DNA of 52,186 nt from Gammaproteobacteria bacterium (GTDB taxonomy: Bacteria; Pseudomonadota; Gammaproteobacteria; SZUA-140), in the NCBI GenBank assembly GCA_015488555.1, contig WFNO01000088.1, positions 1 through 52,186 on the forward strand. Reading direction: 5' to 3'. The notes beneath the pieces are model-generated. The model worked only from the letters and a program-made list of their open reading frames with translations. It had not been told where the DNA came from and searched no databases. Shown piece by piece: positions 1 through 52,186 of this stretch. The position numbers and the translations under genes are program-made. Position 1 is the first letter of the stretch, and each line of letters starts with the position of its first letter.

Positions 1-433
1 GATCGTACTTACCCTTGCGTCCGACTTCTTCGATGGCCTGGCGGATGAGCTGTTGCAGGTTGCCGATGGCGTCGTTGCGTCGCAGGTTGATGTCTTCACG
101 GAAGTCCTCCTGCATGCGCCGCAGTTCCCGCTTGCGGGCGAGGATGTCCAGACTCAGGCGCTTGCGCTCAGCCTCACTCATGACGGGGCCGTCCCTTTCG
201 AGACGCTCCTCGAGGCGCTTGAGTTCACTCTGGGCCGCGATCATCTCGTCTTCCCGAGGAGCAAACTCCTCCTTCAAGCGCTGGGTGGCTTGCAGGGCCT
301 GCGGAGATTCCTCGAGTAGCCGGGCGGCGTTGACATAGCCTACCTTGACTTCAGCCCAAGCCGTTGTGGCGGCAACCAGCAGCACTGTCGCCACCATCAC
401 AGTGTTCCACTTCTGCAAAGATCCGTTCTCCAT
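1..433 (-). CDS. skp: Periplasmic chaperone Skp/OmpH, 3' end cut by window edge
   Basis: Skp is a periplasmic trimeric chaperone that carries unfolded outer-membrane proteins to the BAM complex. The visible 144 residues begin with a signal peptide (hydrophobic run VMVATVLLVAATTAWA at about residues 12-27). The mature start EVKVGYVNAARLLEESP matches the Skp/OmpH opening, and a long charged coiled-coil follows, rich in Glu, Arg and Lys, forming one arm of the tentacle. The ATG at 433 is 9 bases after the bamA stop, so the two are co-transcribed, and bamA-skp is the usual gammaproteobacterial order. The C-terminus lies beyond position 1, so total length cannot be judged. The call rests on the N-terminal motif, the coiled-coil and the position after bamA. 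Confidence 0.93.
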   Translation of the reverse strand, partial: MENGSLQKWNTVMVATVLLVAATTAWAEVKVGYVNAARLLEESPQALQATQRLKEEFAPREDEMIAAQSELKRLEERLERDGPVMSEAERKRLSLDILARKRELRRMQEDFREDINLRRNDAIGNLQQLIRQAIEEVGRKGKYD

Positions 434-442
434 CTTCTGCCG

Positions 443-2767
443 TCAGAAGCCGAAGGTACCCAGTGTGAACTGGAATCGCTCCACATCGTCTCCTGGTTCC
501 TCGTTCAGAGGCCAGGCATAACTAAAAGTCAAAGGTGCCATCGGCGTTAGCCACATGATGGACAGCCCCGCCGAATAGCGCAACTCATCGGCACTGAAAT
601 CTTTCCGCCTCGTGTATACATTACCAATATCAAAGAATGCCGAGAGACGCAATGATTTATTGTCGCTGGCGAAAGGCACTGGCAGAATTAATTCGGCATT
701 ACCTACTACCTTGAAAGAACCGCCTCGCGGTACCCCTTCTTCCCGAGGCCCCAGGCGGTTGGCCCGGAAACCACGCACCGAATTGGCACCACCCGTATAA
801 TAACGTTCCCAAAATGGCAGTTCCGTGGTATCCCCGTAACCGTCGCCAGTGGCTACCTCCCCTTTCAGCAGGAAAGTGTAGTCCCCTGCTAGGGGAAAGA
901 AATGCGATTCCCGATAGCGAAGCTTGTAATACTCCAGGTTGCCGGGAGGCATGGCGAGACTGGCCGTGAACACCCGCCGGCCGCCCCGGTCCGCGAAGAT
1001 GGCCCGATTGCGTGTGTCGTGCGACCAGGTGAGACTCAGGCGCACGATGTCAAATTCGTCGCCATTGTCGCCGATGAAGGCCAGATAAGAGGTGGGCGTG
1101 GCGGTGGAGGTGTTGAGACGCGTGTTCTCATAATCCAACGCCAGGCGCGCGCGATTGAATTCACTTAAGGGAAAACCGAAATTCACGCCCGCACCGTAGA
1201 TGTCGGAAGTATAGGCGGCAATGTTGGCCTGGCGGGCGTTGGTGGATCGATTGAAGAGACGGAAGCCGCGGCTGATGCCGTCGATGGTGTAATACGGATT
1301 GGTATAGGAAAAACTGTAGATCTTGTTGACCGAACTGTTGTTGACGGTGGCCGAGACCCGCGCTCCGGTGCCGAAGACGTTGTTCTGGCTGATACTGGCG
1401 TTGATCAGCAGGCCCTGCCCCTGGGAATAGCCGAGCCCGGCCATGAGGGTGCCGGAAGAACGCTCGCTGACGGAGAAGTTGACGTCCATCAGGTCCTCGC
1501 TGCCCGGAACCAGCGGCGTCTCCACGTTCACCTCGTCGAAGAAACCGAGGCGCTGCAAGCGCACCCGCGAGCGATTGATCCGAGCAGTGGAGATCCAGCC
1601 GCCCTCCATCTGCCGCAGCTCGCGCCGGATCACACTGTCACGGGTGCGGGCATTGCCGGAGATATGGATACGCCGCACGTAGACCCGCTTGCCGGGGTCC
1701 ACGAAGAAGGTGAGGGTGACCGTGCGTGTGGCCTCGTCGATGTCGGGAACGGGATTGACGTTGGCGAAGGCGAAGCCCTCCTCGCCCAGGCGTTCACTGA
1801 TGGCATTGCTGCTCTCCGTGACCAGACGCCGGGAAAAGACCTCTCCAGGTGCGATCTTGATCAAGGTCCGTAGCTCTGCCTCCTCCACCACCAGATCACC
1901 CGCTAGGCGCACAGCCTCGATGTGATACTTCTCACCTTCACTGACGTTGATGGTGATGTAGACGTCACGCCGATCCGGCGTAATGGTCACCTGGGTGGAT
2001 TCGATGTTGAAATGGATGTAGCCGCGGTCCAGATAATAGGAACGCAGGCTCTCCAGGTCGCCGGCCAGCTTCTGGCGCGAATACTGGTCCCGGTCGCCGA
2101 AAAAGGACAACACGGTGGGCAGGCGTAACTGAAATTGGTCCAGCAGGGTCTGCTCGTCGAACACCCGGTTGCCGACGATGCTGATGCGGCGGATGCGCGC
2201 CACCTCGCCCTCGTAGATGTCGATGGCCAATTTCACCCGCCGGTCCTCCAGCAGGGTGATGGTAGAGGTAATGCGCACGCCGTACTTGCCGCGAGCGAAG
2301 TACTGGCGTTCCAGTTCCTTCTCGATCTTGTCCAGGGCCGAACGGTCGAACACCCGCCCTTCGTCCAGACCGATGCTCTTCAAAGCCTCCAGCAGTTGAT
2401 CGGTCTCCAGTTCCTCGTTGCCTGAAATACTGATTTCAGCGATAGCCGGCCGCTCCCGCACCACGATCAGCAGCGCCTCATTCTCCCGTTCCAGGCGCAC
2501 GTCGTCAAAGAAGCCCGTCTTGAACAAGGTGCGGATGATTGCTGCAGCGCGACGCTCGTTCAAAACGTCACCACGCTCCAGAGGCAGATAATTGAACACC
2601 GTCCCCAGGCTGATGCGTTCCAACCCTTGGACGCGGATCTCTTGCACGGTGAAGGGCTCGAAGGCCCGGGCCGGGGCCGCCAGGCCGGCCAACAGGATTC
2701 CTGCCACCAGAGCCATCACCAAGGCCATCCACTGGCGGGCAAAAGGTCCTCTACTGCGGTCTCTCAC
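443..2767 (-). CDS. bamA: Outer membrane protein assembly factor BamA
   Basis: BamA is the Omp85 core of the BAM machine that folds beta-barrel proteins into the outer membrane. At 774 residues it is slightly shorter than the E. coli protein (810). A signal peptide ends about residue 35 (PARA before FEPF). Five POTRA repeats follow, the first beginning FTVQEIRVQGLERIS. The C-terminal half is a 16-strand barrel with the conserved loop-6 motif VRGF at residues 664-667 and a terminal Phe, the signature recognised by BAM itself. An internal ATG at residue 14 would also leave a usable signal peptide. The start is 18 bases downstream of the rseP stop and the stop is 9 bases before skp, consistent with one operon. 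Confidence 0.97.
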   Translation of the reverse strand: MRDRSRGPFARQWMALVMALVAGILLAGLAAPARAFEPFTVQEIRVQGLERISLGTVFNYLPLERGDVLNERRAAAIIRTLFKTGFFDDVRLERENEALLIVVRERPAIAEISISGNEELETDQLLEALKSIGLDEGRVFDRSALDKIEKELERQYFARGKYGVRITSTITLLEDRRVKLAIDIYEGEVARIRRISIVGNRVFDEQTLLDQFQLRLPTVLSFFGDRDQYSRQKLAGDLESLRSYYLDRGYIHFNIESTQVTITPDRRDVYITINVSEGEKYHIEAVRLAGDLVVEEAELRTLIKIAPGEVFSRRLVTESSNAISERLGEEGFAFANVNPVPDIDEATRTVTLTFFVDPGKRVYVRRIHISGNARTRDSVIRRELRQMEGGWISTARINRSRVRLQRLGFFDEVNVETPLVPGSEDLMDVNFSVSERSSGTLMAGLGYSQGQGLLINASISQNNVFGTGARVSATVNNSSVNKIYSFSYTNPYYTIDGISRGFRLFNRSTNARQANIAAYTSDIYGAGVNFGFPLSEFNRARLALDYENTRLNTSTATPTSYLAFIGDNGDEFDIVRLSLTWSHDTRNRAIFADRGGRRVFTASLAMPPGNLEYYKLRYRESHFFPLAGDYTFLLKGEVATGDGYGDTTELPFWERYYTGGANSVRGFRANRLGPREEGVPRGGSFKVVGNAELILPVPFASDNKSLRLSAFFDIGNVYTRRKDFSADELRYSAGLSIMWLTPMAPLTFSYAWPLNEEPGDDVERFQFTLGTFGF

Positions 2768-2785
2768 GCGGCGCCCCTGGAGCCC

Positions 2786-4150
2786 TCAACCGAACAACTG
2801 CACAAGGTCGTTGTAGAAGGCCAGCACCATGACAGCGATGAGGATGACGATCCCGAGCCGCTGGCCAAGGGCCTGCATCTCCTCGGAAAGGGGACTGCCC
2901 TTGACGAACTCGATGGCGTAGAAAAACAGATGGCCGCCGTCCAGCATGGGCACGGGCAGGAGATTCAGCACGCCCAGGCTGATGCTGATGAGAGCCAGGA
3001 ATGCGATGAAGGATACCAGCCCCACGCTGGCGGAATAGCCTGCGAACTGCGCGATACGGATGGGGCCGCCCAGGTTCTCCACCGCCACGTCTCCCACCAC
3101 CATGCGCCACAGCATGCGCAGGGTCAATATGGTCATATCCCAGGTCCGCAGGGCAGCCTTGCCGGCAGCGTCCAGCGGACCGTAGCGCTCCACCGTCTGC
3201 AACTCCGCCATCAGTTCTTCCGGGTAGGCCACAGCGGCGCCAATGCGACCGATAGGACCTTCCTGGGTCTCCACCACAGCCGGCTTCAATGTGAGCGTAA
3301 TCTCCCGGCCATCCCGCAGAACGGTCACCACTAAGATCTCGCCAGGATGTCCGCGTACTCGCTCCACCCACTGCCCCCATTCGTCGATGGCCTCGCCGTC
3401 CACCATGAGGATGCGATCACCCGCCTGCAGGCCAGCCTGTTCAGCGACGCCCCCTGGTTCCAGGGAACCGATCACCGGCAGAATGGAGGGAGAATAGGGT
3501 TGCAGGCCCAGATTAGCGATGAGATTGGCACGGTCCACGTCGGCTGGCAGGCGGCTGAAGTCCAGCACACGCAGCCGGTGCAATCCTTCCGCGTCTCGCA
3601 CTTCCACCTCGATGCGCTGTCCGTCCAGGCTCTCCTCCATGAGGGCCAGGTAGGCACTGTTCCAGGTCTGCACCTGTTTGCCATCGATGCGTAGCAGCAG
3701 GTCCCCCTCGCGAAAACCGCCCTGCTGCGCCAAGCTGTTGGGCTGGATTTCCCCCACCACGGGCTTCATACCTTCGATGCCCATCATGAAGACCAGCCAG
3801 TACGCCACGAAGGCGAAGAGAAAATTCGCCAGCGGGCCGGCGGCAACGATGGCCGCCCGGTGACCCAGGGGCTTGCGGTTGAAGGCCTGGTCCAGTTCCG
3901 CCTCGGGAACCGGTCCTTCGCGCTCATCCAGCATCTGCACGTAACCGCCCAGGGGCAGGGCTGCAATCACGTATTCGGTATCGTCACCTTGGCGCCGCCA
4001 ACTCCAGATGGGTTTGCCAAAACCCACGGAGAACCGCAATACCTTCACACCCAGGCGGCGCGCCACCCAGAAGTGGCCGAACTCGTGCACCGTGATCAAC
4101 AGGCCGATGGCGACGATAAAAAAGAAGATGGACGACAAGACGGTGCTCAT
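2786..4150 (-). CDS. rseP: Site-2 intramembrane zinc protease RseP
   Basis: RseP cleaves the transmembrane segment of the anti-sigma factor RseA after DegS has cut it, releasing sigma-E when outer-membrane proteins misfold. The 454-residue protein matches the family length (E. coli 450). The zinc site HEFGH is at residues 22-26 in the first membrane helix. Two tandem PDZ domains occupy roughly residues 120-300. The third metal ligand lies in [12 protein letters not shown], with LDG at 403-405, followed by a last membrane helix. The ATG overlaps the dxr stop in an ATGA junction, so translation is probably coupled. The sigma-E link matters here because the rpoH promoter in this window looks sigma-E dependent. 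Confidence 0.97.
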
Positions 4151-5424
4151 GGCTGGCGATCCTGCTGCAAGTGGTTACGCAGACGCTTCCGGAGGTGGCT
4201 TCGGAGTTGATTCTGGAGTCGATTCTGGAGTCGATTCTGGGCATATTCCCGGGCACGGCGGTCGTCGTCAAGAATAACAGATAGGGAATTTGCCGTCCGC
4301 CCTGGCACCGCCTCCAGCGTGGCGGCAATGATGCGGGGAATGTCGAGAAAGCCCGCCCGTCCTTCCAGGAAGGCCGCCACCGCCACCTCGTTGGCGGCGT
4401 TGAGGATGGCGGGCGTGGTGCCACCACTGCGCACCGCTTCATAGGCATAGGCGAGACAAGGGAAGCGTTCCAGATCGGGGGGTTCGAAATCCAGCCGCGC
4501 CACGCTGAAGAGGTCGAGCCGTTCGGCGCCCGATGCCATCCGCTCTGGCCAGCCCAGGGCGTGGGCGATAGGCACGCGCATGTCTGGACTGGCCAGTTGC
4601 GCCAGCACCGAGCCATCCACGTATTCCACCATGGAATGCACCACGCTCTGGGGATGTACTACCACCTGAATGTCCTCGGGTGCGGCGCCGAACAGCCAGC
4701 AGGCCTCGATCACCTCCAGGCCCTTGTTCATCATGGTGGCGGAATCCACCGAGATCTTGCGCCCCATGTCCCAGTTGGGATGGGCGCAGGCCTCTTCCGG
4801 CGTCACCTCCGCGAGTTCCGCCAGCGAGCGGCGCAGGAAAGGTCCACCAGAGGAGGTGAGCAGGATCCGCCGCACTCCGGCCGTTTTCAGACCCCGCTCC
4901 GCCGCGGACGGCGGCAGGCACTGGAACACGGCGTTGTGCTCGCTGTCGATGGGCAGCAGCTGAGCGCCATGGTTGCGTACCTCCTGCATGAACAAGGGAC
5001 CCGCCATCACCAGAGCCTCCTTGTTGGCCAGTAGCACGCGTTTGCCAGCGCGGGCCGCGGCCAGAGTGGGCAGAAGGCCGGCGGCGCCGACAATGGCCGC
5101 CATCACGCAATCTACTTCGGGCAGGGCAGCCACTTCCTCCAGCCCAGCGCTGCCGGACAGCACCCGGATTTCCGGGCATTGGCTGCGCAGGCGTGCGGCC
5201 AATTCCCGCGCCGCTGCGGGCTCACCCATGACAGCGTAACTGGGGCGGAAGCGCAGGCACTGGCGGTACAGGCCGTCCACATCGGCATTGGCGGTCAGGG
5301 CTACCGCCCGGTAGCGCTGCGGGTGGCGGGCCATCACGTCCAGAGTGCTAGCTCCGATGGAACCGGTGGCCCCTAGCACGGTGACGCCCGGAATCCCTGC
5401 AGGGCTTGTCGTGTACTCGCTCAT
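4147..5424 (-). CDS. dxr: 1-deoxy-D-xylulose 5-phosphate reductoisomerase
   Basis: Dxr (IspC) converts 1-deoxyxylulose 5-phosphate to 2-C-methylerythritol 4-phosphate with NADPH, the first committed step of the MEP isoprenoid pathway. The cofactor motif GATGSIG is at residues 18-24. The substrate and metal segments [12 protein letters not shown] and [14 protein letters not shown] are intact. The protein has 425 residues against about 398 in E. coli. The excess is a basic C-terminal tail built of four-residue units ending in Leu ([24 protein letters not shown]), encoded by a 12-bp tandem repeat. The tail lies outside the known fold and its role is unknown. The gene begins 10 bases after the cdsA stop and overlaps rseP by 4 bases. 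Confidence 0.97.
4185..4244. repeat. 12-bp tandem repeat in the 3' end of dxr
   Basis: Units of 12 bases with consensus GATTCTGGAGTC occupy 4209-4220, 4221-4232 and 4233-4244 (plus-strand reading). Two more degenerate units precede them (4185-4196 and 4197-4208). The unit length is a multiple of three, so the array stays open and encodes the QNRL-type tail of Dxr. The gradual decay away from the two perfect copies is what slipped-strand expansion followed by mutation would leave. Confidence 0.85.
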
Positions 5425-5434
5425 GCGCCGGCCC

Positions 5435-6355
5435 TCACAAGCGGATCCCCTGCAACATCAGTCCCAGAGTATAGACGGGTGCGGCAGCCGTGAGGCTGTC
5501 GATGCGGTCCAGGATGCCCCCGTGGCCGGGCAGCAGGCGGCCGCTGTCCTTCACCCCGCGGTGGCGCTTGAGCAGGCTCTCGAACAGATCCCCCGCCACC
5601 GAGAACAAGGCGGTGAGCACGGCCAGGAGGACGAATCCCAGCACCGCGCCGCCCGGGAAATCCAACCACACGGCGGCCAGCAGCGCTATGGTAGCAGCGG
5701 CGACTACTCCGCCGCCCACTCCCTCCCAGGTCTTGCCAGGGCTGAGGCGCGGGGCCAGGCGATGGCGGCCCCAGCGGCGTCCGGCAAAGTAGGCACCGCT
5801 GTCCGCGCCCCAGACGATGCCCAGCAAAGCCAACAACAAGGCTAGGCCGGCAGAGCCGTTGCTGTGCAGCAACACCAGGACATGCCAAGCCGGCACCAGC
5901 ACCAGGAACCCAGCCAGCGGCAAGGACCAGGAGGCCGTTCGGCCGAACACAGCGCCGATGCCTTCGCGTTCAGCCCGCCGCAGCCAGTGCAGCACCCACA
6001 GCCACCAAGCCACCGCCAACAGCAACAATCCCTGCAGGAATGCGGGATGGTGAATGAGAGGGGCTGTGGACACCAGGGCCAGGAGCATGGCTCCCACATA
6101 GAGGTTGCGCTGCCCGCCGCCCAGGCCAGCCAAGGCGCTCCACTCCCAGGCCCCTTGGGCGATCACCAGCGCGAGCAGGACCATAACATGGGGGGTGGGC
6201 AGCCAGACGAGGGCCACCAGCAAAAGTGGAGCGAGAACGGCCGCTGTGAGCAAACGCCGTTGCAGTTGCGGACTAAGTGCCATGGCGGCCACGAAGCAAA
6301 CGGCCCACCCGTCTCGTTCTACCCGCCCCCGCTCGGCAACTGCCGGGCAGAACAT
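5435..6355 (-). CDS. cdsA: Phosphatidate cytidylyltransferase
   Basis: CdsA makes CDP-diacylglycerol from CTP and phosphatidic acid in the inner membrane, the branch point for all phospholipids. The protein is strongly hydrophobic with about eight membrane helices. It carries the C-terminal CDP-DAG synthase signature, here [37 protein letters not shown], with the KD(S/F)G and HGG(I/M)(L/M)DR(I/V)DS elements intact. The start is uncertain. An ATG at 6355 has a strong GGAGGT ten bases upstream and gives 306 residues. An ATG at 6283 has no clear ribosome site but gives 282 residues, beginning [10 protein letters not shown] just before the first helix as in homologues (E. coli 285). The gene sits between uppS and dxr in the standard envelope operon. 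Confidence 0.94.
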
Positions 6356-6411
6356 ACGGACCTGTACCTCCTGCCCGCTCCCCAACCCAAGTAGCACCCT
6401 GCCCCATCATA

Positions 6412-7233
6412 TCAGCCACTCTGCAGTTGTTCCACCTGTTCGCCAGTCAGGCCGAAGCGCCGCTGGCGGGAGGCGAAAGAGGCCAGGGCCGCCTCGAAGG
6501 CCTGATCGTCGAAGTCCGGCCACAGGGTGTCGGTGAAATAGAGTTCGGTGTAGGCGAGCTGCCAGAGCAGGAAATTGCTGACCCGCTGCTCGCCACCGGT
6601 GCGGATGAACAGGTCCGGTTCGGGCAGATCGGCGAGGCACAGATGTTCCTGCACCAGGACCTCGTCGATGGCCTCCGCCGACAATTCTCCTGCCGCCACC
6701 TTGAGCGCCAGCCGCCGGGCGGCCTGGGTAATGTCCCAGCGCCCGCCGTAGTTCACTGCGATCGCCAGTTTCAACCCGCGGTTGTCACGGGTCAGCGCCT
6801 CGGCCTCTGCCATTTTTTCGCCCAGGGTTCCGGCGAAGGCACTGCGGTCGCCGATGAAGCGCAGGCAGACATCGTTTTCGTGCAGTTTCGTCACCTCCCG
6901 CTGGAGGGAAGACAATAACAACTCCATGAGCAAGCCCACTTCTTCCGGTGGCCGGCGCCAGTTCTCACTGCTGAAGGCGAACAGAGTAAGGACCTCGATG
7001 CCCTTGCGGGCACAGGCGCGCACGATGCCGCGCACGGCCTCAACGCCCGCCCGATGGCCGGCGATGCGCGGCATGAAACGGCGTTTGGCCCAGCGGCCGT
7101 TGCCATCCATGATGATGGCCACGTGACGCGGCAGCTTGCGTGACAGGGCCGAGGCCTGGATCGTGCCTTGCGCGCCGTGCTTGGACATGGATTGATAATG
7201 GGGTTCGGTAATAGACTCGATCGATCGCACCAT
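6412..7233 (-). CDS. uppS: Undecaprenyl diphosphate synthase (isoprenyl transferase)
   Basis: UppS is a soluble cis-prenyltransferase that adds eight isopentenyl units to farnesyl diphosphate, making the C55 lipid carrier for peptidoglycan and O-antigen. The catalytic and phosphate-binding motif HVAIIMDGNGRWAK (about residues 37-50, catalytic Asp43) is intact. So are FAFSSENWRRP and the C-terminal DLFIRTGGEQRVSNFLLWQLAYTELYF. The ATG at 7233 lies 22 bases after the frr stop. An ATG at 7188 (258 residues, MSKHGAQG) is nearer the E. coli length of 253. Neither has a strong ribosome site. It supplies lipid carrier using the isoprenoid precursors made through dxr in the same operon. Confidence 0.96.
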   Translation of the reverse strand: MVRSIESITEPHYQSMSKHGAQGTIQASALSRKLPRHVAIIMDGNGRWAKRRFMPRIAGHRAGVEAVRGIVRACARKGIEVLTLFAFSSENWRRPPEEVGLLMELLLSSLQREVTKLHENDVCLRFIGDRSAFAGTLGEKMAEAEALTRDNRGLKLAIAVNYGGRWDITQAARRLALKVAAGELSAEAIDEVLVQEHLCLADLPEPDLFIRTGGEQRVSNFLLWQLAYTELYFTDTLWPDFDDQAFEAALASFASRQRRFGLTGEQVEQLQSG

Positions 7234-7255
7234 CTCAGGCAGGCCCCGCAGACGG

Positions 7256-7813
7256 TCAGATCTCCATCAATTCGGCTTCTTTCTGTTGCAGCAGCTTGTC
7301 CACCTCGGCGATGTATTTGTCCGTCATCTTCTGGATGGCCTCCTCCGCGCGCCGCGCCTCGTCTTCGGTGATCTCCTTTTCCTTGAGCAAGGCCTTCAAG
7401 TCACTGTTGGCGTCCCGGCGGATGTTGCGGATGGCCACGCGCGCGGCCTCGGCCTCGGCGCGCACCACCTTGCTCATCTCGCGGCGCCGCTCCTCGGTGA
7501 GAGGCGGCAGGGTGACGCGGATGACGTCCCCGGAGGTGGAGGGATTGAGTCCCAGATCGGAAGTGGCGATGGCCTTCTCCACCACCGGTACCATCTTCTT
7601 CTCCCACGGCGTCACCGTCAGCTGGCGGGCATCCCCCACCGCGATGTTGGCCACTTGATTGATGGGCACCTCGGTGCCGTAATAGGGGACCTTGATGTGC
7701 TCCAGGAGACTGGGATGAGCCCGTCCCGTGCGGATCCTGGCGAATTCCTGTTTCAGGGCGGCGATGCTCTTGCCCATGCGGGTCTCCGCATCCTTCTTGA
7801 TGTCCTCGATCAT
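7256..7813 (-). CDS. frr: Ribosome recycling factor
   Basis: RRF splits the post-termination ribosome together with EF-G. The 185-residue product starting [13 protein letters not shown] has the family length. It carries the tRNA-mimic three-helix bundle, including [26 protein letters not shown] and the C-terminal [28 protein letters not shown]. The open frame extends 38 codons further upstream, but the ATG at 7813 has a good GGGAGG seven bases before it and matches homologues. It is 11 bases downstream of pyrH. Confidence 0.97.
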
Positions 7814-7824
7814 TGCTTGCCTCC

Positions 7825-8544
7825 CTATTCCACTAAGGTACCCACCGGCTCTCCCAGTACCACCCGGCGCAGGGTTCCGGGTTTGGTGATGTTGAATACG
7901 CGCAACGGCATGCGATTGTCGCGACACAGCACCACCGCCGTGGCATCCATGACGTCGAGCTTGTTCTCCAACACCTCGTCGTAACCGAGGCGGGGATAGA
8001 ACACCGCATCCGGATCGCGGCGCGGATCGCTGGAATAGACCCCGTCCACCTTGGTGGCCTTGAACACGGCATCGGCCCCGATCTCGATGCCGCGCAGGCT
8101 GGCCGCGGAATCGGTGGTGAAGAAGGGATTGCCGGTGCCGGCCGCCAGGATCACCACCCGCCCCTTCTCCAGGTGGCGGACGGCCCGGCGGCGGATGTAA
8201 TCCTCACAGATCTGGTTGACCTTCACCGCCGACATGACCCGGGCATGCAGGCCGCGTTTCTCCAGTGCATCCTGCAGGGCCAGGGCGTTGATCACCGTGG
8301 CCAGCATGCCCATGTGATCGCCGGTGACCCGGTCGAGGCCGGAGGCCGCCAGTTGCACGCCGCGGAAGATGTTGCCGCCCCCCACCACCATGGCCACCTG
8401 CACGCCCAGCGCCAGCAGGTCCTCGATCTCGGAGGCGATGCGCTTGACCACCTCCGGATTGATGCCGTACTCGTCCTCGCCCATGAGGGCCTCGCCGCTC
8501 AACTTGAGCAGGATGCGGCGGTAGACGGGCGCGGCCATGGTCAT
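7825..8544 (-). CDS. pyrH: UMP kinase
   Basis: PyrH phosphorylates UMP to UDP as a hexameric amino-acid-kinase-fold enzyme. The 239 residues open with [15 protein letters not shown] (phosphate-binding Lys and Gly) and contain [11 protein letters not shown] and the nucleotide-binding segment [19 protein letters not shown]. The first ATG at 8544 is followed by a second at 8538 (MAAPVYRR), and either could be used. It starts 9 bases after tsf, in the conserved rpsB-tsf-pyrH-frr order. Confidence 0.97.
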
Positions 8545-8553
8545 GCGCGGGAC

Positions 8554-9444
8554 TCAGGAACCGCGCACCTGTGCCATCACTTCGGCGGCGAAATCCTCGC
8601 TGGCCTTCTCGATGCCCTCACCCACTTCGAAACGCTGGAAGCGCAGTACCTCGGCACCGGCCCGTTGCAGGAGCTGGCCCACGGTGGTGTCCGGATCCTT
8701 GACGAAGGGCTGGCCGTGGAGCGTGACCTCGGCCACGAACTTGCGCAGGCGCCCGGCCACCATCTTCTCCACGATCTCGGCCGGCTTGCCGCTCTCCGCC
8801 GCCTGGGCGGTGATGATCTCCTTTTCTTTCTCCAGCACTTCGGCCGGGATGCCGTCCTCGGTCACCGCCAGCGGCTTGCTGGCCGCGACGTGCATGGCGA
8901 TGTCCTTGGCCAGTGCGCCGTCGCCGCCCCGCAACTCCACCAGCACGCCGATGCGCGTGCCATGCAGATAGGCGCCGATGCGGTTGCCGGGCGCGGCCTC
9001 GAGACAGGCGAAACGACGCACGTTGATGTTCTCGCCGATCTTGGCGATGAGTTCCTTGCGTGCGGTCTCCACCGTGACCTCACCCCCCTCTTCCAGGGGC
9101 AGGTCCAGCAAGGCCTCCAGGCCGGCGGGCCGCGCCTCCAGGACGCGCTGCACGATGCGCCGGCTGAAATCCTGGAAGTCCTCGCCCTTGGCCACGAAAT
9201 CGGTCTCGCAGTTCACTTCCACCATGGCACTGCAGGTGCCGTCTCCGGCGACCTGCATGGCGATCAGGCCCTCGGCGGCGGTACGCCCGGCCTTCTTGCT
9301 GGCCTTGGCCAGACCGGCCTTGCGCATCAGATCGATGGCCGCCTCCAGATCGCCGTTGGTCTCCACCAGGGCCTTCTTGCATTCCATCATGCCGGAACCG
9401 GTGCGCTCGCGCAGTTCCTTCACCATTGCCGCTGTGATCGTCAT
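8554..9444 (-). CDS. tsf: Elongation factor Ts
   Basis: EF-Ts is the nucleotide exchange factor for EF-Tu. The 296-residue protein (E. coli 283) has the N-terminal UBA-like domain [30 protein letters not shown]. The Tu-contacting segment [19 protein letters not shown] is intact, as is the C-terminal dimerisation module with [16 protein letters not shown]. It lies 56 bases downstream of rpsB and 9 bases upstream of pyrH. A modest AGGGG precedes the ATG. Confidence 0.97.
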
Positions 9445-9500
9445 CGCTTCAACCCCTATCGATCCTGTTCAATGAATTCATCAGTCGTATTTCCCCGCAG

Positions 9501-10517
9501 TCACTCCGTGGTGGAGGCCTGAGCCGTGGAAGCCTGGAGCGTGGCGCCGGCATCACCCTCCGATTCGCCCTCTGACCCGCTGTCCGCCCCGGCGGTGTCT
9601 GCAGCGACATCCACGGAGGCGCCTACTTCGCCACTGGAATCGCCACTGGAATCGCCGCCGTCGCTCCCGGCGGCCGCAGCGGCCTGTCCTTCACCGGCCG
9701 TGGCAGCGGCGCGGGCCGCCTGCCTGCCGCGCGCCCCCTTGTGTTTCACCGCCACCTGGGCAGCCTGCTGCTCGGCGGTCCCCGGCTCTTCCTCCACCTC
9801 CACGAAATCGTCCTCGCTGCCGGCCATCTGCAAGGCGCTCATGCGCCCCTCGAGAACGGCGTCCGCGGCGCTGCGGGTATAGAGACGAATGGCGCGGATG
9901 GCATCGTCGTTACCGGGAATGGGATAGTCGATATTGGAGGGATCGTTGTTGGTGTCCACGATCCCCACCACGGGGATGCCCAGTTTGGCGGCCTCGGACA
10001 CGGCGATCTTCTCATGTCCCACGTCGATCACGAACAAGGCGTCGGGCAGGCCGTCCATGTCCTTGATCCCGCCGAGGGCACGCTCCAGTTTGTCCAGTTC
10101 GCGCTTGAGCCCCAGCGCCTCCTTCTTGCTCAGGCGATCCGTGGTGCCTTCCGCGAACATCGCCTCCAGATCCTTGAGGCGCTTGACCGACAATTTGAGG
10201 GTCTTGAAATTGGTCAGGGTGCCGCCCATCCAGCGCTGGTTCACATAGGGCATACCGCAGCGCTCGGCCTCCTCGCGGATGATGTCGCGGGCTGCGCGTT
10301 TGGTGCCCACGAACAGGATGGTGCCCTTGTCCGCCGCCAGTTTGCCGAGGAAGTTCATCGCTTCCTCGAACAAGGGCAGGGTCTTCTCCAGGTTGATGAT
10401 GTGAATCTTGCTGCGCTCCCCGTAGATATAGGGGGCCATCTTGGGATTCCAGTACCGCGTCTGGTGGCCGAAGTGCACGCCGGCCTCCAGCATCTGGCGC
10501 ATGGTCACAGTGGACAT
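9501..10517 (-). CDS. rpsB: 30S ribosomal protein S2 with a long acidic/alanine-rich C-terminal tail
   Basis: S2 assembles late on the back of the 30S subunit and helps recruit S1. The first 230 or so residues are canonical: [33 protein letters not shown], the coiled-coil insert, and [31 protein letters not shown]. The ATG at 10517 has GAGGAGAA six bases upstream. The open frame continues further 5' but without homology. The product is 338 residues, about 95 longer than E. coli S2 (241). The extra tail is low-complexity, rich in Ala, Ser, Gly, Asp and Glu, with internal repeats DSSGDSSG and QASTAQAST. The tail is probably disordered and its function is unknown. S2 represses its own operon in E. 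coli, and autoregulation through the leader is likely here too. Confidence 0.96.
9630..9653. repeat. 12-bp tandem repeat inside the rpsB tail
   Basis: Two perfect copies of GCCACTGGAATC lie back to back (9630-9641, 9642-9653), with a degenerate GCC-rich unit after them. On the coding strand they encode the Asp-Ser-Ser-Gly repeats of the S2 extension. The core CTGGA is shared with the dxr, chemoreceptor and pheS-leader repeats. Confidence 0.75.
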
Positions 10518-10660
10518 CGAGTTCTCCTCTGATTGGGTTGGGCCTCCATGCACCCCATGCGCCCACCCGCCGTGCGGGCACCCAGACGCATGTGCCGGTG
10601 CATGTGCGTATTTTTGCGCGGATTTTCCGCTCGCGGGCCAAACGCCCGTCTCGGGCGCGT

Positions 10661-10689
10661 GTTATACCATAATGCCTATACCAAGACAA
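10661..10689 (-). promoter_or_regulatory. Predicted sigma-70 promoter of the rpsB operon
   Basis: Reading the minus strand, a -35 TTGTCT (10689-10684) is 17 bases from a -10 TATAAC (10666-10661), which is preceded by TG in the extended -10 position. Transcription would begin near 10654, leaving a leader of about 135 bases before the rpsB ATG. In E. coli the rpsB leader is the S2 autoregulation site. That this leader works the same way is inference. Confidence 0.6.
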
Positions 10690-10722
10690 TCAATGGGGAA
10701 ATTCCCCCTGTTTCGTGCGGCT

Positions 10723-10752
10723 TTGCAAAGCTTTTGCCAAACACGGTAGTAT
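10723..10752 (+). promoter_or_regulatory. Candidate promoter for map
   Basis: TTGCAA (10723-10728) is 18 bases from TAGTAT (10747-10752), facing map and 27 bases before its ATG. Both hexamers are partial matches to sigma-70 elements, and no better candidate is seen in the 261-base divergent gap. Confidence 0.35.
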
Positions 10753-10778
10753 CGCTTGCTGCACAACGCAGATCCGCC

Positions 10779-11546
10779 ATGGCCATCCATATCAAGACCC
10801 CGCAGGAGATCGAGAAGATGCGCGTCGCCGGCCGGCTGGCCGCCGAGGTGCTGGAGATGATACGCCCCCACGTCAAGGCCGGCGTCACCACCGGCGAACT
10901 GGACGAGATCTGCCACCACTACATCACCGAGGTCCAGCAGGCCATTCCCGCGCCCCTCAACTACCACGGCTTTCCCAAGTCCATCTGCACCTCGGTCAAT
11001 CATCAGGTGTGCCATGGCATCCCGGGCAAGCGGGTGCTCAAGAACGGCGACATCATCAACATCGATGTCACGGTCATCAAGGACGGCTGGCACGGCGACA
11101 CCAGCAAGATGTTCTTCGTCGGTGAGCCCTCGGTGATCGCCCGGCGCGTGACGCGCGTCAGCTACGAATGCATGTGCATCGGCATCGAGATGGTGCGGCC
11201 CGGGGTGCGCCTGGGCGACATCGGCCACGCCATCCAGCGCCATGCCGAGGCCAACGACATGTCCGTGGTACGGGAATACTGCGGCCACGGCATCGGCCGC
11301 AACTTCCACGAAGAACCGCAGGTCCTGCACTACGGCAAACCCGGTACGGGCGTGGTCCTGGAACCGGGCATGACCTTCACCATCGAGCCCATGATCAACG
11401 CCGGCAAGCGTTACGTCAAACTGCTGCCCGACCAGTGGACCGTGGTCACCAAGGACCGCAGCCTGTCCGCCCAGTGGGAGCACACCGTGGCGGTGACCGA
11501 GGACGGCGTGGAGGTGCTGACCCGCCTGCCCGGCCAACCCCTGTAG
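10779..11546 (+). CDS. map: Methionine aminopeptidase, type I
   Basis: Map removes the initiator Met from nascent proteins. The 255-residue enzyme (E. coli 264) begins MAIHIKTPQEIEKMRVAGRLAAEVLEMI. All five dinuclear-metal ligands are present: Asp in NIDVTV, Asp in HGDTSKMF, His in CGHGIGRNFHEEPQV, Glu in FTIEPMIN and Glu in QWEHTVAV. The frame is open further upstream, but this ATG aligns with homologues. The ribosome site is weak. Divergent from rpsB and followed by glnD after 49 bases, a conserved gammaproteobacterial order. Confidence 0.97.
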   Translation: MAIHIKTPQEIEKMRVAGRLAAEVLEMIRPHVKAGVTTGELDEICHHYITEVQQAIPAPLNYHGFPKSICTSVNHQVCHGIPGKRVLKNGDIINIDVTVIKDGWHGDTSKMFFVGEPSVIARRVTRVSYECMCIGIEMVRPGVRLGDIGHAIQRHAEANDMSVVREYCGHGIGRNFHEEPQVLHYGKPGTGVVLEPGMTFTIEPMINAGKRYVKLLPDQWTVVTKDRSLSAQWEHTVAVTEDGVEVLTRLPGQPL

Positions 11547-11595
11547 CAGACCCGATCCACCCATCGCATCCCGAATTCAGCGCAATCCCTACCCT

Positions 11596-14247
11596 ATGAG
11601 CGATTCCCCCCTCGCCGACCTCGCCAGACTCGATCAGGCCCTGTCCCGGCCGGAATCGCCGCTGCCGGTCTTCCGCCAGGTGTTGCGTGACGCCACGGAA
11701 CGGTTGCGGCAGGACTTCCTGGCGGGGCGCCCAGTAGCGAAACTGGTGGCGGCCCGCGCCCGCCTGGTGGACGAGTTGCTGCGGCGCGCCTGGCGGCGGA
11801 CCTGCAGCGGTGCCGGCGGCTGCGCCCTGGTGGCCGTGGGCGGCTACGGGCGCGGCGAACTCCATCCCGCTTCCGACATCGATGTCCTCGTGCTGGTGGA
11901 TGCCCAAGCTCGGGAGCGGCTGCGCGAGCGGATCGAACAATTCGTGGCGTTTCTCTGGGACCTGGGGCTGGAGGTGGGGCACAGCGTGCGCACCGTGGAC
12001 GAATGCATCGCCCAGGCCGCCGCCGACATCACGATCATCACCAATCTGATGGAATCCCGCCTGCTGGCGGGCGATGCCGCCCTCTTCGAGGCCATGCGCC
12101 GCCACACCGCGCCCGGCGAGATGTGGCCGGTGGCGGAATTCTTCCACGCCAAGCTGCAGGAACAAATGCAGCGCCACCACAAATATCACGACACGGCCTA
12201 CAACCTGGAACCCAACGTCAAGGAAGGGCCGGGCGGCCTGCGCGACATCCAGATCATCTCCTGGGTGGCCATGCGCCATTTCGGGACCTCCACCCTGGAA
12301 GAACTGGCGCAGCACGATTTCCTCACCAGCGGTGAGCTGCAGGAACTGCTCGCCGGTCGCGATTTCCTCTGGCGCGTGCGCTATGCCCTGCACGTCTTCA
12401 GCGGCCGGGGCGAGAATCGCCTGCTGTTCGACTACCAGACCACCCTGGCCCGGCATTTCGGCTACCAGGACGACGAGCGCCAGCTGGCGGTGGAAAAATT
12501 CATGCGCGACTACTATCGCACCGTCACCGAGCTGAGCCGCCTCAACGAGATGCTGCTCCAGCTCTTCCAGGAGGCCATCGTCTATGCCGACAAGCCGGTG
12601 CGCGTGGTGCCCCTCAACAAGCGCTTCCAGACCTGCAACGATTTCATCGAGGTCACCGGCAACGACGTCTTCCGCCGCTACCCCTTCGCCCTGCTGGAGA
12701 TCTTCCTGCTCCTGCAACAGCACCCCGAGATCCAGGGCGTGCGCGCCAGCACCATTCGCCTGATCCGCGCCCACCGCCATCTCATCGACGACCGCTTCCG
12801 CAACGACCTGCGCTGCCGCAGCCTGTTCATGGAGATCCTGCGCCAGCCGCGCGGCATCACGCACGAACTGCGGCGCATGAACCGCTACGGCATCCTGTCC
12901 GCCTATTTCCCCGCCTTCGGCCGCATCGCCGGGCAGATGCAATACGACCTGTTCCACGTCTACACCGTGGACGAACACACCCTGATGGTACTGCGCAACC
13001 TGCGCCGCTTCACGGTGCCGGAGTACGCCGGCGAGTCGCCCTTCTGCAGCCGCATCATCCAGACCATCCCCAAGCTGGAGATCCTCTATCTCGCCGCCCT
13101 GTTCCACGACATCGCCAAGGGGCGGGGAGGCGACCATTCGGAACTCGGCGCCGAGGACGCGGCCGTATTCTGCCGCCATCACGGCCTCAGCGATTTCGAC
13201 ACCGATCTGGTGAGCTGGCTGGTACGCCACCACCTGCTCATGTCTCTCACCGCCCAGCAGCAGGACATCAGCGATCCCGAGGTGGTGAGCGCATTCGCCC
13301 GCACGGTGGGCGATCAGCTGCATCTCGATCACCTCTACCTGCTCACCGTGGCCGACATCCGCGGCACCAATCCCGAACTCTGGAACAGCTGGAAGGACGC
13401 CCTGCTCAAGGATCTCTACCAGCGCACCCGAGAGATGCTGCGCCGGGGCCCGGAGGTGCCGGTGGACCAGGCGGCCCTGGTACGCCGCAACCAGGAGGCG
13501 GCGCTGGCCCTGATCCCGGCGTCCTTGCATCCCCGCATCCCCGCGTTGTGGGCGGCCCTGGAGGAAGACTATTTCCTGCGCCATTCACCCGACGAGATCG
13601 CCTGGCACAGCCAGGCCATCCTCGACGTCTCGGAAGCGGATCTGCCGCTGGTGCTCATCCGCGAGGAGACCCAACGCGGCGGCACGGAGATCTTTCTCTA
13701 CACCCGCGACCAGGATCACCTCTTCGCCATGACCACCATGGCCCTGGACCGCATGGGTCTCAACATCGTCGATGCCCGCATCATCACCACCCGCAACGGC
13801 TACACTCTGGACACCTATATCGTCCTCGACGGCATGGGACATCCCGTGCACAATCCCGTCCACCTGCAGGACATCCTCGACGGCCTCAAGCAACAGCTCT
13901 CCCGGGCCTCGGTGACCGCCCTGGCGGCCATGCGTATCAGCCGCCGGCCCGCCCGCCGCCTGCAACATTTCCGCATTCCTCCCCAGATCACCTTCAGCTG
14001 TGACCATCGCAATCGTTATACTGTGGCGGAACTCATCACCAGCGATCGTCCCGGCCTGCTGGCCCGGGTGGGCATGGCCTTCGTGGAATGCGGCGTGCGC
14101 GTCCACAATGCCAAGATCGCCACGTTCGGGGAACGCGTGGAAGACATGTTCTACATCACCGACCAGCACAACCGGCCGTTGTCCGACGAAGCCCGCTTGC
14201 GCCGCCTGCGCGAGGCCATACTCCAGCACCTGGAGGAGGACGAATGA
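11596..14247 (+). CDS. glnD: Bifunctional uridylyltransferase/uridylyl-removing enzyme GlnD
   Basis: GlnD is the glutamine sensor of nitrogen control. It uridylylates PII proteins when glutamine is low and removes UMP when it is high. At 883 residues it matches the family (E. coli 890). The nucleotidyltransferase motif GGYGRGELHPASDIDVLVL is at about residues 82-100. An HD phosphohydrolase motif (FHDIAKG, His504-Asp505) drives uridylyl removal. Two ACT domains near residues 705-785 and 810-880 bind glutamine, the second containing TSDRPGLLARVGMAF. It overlaps the next gene by an ATGA junction. Confidence 0.97.
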   Translation: MSDSPLADLARLDQALSRPESPLPVFRQVLRDATERLRQDFLAGRPVAKLVAARARLVDELLRRAWRRTCSGAGGCALVAVGGYGRGELHPASDIDVLVLVDAQARERLRERIEQFVAFLWDLGLEVGHSVRTVDECIAQAAADITIITNLMESRLLAGDAALFEAMRRHTAPGEMWPVAEFFHAKLQEQMQRHHKYHDTAYNLEPNVKEGPGGLRDIQIISWVAMRHFGTSTLEELAQHDFLTSGELQELLAGRDFLWRVRYALHVFSGRGENRLLFDYQTTLARHFGYQDDERQLAVEKFMRDYYRTVTELSRLNEMLLQLFQEAIVYADKPVRVVPLNKRFQTCNDFIEVTGNDVFRRYPFALLEIFLLLQQHPEIQGVRASTIRLIRAHRHLIDDRFRNDLRCRSLFMEILRQPRGITHELRRMNRYGILSAYFPAFGRIAGQMQYDLFHVYTVDEHTLMVLRNLRRFTVPEYAGESPFCSRIIQTIPKLEILYLAALFHDIAKGRGGDHSELGAEDAAVFCRHHGLSDFDTDLVSWLVRHHLLMSLTAQQQDISDPEVVSAFARTVGDQLHLDHLYLLTVADIRGTNPELWNSWKDALLKDLYQRTREMLRRGPEVPVDQAALVRRNQEAALALIPASLHPRIPALWAALEEDYFLRHSPDEIAWHSQAILDVSEADLPLVLIREETQRGGTEIFLYTRDQDHLFAMTTMALDRMGLNIVDARIITTRNGYTLDTYIVLDGMGHPVHNPVHLQDILDGLKQQLSRASVTALAAMRISRRPARRLQHFRIPPQITFSCDHRNRYTVAELITSDRPGLLARVGMAFVECGVRVHNAKIATFGERVEDMFYITDQHNRPLSDEARLRRLREAILQHLEEDE

Positions 14248-14855
14248 CGGCCCCAGCGGCCAGGCTCCTCCGCCTCTTCCTGATCCCGGCCGGCATCGCC
14301 GTGCTGAGTGCGGCCGTCATGCTGGGCGGGGAATCCTGGATCCAGGCACTGCGCTACGACCGCGACGCCATCGCCGGTGGCGAGCTGTGGCGCCTGCTCA
14401 CCGCGCACTTCACACACCTGGGTTGGCGCCACCTGGGCATGAACCTGGCGGGATTGTTTCTCATCTGGGCCCTGTTCGGCCGCCTGCTGCCCAACGGCGC
14501 CTGGCTGTTGGGTCTGCTGGGCACCGCCCTGGTCGTGAGCCTGGGGCTCTGGTGGTTCGATCCCGGCCTACACTGGTACGTGGGCCTGTCCGGGGTCTTG
14601 CACGGGCTGTTCATGACCGGCGTGCTACTCAGTCTCTATCTCGGCTACCGGGCCGAGTTCCTGCTGCTCGTCCTGATACTCGGCAAGCTCGCCTGGGAAC
14701 AACTCTACGGCCCCCTGCCGGGTTCGGCCGACTTCGCCGGCGGCCGGGTCATCGTCGATGCCCATCTCTACGGCGCCGTGGCCGGGGTGCTGGCCGCCAT
14801 CGCCCTCATCGGCCGCCAGCTCCTGCGGGCCGGCCGGCAGAAAGCCCGGCAGTGA
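14244..14855 (+). CDS. rrtA: Rhombosortase-like intramembrane serine protease
   Basis: This is a 203-residue rhomboid-superfamily membrane protein of the compact rhombosortase type. It has six helices, the WRLLTAHFTHLGWRHLGMNLAGL segment typical of the family (about residues 47-69), a nucleophile motif GLSGVLHG near residues 113-120, and a last-helix His in DAHLYGAVAGV. Rhombosortases process proteins carrying a C-terminal GlyGly-CTERM tail so they can be released or anchored after type II secretion. No such substrate is visible in this window. The ATG overlaps the glnD stop (ATGA), so translation is coupled. An ordinary short rhomboid is the alternative, but the length and the GLSGVLHG form favour rhombosortase. 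Confidence 0.8.
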   Translation: MTAPAARLLRLFLIPAGIAVLSAAVMLGGESWIQALRYDRDAIAGGELWRLLTAHFTHLGWRHLGMNLAGLFLIWALFGRLLPNGAWLLGLLGTALVVSLGLWWFDPGLHWYVGLSGVLHGLFMTGVLLSLYLGYRAEFLLLVLILGKLAWEQLYGPLPGSADFAGGRVIVDAHLYGAVAGVLAAIALIGRQLLRAGRQKARQ

Positions 14856-14912
14856 GTGACCGAACCGACTGGGCCGCTGCGGCCGGTCTCCCGCCGGCAA
14901 GGCCAGTGACCG

Positions 14913-15842
14913 TCAGCCGCTCTCGGAGACCCGGCGGCCGCCTTCCGGCCCGGCGGTGAGGCTGGCGCGGGCCGCGAACCAGCCAGCCAGGACGATGAGC
15001 GCGCCTCCCGCCCACTCCCGTGGCAACACCACCTCGTCGGTGAGCCACTGGGAGGATACGGCCCCGGCCACCAGCTCGAAGAGTAGGATGACCGCCGAAC
15101 GGTGCACCGGCATGTGGCTGACGCCGTAGACCACGGCCAGGGTCATGACCACGATTCCCACACCGCCCAGGGCCGCCGCCGCGGCCCACACGCCGGCCGT
15201 CACCTGCGGCAGGGGCAGATCCTGCCCCGCGATGAGCAGCCCGGCCAGCAGCACCACCCCCCACCAGGCGCTCACGGCCTTGAGGCCGACGGGCAGTTCC
15301 GCCAGCCGGCGCACCAGGACGTTGGCCAGGGCAAAGGTGAAGCCGGCGGACAAGGCCAGCCAGTCCGCCTCGCTGCGCGGCCAGGGCAGGCCCAAGGCCG
15401 GATCCCACAACATCACCACCGCTCCCGCCATGGCCAGCAACAGGGTGAGCCGGGCGGCGGTGTTGGGGCGTTCACCGAGCAGCAGGCGCCCCAGCAGTAC
15501 CGTCCACAGAGGAGAGAGGAAGAACAGCAGCATCACCCGCACCACCTGGCCCTCTAGCACGGCCAGAATGAAGGCGATGTTGGTCCAGCCACTGGCCAGC
15601 GCCAGGACCAGCAAGCCGCCCGGCCGCCGCCCCATGACCCCGCGCAGGCGCCACAACACGGGCAAGCCCACCAGGCCCGCGGCGCCGTAGAGCACCAGGG
15701 AGGACCACAAGCCCGCCAGGCCCTGCCCTTCCAGCAGGCGCAGCGGATACCAGAGCACCCCCCACAGGGTGGCACTGAAGAGCAAGGCGGCCACCGCCCA
15801 GGCCGGGCGGGCGGCTGCATCACTGCCGGGATACGGATTCAT
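14913..15842 (-). CDS. EamA/DMT-family transporter
   Basis: A 309-residue inner-membrane protein with ten predicted helices arranged as two homologous EamA halves, the drug/metabolite transporter fold. The first half runs from ALLFSATLWGVLWYPLRLLEGQG to GAVVMLWDPALGLPW and the second from LALSAGFTFALANVLVRRL to LIVLAGWFAARASLTAG. Members export amino acids, metabolites or drugs, and the substrate cannot be told from sequence. It converges on the rhombosortase gene and diverges from dapC across a 239-base gap. No operon partner is seen. Confidence 0.85.
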   Translation of the reverse strand: MNPYPGSDAAARPAWAVAALLFSATLWGVLWYPLRLLEGQGLAGLWSSLVLYGAAGLVGLPVLWRLRGVMGRRPGGLLVLALASGWTNIAFILAVLEGQVVRVMLLFFLSPLWTVLLGRLLLGERPNTAARLTLLLAMAGAVVMLWDPALGLPWPRSEADWLALSAGFTFALANVLVRRLAELPVGLKAVSAWWGVVLLAGLLIAGQDLPLPQVTAGVWAAAAALGGVGIVVMTLAVVYGVSHMPVHRSAVILLFELVAGAVSSQWLTDEVVLPREWAGGALIVLAGWFAARASLTAGPEGGRRVSESG

Positions 15843-16081
15843 GCGCCCTCACCGGCCATGCCCGCCACCTCCATTCCCCCCACATTCCGGTCGTTCGCCG
15901 CCACCCCATCCGTTCCGGAGCGTTTTTTGCCCGAATGCGAAGTGGGAAACGCAGTGGCGGCACGGCTCCTGCGGCTGCTCATCGTTCATTCCATCTCTCA
16001 CCATGGGCGCTGAAAACCGGGTATACTTGCGCTTTTTTGAGCGGCTGGAGACGCGCGTCCCCGCTGTGCCCACACCATATC

Positions 16082-17278
16082 ATGAATCCGGACCTCGACA
16101 GATTGCAGCCCTACCCTTTCGAGCGCCTCGCCGCCCTGAAACATGGGCTGCGGCCGCCGGCGGACCTGCATCCCATCACCCTGGCCATCGGCGAGCCCAA
16201 ACACGCCCCGCCGGCCTTCGTGACCGAGACACTCATCACCCATCTGCACGGCCTGGCCCAATATCCCGTCACCCGCGGCGGCGGCGAGCTGCGCGGCGCG
16301 GCCGCCCGCTGGCTGGAGCGGCGCTTTGGACTGCCGGCACAGACCCTCGATCCCGCCGCCCAGGTGTTGCCGGTCAATGGCACCCGCGAGGCCCTGTTCG
16401 CCATCGCCCAATGCCTGGTGGATCGCCGCCGGCAGCCGCTGGTCCTGATGCCCAATCCCTTCTATCAGATCTACGAAGGCGCCGCCCTGCTGGCGGGCGC
16501 CGAGCCCTGGTACCTCAATACCGGAGAGGAACATCACTGGCTGCCGGACCTGGAGGCGGTGCCCGACGAGGTGTGGGCGCGCTGCCAGCTCTTCTACCTC
16601 TGCAGCCCCGTCAATCCCGGCGGTACGGTGGCCTCGCCCGACTACCACCGGCGGTTGCTGGAACTGGCGGAGGAACACGATTTCGTCGTCGCCGCCGACG
16701 AATGTTATTCCGAGATCTACCGCGACGAGGACGCGCCGCCGCCGGGATTGCTGGGGTCGGCCTGGCGCGCGGGCCGCACCGACTTCCGGCGCTGCCTGGT
16801 GTTCCACAGCCTGTCCAAGCGTTCCAATCTGCCCGGCCTGCGCTCGGGTTTCGTCGCCGGCGATGCCGCATTGATCCAGCGTTTCCTCCAGTACCGCACC
16901 TACCACGGCTGTGCCATGCCGCCGCCGGCCCAGGCCGCCAGCAGCGCCGCCTGGGGCGACGAGGTCCACGTGCGCGAGAACCGCGCCCGCTACCGAGAGA
17001 AATTCGAGGCGGTGTGCGCCATCCTGGCGCCGGTGCTGGACGTCGCCCCCCCGCCGGCGGGATTCTATCTATGGCCCCGGACCCCTTGCGACGACACGGT
17101 CTTCGCCCGCGAACTCTTCGCCCGGCAGGGGGTCACGGTATTGCCCGGCAGCTATCTTTCCCGTACCTGGCAAGGCCACAACCCCGGCGCCGGCCGCGTG
17201 CGCATCGCCCTGGTGGCCGAACTGGAGGACTGCTGCGAAGCCGCCGAGCGCATCCGGCGCTTCGTCGAATCCCTGTGA
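16082..17278 (+). CDS. dapC: Succinyldiaminopimelate transaminase DapC
   Basis: DapC transfers an amino group from glutamate to N-succinyl-2-amino-6-ketopimelate in lysine and meso-diaminopimelate synthesis. The 398-residue fold-type I aminotransferase begins MNPDLDRLQPYPFERLAALKHGL, as dedicated DapC proteins do. It has AIGEPKHAPPAFV, the NPFYQIYEG segment and the PLP Lys246 in HSLSKRSNLPGLRSGF. The frame is open upstream, but the ATG at 16082 fits homologues. It is followed by dapD and dapE, which supports the specific assignment over a generic class I aminotransferase. The stop codon lies in a short 14-15 base direct duplication (17266-17294). Confidence 0.93.
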   Translation: MNPDLDRLQPYPFERLAALKHGLRPPADLHPITLAIGEPKHAPPAFVTETLITHLHGLAQYPVTRGGGELRGAAARWLERRFGLPAQTLDPAAQVLPVNGTREALFAIAQCLVDRRRQPLVLMPNPFYQIYEGAALLAGAEPWYLNTGEEHHWLPDLEAVPDEVWARCQLFYLCSPVNPGGTVASPDYHRRLLELAEEHDFVVAADECYSEIYRDEDAPPPGLLGSAWRAGRTDFRRCLVFHSLSKRSNLPGLRSGFVAGDAALIQRFLQYRTYHGCAMPPPAQAASSAAWGDEVHVRENRARYREKFEAVCAILAPVLDVAPPPAGFYLWPRTPCDDTVFARELFARQGVTVLPGSYLSRTWQGHNPGAGRVRIALVAELEDCCEAAERIRRFVESL

Positions 17279-17294
17279 AGCGAATCCTGTGAAT
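17266..17294. repeat. Short direct duplication spanning the dapC stop codon
   Basis: CGAATCCCTGTGAAG (17266-17280) is followed by CGAATCCTGTGAAT (17281-17294). They differ by one deletion and the last base. The TGA stop of dapC is inside the first copy and is duplicated in the second. Confidence 0.5.
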
Positions 17295-17343
17295 CGAATG
17301 CAACCGGTTTTCACCCCTTGAGAAAGCAACCACGGAGAGTCCC

Positions 17344-18165
17344 ATGAACCACATCCAAGCCATCATCGAAGAGGCCTTCGAGCGCCGTACCCAGCTCACA
17401 CCGCGCAACGTGGAGACCCACGTCAAGGAAGCGGTGCACGAAGTCCTGGAACGCCTGGATCGCGGCGAACTGCGGGTGGCCGAGAAGATCGACGGCACCT
17501 GGCAGGTGCATCAATGGCTGAAGAAGGCCGTACTGCTGTCCTTCCGCATCGAGGACAACAGCTTCATCAAGGGCGGCTTCACCAATTACTACGACAAGGT
17601 GCCTTCCAAGTTCAGTGACTACAACTCCCGCGCCTTCCGCGAGAGCGGCGTGCGCGTGGTGCCGCCGGCGGCGGCCCGCCACGGGGCCTATATCGCACCG
17701 GGGGTGGTGCTCATGCCCTCCTACGTCAACATCGGCGCCTACGTGGACAGCGGCACCATGGTGGACACCTGGGCCACGGTGGGCTCCTGTGCCCAGATCG
17801 GCAAGAACGTGCATCTCTCGGGCGGCGTGGGCATCGGCGGCGTGCTGGAGCCCCTGCAGGCCAATCCCACCATCATCGAGGACAACTGTTTCATCGGCGC
17901 CCGTTCCGAGATCGTCGAGGGGGTGATCGTCGAGGAAGGCGCCGTGATCTCCATGGGCGTCTACATCGGCCAGAGCACCAAGATCTATCATCGCGAGACC
18001 GGGGAGATCAGCTATGGCCGGGTACCCGCCGGTTCGGTGGTGGTGCCGGGCAGCCTGCCCGCCAAGGACGGCAGCCACAGCCTGTACTGCGCCGTGATCA
18101 TCAAGCAGGTGGACGAGAAGACCCGCAGCAAGGTGGGCATCAACGAGCTGCTGCGCGACGTCTGA
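17344..18165 (+). CDS. dapD: Tetrahydrodipicolinate N-succinyltransferase
   Basis: DapD succinylates tetrahydrodipicolinate using succinyl-CoA. The 273-residue protein (E. coli 274) opens [20 protein letters not shown]. It then has the [26 protein letters not shown] segment and a left-handed beta-helix of hexapeptide repeats from about residue 105 ([53 protein letters not shown]). A GGAGAG precedes the ATG. It lies 65 bases after dapC and 31 before dapE, making one succinylase-branch operon. Confidence 0.97.
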
Positions 18166-18196
18166 ACCAGAGCTTGAACAGAAGCCGATCGCCGAG

Positions 18197-19330
18197 ATGG
18201 CAGCTTCCCCGACTTTGAGTCTGGCCCAGGCGCTCATCGCGCGCCCTTCCGTGACCCCCTGCGACGCCGGCTGCCAGGACCTGCTCCTCGAACGCCTGCA
18301 GCCCCTGGGCTTTCGCGGTGAGCGCCTGCGTTTCGGCGAGGTGGACAACCTCTGGGCCCGCCGCGGCGAGCAGGGCCCCTTGTTCGTCTTCGCCGGGCAC
18401 ACGGACGTGGTACCGCCCGGCCCGCTGGAACAGTGGCGCTTCGACCCCTTCACCCCCACCGTACACGAAGGGCGGCTCTACGGCCGCGGTGCGGCGGACA
18501 TGAAGGGTAGCCTGGCGGCCATGGTCACCGCCTGCGAGCGCTTCCTGGCCGCCCATCCCCGCCCGCGGGGGTCCATCGCCTTCCTCCTCACCAGCGATGA
18601 GGAAGGCCCCGCCGTGGACGGCACGCGTAAGGTGGTGGAGACCCTGCAGGGACGCGGCGAGCGCATCGACTGGTGCCTGGTGGGCGAACCCAGCAGCCGC
18701 GAGCACCTCGGCGACGTGATCAAGAACGGCCGCCGCGGTTCCCTGGGCGGGCGCCTGGTGGTGCGCGGCGTGCAGGGGCACGTGGCCTATCCCCATCTGG
18801 CGCGCAATCCCATCCATCTCTTCGCCCCGGCGCTGGCCGAATTGTGCGCCAGGCAATGGGATAGCGGCAACGCGCATTTCCCCCCCACCACCTTCCAGGT
18901 CTCCAATCTCCATGCCGGCACCGGTGCGGACAACGTCATTCCCCCCGCCCTGGAGGCCTGGTTCAACTTCCGCTATTCCACCCAGACCAGCGCCCCGCGC
19001 CTGCAGGCCGCCGTGGAGGAATGCCTGCAACGCCACGGCCTGGACTACGACCTGGAATGGAAACTCTCCGGCGAACCTTTCCTAACGCCGCCCGGCGAAC
19101 TGGTGGACACCGTGCGCGCGGCGGTGCAGGAGGTCACCGGACGGCCGTGCACCCTCTCCACCGACGGCGGCACCTCCGACGGCCGTTTCATCGCCCCCAC
19201 CGGGGCCCAGGTGGTGGAACTGGGTCCCGTCAACGCCACCATCCACAAGATCGACGAACACGTCTCGGTGGCGGACCTGGACACCCTGTCCATGCTCTAC
19301 GAGCGTATTTTGATTAAACTACTCACCTGA
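18197..19330 (+). CDS. dapE: Succinyl-diaminopimelate desuccinylase
   Basis: DapE hydrolyses N-succinyl-LL-diaminopimelate to LL-diaminopimelate and succinate with two zinc ions. The 377-residue M20 protein has its metal site in [11 protein letters not shown] (His68, Asp70), [14 protein letters not shown] (bridging Asp near 102) and [12 protein letters not shown] (catalytic and ligand Glu near 136-137). The C-terminal ligand His is in [11 protein letters not shown]. It completes dapC-dapD-dapE and feeds both lysine and peptidoglycan synthesis. Confidence 0.97.
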
Positions 19331-19374
19331 ACCGGTATCAGAGATCCGGACCCACCGGCAACGGGGAGGCCACC

Positions 19375-19758
19375 ATGACCGAACACCAGGAAAAACGCCG
19401 CTTCTCCCGCATCCCCTTCCATACCCGCACCACCCTCGTCGGGCCTTCGGGAAGCTGGAACAGCCAGCTCATCGATCTCTCCCTGAAGGGCGCCTTGATC
19501 GGCGAGCCCTCCGACTGGGACGGCGCCGTGGGTGAGCGCTACACCCTGGAGATCGAACTGGGCGAACACGCGGACATCGTCATCACCATGGAAGTGCGCA
19601 TCGCCCACATCGAGGACGGCCACATCGGCTGCGAATGCCTGGACATCGACGTGGCCAGCATCTCCCATCTGCGCCGCCTGATGGAACTCAATCTGGGGGA
19701 CGCCTCGCTCCTGGAACGCGAACTCTCGGCCCTCTGGCACGCCTCGCGCCTGCATTGA
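19375..19758 (+). CDS. Single-domain PilZ protein, c-di-GMP binding
   Basis: This 127-residue soluble protein is one PilZ domain. Both ligand motifs are present: RRFSR at residues 8-12 (RxxxR) and DLSLKG at 34-39 (D/NxSxxG). C-di-GMP binding is therefore likely. The output target is unknown, but the GGDEF/EAL protein and the type IV pilus genes in the same window are plausible parts of its network. It follows dapE by 44 bases and may be co-transcribed, though no functional link to lysine synthesis is evident. Confidence 0.88.
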   Translation: MTEHQEKRRFSRIPFHTRTTLVGPSGSWNSQLIDLSLKGALIGEPSDWDGAVGERYTLEIELGEHADIVITMEVRIAHIEDGHIGCECLDIDVASISHLRRLMELNLGDASLLERELSALWHASRLH

Positions 19759-19822
19759 ACCCGCCTCGCCGCGGCGAACCGCAGCCGGAGACGGCGCCGT
19801 CCGTTCAGAACGGCCACTCCAT

Positions 19823-21592
19823 TCAAAAGGGCCACCACAGGGGTACGAGAGAGACCACGAGGACGCCCACCAGCAGGGTGAGCGGCAGCCCCATCTTGAC
19901 GTAGTCCGTGAAATGGTAACCCCCAGGGCCATAGACCATGAGATTGGTCTGGTAACCGATGGGGGTGACGAAGCTGATGGAGGCCGCCACCATGATGGTG
20001 ACGAGAAAAGGCATGAAACTCACCTCCAGGGAGCGGCTGGCGGCCAGGGCAATGGGGAACATGAGTACGGCGGCGGTGTTGTTGGTGATGACCGCGGTGA
20101 ACAGGGCCGTGAGCGCGAAGATCAGTGCCAGGACCTGTACCGGGCTGTCGCCGGCCAGGGCCAGCAGCTTCTCGGCGATCACCTGGGCGGCGCCCGTCAC
20201 GTAGAGCGCCTCCCCGAGCCCCAGCGAGGCGGCGATGACGATCAGGATCTGCCAGTCCACCGCCCGGCGGGCGGCGCCGGCGCTGGTGCAGCGGGAAATG
20301 AGCATCAGCCCTCCGGCCAGCATGGCCGCCTCCAGCATGCTCAACCAGCCGGCCGCGGCGGTGATCACCATGCCCCCCAGGATGGCGATGGCCAGCAGCG
20401 CCCGATCGTGGCGCAGCGGATTGGAATCCTCCAGGCGACTGACCAGATAGAAGTCCCGGGAGTTGCGCTGCTGTTCCAGAAAGGAAGGATGGGCCTCCAG
20501 CAGCAGCGTGTCGCCGGGCTGCAGCACGATGTCGCCGATCTTTTTCTTCAGTTGCTCGCCGTTGCGGGAGACCGCGATGATGGCGGCGTTGTAGCGGGTG
20601 CGGAAGCGGCTCTCGCGAATGGTCTTGCCGGTGTAGGGAAAGCTGTCCGAGACCACCGCTTCGATGAGGCAGCGCGACGGGCGCGGCACGTCCAGCTTGA
20701 ACACCTGATCGGTGGCCGGGCGCAGGCCGCGGATCCTCTGCAGGTCCACCACCGATTCCACGACCCCGGTGAACACCAGGCGATCGTCGGGCTGCAGCCT
20801 CTCCTGGGGTGAAACCGCCGGGATCAGCTGGTCCTTGCGGTCGATCTCGATGAGATAGAGTCCGGGCAGTTGGCGCAGGCCGGCCTCTTCGATGGTCTTG
20901 CCCACCAGGGGACCCTCCGGATCCACCAGCATCTCCACCGTATAGCCGCGCACGTCCTCGAACTGGCTGATGGCCGAGCGGCGATCCGGCAGCAGCCAGG
21001 GACTCAACACGATCACGGCGGCGATGACGCCCAGGGCGATGGGGATGCCCACCTTGGCCAGATCGAAGATGCCCAGCCCCGCGCCGCCGGTCTCCTGGAT
21101 CCACAGGCCGTTGATCACCAGATTGGTGCTGGTGCCGATGAGGGTGCAGGTGCCTCCCACCATGGCGGCATAGCTCAAGGGCATGAGGAGCTTGGACACG
21201 GACAGGCGGTGGCGGCGCGCCCAGTCCTGCACCGCGGGAATCATCATGGCCACCACCGGGGTGTTGTTGAGAAAGGCACTCATGGCCGCCACCGGCAGCA
21301 TCATGCGCCATTGGCCGTCACGCAAGGACTTGGGACGGCCGAGGAAGTATTCCACCACCCAGGCGATGGCGCCGGTATCCTTGAGGCCGGCCACCACCAC
21401 GAACAGGGCGGCCACCGTCACCACACCTTCGTTGGCCAGTCCGCCCAGGGCCTGTTCCGGAGTGAGGACGCCGGCCACCAGCAACAGGGTCAGCCCGCCC
21501 ATGAGCACGATGTCGGTGGCAAAGCGCGTGAAGGCCAGGAGGCCGAAGCACAGGCTGATGACGGCGATGGTGAACCAGGCTTCGGCAGACAC
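19823..21592 (-). CDS. SLC13/DASS permease with two RCK_C domains, probable sulfate transporter
   Basis: A 589-residue inner-membrane carrier. The N-terminal half has five or six helices with the DASS motif FLNNTPVVAMM. Two cytosolic TrkA-C/RCK_C modules follow, about residues 210-295 and 305-390. The C-terminal helices carry the second motif ITNNTAAVLMFP and FVTPIGYQTNLMVYGPGGY. Proteins of this architecture include sulfate transporters (the SLT/SAC1 type), and the neighbouring cysC supports sulfate. Other anions such as dicarboxylates remain possible. The start is GTG at 21592. The bases upstream are a 7-bp repeat array with no Shine-Dalgarno, and a TGA in frame five codons upstream blocks any earlier start. 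Confidence 0.85.
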   Translation of the reverse strand: MSAEAWFTIAVISLCFGLLAFTRFATDIVLMGGLTLLLVAGVLTPEQALGGLANEGVVTVAALFVVVAGLKDTGAIAWVVEYFLGRPKSLRDGQWRMMLPVAAMSAFLNNTPVVAMMIPAVQDWARRHRLSVSKLLMPLSYAAMVGGTCTLIGTSTNLVINGLWIQETGGAGLGIFDLAKVGIPIALGVIAAVIVLSPWLLPDRRSAISQFEDVRGYTVEMLVDPEGPLVGKTIEEAGLRQLPGLYLIEIDRKDQLIPAVSPQERLQPDDRLVFTGVVESVVDLQRIRGLRPATDQVFKLDVPRPSRCLIEAVVSDSFPYTGKTIRESRFRTRYNAAIIAVSRNGEQLKKKIGDIVLQPGDTLLLEAHPSFLEQQRNSRDFYLVSRLEDSNPLRHDRALLAIAILGGMVITAAAGWLSMLEAAMLAGGLMLISRCTSAGAARRAVDWQILIVIAASLGLGEALYVTGAAQVIAEKLLALAGDSPVQVLALIFALTALFTAVITNNTAAVLMFPIALAASRSLEVSFMPFLVTIMVAASISFVTPIGYQTNLMVYGPGGYHFTDYVKMGLPLTLLVGVLVVSLVPLWWPF

Positions 21593-21624
21593 AGATATCA
21601 GATGTCAGATATCAGATGGCAGAT
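21592..21624. repeat. Heptanucleotide tandem array (TCAGAYR family) at the SLC13 start codon
   Basis: Successive 7-base units ATCAGAT, GTCAGAT, ATCAGAT, GGCAGAT start at 21597, 21604, 21611 and 21618, with a partial CAGAT at 21592-21596. The same family, in the opposite orientation, sits at 34714-34748. The array fills the translation-initiation region of the SLC13 gene. Confidence 0.85.
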
Positions 21625-21698
21625 AAGCGCGGAACGTGAGAGGGGCATTTTTCTGTCTGTCCTCTGTATCGTCCTCGGCCATCTGGCCAGTGATGTGC

Positions 21699-22316
21699 TC
21701 AAGCATCGGGAATGATGCCGCGCTCGCGCAGCAGTCCGATCACTTTCTCGGTGCTCTCCTCCAGGGATTCACGTCCGGTCTCCACCGTGAGTTCCGGGGT
21801 CAGGGGCTCTTCGTAAGGCGAATCGATGCCGGTGAAGGCCTTGATCTCCCCTGCGCGGGCCTTCTTGTAGAGGCCTTTCACGTCGCGCTGTTCGCAGATC
21901 TCCAGCGGGCACTTGCAATAGATCTCGAGGAAATCGCCGTGCAGCACCAGGTTGCGCACGCGCTCGCGGTCCGCCCTGAAGGGCGAGATGAAGGCCGTCA
22001 GGGTGATCACGCCAGCCTCCAGGAAGAGTTTGGCCACCTCGCCGATGCGGCGGATGTTCTCTTCCCGGTCGGCGTCGGAAAACCCCAGATCGCCACACAG
22101 GCCATGGCGGATGTTGTCGCCGTCGAGGACGAAGGTGCGGCATTTCATGTCATAGAGCCTTTCCTCCACGGCATGGGCCAGGGTGGACTTGCCGGACCCC
22201 GACAATCCCGTGAACCACAGAATGACGCTCTTGTGGCCGTTCAGGGCCTCCCGCCGCCGGCGGTCGATGGTGGCGTGGTGCCAGACCACGTTGCTGCTGA
22301 TTTTTTTTTCGCTCAT
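21699..22316 (-). CDS. cysC: Adenylylsulfate (APS) kinase
   Basis: CysC phosphorylates APS to PAPS, the activated sulfate donor for sulfation or assimilatory reduction. The 205-residue protein has the P-loop GLSGSGKST at 37-45, [28 protein letters not shown] (APS-binding), and the lid segment [18 protein letters not shown]. This is a stand-alone kinase with no ATP sulfurylase fusion. A GAGGGAG sits just before the ATG. It lies between a PEBP gene (51-base gap) and the SLC13 carrier (106-base gap), all on the minus strand, which suggests sulfate uptake coupled to activation. Confidence 0.96.
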
Positions 22317-22367
22317 GTCTCCCTCGTCGTGATATCGTCTCGCTCTCGATGTCGCCGGTGGCGGGCG

Positions 22368-22847
22368 TCATGGATCCCCTTTCTGATAGGTGCCCATGAG
22401 CTGCGCCTGTTCCAGCACGTGTCCGGCCATGGCCGCCTCCACCTCCGCCTTGGTGGGCGTCGCGAGTCCCTCCAACACCGTATCCAGGGCATAGAGCTTG
22501 AAGAAATAGCGATGGCGGCCCACCGGAGGACAGGGACCGCCGTAGCCGGTACGCCCCCAGTCGTTGCGGCCCTCCCCGGTGCCCGCGGGCAGGTCCCGGG
22601 AAGTGGTGCCCTGCGGCAATCCGGTGCTGTCCGGCGGCAGATTGTAAAGCACCCAATGCACCCATGTCATACGGGGCGCCGCCGGATCGGGAGCGTCCGG
22701 ATCGTCCACGATCAACACCAGGCTGCGCGCGCCCGCGGGCACGCCGCGCCACTGCAAGGGTGGCGAGACATCCTCGCCTTCACAGGTATAGCGGGACGGA
22801 ATGACCGCCCCTTGAGCGAATGCCGGTGACGTCAATTCCAGTGCCAT
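22368..22847 (-). CDS. YbhB/YbcL-type phosphatidylethanolamine-binding-like protein
   Basis: A 159-residue PEBP/Raf-kinase-inhibitor-like protein. The conserved core SRYTCEGEDVSPPLQWRGVPAGARSLVLIVDDPDAPDPAAPRMTWVHWVLYNLP (DPDAP and the HWV segment) and GRTGYGGPCPPVGRHRYFFKLYALD form the small-ligand pocket. The cellular role of bacterial members is poorly known. The ATG at 22847 has GGAGG about five bases away. An in-frame GTG further upstream would add RALLAAGLLLFVLTDTEGG, which looks like a signal peptide, so a periplasmic YbcL-like form is possible. It may be the first gene of a transcript with cysC and the SLC13 gene. Confidence 0.9.
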   Translation of the reverse strand: MALELTSPAFAQGAVIPSRYTCEGEDVSPPLQWRGVPAGARSLVLIVDDPDAPDPAAPRMTWVHWVLYNLPPDSTGLPQGTTSRDLPAGTGEGRNDWGRTGYGGPCPPVGRHRYFFKLYALDTVLEGLATPTKAEVEAAMAGHVLEQAQLMGTYQKGDP

Positions 22848-23043
22848 GCCTCCCTCCGTATCGGTCAAGACGAACAAGAGCAGGCCCGCCGCCAGCAAGG
22901 CCCGCACCCTTCCCGAACCGCCCGGGCAACCCCCCGATGCCGAACCACACCCGGCTCTACATGGGGATCTACAAAGAGAAAACCCTTGCCTCTCGAATCC
23001 TGTGCTACGTAAATTTCGAATAATCATTGCTTCTTTTTCGAGC

Positions 23044-23072
23044 TTGTCTTCGCTCCCCGGAATTTCTATCAT
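23044..23072 (+). promoter_or_regulatory. Predicted sigma-70 promoter for the Bax1-I gene
   Basis: TTGTCT (23044-23049), spacer of 17, then TATCAT (23067-23072). It ends 38 bases before the ATG and lies in an AT-richer stretch of the 263-base divergent gap. It is the best promoter match in that gap. Confidence 0.55.
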
Positions 23073-23110
23073 TCCAATGTCTGTGTCAACCGATGAGGTA
23101 ATCGACCGCG

Positions 23111-23779
23111 ATGAATCCCTATCAGACCATCAGCCGCACGGCCACATCCACTCTGGCCACGAGCAAGCTGATTCGCAACACCTATGCCCTGCTGTCCATG
23201 ACCCTGCTGTTCAGCGGCGTGACGGCGGGACTGTCCATGGCCTTCAACTGGCCCCATCCCGGGCTTCTGCTGACGCTGGTGGGTTATTTCGGACTGCTGT
23301 TCCTCACCCACAAGCTGCGCAACAGCGTATGGGGGCTCGTCTCGGTATTCGCCCTCACCGGTTTCATGGGCCTGACCCTGGGCCCCATTCTCAGCACCTA
23401 CCTGGGACTGCCCAACGGCGACCAGATCGTCATGACCGCCCTGGGAGGCACGGGTGCCATCTTCCTGGGTCTGTCGGCCTACGTGCTCGCCACCCGCAAG
23501 GATTTCACCTTCATGGGTGGCTTTCTCATGGTGGGCATCCTGGTGGCCTTCCTGGGTGCGCTGGGCGCCCTGTTCTTCGACATCCCGGGCCTGCAGCTGG
23601 CCATCTCCGCCATGTTCGTGCTGCTCATGTCGGGGTACATCCTCTATGAGACCAGCCAGCTGGTACACGGGGGCGAGACCAATTATATCCTGGCCACCGT
23701 GAGCCTGTATGTGAGCATATACAACCTGTTCCTCAGTCTGCTGCACCTGATCGGCGCATTCAGCGGCGGCGAAGACTGA
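23111..23779 (+). CDS. Bax inhibitor-1/YccA family membrane protein
   Basis: A 222-residue integral membrane protein with seven helices of the BI-1 (TMBIM) family. It has the family opening RNTYALLSMTLLFSGVTAGLSM. The C-terminal signature FVLLMSGYILYETSQLVHGGETNYILATVSLYVSIYNLFLSLL contains the acidic residues of the pH-sensing pair. E. coli YccA protects SecY from FtsH, and other members are calcium leak channels. Which activity applies here is not decidable. It is a single gene with its own promoter and a strong terminator. Confidence 0.93.
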   Translation: MNPYQTISRTATSTLATSKLIRNTYALLSMTLLFSGVTAGLSMAFNWPHPGLLLTLVGYFGLLFLTHKLRNSVWGLVSVFALTGFMGLTLGPILSTYLGLPNGDQIVMTALGGTGAIFLGLSAYVLATRKDFTFMGGFLMVGILVAFLGALGALFFDIPGLQLAISAMFVLLMSGYILYETSQLVHGGETNYILATVSLYVSIYNLFLSLLHLIGAFSGGED

Positions 23780-23800
23780 GTCCTCTGTTCCCGTGATCCG

Positions 23801-23834
23801 CCCTCGCGCGCCCAATGGCGCGCGAGGGTTTTTT
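23801..23834 (+). terminator. Rho-independent terminator after the Bax1-I gene
   Basis: A perfect 12-bp stem, CCCTCGCGCGCC (23801-23812) with GGCGCGCGAGGG (23817-23828), CAAT loop and six T residues. Its T-run overlaps the last two bases of the convergent recJ gene. There is no T-tract on the recJ side, so it acts mainly on plus-strand transcripts. Confidence 0.93.
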
Positions 23835-25626
23835 ATACCCCCATTTCCGCGGAGATGTATTCCACCACCAACTGCGGCCGGCTGGCACCGCCGAACTCGT
23901 CCACCTCCAGGCGATAGGCGATGTGCGCTTCCCGCGCGGGGCAGTCGTCCTCGTTGCGGTTGAAAGCGATGGCGGCAAGGGGAGCGCCGCCGCCCGGATG
24001 CGCCAGGGTCAGTCTGAGATGGCGTTCTCCCACTCGCCGCCGCTCGCGCACCTGAAAGACCCCGTCGAACAGGGGCTCGGGGAAGCCCTGCCCCCAGGGC
24101 CCGCCTTCGCGCAGCGCCCGGGCCGTCTCCAGATTGAGTTCGTCCGGGGCCAGCGCCCCGTCGCTCCACAGCCTGTCCTCCAGGTGCTCAGGCCCCAGAT
24201 GTTCCGCCACCACTGCGGCGAAGGCGGCGCTGAAATCCGCATAGTGCTCCCGGCGCAGGCTCAAGCCCGCGGCCATGGCATGGCCGCCGAACCTCCCGAT
24301 CAGCCCCGGATGGCGCGCGGCCACCTCGTCCAGCACATCGCGGATATGGAGCCCGGGTATGGAGCGCGCCGAGCCCTTCAATTCCCCTTCCTGCCCCGGC
24401 GCGAAGACGATCACCGGCCGGTGCAGGCGGTCCTTGACCCGAGACGCCAGAATGCCGATCACCCCAGGATGCCAGTGCGGCCGGTACAGGCACAGCCCAG
24501 GAGGCACATCTTCGGAAGCCGCATCTTCCTCCAGTGCTTCCATGCGGAAGAGTTCGTCCAGCTCGGCCAGCGCCTCCGCCTTCATTTCCGACTCAATGCG
24601 GCGGCGTTCGACATTGAGGGCGTCCAAGCGCCGGGCCAATGCCAGTGCCCGCTGCTCGTCCTCGCACAGCAGACACTCGATGCCCAGGGACATGTCTTCC
24701 AGCCTGCCTGCGGCATTGAGCCTGGGCCCCAGGGCATAGCCCAGGTCCGAGGTGGTGAGGCGTTCGGCAGCACGGCCGCTCACCTGTACCAGCGCGCGGA
24801 TACCGGCGCAGGCCTGCCCCTGGCGGATACGGGCCAGCCCCTGGGCCACCAGGATGCGGTTGTTGTAGTCCAGGGGCACCACATCGGCCACGGTACCCAG
24901 GGCCACCAGATCGAGCAGGCGAGCCAGGTTGGGCACCGGCAGGCCGCGCCTCTCGAACCAGCCCAGCCGGCGCAGGTGGGCGCGCAAGGCCATCATGACA
25001 TAGAAGATGACACCCACACCGGCCAGGTGCTTGCTGGGAAAGGCATCGCCGGGCCTGTTGGGATCGACGATGGCGGCGGCAGGGGGCAGCGTCGCTCCCG
25101 GCAGGTGATGGTCCGTGACCAGCACCGGAATGCCACGGGCAGCGGCCGCCTCCACCCCGGCGATGCTGGAGATCCCGTTGTCCACGGTGACGATGAGATC
25201 GGGGTTGCGAGCGGCCGCCACCGCTACGATCTCCGGGGTGAGCCCGTAGCCGAAGCGGAAGCGATCCGGCACCAGATAGGACGCGCGCCCGCCCATGGCC
25301 CGCAGGGCGCGCAGAGCCACGGCCGTGCTGGTGGCGCCGTCGGCATCGAAGTCTCCGACGACGAGGATGTGGCCGTCCGCCTGCATCACCCGCGCGAGCA
25401 ACTCCACCGCTTCTTCCATGCCGCTCAGTGCCTCCGCCGGAGCGAGATGCTGCAGGCGGTATTCCAATTCCTCCGGACCCTGGATCCGGCGCTGGGTATA
25501 GACCCGGGCCAACACCGGATGCAGGCCCCGCGCGGCGGCCAGCCGCCGCCAGGCAGCGGGATCGCTCTCCCGGCGCACGATGATCCGCCTGCGTGCCTGC
25601 CCGCGCCCCACGCGACCCGCCTTCAC
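23833..25626 (-). CDS. recJ: Single-stranded-DNA-specific 5'-3' exonuclease RecJ
   Basis: RecJ degrades single-stranded DNA 5' to 3' in RecF-pathway recombination, mismatch repair and base excision. The 597-residue protein carries DHH-family motif I DFDADG at 92-97, VDNGIS near 148-153, DHH at 172-174, VALGTVADVVPL, and the DHHA1 motif RFGGHAMAAGLSL. An OB-fold lies at the C-terminus. It starts 11 bases downstream of the rpfE-type gene, an adjacency also found in the Xanthomonas rpf region. Confidence 0.96.
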   Translation of the reverse strand: MKAGRVGRGQARRRIIVRRESDPAAWRRLAAARGLHPVLARVYTQRRIQGPEELEYRLQHLAPAEALSGMEEAVELLARVMQADGHILVVGDFDADGATSTAVALRALRAMGGRASYLVPDRFRFGYGLTPEIVAVAAARNPDLIVTVDNGISSIAGVEAAAARGIPVLVTDHHLPGATLPPAAAIVDPNRPGDAFPSKHLAGVGVIFYVMMALRAHLRRLGWFERRGLPVPNLARLLDLVALGTVADVVPLDYNNRILVAQGLARIRQGQACAGIRALVQVSGRAAERLTTSDLGYALGPRLNAAGRLEDMSLGIECLLCEDEQRALALARRLDALNVERRRIESEMKAEALAELDELFRMEALEEDAASEDVPPGLCLYRPHWHPGVIGILASRVKDRLHRPVIVFAPGQEGELKGSARSIPGLHIRDVLDEVAARHPGLIGRFGGHAMAAGLSLRREHYADFSAAFAAVVAEHLGPEHLEDRLWSDGALAPDELNLETARALREGGPWGQGFPEPLFDGVFQVRERRRVGERHLRLTLAHPGGGAPLAAIAFNRNEDDCPAREAHIAYRLEVDEFGGASRPQLVVEYISAEMGV

Positions 25627-25637
25627 AGACGCTCCCT

Positions 25638-26711
25638 TTACAGACTCTCATGGAAGGGGCGCCTGCGGCGCCACCAGCGCCGCAGATCGCGCCGCTGAAG
25701 CCGCCAGCAGGCACCGCGCTCGTCGCATACGGCCAGGCCGGTCAGGTGCCCCGCACCCAGGGCCGCGCACAACGGTCCCAGCCAGCGTGACTCCCATTCC
25801 GCGAGCAACGCGCTCCAGCGCTCGACGTCGCCCGAACGTGCCGCCGCCCACAGTCCGGACCGCAAACCCTCCCAGACCAGCAGATGACGCCCCGGCGCCG
25901 GCCCGGCCGCCAACCAGGCCTCGCCATGCTCCGGCAAGGTCCGGGCGGGAAACCCGCCCGCGCGGGCCAGGCCGCGGGTCACGGCATCCATCGTCCATAC
26001 GGCAGACCACGACCGCGGGGCCGGAGCGGCCGCCGGCAGGGCACCCACTCCCCAGAACCACAGGCTGTTGGCCGGCTGCGCGCCGCGCCTCCGGCGTTCC
26101 TGGTTGATCTCGTGCTCGTGAAGCAGCATCTGGACCTCGTTGAGCAGCCGCCGCCAGCGGCGCCCATGGGGACCACGCGGCAGATGGGGATGCAGGTCCT
26201 CACCCAGGGACTGGTGGACCGGACTGGCGTGCCATTCCTGGTGTTCGCCGGCCTGCAGATACCAGGCCCCACCGGCTGCTTCCAGGTGCAGGCCCTCCGC
26301 CCGCAGATGCGCTGCGAAGGCCTGCTCCAGCGCGGCGCATTCCTCGGCATCGAGTTCCGGCACGGCCCGCATCACCAGCCGGTCGCGGTCGGCCTCCAGA
26401 CACACCGGATCCGCACGCAACCAGCAGCCTTCGGGCCGCTCGCCCCGCAGCCCCCACAGGGCATAGGCCGCCAGAGGACCGCCGCCTTCCGGCAAGGGCT
26501 CCAAACCGAGGCATTGCCACAGGCCCGCATAGAATTCCGCGCGGAGCCCGCCATGCCGACCTCCCTGCTCCTGCCGGCCCCGGCCCGCCAGCATCTCCCA
26601 ATGTGGCAGTTCCAGCCCCTGCACCGCGGCCCGGAAGGCGGTCCGCTGGTCTTCGCGACCGCACAGTCCCGGAACATAGAGCACCGCCTCGCGTTCTCCA
26701 CTCACCGGCAT
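25638..26711 (-). CDS. rpfE: RpfE-type regulatory protein (phosphoglycerate-mutase-like, COG4255 group)
   Basis: A 357-residue cytosolic protein recognised as RpfE-type from its N-terminal VLYVPGLCG, the segment WLRADPVCLEADRDRLVMR, and the strongly conserved block RRWRRLLNEVQMLLHEHEINQERRRRGAQPANSLWFWGVGALP at about residues 195-240. The family resembles alkaline-phosphatase-superfamily phosphoglycerate mutases but its biochemical function is unproven. In Xanthomonas, rpfE adjoins recJ inside the diffusible-signal-factor cluster. Here recJ is adjacent but no rpfF, rpfC or rpfG gene is in the window. The ATG at 26711 is 13 bases after the pilin stop, without a good ribosome site. The frame is open upstream, but that part overlaps the pilin gene and has no homology. 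Confidence 0.8.
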   Translation of the reverse strand: MPVSGEREAVLYVPGLCGREDQRTAFRAAVQGLELPHWEMLAGRGRQEQGGRHGGLRAEFYAGLWQCLGLEPLPEGGGPLAAYALWGLRGERPEGCWLRADPVCLEADRDRLVMRAVPELDAEECAALEQAFAAHLRAEGLHLEAAGGAWYLQAGEHQEWHASPVHQSLGEDLHPHLPRGPHGRRWRRLLNEVQMLLHEHEINQERRRRGAQPANSLWFWGVGALPAAAPAPRSWSAVWTMDAVTRGLARAGGFPARTLPEHGEAWLAAGPAPGRHLLVWEGLRSGLWAAARSGDVERWSALLAEWESRWLGPLCAALGAGHLTGLAVCDERGACWRLQRRDLRRWWRRRRPFHESL

Positions 26712-26724
26712 CGGAGCGCTTCGT

Positions 26725-27183
26725 TCAGCGCCGCCAGCAATCGGGCCGGCTGGACAGCGCCGGATTGGGGCCGCGCTCGTCCAGGGCCAGGCGCCGGCAG
26801 GCATCGCCTTCCTGTCCCGAACCGGGGCGGGGTACGGCGAGGGCCAGATAGCCCAGCGAGGGATCCGGGGTCCCGTCCTGGTGCAGGTACAGGAGATAAT
26901 GACCGGCGGGGCTGGGCACGCGATCGGCGGGCCAGCCCAACTGGGAAAGCCGCCGGGCGTAGCGCCCGTGGGCCTCGAAATGGCGCATCTGGGCCGCCTG
27001 GATGCGCAGCAGGCCTTGCATGGCATCCACACGCCGCTGCTTGCGCAGTAGGTCCTGCCACGCAGGCACGGCCAGTCCCGCGAGCACGGCGGCCACGGCC
27101 AGGGCCGTCAAGATCTCCAGCAAACTCCAGCCTCCTCGTCTGCACGGCTTCCGCCCGCGGGCGGAAGTCTTGGTCACGGTCAT
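26725..27183 (-). CDS. Type IV pilin-like protein (PilE/GspG-type)
   Basis: A 152-residue prepilin. A short basic leader ends RRGG, followed by WSLLEILTALAVAAVLAGLAVPAW, the class III signal with Gly at -1 and Glu at +5. The +1 residue is Trp, where Phe or Met is usual. The rest is an alpha-spine with YARRLSQLGWPADRVPSPAGHYLL, resembling PilE-like minor pilins. The ATG at 27183 has AGAGGGAA upstream. The gene diverges from the fimT-pilV operon and precedes the rpfE-type gene by 13 bases. It probably belongs to the same pilus-priming set, in inverted orientation. Confidence 0.82.
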   Translation of the reverse strand: MTVTKTSARGRKPCRRGGWSLLEILTALAVAAVLAGLAVPAWQDLLRKQRRVDAMQGLLRIQAAQMRHFEAHGRYARRLSQLGWPADRVPSPAGHYLLYLHQDGTPDPSLGYLALAVPRPGSGQEGDACRRLALDERGPNPALSSRPDCWRR

Positions 27184-27362
27184 CCGGCATTCCCTCTCCG
27201 GCCGCCCGCGGCACCGCACGGGCCATCCTGCTTCTCCATCCCGATTCCGGGTGCCGCATTATTGCGATACAATCCTTCTCGCCGCAAGCCTGGGGCCGGC
27301 AGTACGCCGCTATCTCAGACGGAGCCGGCCGGAACGAACACAAGGGGCAAGGGAATGCCATC

Positions 27363-27887
27363 GTGATCGTCTCGCCATTCGGCCCGCGGGAACGGGCCCA
27401 TACCCTCCTGGAACTGTTGGTGGCGCTGGCCGTGCTCGCGCTGCTGGCGCTGCAGTTCGTGCCCTCCTGGCAGGACCGGCTCGCGCGCCGGCGCCTGGAA
27501 CAGGCGGCCATCCTGTTGCACGGGGAAATGCAGGCGGCACGCCTGGAGGCCCTGCGCCAGGGCCGCGGCGTGGCGGTACGATTCGCCATCCAAGCCTCCG
27601 GCCGCTGGTGCTACGGGGCCAGCGACACCGGCCCTTGCCGCTGTGAAGAGCAGGCCTGCCGCCTGGGCGGCCGCCCCCAGGCGCGAGTGGACAGCACCAC
27701 CCTGCCCGGGGTACGCCTGTGGACCAATCTCCCCGATCACACCCTGTACTTCGGTCCGGTCCGGGGCGGTACCCGGGCCGGCACCATCTTCCTGCGCAGC
27801 GGCGGCCTGGAGGCCCGGATCGTGGCCAGCAGCCAGGGCCGCCTGCGCTTGTGCGCGCAGGGGCTGGCAGGATTGCCGCCATGCTGA
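27363..27887 (+). CDS. fimT: FimT/GspH-type minor pseudopilin
   Basis: A 174-residue GspH/FimT-family protein starting at GTG 27363 with an AAGGG-like site upstream; no in-frame ATG is near. The N-terminal helix HTLLELLVALAVLALLALQFVPSWQ has Glu at +5. The residue before the expected cleavage is Ala (RERA before HTLLEL), not the usual Gly. The C-terminal GspH domain contains ARLEALRQGRGVAVRF and LYFGPVRGGTRAGTIFLRSGG. FimT subunits prime type IV pilus assembly and, in some bacteria, bind DNA for uptake. A -10-like TACAAT (27267-27272) with a poor -35 may serve as promoter. The stop overlaps pilW. Confidence 0.85.
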   Translation: MIVSPFGPRERAHTLLELLVALAVLALLALQFVPSWQDRLARRRLEQAAILLHGEMQAARLEALRQGRGVAVRFAIQASGRWCYGASDTGPCRCEEQACRLGGRPQARVDSTTLPGVRLWTNLPDHTLYFGPVRGGTRAGTIFLRSGGLEARIVASSQGRLRLCAQGLAGLPPC

Positions 27888-28585
27888 TCGCCACGGTGGG
27901 CCTCCCAGGCCGCACACGAAACCAAGCACGAAACGGGGTGCGAAACCGGGTACGCGCGCGCGGTTTGACCCTGGTGGAACTGTTGCTGTCCCTGTCCCTG
28001 GGCCTGATCCTGCTGGCCGGGCTCTTGTCGCTCTACACCGCGTTGTGGCGGGATCAGATGCAGCGGGTGCAGAGGCTGCGCCTGCAGCAGGAATTGCAGG
28101 CCGTGCTGGAAACCATGCGCCAGGACCTGCGCCGCGCAGGCTACTGGAATTCGGCCTCGCGTCCGAACCCGCCCCCCGGCGGGAATCCCTGGGCAGGCCC
28201 CAATCCCTTCGCCCGGCTCACGCTCCAGCCCACTCTTCAGGGCCATTGCCTGGTCTACCGCTACGACGCCGACGGTGACGGCCGCCTGGGGGCGCGCGAA
28301 GTGCGGGGTTACAGGCTCGCCGCGGGCGCCGTCTTGCACCGCACTGGCGGAGCCTGCCGGGAACCTCGCTGCGATCCCTGCCGCAGCGGGCGCTGGTGGC
28401 GCATCAGCGATCCGGCAGTGGTGGAAATCCGGCGGCTGCAATTCCGCATCCTGCCCGGCGGGGGGTTGGAGATCGTGCTGGCGGGCGTCTTGCAGACAAG
28501 GCCCGGCGAGGCGCTGGCGCTGCGCAGTATCCTGGTGCAACCCAACCTCGCAGCCGCTCCCGCCTCCCCCCACCCCGAAGAATGA
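27881..28585 (+). CDS. pilW: Type IV pilus minor pilin PilW
   Basis: A 234-residue minor pilin whose processing site RARG before LTLVELLLSLSLGLILLAGLLSLY is complete. The GYWNSASRP segment and the later acidic YRYDADGDGRLGAREV stretch resemble PilW. The leader before the cleavage site is unusually long (about 30 residues) because of a 12-bp repeat encoding RNQA, RNGV, RNRV. The ATG at 27881 overlaps the fimT stop, and the stop overlaps the pilX start (ATGA). With PilV, PilX and PilE-like partners it would form the priming tip of the pilus. Confidence 0.83.
   Translation: MLIATVGLPGRTRNQARNGVRNRVRARGLTLVELLLSLSLGLILLAGLLSLYTALWRDQMQRVQRLRLQQELQAVLETMRQDLRRAGYWNSASRPNPPPGGNPWAGPNPFARLTLQPTLQGHCLVYRYDADGDGRLGAREVRGYRLAAGAVLHRTGGACREPRCDPCRSGRWWRISDPAVVEIRRLQFRILPGGGLEIVLAGVLQTRPGEALALRSILVQPNLAAAPASPHPEE
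27917..27952. repeat. 12-bp tandem repeat in the pilW leader
   Basis: Three in-frame units start with CGAAAC (27917-27928, 27929-27940, 27941-27952) and encode RNQA-RNGV-RNRV. They lengthen the basic leader that prepilin peptidase removes. Confidence 0.75.
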
Positions 28586-29124
28586 GGCCGCCCTCGCACA
28601 GGCACTCGGCCGGCAATACCGCCCGGCACCGCCAGCAGGGCCTGGCCACCCTCGCCTTCACGGTGGCCCTGCTGGCCTTGCTCACCCTCGTGGCCCTGCA
28701 GGGGGCGCGGCTCGCCCTGCAGGAGCGTCGCCATGGCACTGCGGCATTCCAGCAGGCACAGGCCCTGTGGGCCGCGCAGGCGGGCCTGGCCCAGGCCCGC
28801 GCCCGGCTTGAATTGGAGGCCCGGATGGGCGTGGTGCAACCCCGCGGCCGATGGCGCGGGACCCTGCCGGACGGCAGCGCCTACGAGGTCCGCTGGGAGA
28901 TCCACCCTGCTCCAGCCTCCGCTTCCACACCCCTCATTGGGCCGGCCATCCCGCGCCAAGTGGCGCTTCGGGCCCGGGGACGGTCGGCGGACGGCTCGCG
29001 CAGCCACGGCCTGCACCACCGGCTGCTGATTCAGCCGCAGGCATCGGACCCCACTGCCCTGCACGTGCGGCCCTTGCCCGGCGGTTGGATCGACGGCCCC
29101 TTCGAGCGGGAAGACATGCCGTGA
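28582..29124 (+). CDS. pilX: Type IV pilus assembly protein PilX
   Basis: A 180-residue PilX-like minor pilin. A basic leader MRPPSHRHSAGNTARHRQQG precedes LATLAFTVALLALLTLVALQGARLALQERRHG. As in PilX proteins, the +5 Glu is absent. The following helix contains AFQQAQALWAAQAGLAQARARLE. It begins at an ATGA overlap with pilW and ends one base into pilV. Assignment rests on the N-terminal helix, size and position between pilW and pilV. Confidence 0.78.
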   Translation: MRPPSHRHSAGNTARHRQQGLATLAFTVALLALLTLVALQGARLALQERRHGTAAFQQAQALWAAQAGLAQARARLELEARMGVVQPRGRWRGTLPDGSAYEVRWEIHPAPASASTPLIGPAIPRQVALRARGRSADGSRSHGLHHRLLIQPQASDPTALHVRPLPGGWIDGPFEREDMP

Positions 29125-29630
29125 TGGCTCGGGACCGATTGCAGTACCCCCAGGCCCGCGGAAAGCGGCGGCAGCCGCAAGACGGGCTGGGACTGGTGGA
29201 GGTGCTGCTCACCTTGAGTGTGCTGGTCTTCACCCTCACCGCCATCGGGCGCCTGCAATGGCAGGCCCTGCACGAGTCCCGTCTCGGCGGGCAACAAGCC
29301 CTGGCCCTGCGCCTGGCCGAGAACCACATGGCCCGCCTGCAGATCGCCTTCCAGGCGGGCACCGTGCCGGCCGCCGGCCAGGTGGAGGTGCAAGCCACCG
29401 CCACCGGAGAACGCCGGGATGCCAACGCCGCCACCTCGTCGGAAGCCGATTCCGCACTCCTTTTCCGCTGCACCTGGCGGATCGAGGCCGCAGCGGGAGG
29501 GTCCGGGCTCTGGCGCCTGGCCGTACGCGTGGATTGGGACTATCCCCGCGGCACGCCCCGGCACCTGGAGCTGTACAGCCTGGCCTATCTCCCTCGACCT
29601 GCCTCTCCATCCGATTCCAATTCGCGGTAG
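29124..29630 (+). CDS. pilV: Type IV pilus minor pilin PilV
   Basis: A 168-residue minor pilin with a clear processing site, QDG before [28 protein letters not shown], and Glu at +5. [21 protein letters not shown] is the typical PilV spine. The ATG shares one base with the pilX stop (TGATG), so all four genes fimT-pilW-pilX-pilV are translationally coupled. No pilY1 adhesin follows. The operon instead ends in a 46-base convergent overlap with the chemoreceptor gene. Confidence 0.83.
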
Positions 29631-30847
29631 CGATCCAGCACCGCGCCGAGGCGGGCCAGTTGTTCTCCCAGCATGCGGGTGGTCTCGTGCACCGGCGTCA
29701 GGCGGCGGGTGATGGAGCCCTCTTCCTGTCCCGGGGTCAGATGCGCCAGGGCCTGATGCCCCTTTGCTTGCAGCGCCGCCAGTTCGGCGCTCAGGCCATC
29801 GCACTGTACCTGCAGATCCTGCAGGGCGGCCACCAGTGCCCGATATCGTTCACTGCCCTGCCGGCAAGTCTGCAGGCATTCGTGGAAGTGCCGGGAGACG
29901 GCCTCGATGCGGCCTTCCAGGGTCTCGATCTGCCGCTGCAAGCGGCCGATGGAGGCCTTGATCTCTTCCGTGGAATCCTGGGTACGCTGGGCCAGGGTGC
30001 GCACCGCATCCGCCACCACGGCGAATCCCCTGCCCTTGTCCCCGGCGCGGGCGGCCTCGATGGCGGCGTTCAAGGCCAGCAGATTGGTCTGCTCGGCCAC
30101 TTCCTGGATCACGGCCAGCACCCCACCGATGTCCGCCCCGGACGCGTACAACTGCCGTACCACGGCAGCGGTCTCCTGGATCGAGTTCGCACCTTCTTCC
30201 AGGCGGGCGGCCGATGCCGCCATCGCGGCCTGCTCCTCTGCACCGGTCTCGGCCAGCCGTGCCAGCTCGCCACCGATCTGCGCGCCCTCTTTCGCCAATC
30301 CCTCCAGGCGTTCCGGGAGTTCCTGCAGCGCCGCCGCCTCCGAAGGGGGGCGCGATTCACCATCCTCCCGCAGGGTATAGGCCACGAGGCGCTCCAGACG
30401 GGCCGCCGTCTGACCGATGGCCCGGCAATGCTCTTGCACGGCCGCCACCGCCTCGCGATAAGAGGCCAGCACCGCCTCCACCGCCATCCCCACCTGCGCC
30501 AGCGCCGGCGGCGCATGCAGGGGGCGCCACAGTCCGGTGTGCCGGAAGCGGTGCAATTGCGCCGCCAGGCTCTGCTCGCCGCGGCGGTGGCGCCAGGCCA
30601 TCACCGCGCCCCCCAGCAGCGCCGCGCCCAGGCCCAGCAGGAGCACGCCGACCCAGAATCCGAACCCAAGTTCCGGGCCCAATTCCAGAAGACCAGATTC
30701 CAGACTGGATTCCAGACTGGATTCCAGGGCCGCCGTTCGCCTATCATGGACCAGTATTGCGATGGCGAGCAGCACGAGGATCACGGCCAGCATGCCCGCC
30801 AGCCGGTAACCCATCCCACCCCGCAGATTTTCGATCTTGCCCGGCAT
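29585..30847 (-). CDS. Methyl-accepting chemotaxis protein with a minimal periplasmic region
   Basis: A 420-residue chemoreceptor. Two membrane helices ([20 protein letters not shown] and [22 protein letters not shown]) are separated by only about 35 residues, so there is no room for a ligand-binding domain. That loop is partly made of LESS repeats coded by a 12-bp array. No HAMP domain is evident. The signalling hairpin tip [45 protein letters not shown] (about residues 258-302) is well conserved. There is no CheR-binding pentapeptide at the C-terminus. The 3' end overlaps pilV by 46 bases convergently. It may sense membrane or cytoplasmic state and report to a pilus-linked or flagellar Che pathway. 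The start at 30847 is chosen for the short N-terminus before helix 1. Confidence 0.88.
30692..30727. repeat. 12-bp tandem repeat in the chemoreceptor periplasmic loop
   Basis: Two perfect units ACTGGATTCCAG (30704-30715, 30716-30727) and one with two changes (30692-30703), in frame, encoding [12 protein letters not shown] on the minus strand. Confidence 0.85.
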
Positions 30848-30942
30848 GCCCGTCACCGCCTTCGTCCCCGCCGCTCCCCGGTCGAGAGGGGTCGTGCAAA
30901 CACCTCGCTTCGCTGTGTGATCCGGATTTACAAGCAAAAGTC

Positions 30943-33912
30943 ATGCTGAACCGCCGCATCACCCGATCCCTGCGAGAGACTCCGGCCAGACTGCGCCCGA
31001 GTGGGCGCTGGACTGTCTGGCTGCTCTGCTGGGGGGCGCTCTTCTGGAGCGCCACGGCTCCATACCCGGCCACGGCCGGCACGCCGCCCGCCGACACGGC
31101 TGCCGAGGTGGCGGTGATCCATCCGGAGCGGGATCGCCGCGCCTACCGATACCTGACCCTGGACAACGGCCTGCGGGTATTGCTGATCTCGGATCCGCAG
31201 GCCGACAAGGCGGCGGCTAGCCTGGACGTTCGGGTGGGCTATTTCGACGATCCCCCCGAACGGCCGGGCTTGAGCCACTTCCTGGAACACATGCTCTTTC
31301 TGGGAACCGAGAAATATCCGGATGCCAATGCCTTCCAGGATTTCATCGCGGTGCACGGCGGTAGCAACAATGCCTCCACGGGAGCCGAGCACACGCGTTT
31401 CTATTTCGACGTGGACGCAGACTGGCTGGCCGGCGCCCTGGACCGTTTCGCGCAATTCTTCATCGCGCCCTTGTTCAATGCGGAATTCGTGGCCCGCGAG
31501 GTCCGGGCGGTGGAATCCGAATACCGCCTCAAGCTGCGGGAAGACGGCCGCCGTTTCTGGGAGGTGCAGAAGGCCACCGCCAATCCCGCCCATCCGTTCA
31601 GCAAGTTCTCCGTGGGCAATGCCAAGACCCTGGGTGCGGACCGGCCCGCGGCCCTGCGGGCGGCGCTCGTCGAGTTCTTCCAGCGCCACTACGATCCACG
31701 GCTCATGACCCTGGCCGTGCTCGGGCGCCAGCCCCTGGCGCAACTCGAGACCCTGGTCCGGCGCCATTTCGGCGCCATTCCCATGCGCGCCGGCCGGCGC
31801 CAGCCGCTCAAGCCCCCCATCACCGAACCCTTGTTCCTGGACCACCAGCGCGGTGTGTGGATCCACATCGTCCCGGTGCGGGAACAGCGCCGCCTGATCC
31901 TCAGCTTCCCCTTTCCCTGGCGTAGCGCCTATCACCTGAGCAAACCCACGCTGCTCGTTTCACACCTGCTCGGTCACGAGGGGCCGGGCAGCCTGCACCA
32001 GTGGCTCACCCGCAAGGGCTGGATCAATGGCCTGTCGGTGGGCAAGCGCCTGGTGGCGGGCAACTATGCCACTCTGGACGTGGCCATCGACCTCACGCCC
32101 GAAGGCCTGCGCTTCGTCAGTCACATCACGGGACTGGTGTTCCAGTATCTGGAACGCATCCGGCGGGAGGGTTTCCAACCCTGGATCTACGACGAGATCG
32201 CGCGCATGAATGCGCTGCGCTTCCAGTACCGGGAACCGCCGCGCGCGGTGGTGGAGGTGCGCGCCCTGGCCCGCAATCTGCATCACTATCCGCCGGCCCT
32301 GGTGTTGCGCGGACCACTGGAATTCCAGCGCTACCGGGCCGACGAACTCGGCTTCCTGCTGGACGCCCTGCGACCGGACAACCTGCGGCTCATCCTCCTG
32401 GCTCCGGACCTGCCCGCCGCCTTGCGCGAGCCACGCTACCAGGTTCCGTATCAGATCACGGCCATCGCCCCGGCCCTCCAGCGGCGCTGGCTCCAGCTCT
32501 TCACGCCCGCCCCACTGGCCATCCCCGGTCCCAATCCCTTCCTGCCCGAGCGGCCGGCGCTCAAGCCCCTGGCGGACACCGCACCCGTGCCCCGGCGCAT
32601 CCTGGAACGCCCGGGACTGCGCGTCTGGCACAAGCAGGACGATCGCTTCCGCCTGCCCCGAGCCAATCTCGTGATCTACCTGCGACATCCGGAAATGCTG
32701 GCCGACCCCCGCGGGCGTGTCCTGGCCCGCCTCTATACCGCTCTGGTGCACGATGCCTTGAAGGACAGCGCCTATTATGCCTACCTGGCGGATCTCTACT
32801 ACGACCTCACGGCGGGACGTGACGGCCTCACGCTCTCCCTGGGCGGCTTGGACGAACGCCAGGCCCTATGGCTGGAGCACATTCTGGATACCTTGGTCCG
32901 GCTGCGAATCGACCCCGCCCGCCTGGCGCTGCAGCGGGAACGCCTGCGCCGTACCTGGGAGAACCTGCGCCACGACCGGCCCTACCGGCAGGCCAACCGA
33001 GAATTGCTGCTCCTGCTCCAGCATCATCGCTGGCCAACCAGCAGCTATCTGGAAATCCTGCCACAGATCACGGCGGAGGAAGTGGCCCGTTTCGCCGCCG
33101 ATTTCTTCGCCGGCGCCAGCGTGGAGGTGCTGGGACATGGCAACCTCACCGCCGCCCAGACCCGCACCATGGCCGAACGGATACGCCTCAAACTGGGGGC
33201 ACAGCGCCGCTCGCCGCCCCCGGGCCCGCGCCTCACCGTGTTGCCCGCGCAATCGACCCATGTGCGGCGGCTCGGCACTCCGCTGGAGGACCACGCCCTG
33301 GTGGTCTATTACCAGGGGCGGGAGAGCAGCATCGCCGAAGCCGCCCGCATCCTGTTCCTGCAACGCATGCTGAAAGGCCCCTTCTATCACGTCTTGCGTA
33401 CCGAGGCCCAATTGGGCTACGTGGTCTTCGCCGCCACGCATAGCACTTTGCGCCGGCCGGGCCTGAAGCTGGTCGTCCAATCACCGCACGCCACCCCACC
33501 GGAACTGTACCGGCACGTGCAGCGTTTCCTGCGCCGCTTCGAGAAGCTGCTCGTGGAGATGACGTCCGAGACCTTCGAGAACTACCGGGCCGGCCTGTTG
33601 AGCGATCTGCTGGAAGAAGAAAAGACCCTGGACGATCTCAGCCGCCGCTACGCCCATCTCCTGGCCTTGGGTTATCACCGCTTCGATCTCTCCGAACGGC
33701 TGGCCGCCGCGGTCCGCACCCTCCGGCAAGAAGAACTGCTGCGCTTCTTCCGCCACTGGATGCTGGAGGCGCAGGCCGGACGACTGGTGGTGGAGGCCTA
33801 CGGCCGCGACAACCCCATGCCCCCGCCCGCCGCCGGCCAGCGGCTCATCGAAGACCCCGTGCGTTTCCGTACCGCCCTACCCGCCGAGCGGCTGTCCCTG
33901 GAAATTCCATAA
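30943..33912 (+). CDS. M16A zinc metalloprotease, pitrilysin/insulinase type
   Basis: A 989-residue secreted or periplasmic protease. A signal peptide covers about residues 22-46 (WTVWLLCWGALFWSATAPYPATAG). The inverted zinc motif HFLEH is at 112-116, and the third ligand Glu is near 191-193 in REVRAVESEY. Four M16 half-domains follow over the expected pitrilysin length (E. coli PtrA 962), with the distal RTEAQLGYVVFA substrate-binding segment. The frame is open far upstream, but this ATG opens a credible signal peptide. Pitrilysins degrade small peptides such as insulin-like substrates inside a closed chamber. It diverges from the chemoreceptor gene across 95 bases. Confidence 0.93.
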   Translation: MLNRRITRSLRETPARLRPSGRWTVWLLCWGALFWSATAPYPATAGTPPADTAAEVAVIHPERDRRAYRYLTLDNGLRVLLISDPQADKAAASLDVRVGYFDDPPERPGLSHFLEHMLFLGTEKYPDANAFQDFIAVHGGSNNASTGAEHTRFYFDVDADWLAGALDRFAQFFIAPLFNAEFVAREVRAVESEYRLKLREDGRRFWEVQKATANPAHPFSKFSVGNAKTLGADRPAALRAALVEFFQRHYDPRLMTLAVLGRQPLAQLETLVRRHFGAIPMRAGRRQPLKPPITEPLFLDHQRGVWIHIVPVREQRRLILSFPFPWRSAYHLSKPTLLVSHLLGHEGPGSLHQWLTRKGWINGLSVGKRLVAGNYATLDVAIDLTPEGLRFVSHITGLVFQYLERIRREGFQPWIYDEIARMNALRFQYREPPRAVVEVRALARNLHHYPPALVLRGPLEFQRYRADELGFLLDALRPDNLRLILLAPDLPAALREPRYQVPYQITAIAPALQRRWLQLFTPAPLAIPGPNPFLPERPALKPLADTAPVPRRILERPGLRVWHKQDDRFRLPRANLVIYLRHPEMLADPRGRVLARLYTALVHDALKDSAYYAYLADLYYDLTAGRDGLTLSLGGLDERQALWLEHILDTLVRLRIDPARLALQRERLRRTWENLRHDRPYRQANRELLLLLQHHRWPTSSYLEILPQITAEEVARFAADFFAGASVEVLGHGNLTAAQTRTMAERIRLKLGAQRRSPPPGPRLTVLPAQSTHVRRLGTPLEDHALVVYYQGRESSIAEAARILFLQRMLKGPFYHVLRTEAQLGYVVFAATHSTLRRPGLKLVVQSPHATPPELYRHVQRFLRRFEKLLVEMTSETFENYRAGLLSDLLEEEKTLDDLSRRYAHLLALGYHRFDLSERLAAAVRTLRQEELLRFFRHWMLEAQAGRLVVEAYGRDNPMPPPAAGQRLIEDPVRFRTALPAERLSLEIP

Positions 33913-34010
33913 TTCATGGCTTGAGCCGGATTTTGTGAAGGCGGTCACATTCCTTCCGGCGACGCTGTGCCATAGTCATCCCATTCCACCCATCGAAGCA
34001 GGAGGATGAC

Positions 34011-34460
34011 ATGAAACTACAGCGCGCTTGCTGCGGCACTTTGCGCCGCACTTCTTCTCGAGGACCGATGATCCACAGCCTGGCGCTGTGCGCCGCTCTC
34101 CTGTTGGGCAGTACCGCAACGGCCGCCACCCTGAAAGAGGGTAACCAGGCAGACCCCTACGCTCAGGGTTACGACTCCGCCTATCGCAACGACTATGGCG
34201 CGGCTTTCAGCTACTGGCTGCCCCTGGCCCTCCAGGGAGACGCCCGAGCCCAGTTCAATCTGGGACTGATGTATCACAGCGGGTTATTCGTGGAACAGGA
34301 CGAAGCCCAGGCCCTGTATTGGTACCATCAGGCCGCCGCCAATGGCATTCGCGAAGCCCAGGAATACTTGGTGGTGGGCTACAGTGAAGGCTGGTTCGGG
34401 CTCGACAAGGACGAAGCCAAGGCCAGGTACTGGGAACAGCGACTGGCGGAGAACCAGTAA
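34011..34460 (+). CDS. Secreted Sel1-repeat protein
   Basis: A 149-residue exported protein. AGGAGG five bases before the ATG at 34011 fixes the start. The signal region runs to about residue 38 (LALCAALLLGSTATA). Two to three Sel1-like repeats follow: AFSYWLPLALQGDARAQFNLGLMYHSG, EQDEAQALYWYHQAAANGIREAQEYLVVGYSEG and DKDEAKARYWEQRLAENQ. Such solenoids bind partner proteins, and the partner is unknown. It is followed by a 289-base repeat-rich gap before the convergent rpoH. Confidence 0.85.
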   Translation: MKLQRACCGTLRRTSSRGPMIHSLALCAALLLGSTATAATLKEGNQADPYAQGYDSAYRNDYGAAFSYWLPLALQGDARAQFNLGLMYHSGLFVEQDEAQALYWYHQAAANGIREAQEYLVVGYSEGWFGLDKDEAKARYWEQRLAENQ

Positions 34461-34501
34461 CTGGCATCACCAGCTTCAGAACCGTCCCCCCCTTCACCCT
34501 A

Positions 34502-34704
34502 CCCTCTCCCCCCTGCAGGGGGAGAGGGAAAATTTCTTAGTAGTCCTACCCTCTCTCCTCGCTGTGGGGGAATAGTCCTGTCCTCTCCACCGCATGGGAA
34601 GAGGCATTCTTGGCAAACCCCATTCTCTCCCAAAGGAGCCAAAAAAATCCCTCTCCTCCCCAACGGACAAAAAAAGCCCTCTCCCCTAGAAGGAGGAGAG
34701 GGCT
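34502..34704. repeat. Degenerate array of CCCTCTCC palindromes between the Sel1 gene and rpoH
   Basis: The gap holds about six imperfect copies of a CCCTCTCC...GGAGAGGG palindrome. The best are 34502-34528 and 34675-34704. Decayed ones lie near 34545-34567, 34579-34603, 34623-34640 and 34649-34662. Two copies are each flanked by a run of seven A residues (34641-34647 and 34669-34675). This resembles dispersed intergenic hairpin repeats that double as terminators. Confidence 0.7.
34669..34704 (-). terminator. Rho-independent terminator of rpoH
   Basis: On the minus strand a ten-base-pair stem (AGCCCTCTCC with GGAGAGGGCT, 34704-34695 and 34684-34675) is followed by a T-tract (34675-34669). It lies 46 bases beyond the rpoH stop and is the last copy of the palindrome array. 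Confidence 0.85.
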
Positions 34705-34713
34705 GGGACATCT

Positions 34714-34748
34714 TGTCCGACGTCTGACATCTGACGTCTGATATCTGA
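34714..34748. repeat. Heptanucleotide tandem array (TCAGAYR family) next to the rpoH stop codon
   Basis: Units CGTCTGA, CATCTGA, CGTCTGA, TATCTGA start at 34721, 34728, 34735 and 34742, preceded by a degenerate TGTCCGA. On the minus strand these are TCAGATA, TCAGACG, TCAGATG, TCAGACG, the same family as at 21592-21624. The array ends one base from the rpoH stop codon. Confidence 0.85.
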
Positions 34749-34749
34749 A

Positions 34750-35601
34750 TCACGCCTCCATGGCGTTGCGCAGCTTCTTGAGGGCGTTCTTCTCCAATTG
34801 GCGAATGCGTTCGGCCGAGACCTCGTAACGATTGGCCAGGTCCTGCAGCGTCATCTTTTCGTCCGCCAGCCAACGTTGCTGCAGGATGTCACGGCTACGT
34901 TCATCCAGCGTCTCCAGTGCAGCGTGCAGACGCCGTTCGCTGTGATCGCGCCATTCGCTGTCCTCCACCTGTGTGGTGGGATCCATGCGCAGATCCTGCA
35001 GATAGGCCGCCGGGGCCTGATAACCCTGATCCTCGTCGTCACGCTCATGGGCATCGAAAGAAGCATCGTATCCGCTCAAGCGCGATTCCATCTCCAGCAC
35101 TTCGTCAGGACGCACGCCCAGATCCTTGGCCACCGCCTCCACTTCTTCCTTGCCCAACCAAGCCAGGCGCTTCTTGGCCGCACGCAGGTTGAAGAACAGT
35201 TTGCGCTGGGCCTTGGTGGTGGCCACCTTGACGATACGCCAGTTGCGCAGGATGAATTCGTGGATCTCGGCCCGGATCCAGTGCACGGCATAGGACACCA
35301 GGCGCACGTTCATCTCGGGATCGAAGCGCTTGACGGCCTTCATCAGCCCCACATTGCCTTCCTGGATCAGGTCGGCCTGGGGCAGGCCATAGCCGGCGTA
35401 ACCGCGGGCGATGTGCACCACGAAACGGAGATTGGCCAGTACCAGCTGGCGGGCCGCATCCAGGTCGTTCTCCTGGCGGTAACGCCGCGCCAAGCGCCGC
35501 TCTTCCTCTGCATCCAGCATCGGAATGGCACTCACTGCCTGGATGTAGGCCTCCAGACTGCCGCTGCTCAAAGCTAGACTGTATTCAAAATCTTTGCTCA
35601 T
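34750..35601 (-). CDS. rpoH: Heat-shock sigma factor RpoH (sigma-32)
   Basis: RpoH directs RNA polymerase to heat-shock promoters. The 283-residue product (E. coli 284) begins [29 protein letters not shown]. It has region 2 with [54 protein letters not shown]. The RpoH box is present ([10 protein letters not shown]), followed by the region 4 helix-turn-helix [27 protein letters not shown]. The ATG at 35601 has GAGGGGGAG about 12 bases upstream. The frame is open for 50 more codons, but that part covers the promoter and CIRCE element and has no homology. Upstream elements suggest sigma-E, sigma-70 and HrcA control. Confidence 0.97.
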
Positions 35602-35645
35602 GTGTAATATACTCCCCCTCGGGATGATGGGCAGATTTCCAAATT

Positions 35646-35672
35646 TTGGCACTCTGCCTTTGAGAGTGCTAA
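35646..35672. promoter_or_regulatory. CIRCE operator (HrcA binding site) upstream of rpoH
   Basis: TTGGCACTC-N9-GAGTGCTAA at 35646-35672 matches the CIRCE consensus TTAGCACTC-N9-GAGTGCTAA at 17 of 18 arm positions with the exact 9-base spacer. It lies 45-71 bases upstream of the rpoH ATG and overlaps the -10 region of both candidate promoters, so HrcA bound here should repress rpoH. Confidence 0.85.
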
Positions 35673-35688
35673 TAACGCAAAAAGTTCC
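35661..35688 (-). promoter_or_regulatory. Candidate sigma-E promoter of rpoH
   Basis: On the minus strand, GGAACTT (35688-35682) is 16 bases from TCTCA (35665-35661). E. coli rpoH P3, a sigma-E promoter, has GAACTT, 16 bases, then TCTGA. The -35 here is a perfect sigma-E consensus. Transcription would begin near 35654, inside the CIRCE element. Confidence 0.7.
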
Positions 35689-35697
35689 CCGAGACAA
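35670..35697 (-). promoter_or_regulatory. Candidate sigma-70 promoter of rpoH
   Basis: TTGTCT (35697-35692), spacer 16, TTATTA (35675-35670) on the minus strand. The -10 overlaps the first arm of CIRCE by three bases. It is a moderate match that could supply basal transcription. Confidence 0.45.
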
Positions 35698-35875
35698 GAA
35701 AATTTTCCAACCTGTCTCACATGCGGGCGAATTTCCCAAACACATCAACACCTTATGTATTTTTATTTTTTCAATAAGTTACGTGTGCGTGGCAGCGGTT
35801 GCGTGGCGGAAGCCCGAGTATCGGATGCTTTGGCCCTGCCGGGCGGCATGGCGTCAGGTGCGATGGGGTGCAATG

Positions 35876-38800
35876 TCAAGAGCGTTTGCCTGCACGCCGG
35901 CTGCGCGTGCAGAGCCCCCGGGCTATTAAGAATTCTTCGACTTCTTCCGCCAGCAAGGGCTCGCTGAACAGATAGCCCTGCATGGCATCGCAGTCGCACC
36001 GACGCAGGAATTCCAGCTGCTCTTCGGTCTCCACCCCTTCCGCCGTGACCCGCATATTGAGGCGGTGTGCCATAGCAGTGATGGCGCTGACGATGGTGGC
36101 ATCGTCCGGATCTGTGGTGATGTCACGAATGAAAGTGCGATCAATCTTGAGACTGTCCACAGGGAAGCGTTTCAGATAGCTGAGAGAGGAATAGCCGGTG
36201 CCGAAATCGTCGATAGCCAGCCGCACACCCATGCGGTGCAAGGCCTCGAGGTTGCTCAGGGAAGCGTGGTTGTGCTGCATGAGCACGCTCTCGGTGATCT
36301 CAAGTTCCAGAAGATGGGCTGGTATCCCTGTCTCTTCCAGGACGCGGGCCACCTGGATGTTGAGTTCTGGATCGTGGAACTGGCGCCCAGAGATGTTGAT
36401 GGCGATGTGCAGAGGCCGGCCCAATAGTTCGTTCCAGCGCGCCGCATGGCGACAGGCAGTGCGCAATACCCAATGCCCCACTTCCGTGATGAGTCCGGTT
36501 TCCTCCAGAATAGGAATGAACTGAGCGGGGTTGACCGGACCCAGCTCCGGATGTTGCCAGCGCAACAGGGCCTCCATGCCCAGTAGGGCCTTGCCCCGTA
36601 CTTCCACCTGAGGCTGGTAGACAAGATGGAATTTCTCCTCCGGCAGGGCCTGGCGTAGGCCGCTTTCTAAAGTTAGACGTTCCATGGCCGCTTCGCCCAT
36701 GTCTGTAGCATAAAATTGGTAGTTGTTGCGACCCCGCTCCTTGGCTCGATACATTGCCGCGTCGGCATGCTTGAGCATGGTGGCGGCGTCACGGCCATCG
36801 TCCGGACAGAGGCTGATGCCGATGCTGGTGGTCACATACAAGTCTGGCCCCTCCACCTTGAAGGGCTTGGCCAGGGCCGCGCGAATCTTGTCTGCCACTT
36901 GGGAAACTGCCTGTACCGAAGGTACGTCCTCCAGCAGGATGGCGAATTCGTCCCCTCCGAAACGCGACACCGTGTCGCCTTCCCGCACGCAGCGAGTAAG
37001 CAGCCGTGCAAAGGCCTGCAGCAGACGATCGCCAGTGTCGTGTCCCAGGGTGTCATTGATGGTTTTGAAGCGATCTACGTCCAGGAACATCAACGCCACG
37101 CGACTGCCCTCTGCCCGGCGTCGGGACAGCGCATGGCTGAGGCGGTCCATGAACAGGGCACGATTGGGTAGATCGGTGAGCACGTCGTGATAGGCCAAAT
37201 GGTGCAGGCGTTCCTCAGCCTGCATGCGCTCGGTGATGTCCTTGCCGGTGGAAATGAAATGGGTAATGCGACCGGCATCGTCCAATAGAGGGGTAATACT
37301 TTTTTCTTCGTAATACAGGCTGCCGTCCTTGCGGCGATTGATCATCACGTCGCGGTAAACCTGTCCCGACAGGAGTGTCTGCCACATGTGTTCGTAGAAC
37401 TCCGGTTCGTGACGCCCGGATTTGAACAAGCGAGGTGTCTGCCCAAGGACCTCCTCGCGGGTGTAGCCCGTGGTCTTTTCGAAGGCTGGATTGACGTATT
37501 CGATAATGCCCTGCGCATCGGTGATGCAGATGGAGTCCGCCGTCTGCTCCACTGCTCGGGTGAGTTTGAGCATCTCTGCGCGTGCCCGCTGGCGCTCGGT
37601 GATATCGAAGGCATAGATGCTCACGTACTGATCAGCGGCACTGGGTGTGAACATGAACGAATATTCCCGGTCACCACAAGGGATATCTACCTCTACGTTC
37701 TGCTCACAGGCCAGCGCCTCCGCGCAGTGATGCAGGATTTCCTCGGGCACCGGCTCGTTTACGCGGCAACCCCAATGCTCCAGCAAAAACTGAGCCCCCT
37801 GATTGGCGAAGATGAGCCTGCCGTCACTGCGCACCCGTAATACCGGGCTAGGGTTGCCGATGGGGAACTTGATCAGGTCTGCGATCTCCGTCGCGGCCTG
37901 TTTGTGGGACAGCTCGGCAGCCATGCGGTTGGCAAAAATCCGGAGGATGGACTCCGCCACTTGGTGATCCTCCATGGGACGTCGGCTCATCACCGCAGCC
38001 AATCCCAGGATCTGCCCTTCCGTATCGAAGAGCGGCATACCCAGATAACTCACCAGCTCCATATCCATCCCCATCATCTCGGTACAGTGGGGAAAGCGTT
38101 CGGGGAGTCCATCGGGAATGCAATACCCGTTTTCAGCCAGTGCCAGTTCGCAGGGCGTACCCCTGGTCGCATAACAGAAGTTGCTGGTAATCTCACCGTC
38201 CATACATACCGCCAGCATCTCTCCTTTACTGGTGTCCTCGCTGCAAAAAGCAGCGATGAAAGCCACGTCCATATCGAGCGTACGAGCGAGATTCTTCGCC
38301 AGGATGCGGAAGAATTCGTCACCGGTGGAAGAGGACACCGCGTTGGCCACCTCCACCAACACCCGCTCGATACGCTCTTTCTCGTCGGTCTGACGGCGCA
38401 GGGCTTCCTCGGCCTCTTTCTGCTGGGTGATGTCTTCATAGGTGCCCAATACCCCGATGATATTGTTGTCCATGTCCGTGAGGGGAATCTTGCTGGTACG
38501 CAGCCACAGTTTCCTGCCGTCCGGACCGATCTGGGGTTCCTCGAAATTGAGCTTGGCTTGTCCACTCTCCATCACCTGACGATCGTCCTCGCGATAGAGA
38601 TCGGCGTACTCGCGCCATACCAGCTGGTAATCGTCCTTGCCCACGATCTCTTGCGGATTGGACATACCAGCATCCTCCGCAAAGCGCTGGTTACAGCCCA
38701 AGTATTTGAAATCACGTCCCTTCCAAAATACACGTACGGGAATAGTATCCAGAACCAACTGCAACATTTTGCGCGAACGCTTCACGGCCTCTTCTACTCG

Positions 38801-39952
38801 GCGCCGCTGTGCAATCTGCTTCTCTAGTTTGGCATTCACCTCCACCAGGTCCGCTGCCAGGGATTCCACCTCACGTGTACGGCGGATCGAACCAAGCTGC
38901 AACATACACAGCAAAGAGGTCAACAACAGTCCACCAGCCAGGGTCAACCAGGGCTCCCAGGTATTGTGGGCGCTGACGAAGGCCGCCCCCGGCTGAAAGA
39001 CCAGATACCATTCCCGCCCCGGCACCTCCAAGAGCGCACGCCACTGGAAATCGCCGCGTGTGGCCACCACTTCTCCATCGGAGTGATGTTCATGATCCAG
39101 CTTCGTGTCGTAATGGAACAACACCCGCTCCGAGGCTGGCGCCGTGGCATCTAGCATGAGGATGTTGAGATCGAAGATTCCCCAGGACACCACCGCTTCA
39201 CCTACCAGGGTACTGATGTCAATCACACCGACGAGGAAGCCCTGCAATTCCGCCCGCCGCTCTTCCAAATCCCCTAAGGGCTTCGCACTTGAGAAGACCG
39301 GCTTGAGGGCCAGCACCCCGTAGAGTCCCCCCTCTTCGTTCAACGGCAGGCGCTGACTGATCACTGTCTCACCTGTTTCTAGCGCCTGAGCCATGGCCTG
39401 CCGATACATCGGCTCACTGGCCAAATCGAAGCCTATCTGGTGCAGAGACCGCCCCATACTCTCCAGATACTCGATGGGAAAATACTCCGATTGCTCCGGC
39501 AGGCGTTCATGCTTGTCAGAGGCACTGAAGGGCTTTCCAACCATGTGACCGAAGTCCGCAGGTGGCTGGCGTTCGAAAGCAGCATGCACTTCGTGAGAGA
39601 CACGCGGTACCCAGGCAAGTTCCAGCAAGGCCTGATGTTTGAACAAGGGCCCGCGAGCGAAGGAACCGAATTCCTCGCGGGAAACGAAATCAGAACTGCG
39701 ATAGAGGCCATGCAGGTATTCGATGGCCTCGAGGTTGAGTTGGATTTCTTTCTGTAAAGTGACCTTGTGGGCCGAGGCCAGCAATTTGAAGTCCGCCTGC
39801 GTGGATTGCATCTCGGCGTGACGCACGAAGAAGAAAGCACCCAGTGAGAGGACTACCCCACCTACGAGCAACAATTTGAGTAGCAGGAACTGGCGCTCGA
39901 CGGGACTACCACGGCCTCGACTGAGGAAATTGAAGGTCTTGCTGCGGTTCAT
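35876..39952 (-). CDS. CHASE/PAS/GAF/GGDEF/EAL dual c-di-GMP signalling protein
   Basis: A 1358-residue membrane sensor. The order is helix 1 (about 23-43), a periplasmic CHASE domain (60-290, with ALLELAWVPRVSHEVHAAFE), helix 2 (333-354), a coiled-coil, PAS (394-512), GAF (530-680), a weaker PAS-like segment (690-790), PAS (795-910), GGDEF (918-1080) and EAL (1090-1345). The cyclase signature GGDEF is intact at 999-1003, with an inhibitory I-site REGD at 990-993. The phosphodiesterase has EALLRW at 1127-1132 and DDFGTGYSS, so both activities look possible. The ATG at 39952 sits shortly before helix 1. An upstream GTG or ATG would add 30-36 residues without homology. It is a single gene, 274 bases upstream of rpoH, with likely effects through the PilZ protein or other c-di-GMP receptors. 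Confidence 0.93.
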   Translation of the reverse strand: MNRSKTFNFLSRGRGSPVERQFLLLKLLLVGGVVLSLGAFFFVRHAEMQSTQADFKLLASAHKVTLQKEIQLNLEAIEYLHGLYRSSDFVSREEFGSFARGPLFKHQALLELAWVPRVSHEVHAAFERQPPADFGHMVGKPFSASDKHERLPEQSEYFPIEYLESMGRSLHQIGFDLASEPMYRQAMAQALETGETVISQRLPLNEEGGLYGVLALKPVFSSAKPLGDLEERRAELQGFLVGVIDISTLVGEAVVSWGIFDLNILMLDATAPASERVLFHYDTKLDHEHHSDGEVVATRGDFQWRALLEVPGREWYLVFQPGAAFVSAHNTWEPWLTLAGGLLLTSLLCMLQLGSIRRTREVESLAADLVEVNAKLEKQIAQRRRVEEAVKRSRKMLQLVLDTIPVRVFWKGRDFKYLGCNQRFAEDAGMSNPQEIVGKDDYQLVWREYADLYREDDRQVMESGQAKLNFEEPQIGPDGRKLWLRTSKIPLTDMDNNIIGVLGTYEDITQQKEAEEALRRQTDEKERIERVLVEVANAVSSSTGDEFFRILAKNLARTLDMDVAFIAAFCSEDTSKGEMLAVCMDGEITSNFCYATRGTPCELALAENGYCIPDGLPERFPHCTEMMGMDMELVSYLGMPLFDTEGQILGLAAVMSRRPMEDHQVAESILRIFANRMAAELSHKQAATEIADLIKFPIGNPSPVLRVRSDGRLIFANQGAQFLLEHWGCRVNEPVPEEILHHCAEALACEQNVEVDIPCGDREYSFMFTPSAADQYVSIYAFDITERQRARAEMLKLTRAVEQTADSICITDAQGIIEYVNPAFEKTTGYTREEVLGQTPRLFKSGRHEPEFYEHMWQTLLSGQVYRDVMINRRKDGSLYYEEKSITPLLDDAGRITHFISTGKDITERMQAEERLHHLAYHDVLTDLPNRALFMDRLSHALSRRRAEGSRVALMFLDVDRFKTINDTLGHDTGDRLLQAFARLLTRCVREGDTVSRFGGDEFAILLEDVPSVQAVSQVADKIRAALAKPFKVEGPDLYVTTSIGISLCPDDGRDAATMLKHADAAMYRAKERGRNNYQFYATDMGEAAMERLTLESGLRQALPEEKFHLVYQPQVEVRGKALLGMEALLRWQHPELGPVNPAQFIPILEETGLITEVGHWVLRTACRHAARWNELLGRPLHIAINISGRQFHDPELNIQVARVLEETGIPAHLLELEITESVLMQHNHASLSNLEALHRMGVRLAIDDFGTGYSSLSYLKRFPVDSLKIDRTFIRDITTDPDDATIVSAITAMAHRLNMRVTAEGVETEEQLEFLRRCDCDAMQGYLFSEPLLAEEVEEFLIARGLCTRSRRAGKRS

Positions 39953-40197
39953 CGGCCCAGGAATGGATGATGCTGGCTTGAACTTGGGGCGCGCGTGTAC
40001 GAGAAAAGCGAAAACAAGGAGGTATGCTCTACCCTCCCGCATCTGCCGGCCTGTCCCCACAGGCCTCGTCCTGTAGTGTATCGACCCGCTCTAGAATTTA
40101 CTTAACAGATTGAGGAATAGAAGAATATCGAAAGCAGCATGCCGATCTCTCTCCAAGCTTCCCTTTCCTGGTCTCTGTCATGAGGTAAGGGTGCCGA

Positions 40198-41277
40198 TCA
40201 GTCGATATGCTTCAGAATGACCCGGCGCACCGCCTCCAGTTCCGCGGCCACGGTGTGCACCGGTCCCTGGCACTGGCGCACGGCGGTGTCCGGGTCCTTG
40301 AGGCCGTGACCGGTGAGGGTGCAGACCACGCGGCTGCCTTCCGGGATCTTGCCGGCGCGGATGTCTTTCATGGCGCCGGCCAGGGAGACGGCGGAGGCCG
40401 GCTCGCAGAAGATGCCTTCGCGTTCCGCCAGCAATTTCTGCGCGGCCAGGATCTCTTCGTCGCTGAACTCGTCGAACCAACCGCCAGACTCGCGCTTGGC
40501 GGCCCAGGCCAGGTCCCAGCTCTGGGGATTGCCGATGCGAATGGCCGTGGCCACGGTCTCCGGCTGCGCCACCGGGCCCCCGCGCAGGAAGGGGGCCGCA
40601 CCGCTGGCCTGGTAGCCGCACATCACCGGGCGGCTGTTCACCACGCCGTGCTCGTGGTACTCGCTGTAGCCCATCCAGTAAGCAGAGATGTTGCCGGCAT
40701 TGCCCACCGGCAGGCAGTGATAGTCCGGCGCCGCGCCCAGTTCCTCCACGATCTCGAAGGCTGCGGTCTTCTGTCCCTGCAGGCGGTAGGGATTGATGGA
40801 GTTGACGATGGTCACCGGCGCTTCCTCGCCCACGCGCTTCACCAGTTCCATGCCGGCGTCGAAATTGTCCTGGATCTGGATCACCACCGCCCCGTGCATC
40901 ATGGCCTGGGCCAGCTTGCCCAGGGCGATCTTGCCCTCGGGAATGAGCACGAAGGCGGTGATGCCGGCACGCGCGGCGTAGGCCGCCGCCGAGGCCGAGG
41001 TGTTGCCGGTGGAGGCGCAGACGATGGCCCGGCTGCCTTCGTCCACCGCCTTGGTCACGGCCACGGTCATGCCGCGGTCCTTGAAGGAACCCGTGGGATT
41101 GAGGCCCTCGTACTTGACGTACAAGTCCACTTCCTTGCCCAAGAGGCGGGGGATGTGGTGCAGGCGGATGAGGGGCGTGTCGCCCTCCCCCAGGCTGATG
41201 ATGCGCATGTCGTCGTGTACCGGCAGGCGATCGCGGTAGCGGTCGATCAGGCCGGTATAGCGGGGGCGAAACGGCAT
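40198..41277 (-). CDS. thrC: Threonine synthase
   Basis: ThrC converts O-phosphohomoserine to threonine with PLP. The 359-residue fold-type II enzyme has the PLP Lys66 in [11 protein letters not shown], the phosphate-binding SASTGN-like [19 protein letters not shown], and [14 protein letters not shown]. This is the short class, lacking the N-terminal extension of the E. coli enzyme. A GAGGAG precedes the ATG. It lies 42 bases after hom and ends the alaC-hom-thrC set. Confidence 0.96.
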
Positions 41278-41319
41278 GATGGGACTCCTCGGATCTGGAA
41301 CGGGGGCGGAACCGCGTCT

Positions 41320-42636
41320 TCAATCATCCTTGTCCAGCGGCTCCATGCGTATGCGCGTCACGCGGCCTTCCACGGTGGGCAGGGCCTCGATGCGCTCGAT
41401 GGCCTGGTTCATCCGCCGCTCCACCACCCGGTGCGTGAGCATGATGACGGAGACGTCGCTGGCACTGCCCACGGGCTCCTTCTGCAGCACCGCCTCGATG
41501 CTGATGCCCTGGTCGCCCAGGATGCGCGTGATGTCCGCCAGCACCCCGGGGCGGTCCTCCACCTGCATGCGCAGGTAGTAGGCGGTCTCCACCTCCTCCA
41601 TGGGCAGGACGGGGATGTCGGACAGGGCATCGGGCTGGAAGGCCAGATGGGGCACGCGGTTCTCCGGGTCTGTGGTGAGCGTACGGGTGACGTCCACCAG
41701 GTCCGCCACCACCGCGGAGGCGGTGGGCTCGCGCCCGGCACCAGCACCGTAATAGAGCGTGGGCCCCACCGCATCGCCCTTCACGAGCACCGCGTTCATC
41801 ACCCCGTCCACGTTGGCGATGAGCCGGCGATGGGGAATCAGGGTGGGATGGACGCGCAGCTCGATGCCGCGTGCCGTGCGCCGGGTGAGCCCCAGGTGCT
41901 TGATGCGATAGCCCAGTTGCTCGGCATAGTCCACGTCCGCGCGGGTGACGTGGGAGATGCCCTCGGTGTAGACCTTGTCGAACTGCAGGGGGATGCCGAA
42001 GGCGATGGCGGCGATGATGGTGAGCTTGTGGGCGGCATCGATGCCCTCCACGTCGAAGGTGGGATCGGCCTCGGCATACCCCAGGGCCTGGGCCTCGGCC
42101 AGCACCTCGGCGAAATCGCGCCCCTTGTCACGCATCTCGGTGAGGATGAAATTGCCGGTACCGTTGATGATCCCCGCCACCCATTCGATGCGGTTGGCGG
42201 CCAGCCCTTCGCGCAAGGCCTTGATGATGGGAATGCCGCCGGCCACCGCGGCCTCGAAGGCCACCATCACCCCTTTCCTCTGGGCAGCGGCGAAGATCTC
42301 GTTGCCGTGCATGGCGATCAGGGCCTTGTTGGCGGTGACCACGTGCTTGCCGTTGTCGATGGCCCGCAGCACCAGCTCCCGGGCCGGCTCGTAGCCCCCG
42401 ATGAGTTCCACCACGATGTCGATCTCGGGCCGGTCCACCACAGCGAAGGGATCGGTGCCGATGGTCATGCCCTCGGTATTGACGTCCGGGAAAGAGGTCT
42501 CGCGTGCCGCGGCATGGGTGATCTGGATGCCGCGCCCGGCACGGCGGGCAATCTCCTCCTGGTTGCGGGCCAGTACGTTGGCGGTACCGCCGCCCACCGT
42601 GCCCAGCCCTAGCAGTCCCACTTTGACCGGATTCAA
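41320..42636 (-). CDS. hom: Homoserine dehydrogenase with C-terminal ACT domain
   Basis: Hom reduces aspartate semialdehyde to homoserine. The 438-residue monofunctional enzyme has the NAD(P) motif [16 protein letters not shown] near the N-terminus. [32 protein letters not shown] and [12 protein letters not shown] follow in the catalytic domain. The C-terminal ACT domain (from about residue 355, [17 protein letters not shown]) would give threonine feedback control. The only start fitting homologues is TTG at 42636, six bases after a GGGAGGA, and it overlaps the alaC stop in TTGA. The open frame continues upstream inside alaC without homology. Confidence 0.94.
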
Positions 42637-43844
42637 GGCTGTCCTCCCATGGCAATATTGTGTCGTTGATCCTTTCTGAACATGGCGCGGATGCCGCGCA
42701 GGGCTTGGCGCGTGCGGTGCTCGTTCTCGATGAGGCCGAAACGCACGAAGCCGTCCCCGTACTCGCCGAAACCGATGCCGGGCGACACCGCCACCTTGGC
42801 CTCCTCCAGCAGTTTCTTGGAGAATTCCAGCGAACCTAGATGGCGATAGGGCTCGGGTATGGGGGCCCATACGAACATGGTGGCCTTGGGCTTCTCCACC
42901 GGCCAGCCGGCGGCATTGAGCCCGTCGCACAACACGTCACGGCGCCGCTGATAGATGGCGGTGATCTGGGCCACGCAATCCTGCGGGCCCTCCAGAGCGG
43001 TGATGGCGGCCACCTGAATGGGCGTGAACATGCCGTAGTCCAGATAGGACTTGATGCGCGCCAGGGCCGCCACCAGGGTGGCGTTGCCGCACATGAAGCC
43101 CACCCGCCAGCCGGGCATGTTGTAGCTCTTGGAGAGACTGAAGAACTCCACGGCCAGATCCTTGGCCCCGGGCACCTGGAGAATGGAGGGCGCGCGGTAA
43201 CCGTCGAAGGTGATGTCGGCATAGGCCAGATCGTGCACCACCCAGATGCCGTGCTCGCGGGCCACGGCCACCACCTTCTCGAAAAAGGCCAGGTCCACAC
43301 ACTGAGTGGTGGGATTGCACGGAAAATTGAGCAGCAGCATCTTGGGCCGTGGCCAGGAATCCTTGATGGCCTTCTCCAGTTCCTGGAAGAAGTCCCCGCC
43401 GGGCACCAGGGGTACGTGACGGATGTCGGCACCGGCGATGACGAAGCCATAGGGATGGATGGGATAGGCCGGATTGGGCACCAGCACGGCATCGCCCGGC
43501 CCCACCGTGGCCAGGGCCAGATGCGCCAGCCCCTCCTTGGAGCCGATGGTGACGATGGCCTCGGATTCGGGATCCAGCGACACCTGGTAGCGCTGCTCGT
43601 ACCAACGGCAGATGGCGCGGCGCAGGCGCGGGATGCCGCGCGACATGGAATAGCGATGGATGTCGGGGCGTTGGGCTACCTCAACCAGCTTGGCCACGAT
43701 ATGGGGCGGCGTGGGCTGATCCGGATTGCCCATGCCGAAATCGACGATGTCCTCACCCCGCGCGCGCGCCTTAGCCTTCAATTCGTTGACGATATTGAAG
43801 ACGTAGGGCGGCAGTCGTTTGATACGGGGGAAGTCTTCGATCAC
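42633..43844 (-). CDS. alaC: Alanine transaminase AlaC
   Basis: AlaC (YfdZ) makes alanine from pyruvate and glutamate. The 403-residue fold-type I aminotransferase has [38 protein letters not shown] at its start. [12 protein letters not shown] and the PLP Lys in [21 protein letters not shown] follow. No ATG fits the N-terminus: GTG at 43844 aligns with homologues, and a TTG at 43877 would add 11 residues. The stop overlaps the TTG start of hom, so alaC-hom-thrC is a coupled operon, a common gammaproteobacterial arrangement. Confidence 0.93.
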
Positions 43845-44056
43845 CTCGACACTCTCGGTCGCTGAACAAAAACTCAAAAAAGCTTATCTTAACAGAGTTT
43901 GCTTCGGGCACCAGGGCCCTAGCCGATTGCAGATCCGGCACTGCGAATATCGGGTTGCGACGAATCGAACAGGCAGAGCAGGACCGAACGCGAAACAGAC
44001 GTTGCCGGAAGGCACAAGATGATGCCGGCCGGTGCAAGAGTAAGGAAATACGGCGA

Positions 44057-44135
<79 letters not shown>

Positions 44136-44180
44136 TTCGTCCTTTGCCGGCGGCCACCGCCGGCGGCCGCGCGTATTAGA

Positions 44181-44537
44181 TCAGCTTTTGAGGATTTTGA
44201 GAACCCCTTCCAGCTCCTTGCGCACCTCGCGCACGATCTGCCGGCTGCGGCTGATGTCCTGCTTCATCTCCGCGCCCGACAACTGCTGCCGGGCCCCGCC
44301 GATGGTGAACCCCTTGTGATAGAGCAGATCGCGGATCTGGCGCACCAGCATCACGTCCTGGCGCTGGTAATAACGCCGGTTGCCGGCCCGCTTGACGGGC
44401 GAGAGCTGCGGGAATTCCTGCTCCCAGTAACGCAGGACGTGGGGCTTCACGCCGCAGAGCTCGCTCACCTCGCCGATGGTGAAATAGCGCTTGGCCGGAA
44501 TGGGGGGCAGTTCGTCATTGTTGCTGGGTTCCAGCAT
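44181..44537 (-). CDS. MerR-family transcriptional regulator
   Basis: A 118-residue regulator with an N-terminal winged helix [68 protein letters not shown], followed by a short coiled-coil. It lacks a C-terminal effector domain or metal-binding cysteines, so the signal is unknown. It overlaps the 3' end of ihfA by 23 bases in another frame, with GGAGG close before its ATG. Translation is probably coupled to ihfA, and this pairing recurs in many gammaproteobacteria. Confidence 0.9.
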
Positions 44538-44817
44538 AGGCCTCCACCCGCGCTTTGAGTTTTTGCCCGGGGTGGAAGGTCACCACACGCCGGGCGGTGA
44601 TGGGAATTTCTTCACCGGTCTTGGGGTTGCGCCCCGGCCGCTCGTTCTTCTCCCTCAGGTTGAAATTGCCAAAGCCCGACAGCTTGACCTGCTGTCCGCA
44701 CTCCAGGGCGTGCCGGATCTCCTCGAAGAACATCTCCACCAGTTCCTTGGCCTCGCGCTTGTTGAGTCCGAATTCCTCGAACAGCTTTTCCGCCATGTCC
44801 GCTTTCGTCAGTGCCAT
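44515..44817 (-). CDS. ihfA: Integration host factor alpha subunit
   Basis: IHF-alpha pairs with IHF-beta to bend DNA sharply at specific sites. The 100 residues (E. coli 99) contain [35 protein letters not shown]. The HU-family signature [41 protein letters not shown] includes the intercalating Pro (NPKTGE). It follows pheT by 4 bases, the standard location. Confidence 0.97.
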
Positions 44818-44821
44818 AGGC

Positions 44822-47206
44822 TCATTCTCTCAAGGTTGCTCCCAGACGGTCCTGCAACTGCACCAGCACCTGTTTCACCAGGGCCTCCACCTCCTCGTCG
44901 GTAAGGGTGCGGGAAAAATCCTGGAAGGTCAAGCCCAAAGCAAGACTTTTTTTATCTGGATCAACGCCTTTTCCGCGATAAACATCAAAGAGCTGTAACT
45001 TTTGCAACTGCGCGCCGCACGCCGCCTTCACCACCTCCATCACGGCCTGGGCGGGCACCGACTCGGACACCACCACCGCGAGGTCACGGCGCACGGCGGG
45101 AAACTTCGACAATTCACGGAAAACGGGCGACCTTCCCTGTTCTATGATAGGAGAACTGAGCTCGAAAACCAAAACGTTTTGTTCCAGCTCCAGGACCTGC
45201 AACAGGCGGGGATGCAGGGCCCCGAGCCAGCCCTGGCAGCGGCCCGCCTCGTCCAGCAGGCAGGCGCATTGCCCCGGGTGCAGGGCTGGATGGACGGGTT
45301 CGGGTGCGAAATGCAGCCCCTCGACCCGCGCACAGGCCAGCAGGGCCTCCACGTCCCCCTTGAGGTCGTAGAAATCCGCCTCCTGCGCGGGCAGGCCCCA
45401 CTGCTCCGGCCAGCGGCTCCCCGTCACGGCGGCAGACAGAACGAAAAACTCTTTTATTTCATCATCTTCTATAAGATATTTCTTTCCATACTCGAAGAGT
45501 CGGACGCGCCGTTGCTGGCGCTTGAGATTGTGCCGCAAGGCCTGCACCAGACCGGGCCACAGGGAGGTGCGCATCACCGCGGTATCGCTGGAGAGGGGAT
45601 TGGCCAGGGCGATGGGCCGGTCCTGTGAATCGAAGAGCCGCTGCAGCGCCGGGTCGACGAAGCTGTAGGTGATGGCCTCCCGGTAGCCGCGGTCCGCCAG
45701 CAGCCGGCAGGCACGCCGCACCCGTGCCCGCCCCTCACCCACCGCGGCCGGTACCAGCGCGCCGCGCGGGCGCTGCGGCGCCAGGCGCTCGTAGCCGTGC
45801 ACCCGCGCCACTTCCTCGATGAAATCCACCTCGATGCCGAGATCGAAACGGCTGCTGGGCGGCGTCACCCGCCAGATCCCCGCACCCTCGCCCGCCACCT
45901 CGCAACCCAGACGCCTCAGGATGTCCTCCACCTCCCCCTCCGGGATGGATTCCCCCAACAGGGCGGCGATGCGCGCCGCCCGCAGGCGCACCGCCCGGCG
46001 CTGCGGCAGGGCCTCGGGCGCGGCCGCCTCCACTACGGGACCGGCCTGCCCGCCTGCGATCTCCAGCAACAGCGCCGTGGCCCGCTCCATGGCCCGCCGG
46101 GCCAGTTCCGGATCCACGCCGCGTTCGAAGCGATGGGAAGAATCCGTGTGCAGGCCGTAGCGCCGGGCCCTGCCGGCGATGGCCGCGGGACTGAAGAAGG
46201 CGCTCTCCAGGAACACGTTCCGGGTCTCGCTCCCCACGGCGCTGCCCGCACCGCCCATGATGCCCGCCAGGGCTAGAGGCCCGGAGGCATCGGCGATCAC
46301 CAGCACGTCAGGCTCCAGCTCGACCTCCTGCCCGTCCAGCAGGGTGAGGCGTTCGCCGCTGCGGGCCATCCGCACCTCGATGCCCCCCGCCAGCCGCTCC
46401 AGGTCGAAGGCGTGCATGGGCTGGCCCAGCTCCAACATCACGTAATTGGTGACGTCCACCACGGGGTGGATGCTGCGCAGGCCGCTGCGGCGCAGGCGCT
46501 CCTGCATCCACAGCGGTGTGGCGGCACCGGCCGCCACGCCCCGCACCACCCGGCCCAGATAGCGGGGGCAGACCTCGGGCGCTGCTACGGACACCGGCAC
46601 GCAGGCCTCACCGTGGGGCGCCACCGCCTCGACGGCCACACCGCGCACGGGACAGCGGTTGAGCACGCCCACCTCCCGGGCCACGCCGGCCACGCTCAGA
46701 CAGTCGCTGCGGTTGGGCGTCAGACTCAACTCGATGACCTGATCGTCCAGTTGCAGATACTCGCGCAAGTCTGCGCCCACCGGTGCATCCGCCGGCAACT
46801 CCAGCAGGCCTTCGGCAGCTTCCGCCAAGCTCAGCTCAGCCGCCGAACACAACATGCCCTCGGAGAGCACGCCGCGCCGCTCCGCCGCTTCGATGCGGGT
46901 GCCGCCGGCCAGCCGGGCACCGGCCCGGGCAGTGGGTGCGCGCAGGCCTTCCCGCACGTTGGCCGCTCCGCAGACGATGGTCAGAGGCTCGGGCGCGCCC
47001 ACGTCCACCCGGCACACCCGCAGGCGCCGCGCCTGGGGATGGGCCTCCACCTGCAACACCCGGCCCACCACCACGCCTTCGAAAGGAGGCGCGGCGGGCG
47101 CAACCCCCTCCACCTCCAATCCCGCCATGGTGAGCTGCTCGCACAGGGCGGCGGTATCCAGCGGGGGATCCACCCACTCCCGCAACCATCGTTCGCTGAA
47201 CTTCAT
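44822..47206 (-). CDS. pheT: Phenylalanyl-tRNA synthetase beta subunit
   Basis: PheT is the tRNA-binding and editing subunit of the alpha2-beta2 enzyme. The 794 residues (E. coli 795) include the N-terminal EMAP-like tRNA-binding domain ([25 protein letters not shown]), B3/B4 editing, a B5 domain, and the C-terminal anticodon-binding ferredoxin fold ([28 protein letters not shown]). A short internal stretch (45430-45490) is noticeably AT-richer than its surroundings without disturbing the frame. The 66-base gap after pheS is also AT-rich. Confidence 0.97.
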
Positions 47207-47272
47207 GCTTTATCCAGGAAAAATAAATTACTGTCTGTTTTATTTTTAATTTTCTGCGCCAGAGCGCAATCG

Positions 47273-48370
<1,098 letters not shown>

Positions 48371-48430
48371 TCAAACGAAAAGGGGAAAGGCGCTGCCTTT
48401 CCCCTTTCCCTCCGGGGCCGCCCCCTGCAT
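48371..48430 (-). CDS. Possible pheM-like leader peptide
   Basis: A 19-codon ORF (MQGAAPEGKGKGSAFPLFV) between rplT and pheS. Its two Phe codons, TTT and TTC, lie in the 3' half of the 48379-48407 hairpin. In E. coli the pheM leader peptide at this location controls pheST by attenuation. Only two Phe codons, no clear ribosome site and no second alternative hairpin make this tentative. Confidence 0.3.
   Translation of the reverse strand: MQGAAPEGKGKGSAFPLFV
48379..48407 (-). terminator. Hairpin terminator or attenuator between rplT and pheS
   Basis: A 13-bp perfect stem (plus-strand AAAGGGGAAAGGC at 48379-48391 and GCCTTTCCCCTTT at 48395-48407) with a 3-base loop. On the minus strand it is followed by TCGTTT, a broken T-tract. 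It could end the infC-rpmI-rplT transcript partially or act as the pheS attenuator. Confidence 0.65.
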
Positions 48431-48459
48431 CGCGGCAGTCCGCAGGGAGGCGGCGAGCC

Positions 48460-48819
48460 TCAACCGGCCAGTCCGGACTTGGCCTTCTCCGCCAGCGCGG
48501 CGAAGGCCGCCTTGTCGCGCACCGCCAGATCGGCGAGCACCTTGCGGTCCACGGCCACGGCCGCCTTCTTCAGCCCGTCCATCATACGGCTGTAGGACAG
48601 ACCGCATTCGCGGGCCGCGGCGTTGATGCGCACGATCCACAGGCTGCGGAACTGGCGCTTGCGCTGGCGCCGGTCACGATAGGCGTACTGGGCCGCGCGA
48701 GTGACCGCCTGGGTGGCCACCCGGTAGACGTTCTTGCGCCGCCCCCGGTAACCCTTGGCCTGCGCGAGGACCTTCTTGTGGCGCGCGCGGGCGGTGACTC
48801 CTCGTTTCACTCTCGGCAT
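48460..48819 (-). CDS. rplT: 50S ribosomal protein L20
   Basis: L20 is an early assembly protein of the large subunit. The 119 residues (E. coli 118) have the basic [70 protein letters not shown] sequence. GAGGAG precedes the ATG. In E. coli L20 represses rpmI-rplT translation, and similar control is plausible. It lies 37 bases after rpmI. Confidence 0.98.
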
Positions 48820-48856
48820 GATCGACTCCTCGTTTGCTCAGCACCCGGCCCGTACC

Positions 48857-49054
48857 TCAGGCATAGGGCAACATCTGTTTCACGGCGTCGCGGTCCACCT
48901 CCTTGAGGTAGGCCGGCGCGCGCAGTTGGCGCTTACGCTTGGTGCTCTTCTTGGTCAGGATGTGATTGCGGTGCGACTGGCGGAACTTGAAGCGTCCCGA
49001 TGCGCTCTTCTTGAAGCGCTTGGCGGCACCGCGATGGGTCTTCAACTTGGGCAT
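48857..49054 (-). CDS. rpmI: 50S ribosomal protein L35
   Basis: A 65-residue basic protein, [45 protein letters not shown], identical in length to E. coli L35. AGGAG lies upstream of the ATG. It is placed between infC and rplT as usual. Confidence 0.98.
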
Positions 49055-49107
49055 CTTCCAATACTCCTGCGTTCAGCGAAAGATCCGGGATGCGCTCCGA
49101 ATCATTA

Positions 49108-49632
49108 TCATTTCTTCTTTTTCAAAGGCGCGAGCACCATTACCATCTGCCGGCCTTCCAGCTTGGGATACTGCTCCACCGTGGCGTATTCCCGTAGATC
49201 CTCTTCGATGCGCTGCAGCAACTTGCGCCCCAGATCCTGATGCGCCATCTCGCGGCCCCGAAAGCGCAGGGTCACCTTCGCCTTGTCACCGGCGCTCAGA
49301 AAGCGAATGATGTTGCGTAATTTAACTTGATAATCAGCTTCCTCGGTACCCGGCCGAAACTTGACTTCCTTGACTTGAATCTGTTTCTGCTTCTTCTTCG
49401 CAGCGTGGCGCTTCTTGTTCTCCTCGAAGAGATACTTGCCATAGTCCATGACCCGGCAGACAGGGGGATCGGCATTGGGCACGATCTCCACCAGGTCCAG
49501 TTCCGCTTCGTCTGCATAACGCTGCGCCTCCTCCAGAGGCACGATTCCGATCTGCTGGCCGTCGGCGCCGATCAGTCTCACCTGCGGCGCCGTGATGGCT
49601 TCGTTCAAGCGCAGTTGCTTCTCTGCAGCGAT
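49108..49632 (-). CDS. infC: Translation initiation factor IF-3, probable ATC start codon
   Basis: IF-3 keeps 30S subunits free and proofreads start codons. Conserved segments are [60 protein letters not shown] and the C-domain [46 protein letters not shown]. No ATG or GTG precedes the conserved start. ATC at 49632 has GGAGG nine bases upstream (inside the thrS 3' end), lies 4 bases after the thrS stop, and gives 174 residues. A TTG at 49608 has no ribosome site and gives 166. E. coli infC uses AUU, letting IF-3 repress its own translation, and the same logic fits ATC. Confidence 0.94.
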
Positions 49633-49636
49633 ATTG

Positions 49637-51562
49637 CTATTCCTCCAAAACAGGACGGCCGCGGCGCGCTATCTCGGCCTGCAGGTGCTCGGCCAACGCA
49701 TCCACTGGCATCGTACCGAGGTCCGCGCCGCTCAGCGTGCGCACGGCCACCGTTTCGTTTTCCATCTCCCGATCCCCCGTCACCAGGAGATAGGGCACCC
49801 GTTGTAGCGTGTGCTCGCGGATTTTAAAGCCTATCTTCTCATTTCTCAAGTCCGCAGCCACCCTGAATTCTTGTTTTTTCAAGCGTTCCACCACCGACTC
49901 GGCATAGCCGGCCTGGCGGTCGGTAATGTTCATCACCACGGCCTGCACCGGGGCCAGCCACAGGGGAAAGCGGCCGGCGTATTCCTCAATGAGAATACCG
50001 ATGAAACGCTCCAGGGAACCCAGGATGGCGCGGTGCAGCATCACCGGCACCTGCTTGCTGCCGTCCTCGGCGATGTAGTGGGCCCCCAACCGGGCCGGCA
50101 TGGAGAAGTCCACCTGGATGGTGCCGCACTGCCACACCCGCCCCAGGCAGTCGCGCAGGGAGAACTCGATCTTGGGCCCGTAGAAGGCCCCTTCCCCGGG
50201 CTGCAGATCCCAGTCCAGGCCCTTCTCGTTCAGGGCCCGCTCCAGGGCGTGCTCTGCCTTGTCCCAGGAGGCCTCGTCCCCCACCCGGTTCTCCGGCCGG
50301 GTGGAGAGCTTGACGAGGATGTCCCGAAAACCGAAATCGGCATAGACCCGGAACAGCAGGTCGATGAAGGCCGACACCTCCTGCTGTACCTGCGCCTCGG
50401 TACAGAAGATGTGGGCGTCGTCCTGGACGAAATGGCGCAGGCGCATGAGCCCATGCAGGGTGCCGGAGGGCTCGTTGCGATGGCAAGAGCCGAACTCCGC
50501 CAGGCGCAGGGGGAGATCGCGGTAACTCTTCAGCCCCTGGTTGTAGATCTGCACGTGGCAGGGACAGTTCATGGGTTTCACCGCATAGTCGCGGTGCTCC
50601 ACGTGCGTGGTGAACATGTCCTCTTTGAATTTCTCCCAATGCCCGGACTTCTCCCACAGGCTGCGGTCCACGATCTGCGGTGTGCGCACTTCCTGGTAGC
50701 CGTGCTCGCGCAACAGGTTGCGGATGTAGTTCTCCACCTCCTGATAGACGATCCAGCCCTTGGGGTGCCAGAACACCATGCCCGGCGCCTCTTCCTGGGT
50801 GTGATAGAGATCCAGCTGGCGCCCGATCCGGCGGTGGTCCCGCTTCTCGGCCTCTTCCAGGCGGTGCAGATACTGTTTCAGTGCCTTCTTGTCGGGCCAG
50901 GCGGTGCCATAGATGCGCTGCAGCATTTCGTTGCGGGCGTCGCCGCGCCAGTAGGCGCCGGCCACCTTGGTGAGCTTGAAGGCCTTCAGGCGCCCGGTGC
51001 TGGGTACGTGGGGGCCGCGGCACAAATCGATGAAATCCCCCTGGCGGTACAGGGAGATGACCTCGTGGGCCGGGATGTCCTCGATGATGCGCGCCTTGTA
51101 CTCCTCGCCCATGTCGCGGAAGAAGGCGATGGCCTCCTCACGTGGCATCTCGCTGCGCTGCACGGGGATGTCCGCCCGGGCCAGTTCCTGCATCTTCTTT
51201 TCGATGGCCTCCAGGTCCTCGGGCGTGAAAGGGCGCTCGTAGGCGAAATCGTAATAGAAGCCGTCCTCGATCACGGGCCCGATGGTCACCTGGGCGTCCG
51301 GGAACAGGGCCTTCACCGCCTGGGCCAGGAGATGGGCGGCGGAATGGCGGATGATCTCCAGGCCCTCGGGATCGCGTCCGGTGACGATGGCCACCCGGGC
51401 GTCTGTGTCCACCCGGTGGGACAGATCCACCAGGCGCTCGTCCACCTTGCCCGCCAGTGCCGCCCGGGCCAGCCCCGGACCGATGTCGGTGGCGATCTCC
51501 GCCACGGTGACGGGATGGTCGTAATGGCGCTGGCTGCCGTCCGGCAGGGTGATCGTGGGCAT
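49637..51562 (-). CDS. thrS: Threonyl-tRNA synthetase
   Basis: ThrRS charges tRNA-Thr and edits mischarged serine. The 641 residues (E. coli 642) have an N-terminal TGS domain and the editing site [35 protein letters not shown] (HxxxH), followed by [11 protein letters not shown]. The class II core has the zinc Cys in [13 protein letters not shown], and an anticodon-binding domain is C-terminal. The ATG has no strong ribosome site. It heads the conserved thrS-infC-rpmI-rplT-pheST-ihfA string, 66 bases after the tRNA-Val terminator. Confidence 0.97.
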
Positions 51563-51627
51563 CTATCGTCGGCGCTCGTCCCGATCTCGTCGCAGGTTCG
51601 GGCTCGAAGGCCCGCATGAGGTTCCAG

Positions 51628-51658
51628 AAAAAAAGCACTGCGGCGGGACACAGTGCTT
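51628..51658 (-). terminator. Rho-independent terminator after tRNA-Val
   Basis: On the minus strand an 8-bp stem AAGCACTG/CAGTGCTT (51658-51651 with 51640-51633) is followed by a run of T residues (to 51628). It separates the tRNA-Val transcript from thrS. Confidence 0.85.
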
Positions 51659-51666
51659 GCGCTCCA

Positions 51667-51743
51667 TGGTAGGCGCGATTGGACTCGAACCAACGACCCC
51701 CACCATGTCAAGGTGGTGCTCTAACCAGCTGAGCTACGCGCCT
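51667..51743 (-). tRNA. tRNA-Val (anticodon GAC), CCA encoded
   Basis: A cloverleaf on the minus strand. The acceptor stem is AGGCGCG/CGCGCCT, the discriminator is A and the CCA is encoded at 51669-51667. The anticodon stem CCACC/GGTGG has loop TTGACAT, so the anticodon is GAC. The T arm is CGTTGG-TTCGAGT-CCAAT. Confidence 0.96.
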
Positions 51744-51829
51744 GTCGAGGCTGGAAAGATACAGGATTCGCCGGATTTTGCAAGCCTGCCTACCCCAGCC
51801 TGCCCCAGAGCCTTCACGGGGCTTGCGCC

Positions 51830-52186
51830 TCAGGCCGTCTGCGCGCACAGGCCCAGATGGCGGCGGCGCAGCTCTGCGATGCGGTCGCGCAGGCGGGCCG
51901 CCTCCTCGAACTCCAGATCGCGGGCGTGGCGGTACATCTGTTGCTCCAGGCGTTCGATCTCGCGGGCCAGCCGTTCCGGATCCATGCGGGCATAGACCTC
52001 GGCCTCTTCGGCCACCCGCGCACCGCGGCCACCTCTGCCGGCGGTGTCGTCACCGGCGGCCACGCCGTCGATGATCTCCACCACGGCCTTCTGCACCCCC
52101 TTGGGCGTGATGCCGTGGGCCTGGTTGTAGGCCTTCTGCTTGCGCCGACGCCGTTCCGTCTCCCCGATGGCCCGGGCCATGGAATC
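51830..52186 (-). CDS. uvrB: Excinuclease ABC subunit B, C-terminal end only
   Basis: UvrB is the damage-verifying helicase of nucleotide excision repair. The visible 118 residues begin DSMARAIGETERRRRKQKAYNQAHGITPKGVQKAV, the motif VI-adjacent end of the helicase core. They finish with the UVR motif EIERLEQQMYRHARDLEFEEAARLRDRIAELRR, which contacts UvrC. The 5' part lies beyond the window edge. A small linker rich in Gly and Arg (GDDTAGRGGRGARVAEEAE) precedes the UVR domain. The stop is 86 bases before tRNA-Val on the same strand. Confidence 0.96.
   Translation of the reverse strand, partial: DSMARAIGETERRRRKQKAYNQAHGITPKGVQKAVVEIIDGVAAGDDTAGRGGRGARVAEEAEVYARMDPERLAREIERLEQQMYRHARDLEFEEAARLRDRIAELRRRHLGLCAQTA

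Follow-up and report, generated by a model that had tools for sequence, protein, structure and literature searches.

The textbook heat-shock circuit of the Gammaproteobacteria derives from Escherichia coli, which lacks the repressor HrcA and regulates sigma-32, the product of rpoH, by stability and translation. The HrcA and sigma-32 regulons of beta-, gamma-, and epsilon-proteobacteria were reportedly surveyed by Permina and Gelfand in 2003; this survey was outside the reach of our literature search and may list some HrcA sites at rpoH. The sole direct report on HrcA together with rpoH that the search yielded is a motif-search prediction from 2004, which gives a perfect CIRCE element 51 bases before rpoH of Geobacter sulfurreducens and a predicted HrcA regulon that includes rpoH, groESL, and hrcA-grpE-dnaKJ (PMC545781). 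Regarding sigma-E, the SigE promoter of the rpoH gene fam from Bordetella bronchiseptica works in vitro, and both this promoter and rpoH P3 of E. coli are used in vitro by RpoE-like sigma factors (PMC3490749).

Here, we analyzed the rpoH locus of a gammaproteobacterium of the lineage SZUA-140 (assembly GCA_015488555.1), whereby the window was the whole stretch of 52,186 nucleotides from contig WFNO01000088.1. A preliminary description of this stretch had proposed that rpoH is under the combined control of HrcA and sigma-E. The relevant features are the following:

2786 to 4150, minus strand: rseP, encoding the sigma-E-releasing protease (TIGR00054, 392.5 bits, cut-off 147.55), within the usual uppS-cdsA-dxr-rseP-bamA run
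34750 to 35601, minus strand: rpoH, encoding sigma-32, 283 aa (TIGR02392, 417.7 bits, cut-off 323.1)
35643 to 35651, minus strand: sigma-70-like extended -10, TGC-CAAAAT, on the CIRCE right arm (class consensus TGC-TAAAAT, with T changed to C here)
35646 to 35672: CIRCE, predicted HrcA operator, the minus strand reading TTAGCACTC TCAAAGGCA GAGTGCCAA
35661 to 35665, minus strand: putative sigma-E -10, TCTCA, with TC closing the CIRCE left arm and TCA being spacer bases 1 to 3
35682 to 35688, minus strand: putative sigma-E -35, GGAACTT, 9 bases before the CIRCE, with the phase of its GAAC kept to within 1 base at 73 of 109 rpoH sites
35692 to 35697, minus strand: TTGTCT, previously read as a sigma-70 -35, loosely kept in the sister species only

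The start codon ATG of rpoH is located at 35601–35599, and the minus strand upstream of it reads GGAACTT TTTGCGTTA TTAGCACTC TCAAAGGCA GAGTGCCAA AAT. Re-scanning this region gave the same values for the CIRCE as reported before, namely one mismatch to TTAGCACTC-N9-GAGTGCTAA (17 of 18 arm bases), the exact N9 spacer, and a distance of 45–71 bases upstream of rpoH. No other site with up to three CIRCE mismatches occurs in the window (0 expected by chance from shuffles), and the whole 2.35 Mb genome contains two such sites, one upstream of rpoH and one upstream of groES (groESL), whereas a reversed CIRCE control pattern gave 0 matches genome-wide. The site was assigned as a predicted HrcA operator on the basis of its arms and N9 spacer, the presence of hrcA in the genome, and its conservation where hrcA is present (see below). 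The hrcA gene (TIGR00331, 338.5 bits, cut-off 197.2) is followed by grpE. Neither upstream of hrcA nor in the hrcA-grpE gap was a CIRCE with up to three mismatches found, and thus the reach of HrcA may be limited to rpoH and groESL in this organism. The genome also encodes rpoE (TIGR02939, 328.4 bits, cut-off 236.15), which is adjoined downstream by rseA (RseA_N match), and RseP is encoded within the window as had been stated. The sequence AAACTT-N16-TCTAT upstream of rpoE shows the same 16-base spacing as the element at rpoH and constitutes a plausible self-controlled promoter. Further upstream of rpoH and in the same direction, a large CHASE-PAS-GAF-GGDEF-EAL protein is encoded at 35876–40060 (minus strand).

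The pattern GGAACTT-N15-17-TCTNA has one match in the window, located at 35688–35661 on the minus strand, where 0.01 would be expected. Its spacer of 16 bases between GGAACTT and TCTCA is as claimed, and the GGAACTT -35, the spacing, and a TCNNA -10 conform to sigma-E (ECF02) promoters. The 16-base spacing and the TCTNA -10 also match the rpoH P3 sigma-E promoter of Enterobacterales, as seen in Lelliottia. Together, the sigma-E -35 and the CIRCE make up a 43-base element. The -10 had been described as overlapping the CIRCE, which is correct as far as it goes, but mere overlap understates the arrangement since the -10 is itself built of CIRCE bases.

The arrangement had been presented as a feature of this genome, but it turned out to be what rpoH usually has upstream in Gammaproteobacteria with hrcA. 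Most genomes of the same family have a CIRCE before rpoH, with GGGAACTT located 9 or 10 bases ahead of it. Among 80 rpoH loci from named organisms, the CIRCE together with the phased motif occurs in Alcanivorax, Haliea, Parahaliea, Halioglobus, Rheinheimera, Woeseiaceae, Dyella, and Methylothermaceae, and the CIRCE without the phased motif in Pseudoalteromonas and Methylocaldum. In the same set of 80 loci, a CIRCE at rpoH is missing from Pseudomonas, Vibrio, Halomonas, and Enterobacterales, and many of these retain the sigma-E motif. To cover the class as a whole, rpoH, hrcA, groES, and rpoE were sought in 168 genomes, in most cases a single one from each family, which yielded 152 rpoH upstream regions; a CIRCE was called at up to three mismatches. 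It was present before rpoH in 104 of the 115 regions from genomes with hrcA compared to 5 of the 37 from genomes in which hrcA was not found (Fisher p 2e-18, kinship ignored). Thus, there are exceptions in both directions, 11 regions with hrcA and no CIRCE and 5 of the reverse kind, some of which may reflect gaps in draft genomes. The 71 groES upstream regions served as a control, with a CIRCE in 65 of 67 hrcA-bearing genomes. One genome without an rpoE match (G029) carries a tandem CIRCE pair upstream of rpoH (L060), the two copies of which start 95 and 63 bases ahead of the gene. A pattern scan of 397 genomes across the phylum gave 15 matches to the composite, of which 12 precede rpoH, 2 groES, and 1 a clpB-like gene. 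The only match from outside the class precedes groES, so that an extension of the composite at rpoH beyond the Gammaproteobacteria was rejected at the level of this pattern scan, which covered non-gammaproteobacterial genomes by motif matching. The clpB-like case (L363, 1501–1542, genome G082) is a sigma-E/CIRCE composite in front of a gene which, judging from its N-terminus, we take to encode ClpB; rpoH of the same genome has no CIRCE.

The spacing between the two halves of the composite is conserved as well. A GAAC at the exact phase, with GGAACTT ending 9 bases before the CIRCE, was found at 60 of 109 rpoH sites, and within 8–10 bases (counted in the same way) at 73 of 109, compared to 1 of 66 groES sites; after shuffling of the upstream bases the mean number of phased GAACs was 1.1 and the maximum 5. 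Conservation of GGAACTT in relatives also tracks rpoE, since among rpoH regions with a CIRCE the phased GAAC is present in 73 of 97 with rpoE and in 0 of 12 without it (p 4e-7, kinship ignored), which leaves 24 regions with rpoE and CIRCE that lack it. The 9-base gap places the start of the sigma-E -10 TCNNA on the last two arm bases, so that spacer base 3 should be an A. This is the case in 68 of the 73 phased and 18 of the 36 unphased rpoH sites, as well as in 12 of 66 groES sites. GAAC, both arms, spacer base 3, and the three bases past the right arm have a high information content, which is moderate for spacer bases 1 and 2 and close to zero for most other positions. The conservation of GAAC is built in because the phased rows were selected by it, while the spacer and flank columns were unselected. 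Elsewhere in the spacer the sequence varies freely, as it does in most of the 9 bases that separate the -35 from the CIRCE. Overlapping binding sites would be expected to give such a pattern, whereas recent common descent of the entire stretch would not.

A sigma-70 promoter TTGTCT-N16-TTATTA had also been proposed for this region. Its letters are present, but TTATTA makes a poor -10, and class-wide conservation was not seen over the -35 region, which spans 24 to 17 bases ahead of the CIRCE; a similar sequence (TTGAGC-N17-TATTAG) occurs in the sister species alone. The proposed promoter is thus weak and was rejected. The conserved sigma-70-like -10 is instead located on the CIRCE right arm. 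Across the class, the right arm with its three following bases at rpoH reads TGC and then TAAAAT, TAATAT, or similar, and the third base past the arm is a T at 97 of 109 rpoH sites compared to 9 of 66 groES sites (p 2e-24). It is present in 11 of the 12 regions from genomes without rpoE, which indicates that this element is independent of sigma-E. At groES, a conserved -10 (TATTAT or TATGAT) is located immediately before the CIRCE. Furthermore, in groES regions such as L317–L356 the TATTAT/TATGAT is accompanied by an ACT-like end of a -35 located 24 to 22 bases ahead of the CIRCE, which suggests that groES also has a fixed promoter-operator unit.

Two of the observations that would have counted against the proposal did not materialize, since the genome has hrcA and the palindrome is conserved in close as well as distant relatives. 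Taken together, the conserved fixed geometry, its joint occurrence with hrcA and rpoE, and the contrast with groES support the proposed combined control, and we consider it very probable that positions 35643–35688 form a composite promoter-operator of rpoH that is repressed by HrcA and from the inside of which sigma-E initiates transcription; HrcA binding, promoter activity, repression logic, and the sigma-70 role are deduced from sequence comparison. Repressors of the HrcA family are known to be kept active by GroEL. When bound to the CIRCE, HrcA would block the sigma-E promoter, whose -35 is located just outside and whose -10 is located within the operator, and likewise the sigma-70-like promoter, which shares its -10 with the right arm. 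Upon heat or in the presence of unfolded protein, GroEL would be titrated and HrcA thereby inactivated, so that rpoH and groESL would be transcribed together, and sigma-32 would thereafter turn on the remaining heat-shock genes. Envelope stress would release sigma-E, which would transcribe rpoH from the same DNA in competition with HrcA. Such an arrangement would act as a “sigma-E and not HrcA” gate with a basal housekeeping input, and the sigma-E start would be expected near 35654, inside the CIRCE. Two observations from this genome speak against the composite reading, namely the loss of the first T of the right-arm -10 and the one CIRCE base that is off consensus. Across the class, the 11 and 5 exceptions to the pairing of hrcA with the CIRCE and the 24 regions that lack the phased GAAC despite rpoE also count against it.

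It could also be that in this species only the sigma-70-like promoter in the CIRCE is used, whereby the sigma-E promoter would be vestigial, HrcA would hold rpoH at a low and constant level, and heat would act mainly on the protein. The control of sigma-32 in E. coli and the class-wide conservation of the right-arm -10 would fit such a scenario, but this genome has kept the complete GGAACTT-N16-TCTCA whereas it is the right-arm -10 that is degraded, which makes the scenario quite improbable. To a relic, or to a stem-loop in the leader RNA in place of an operator, we assign a very small probability. The mismatch in the CIRCE of this genome would be in line with a relic, and it is known that CIRCE can affect mRNA behavior in some groESL leaders. 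However, the presence of the CIRCE follows that of hrcA across families, and most genomes in which hrcA was not found have lost the CIRCE or retain it in decayed form. The mRNA hairpin was rejected because a sigma-E transcript from the expected start would begin inside the CIRCE, so that the hairpin could not fold. An RNA thermometer in the rpoH leader was rejected as well, since the leader from 35654 is structurally ordinary and folds no better than shuffles (z -0.26). Finally, the CIRCE might repress rpoH while GGAACTT is an extended HrcA contact or a sigma-70 upstream element and not a working sigma-E promoter, in agreement with the 24 genomes that have rpoE and the CIRCE but lack the motif. 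We regard this as unlikely, since the motif is also missing from all 12 CIRCE-bearing genomes without rpoE and from 65 of 66 groES CIRCEs, is one-sided and non-palindromic, and shares spacing and -10 with P3 of Enterobacterales. Moreover, a SigE promoter upstream of B. bronchiseptica fam was demonstrated in vitro (PMC3490749).

In an RpoH tree of 131 rows, most branches include members with the CIRCE and with the composite, and 14 changes of CIRCE state are needed. This tree has no root and little resolution and therefore leaves loss unproved, and the shared geometry argues for a single origin with later losses. In one genome in which hrcA was not found (G087), GAACTT and the left arm are kept and the right arm is broken, and in another (G021) the site is further decayed, which is the expected outcome of hrcA loss. 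We lean slightly towards the view that the interlocked element, consisting of the sigma-E -35, the CIRCE with its internal sigma-E -10, and the sigma-70 -10 on the right arm, was the ancestral control of rpoH in Gammaproteobacteria, and that the E. coli-type scheme, in which P3 works without HrcA and heat acts through translation and protein stability, is a later state reached once hrcA and the CIRCE had been lost, P3 being a remnant.

Overall, the comparative data indicate that this is a real and conserved composite control element with predicted binding, transcription starts, and logic, and they extend the reading beyond one genome to the whole class. A single element of 43 bases appears to receive two stress signals. 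If most families keep rpoH under HrcA and feed envelope stress through the same operator, the negative HrcA circuit and the positive sigma-32 circuit would be connected in series, with E. coli as the derived case. Because the geometry is fixed, this control logic can be tested directly on short DNA with HrcA and RpoE. In the literature searched, no description of the interlocked geometry or of its class-wide reach was found. With G. sulfurreducens the locus shares the CIRCE upstream of rpoH, but in the accessible part of that report this organism is one deltaproteobacterium among several genomes scanned and a sigma-E element is not described (PMC545781). A sigma-E-type promoter upstream of rpoH is common to the present locus, E. 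coli (P3), and B. bronchiseptica (fam). However, E. coli, which was included as a control in the hrcA search, gave no HrcA match and lacks the repressor half, and its sampled relatives have no CIRCE at rpoH, whereas here the predicted HrcA operator includes the -10. The operator and repressor are the same as at groESL, but the groES operator follows its -10 while that of rpoH contains the -10 elements of its promoters, and thus the two operators are placed differently on their promoters.
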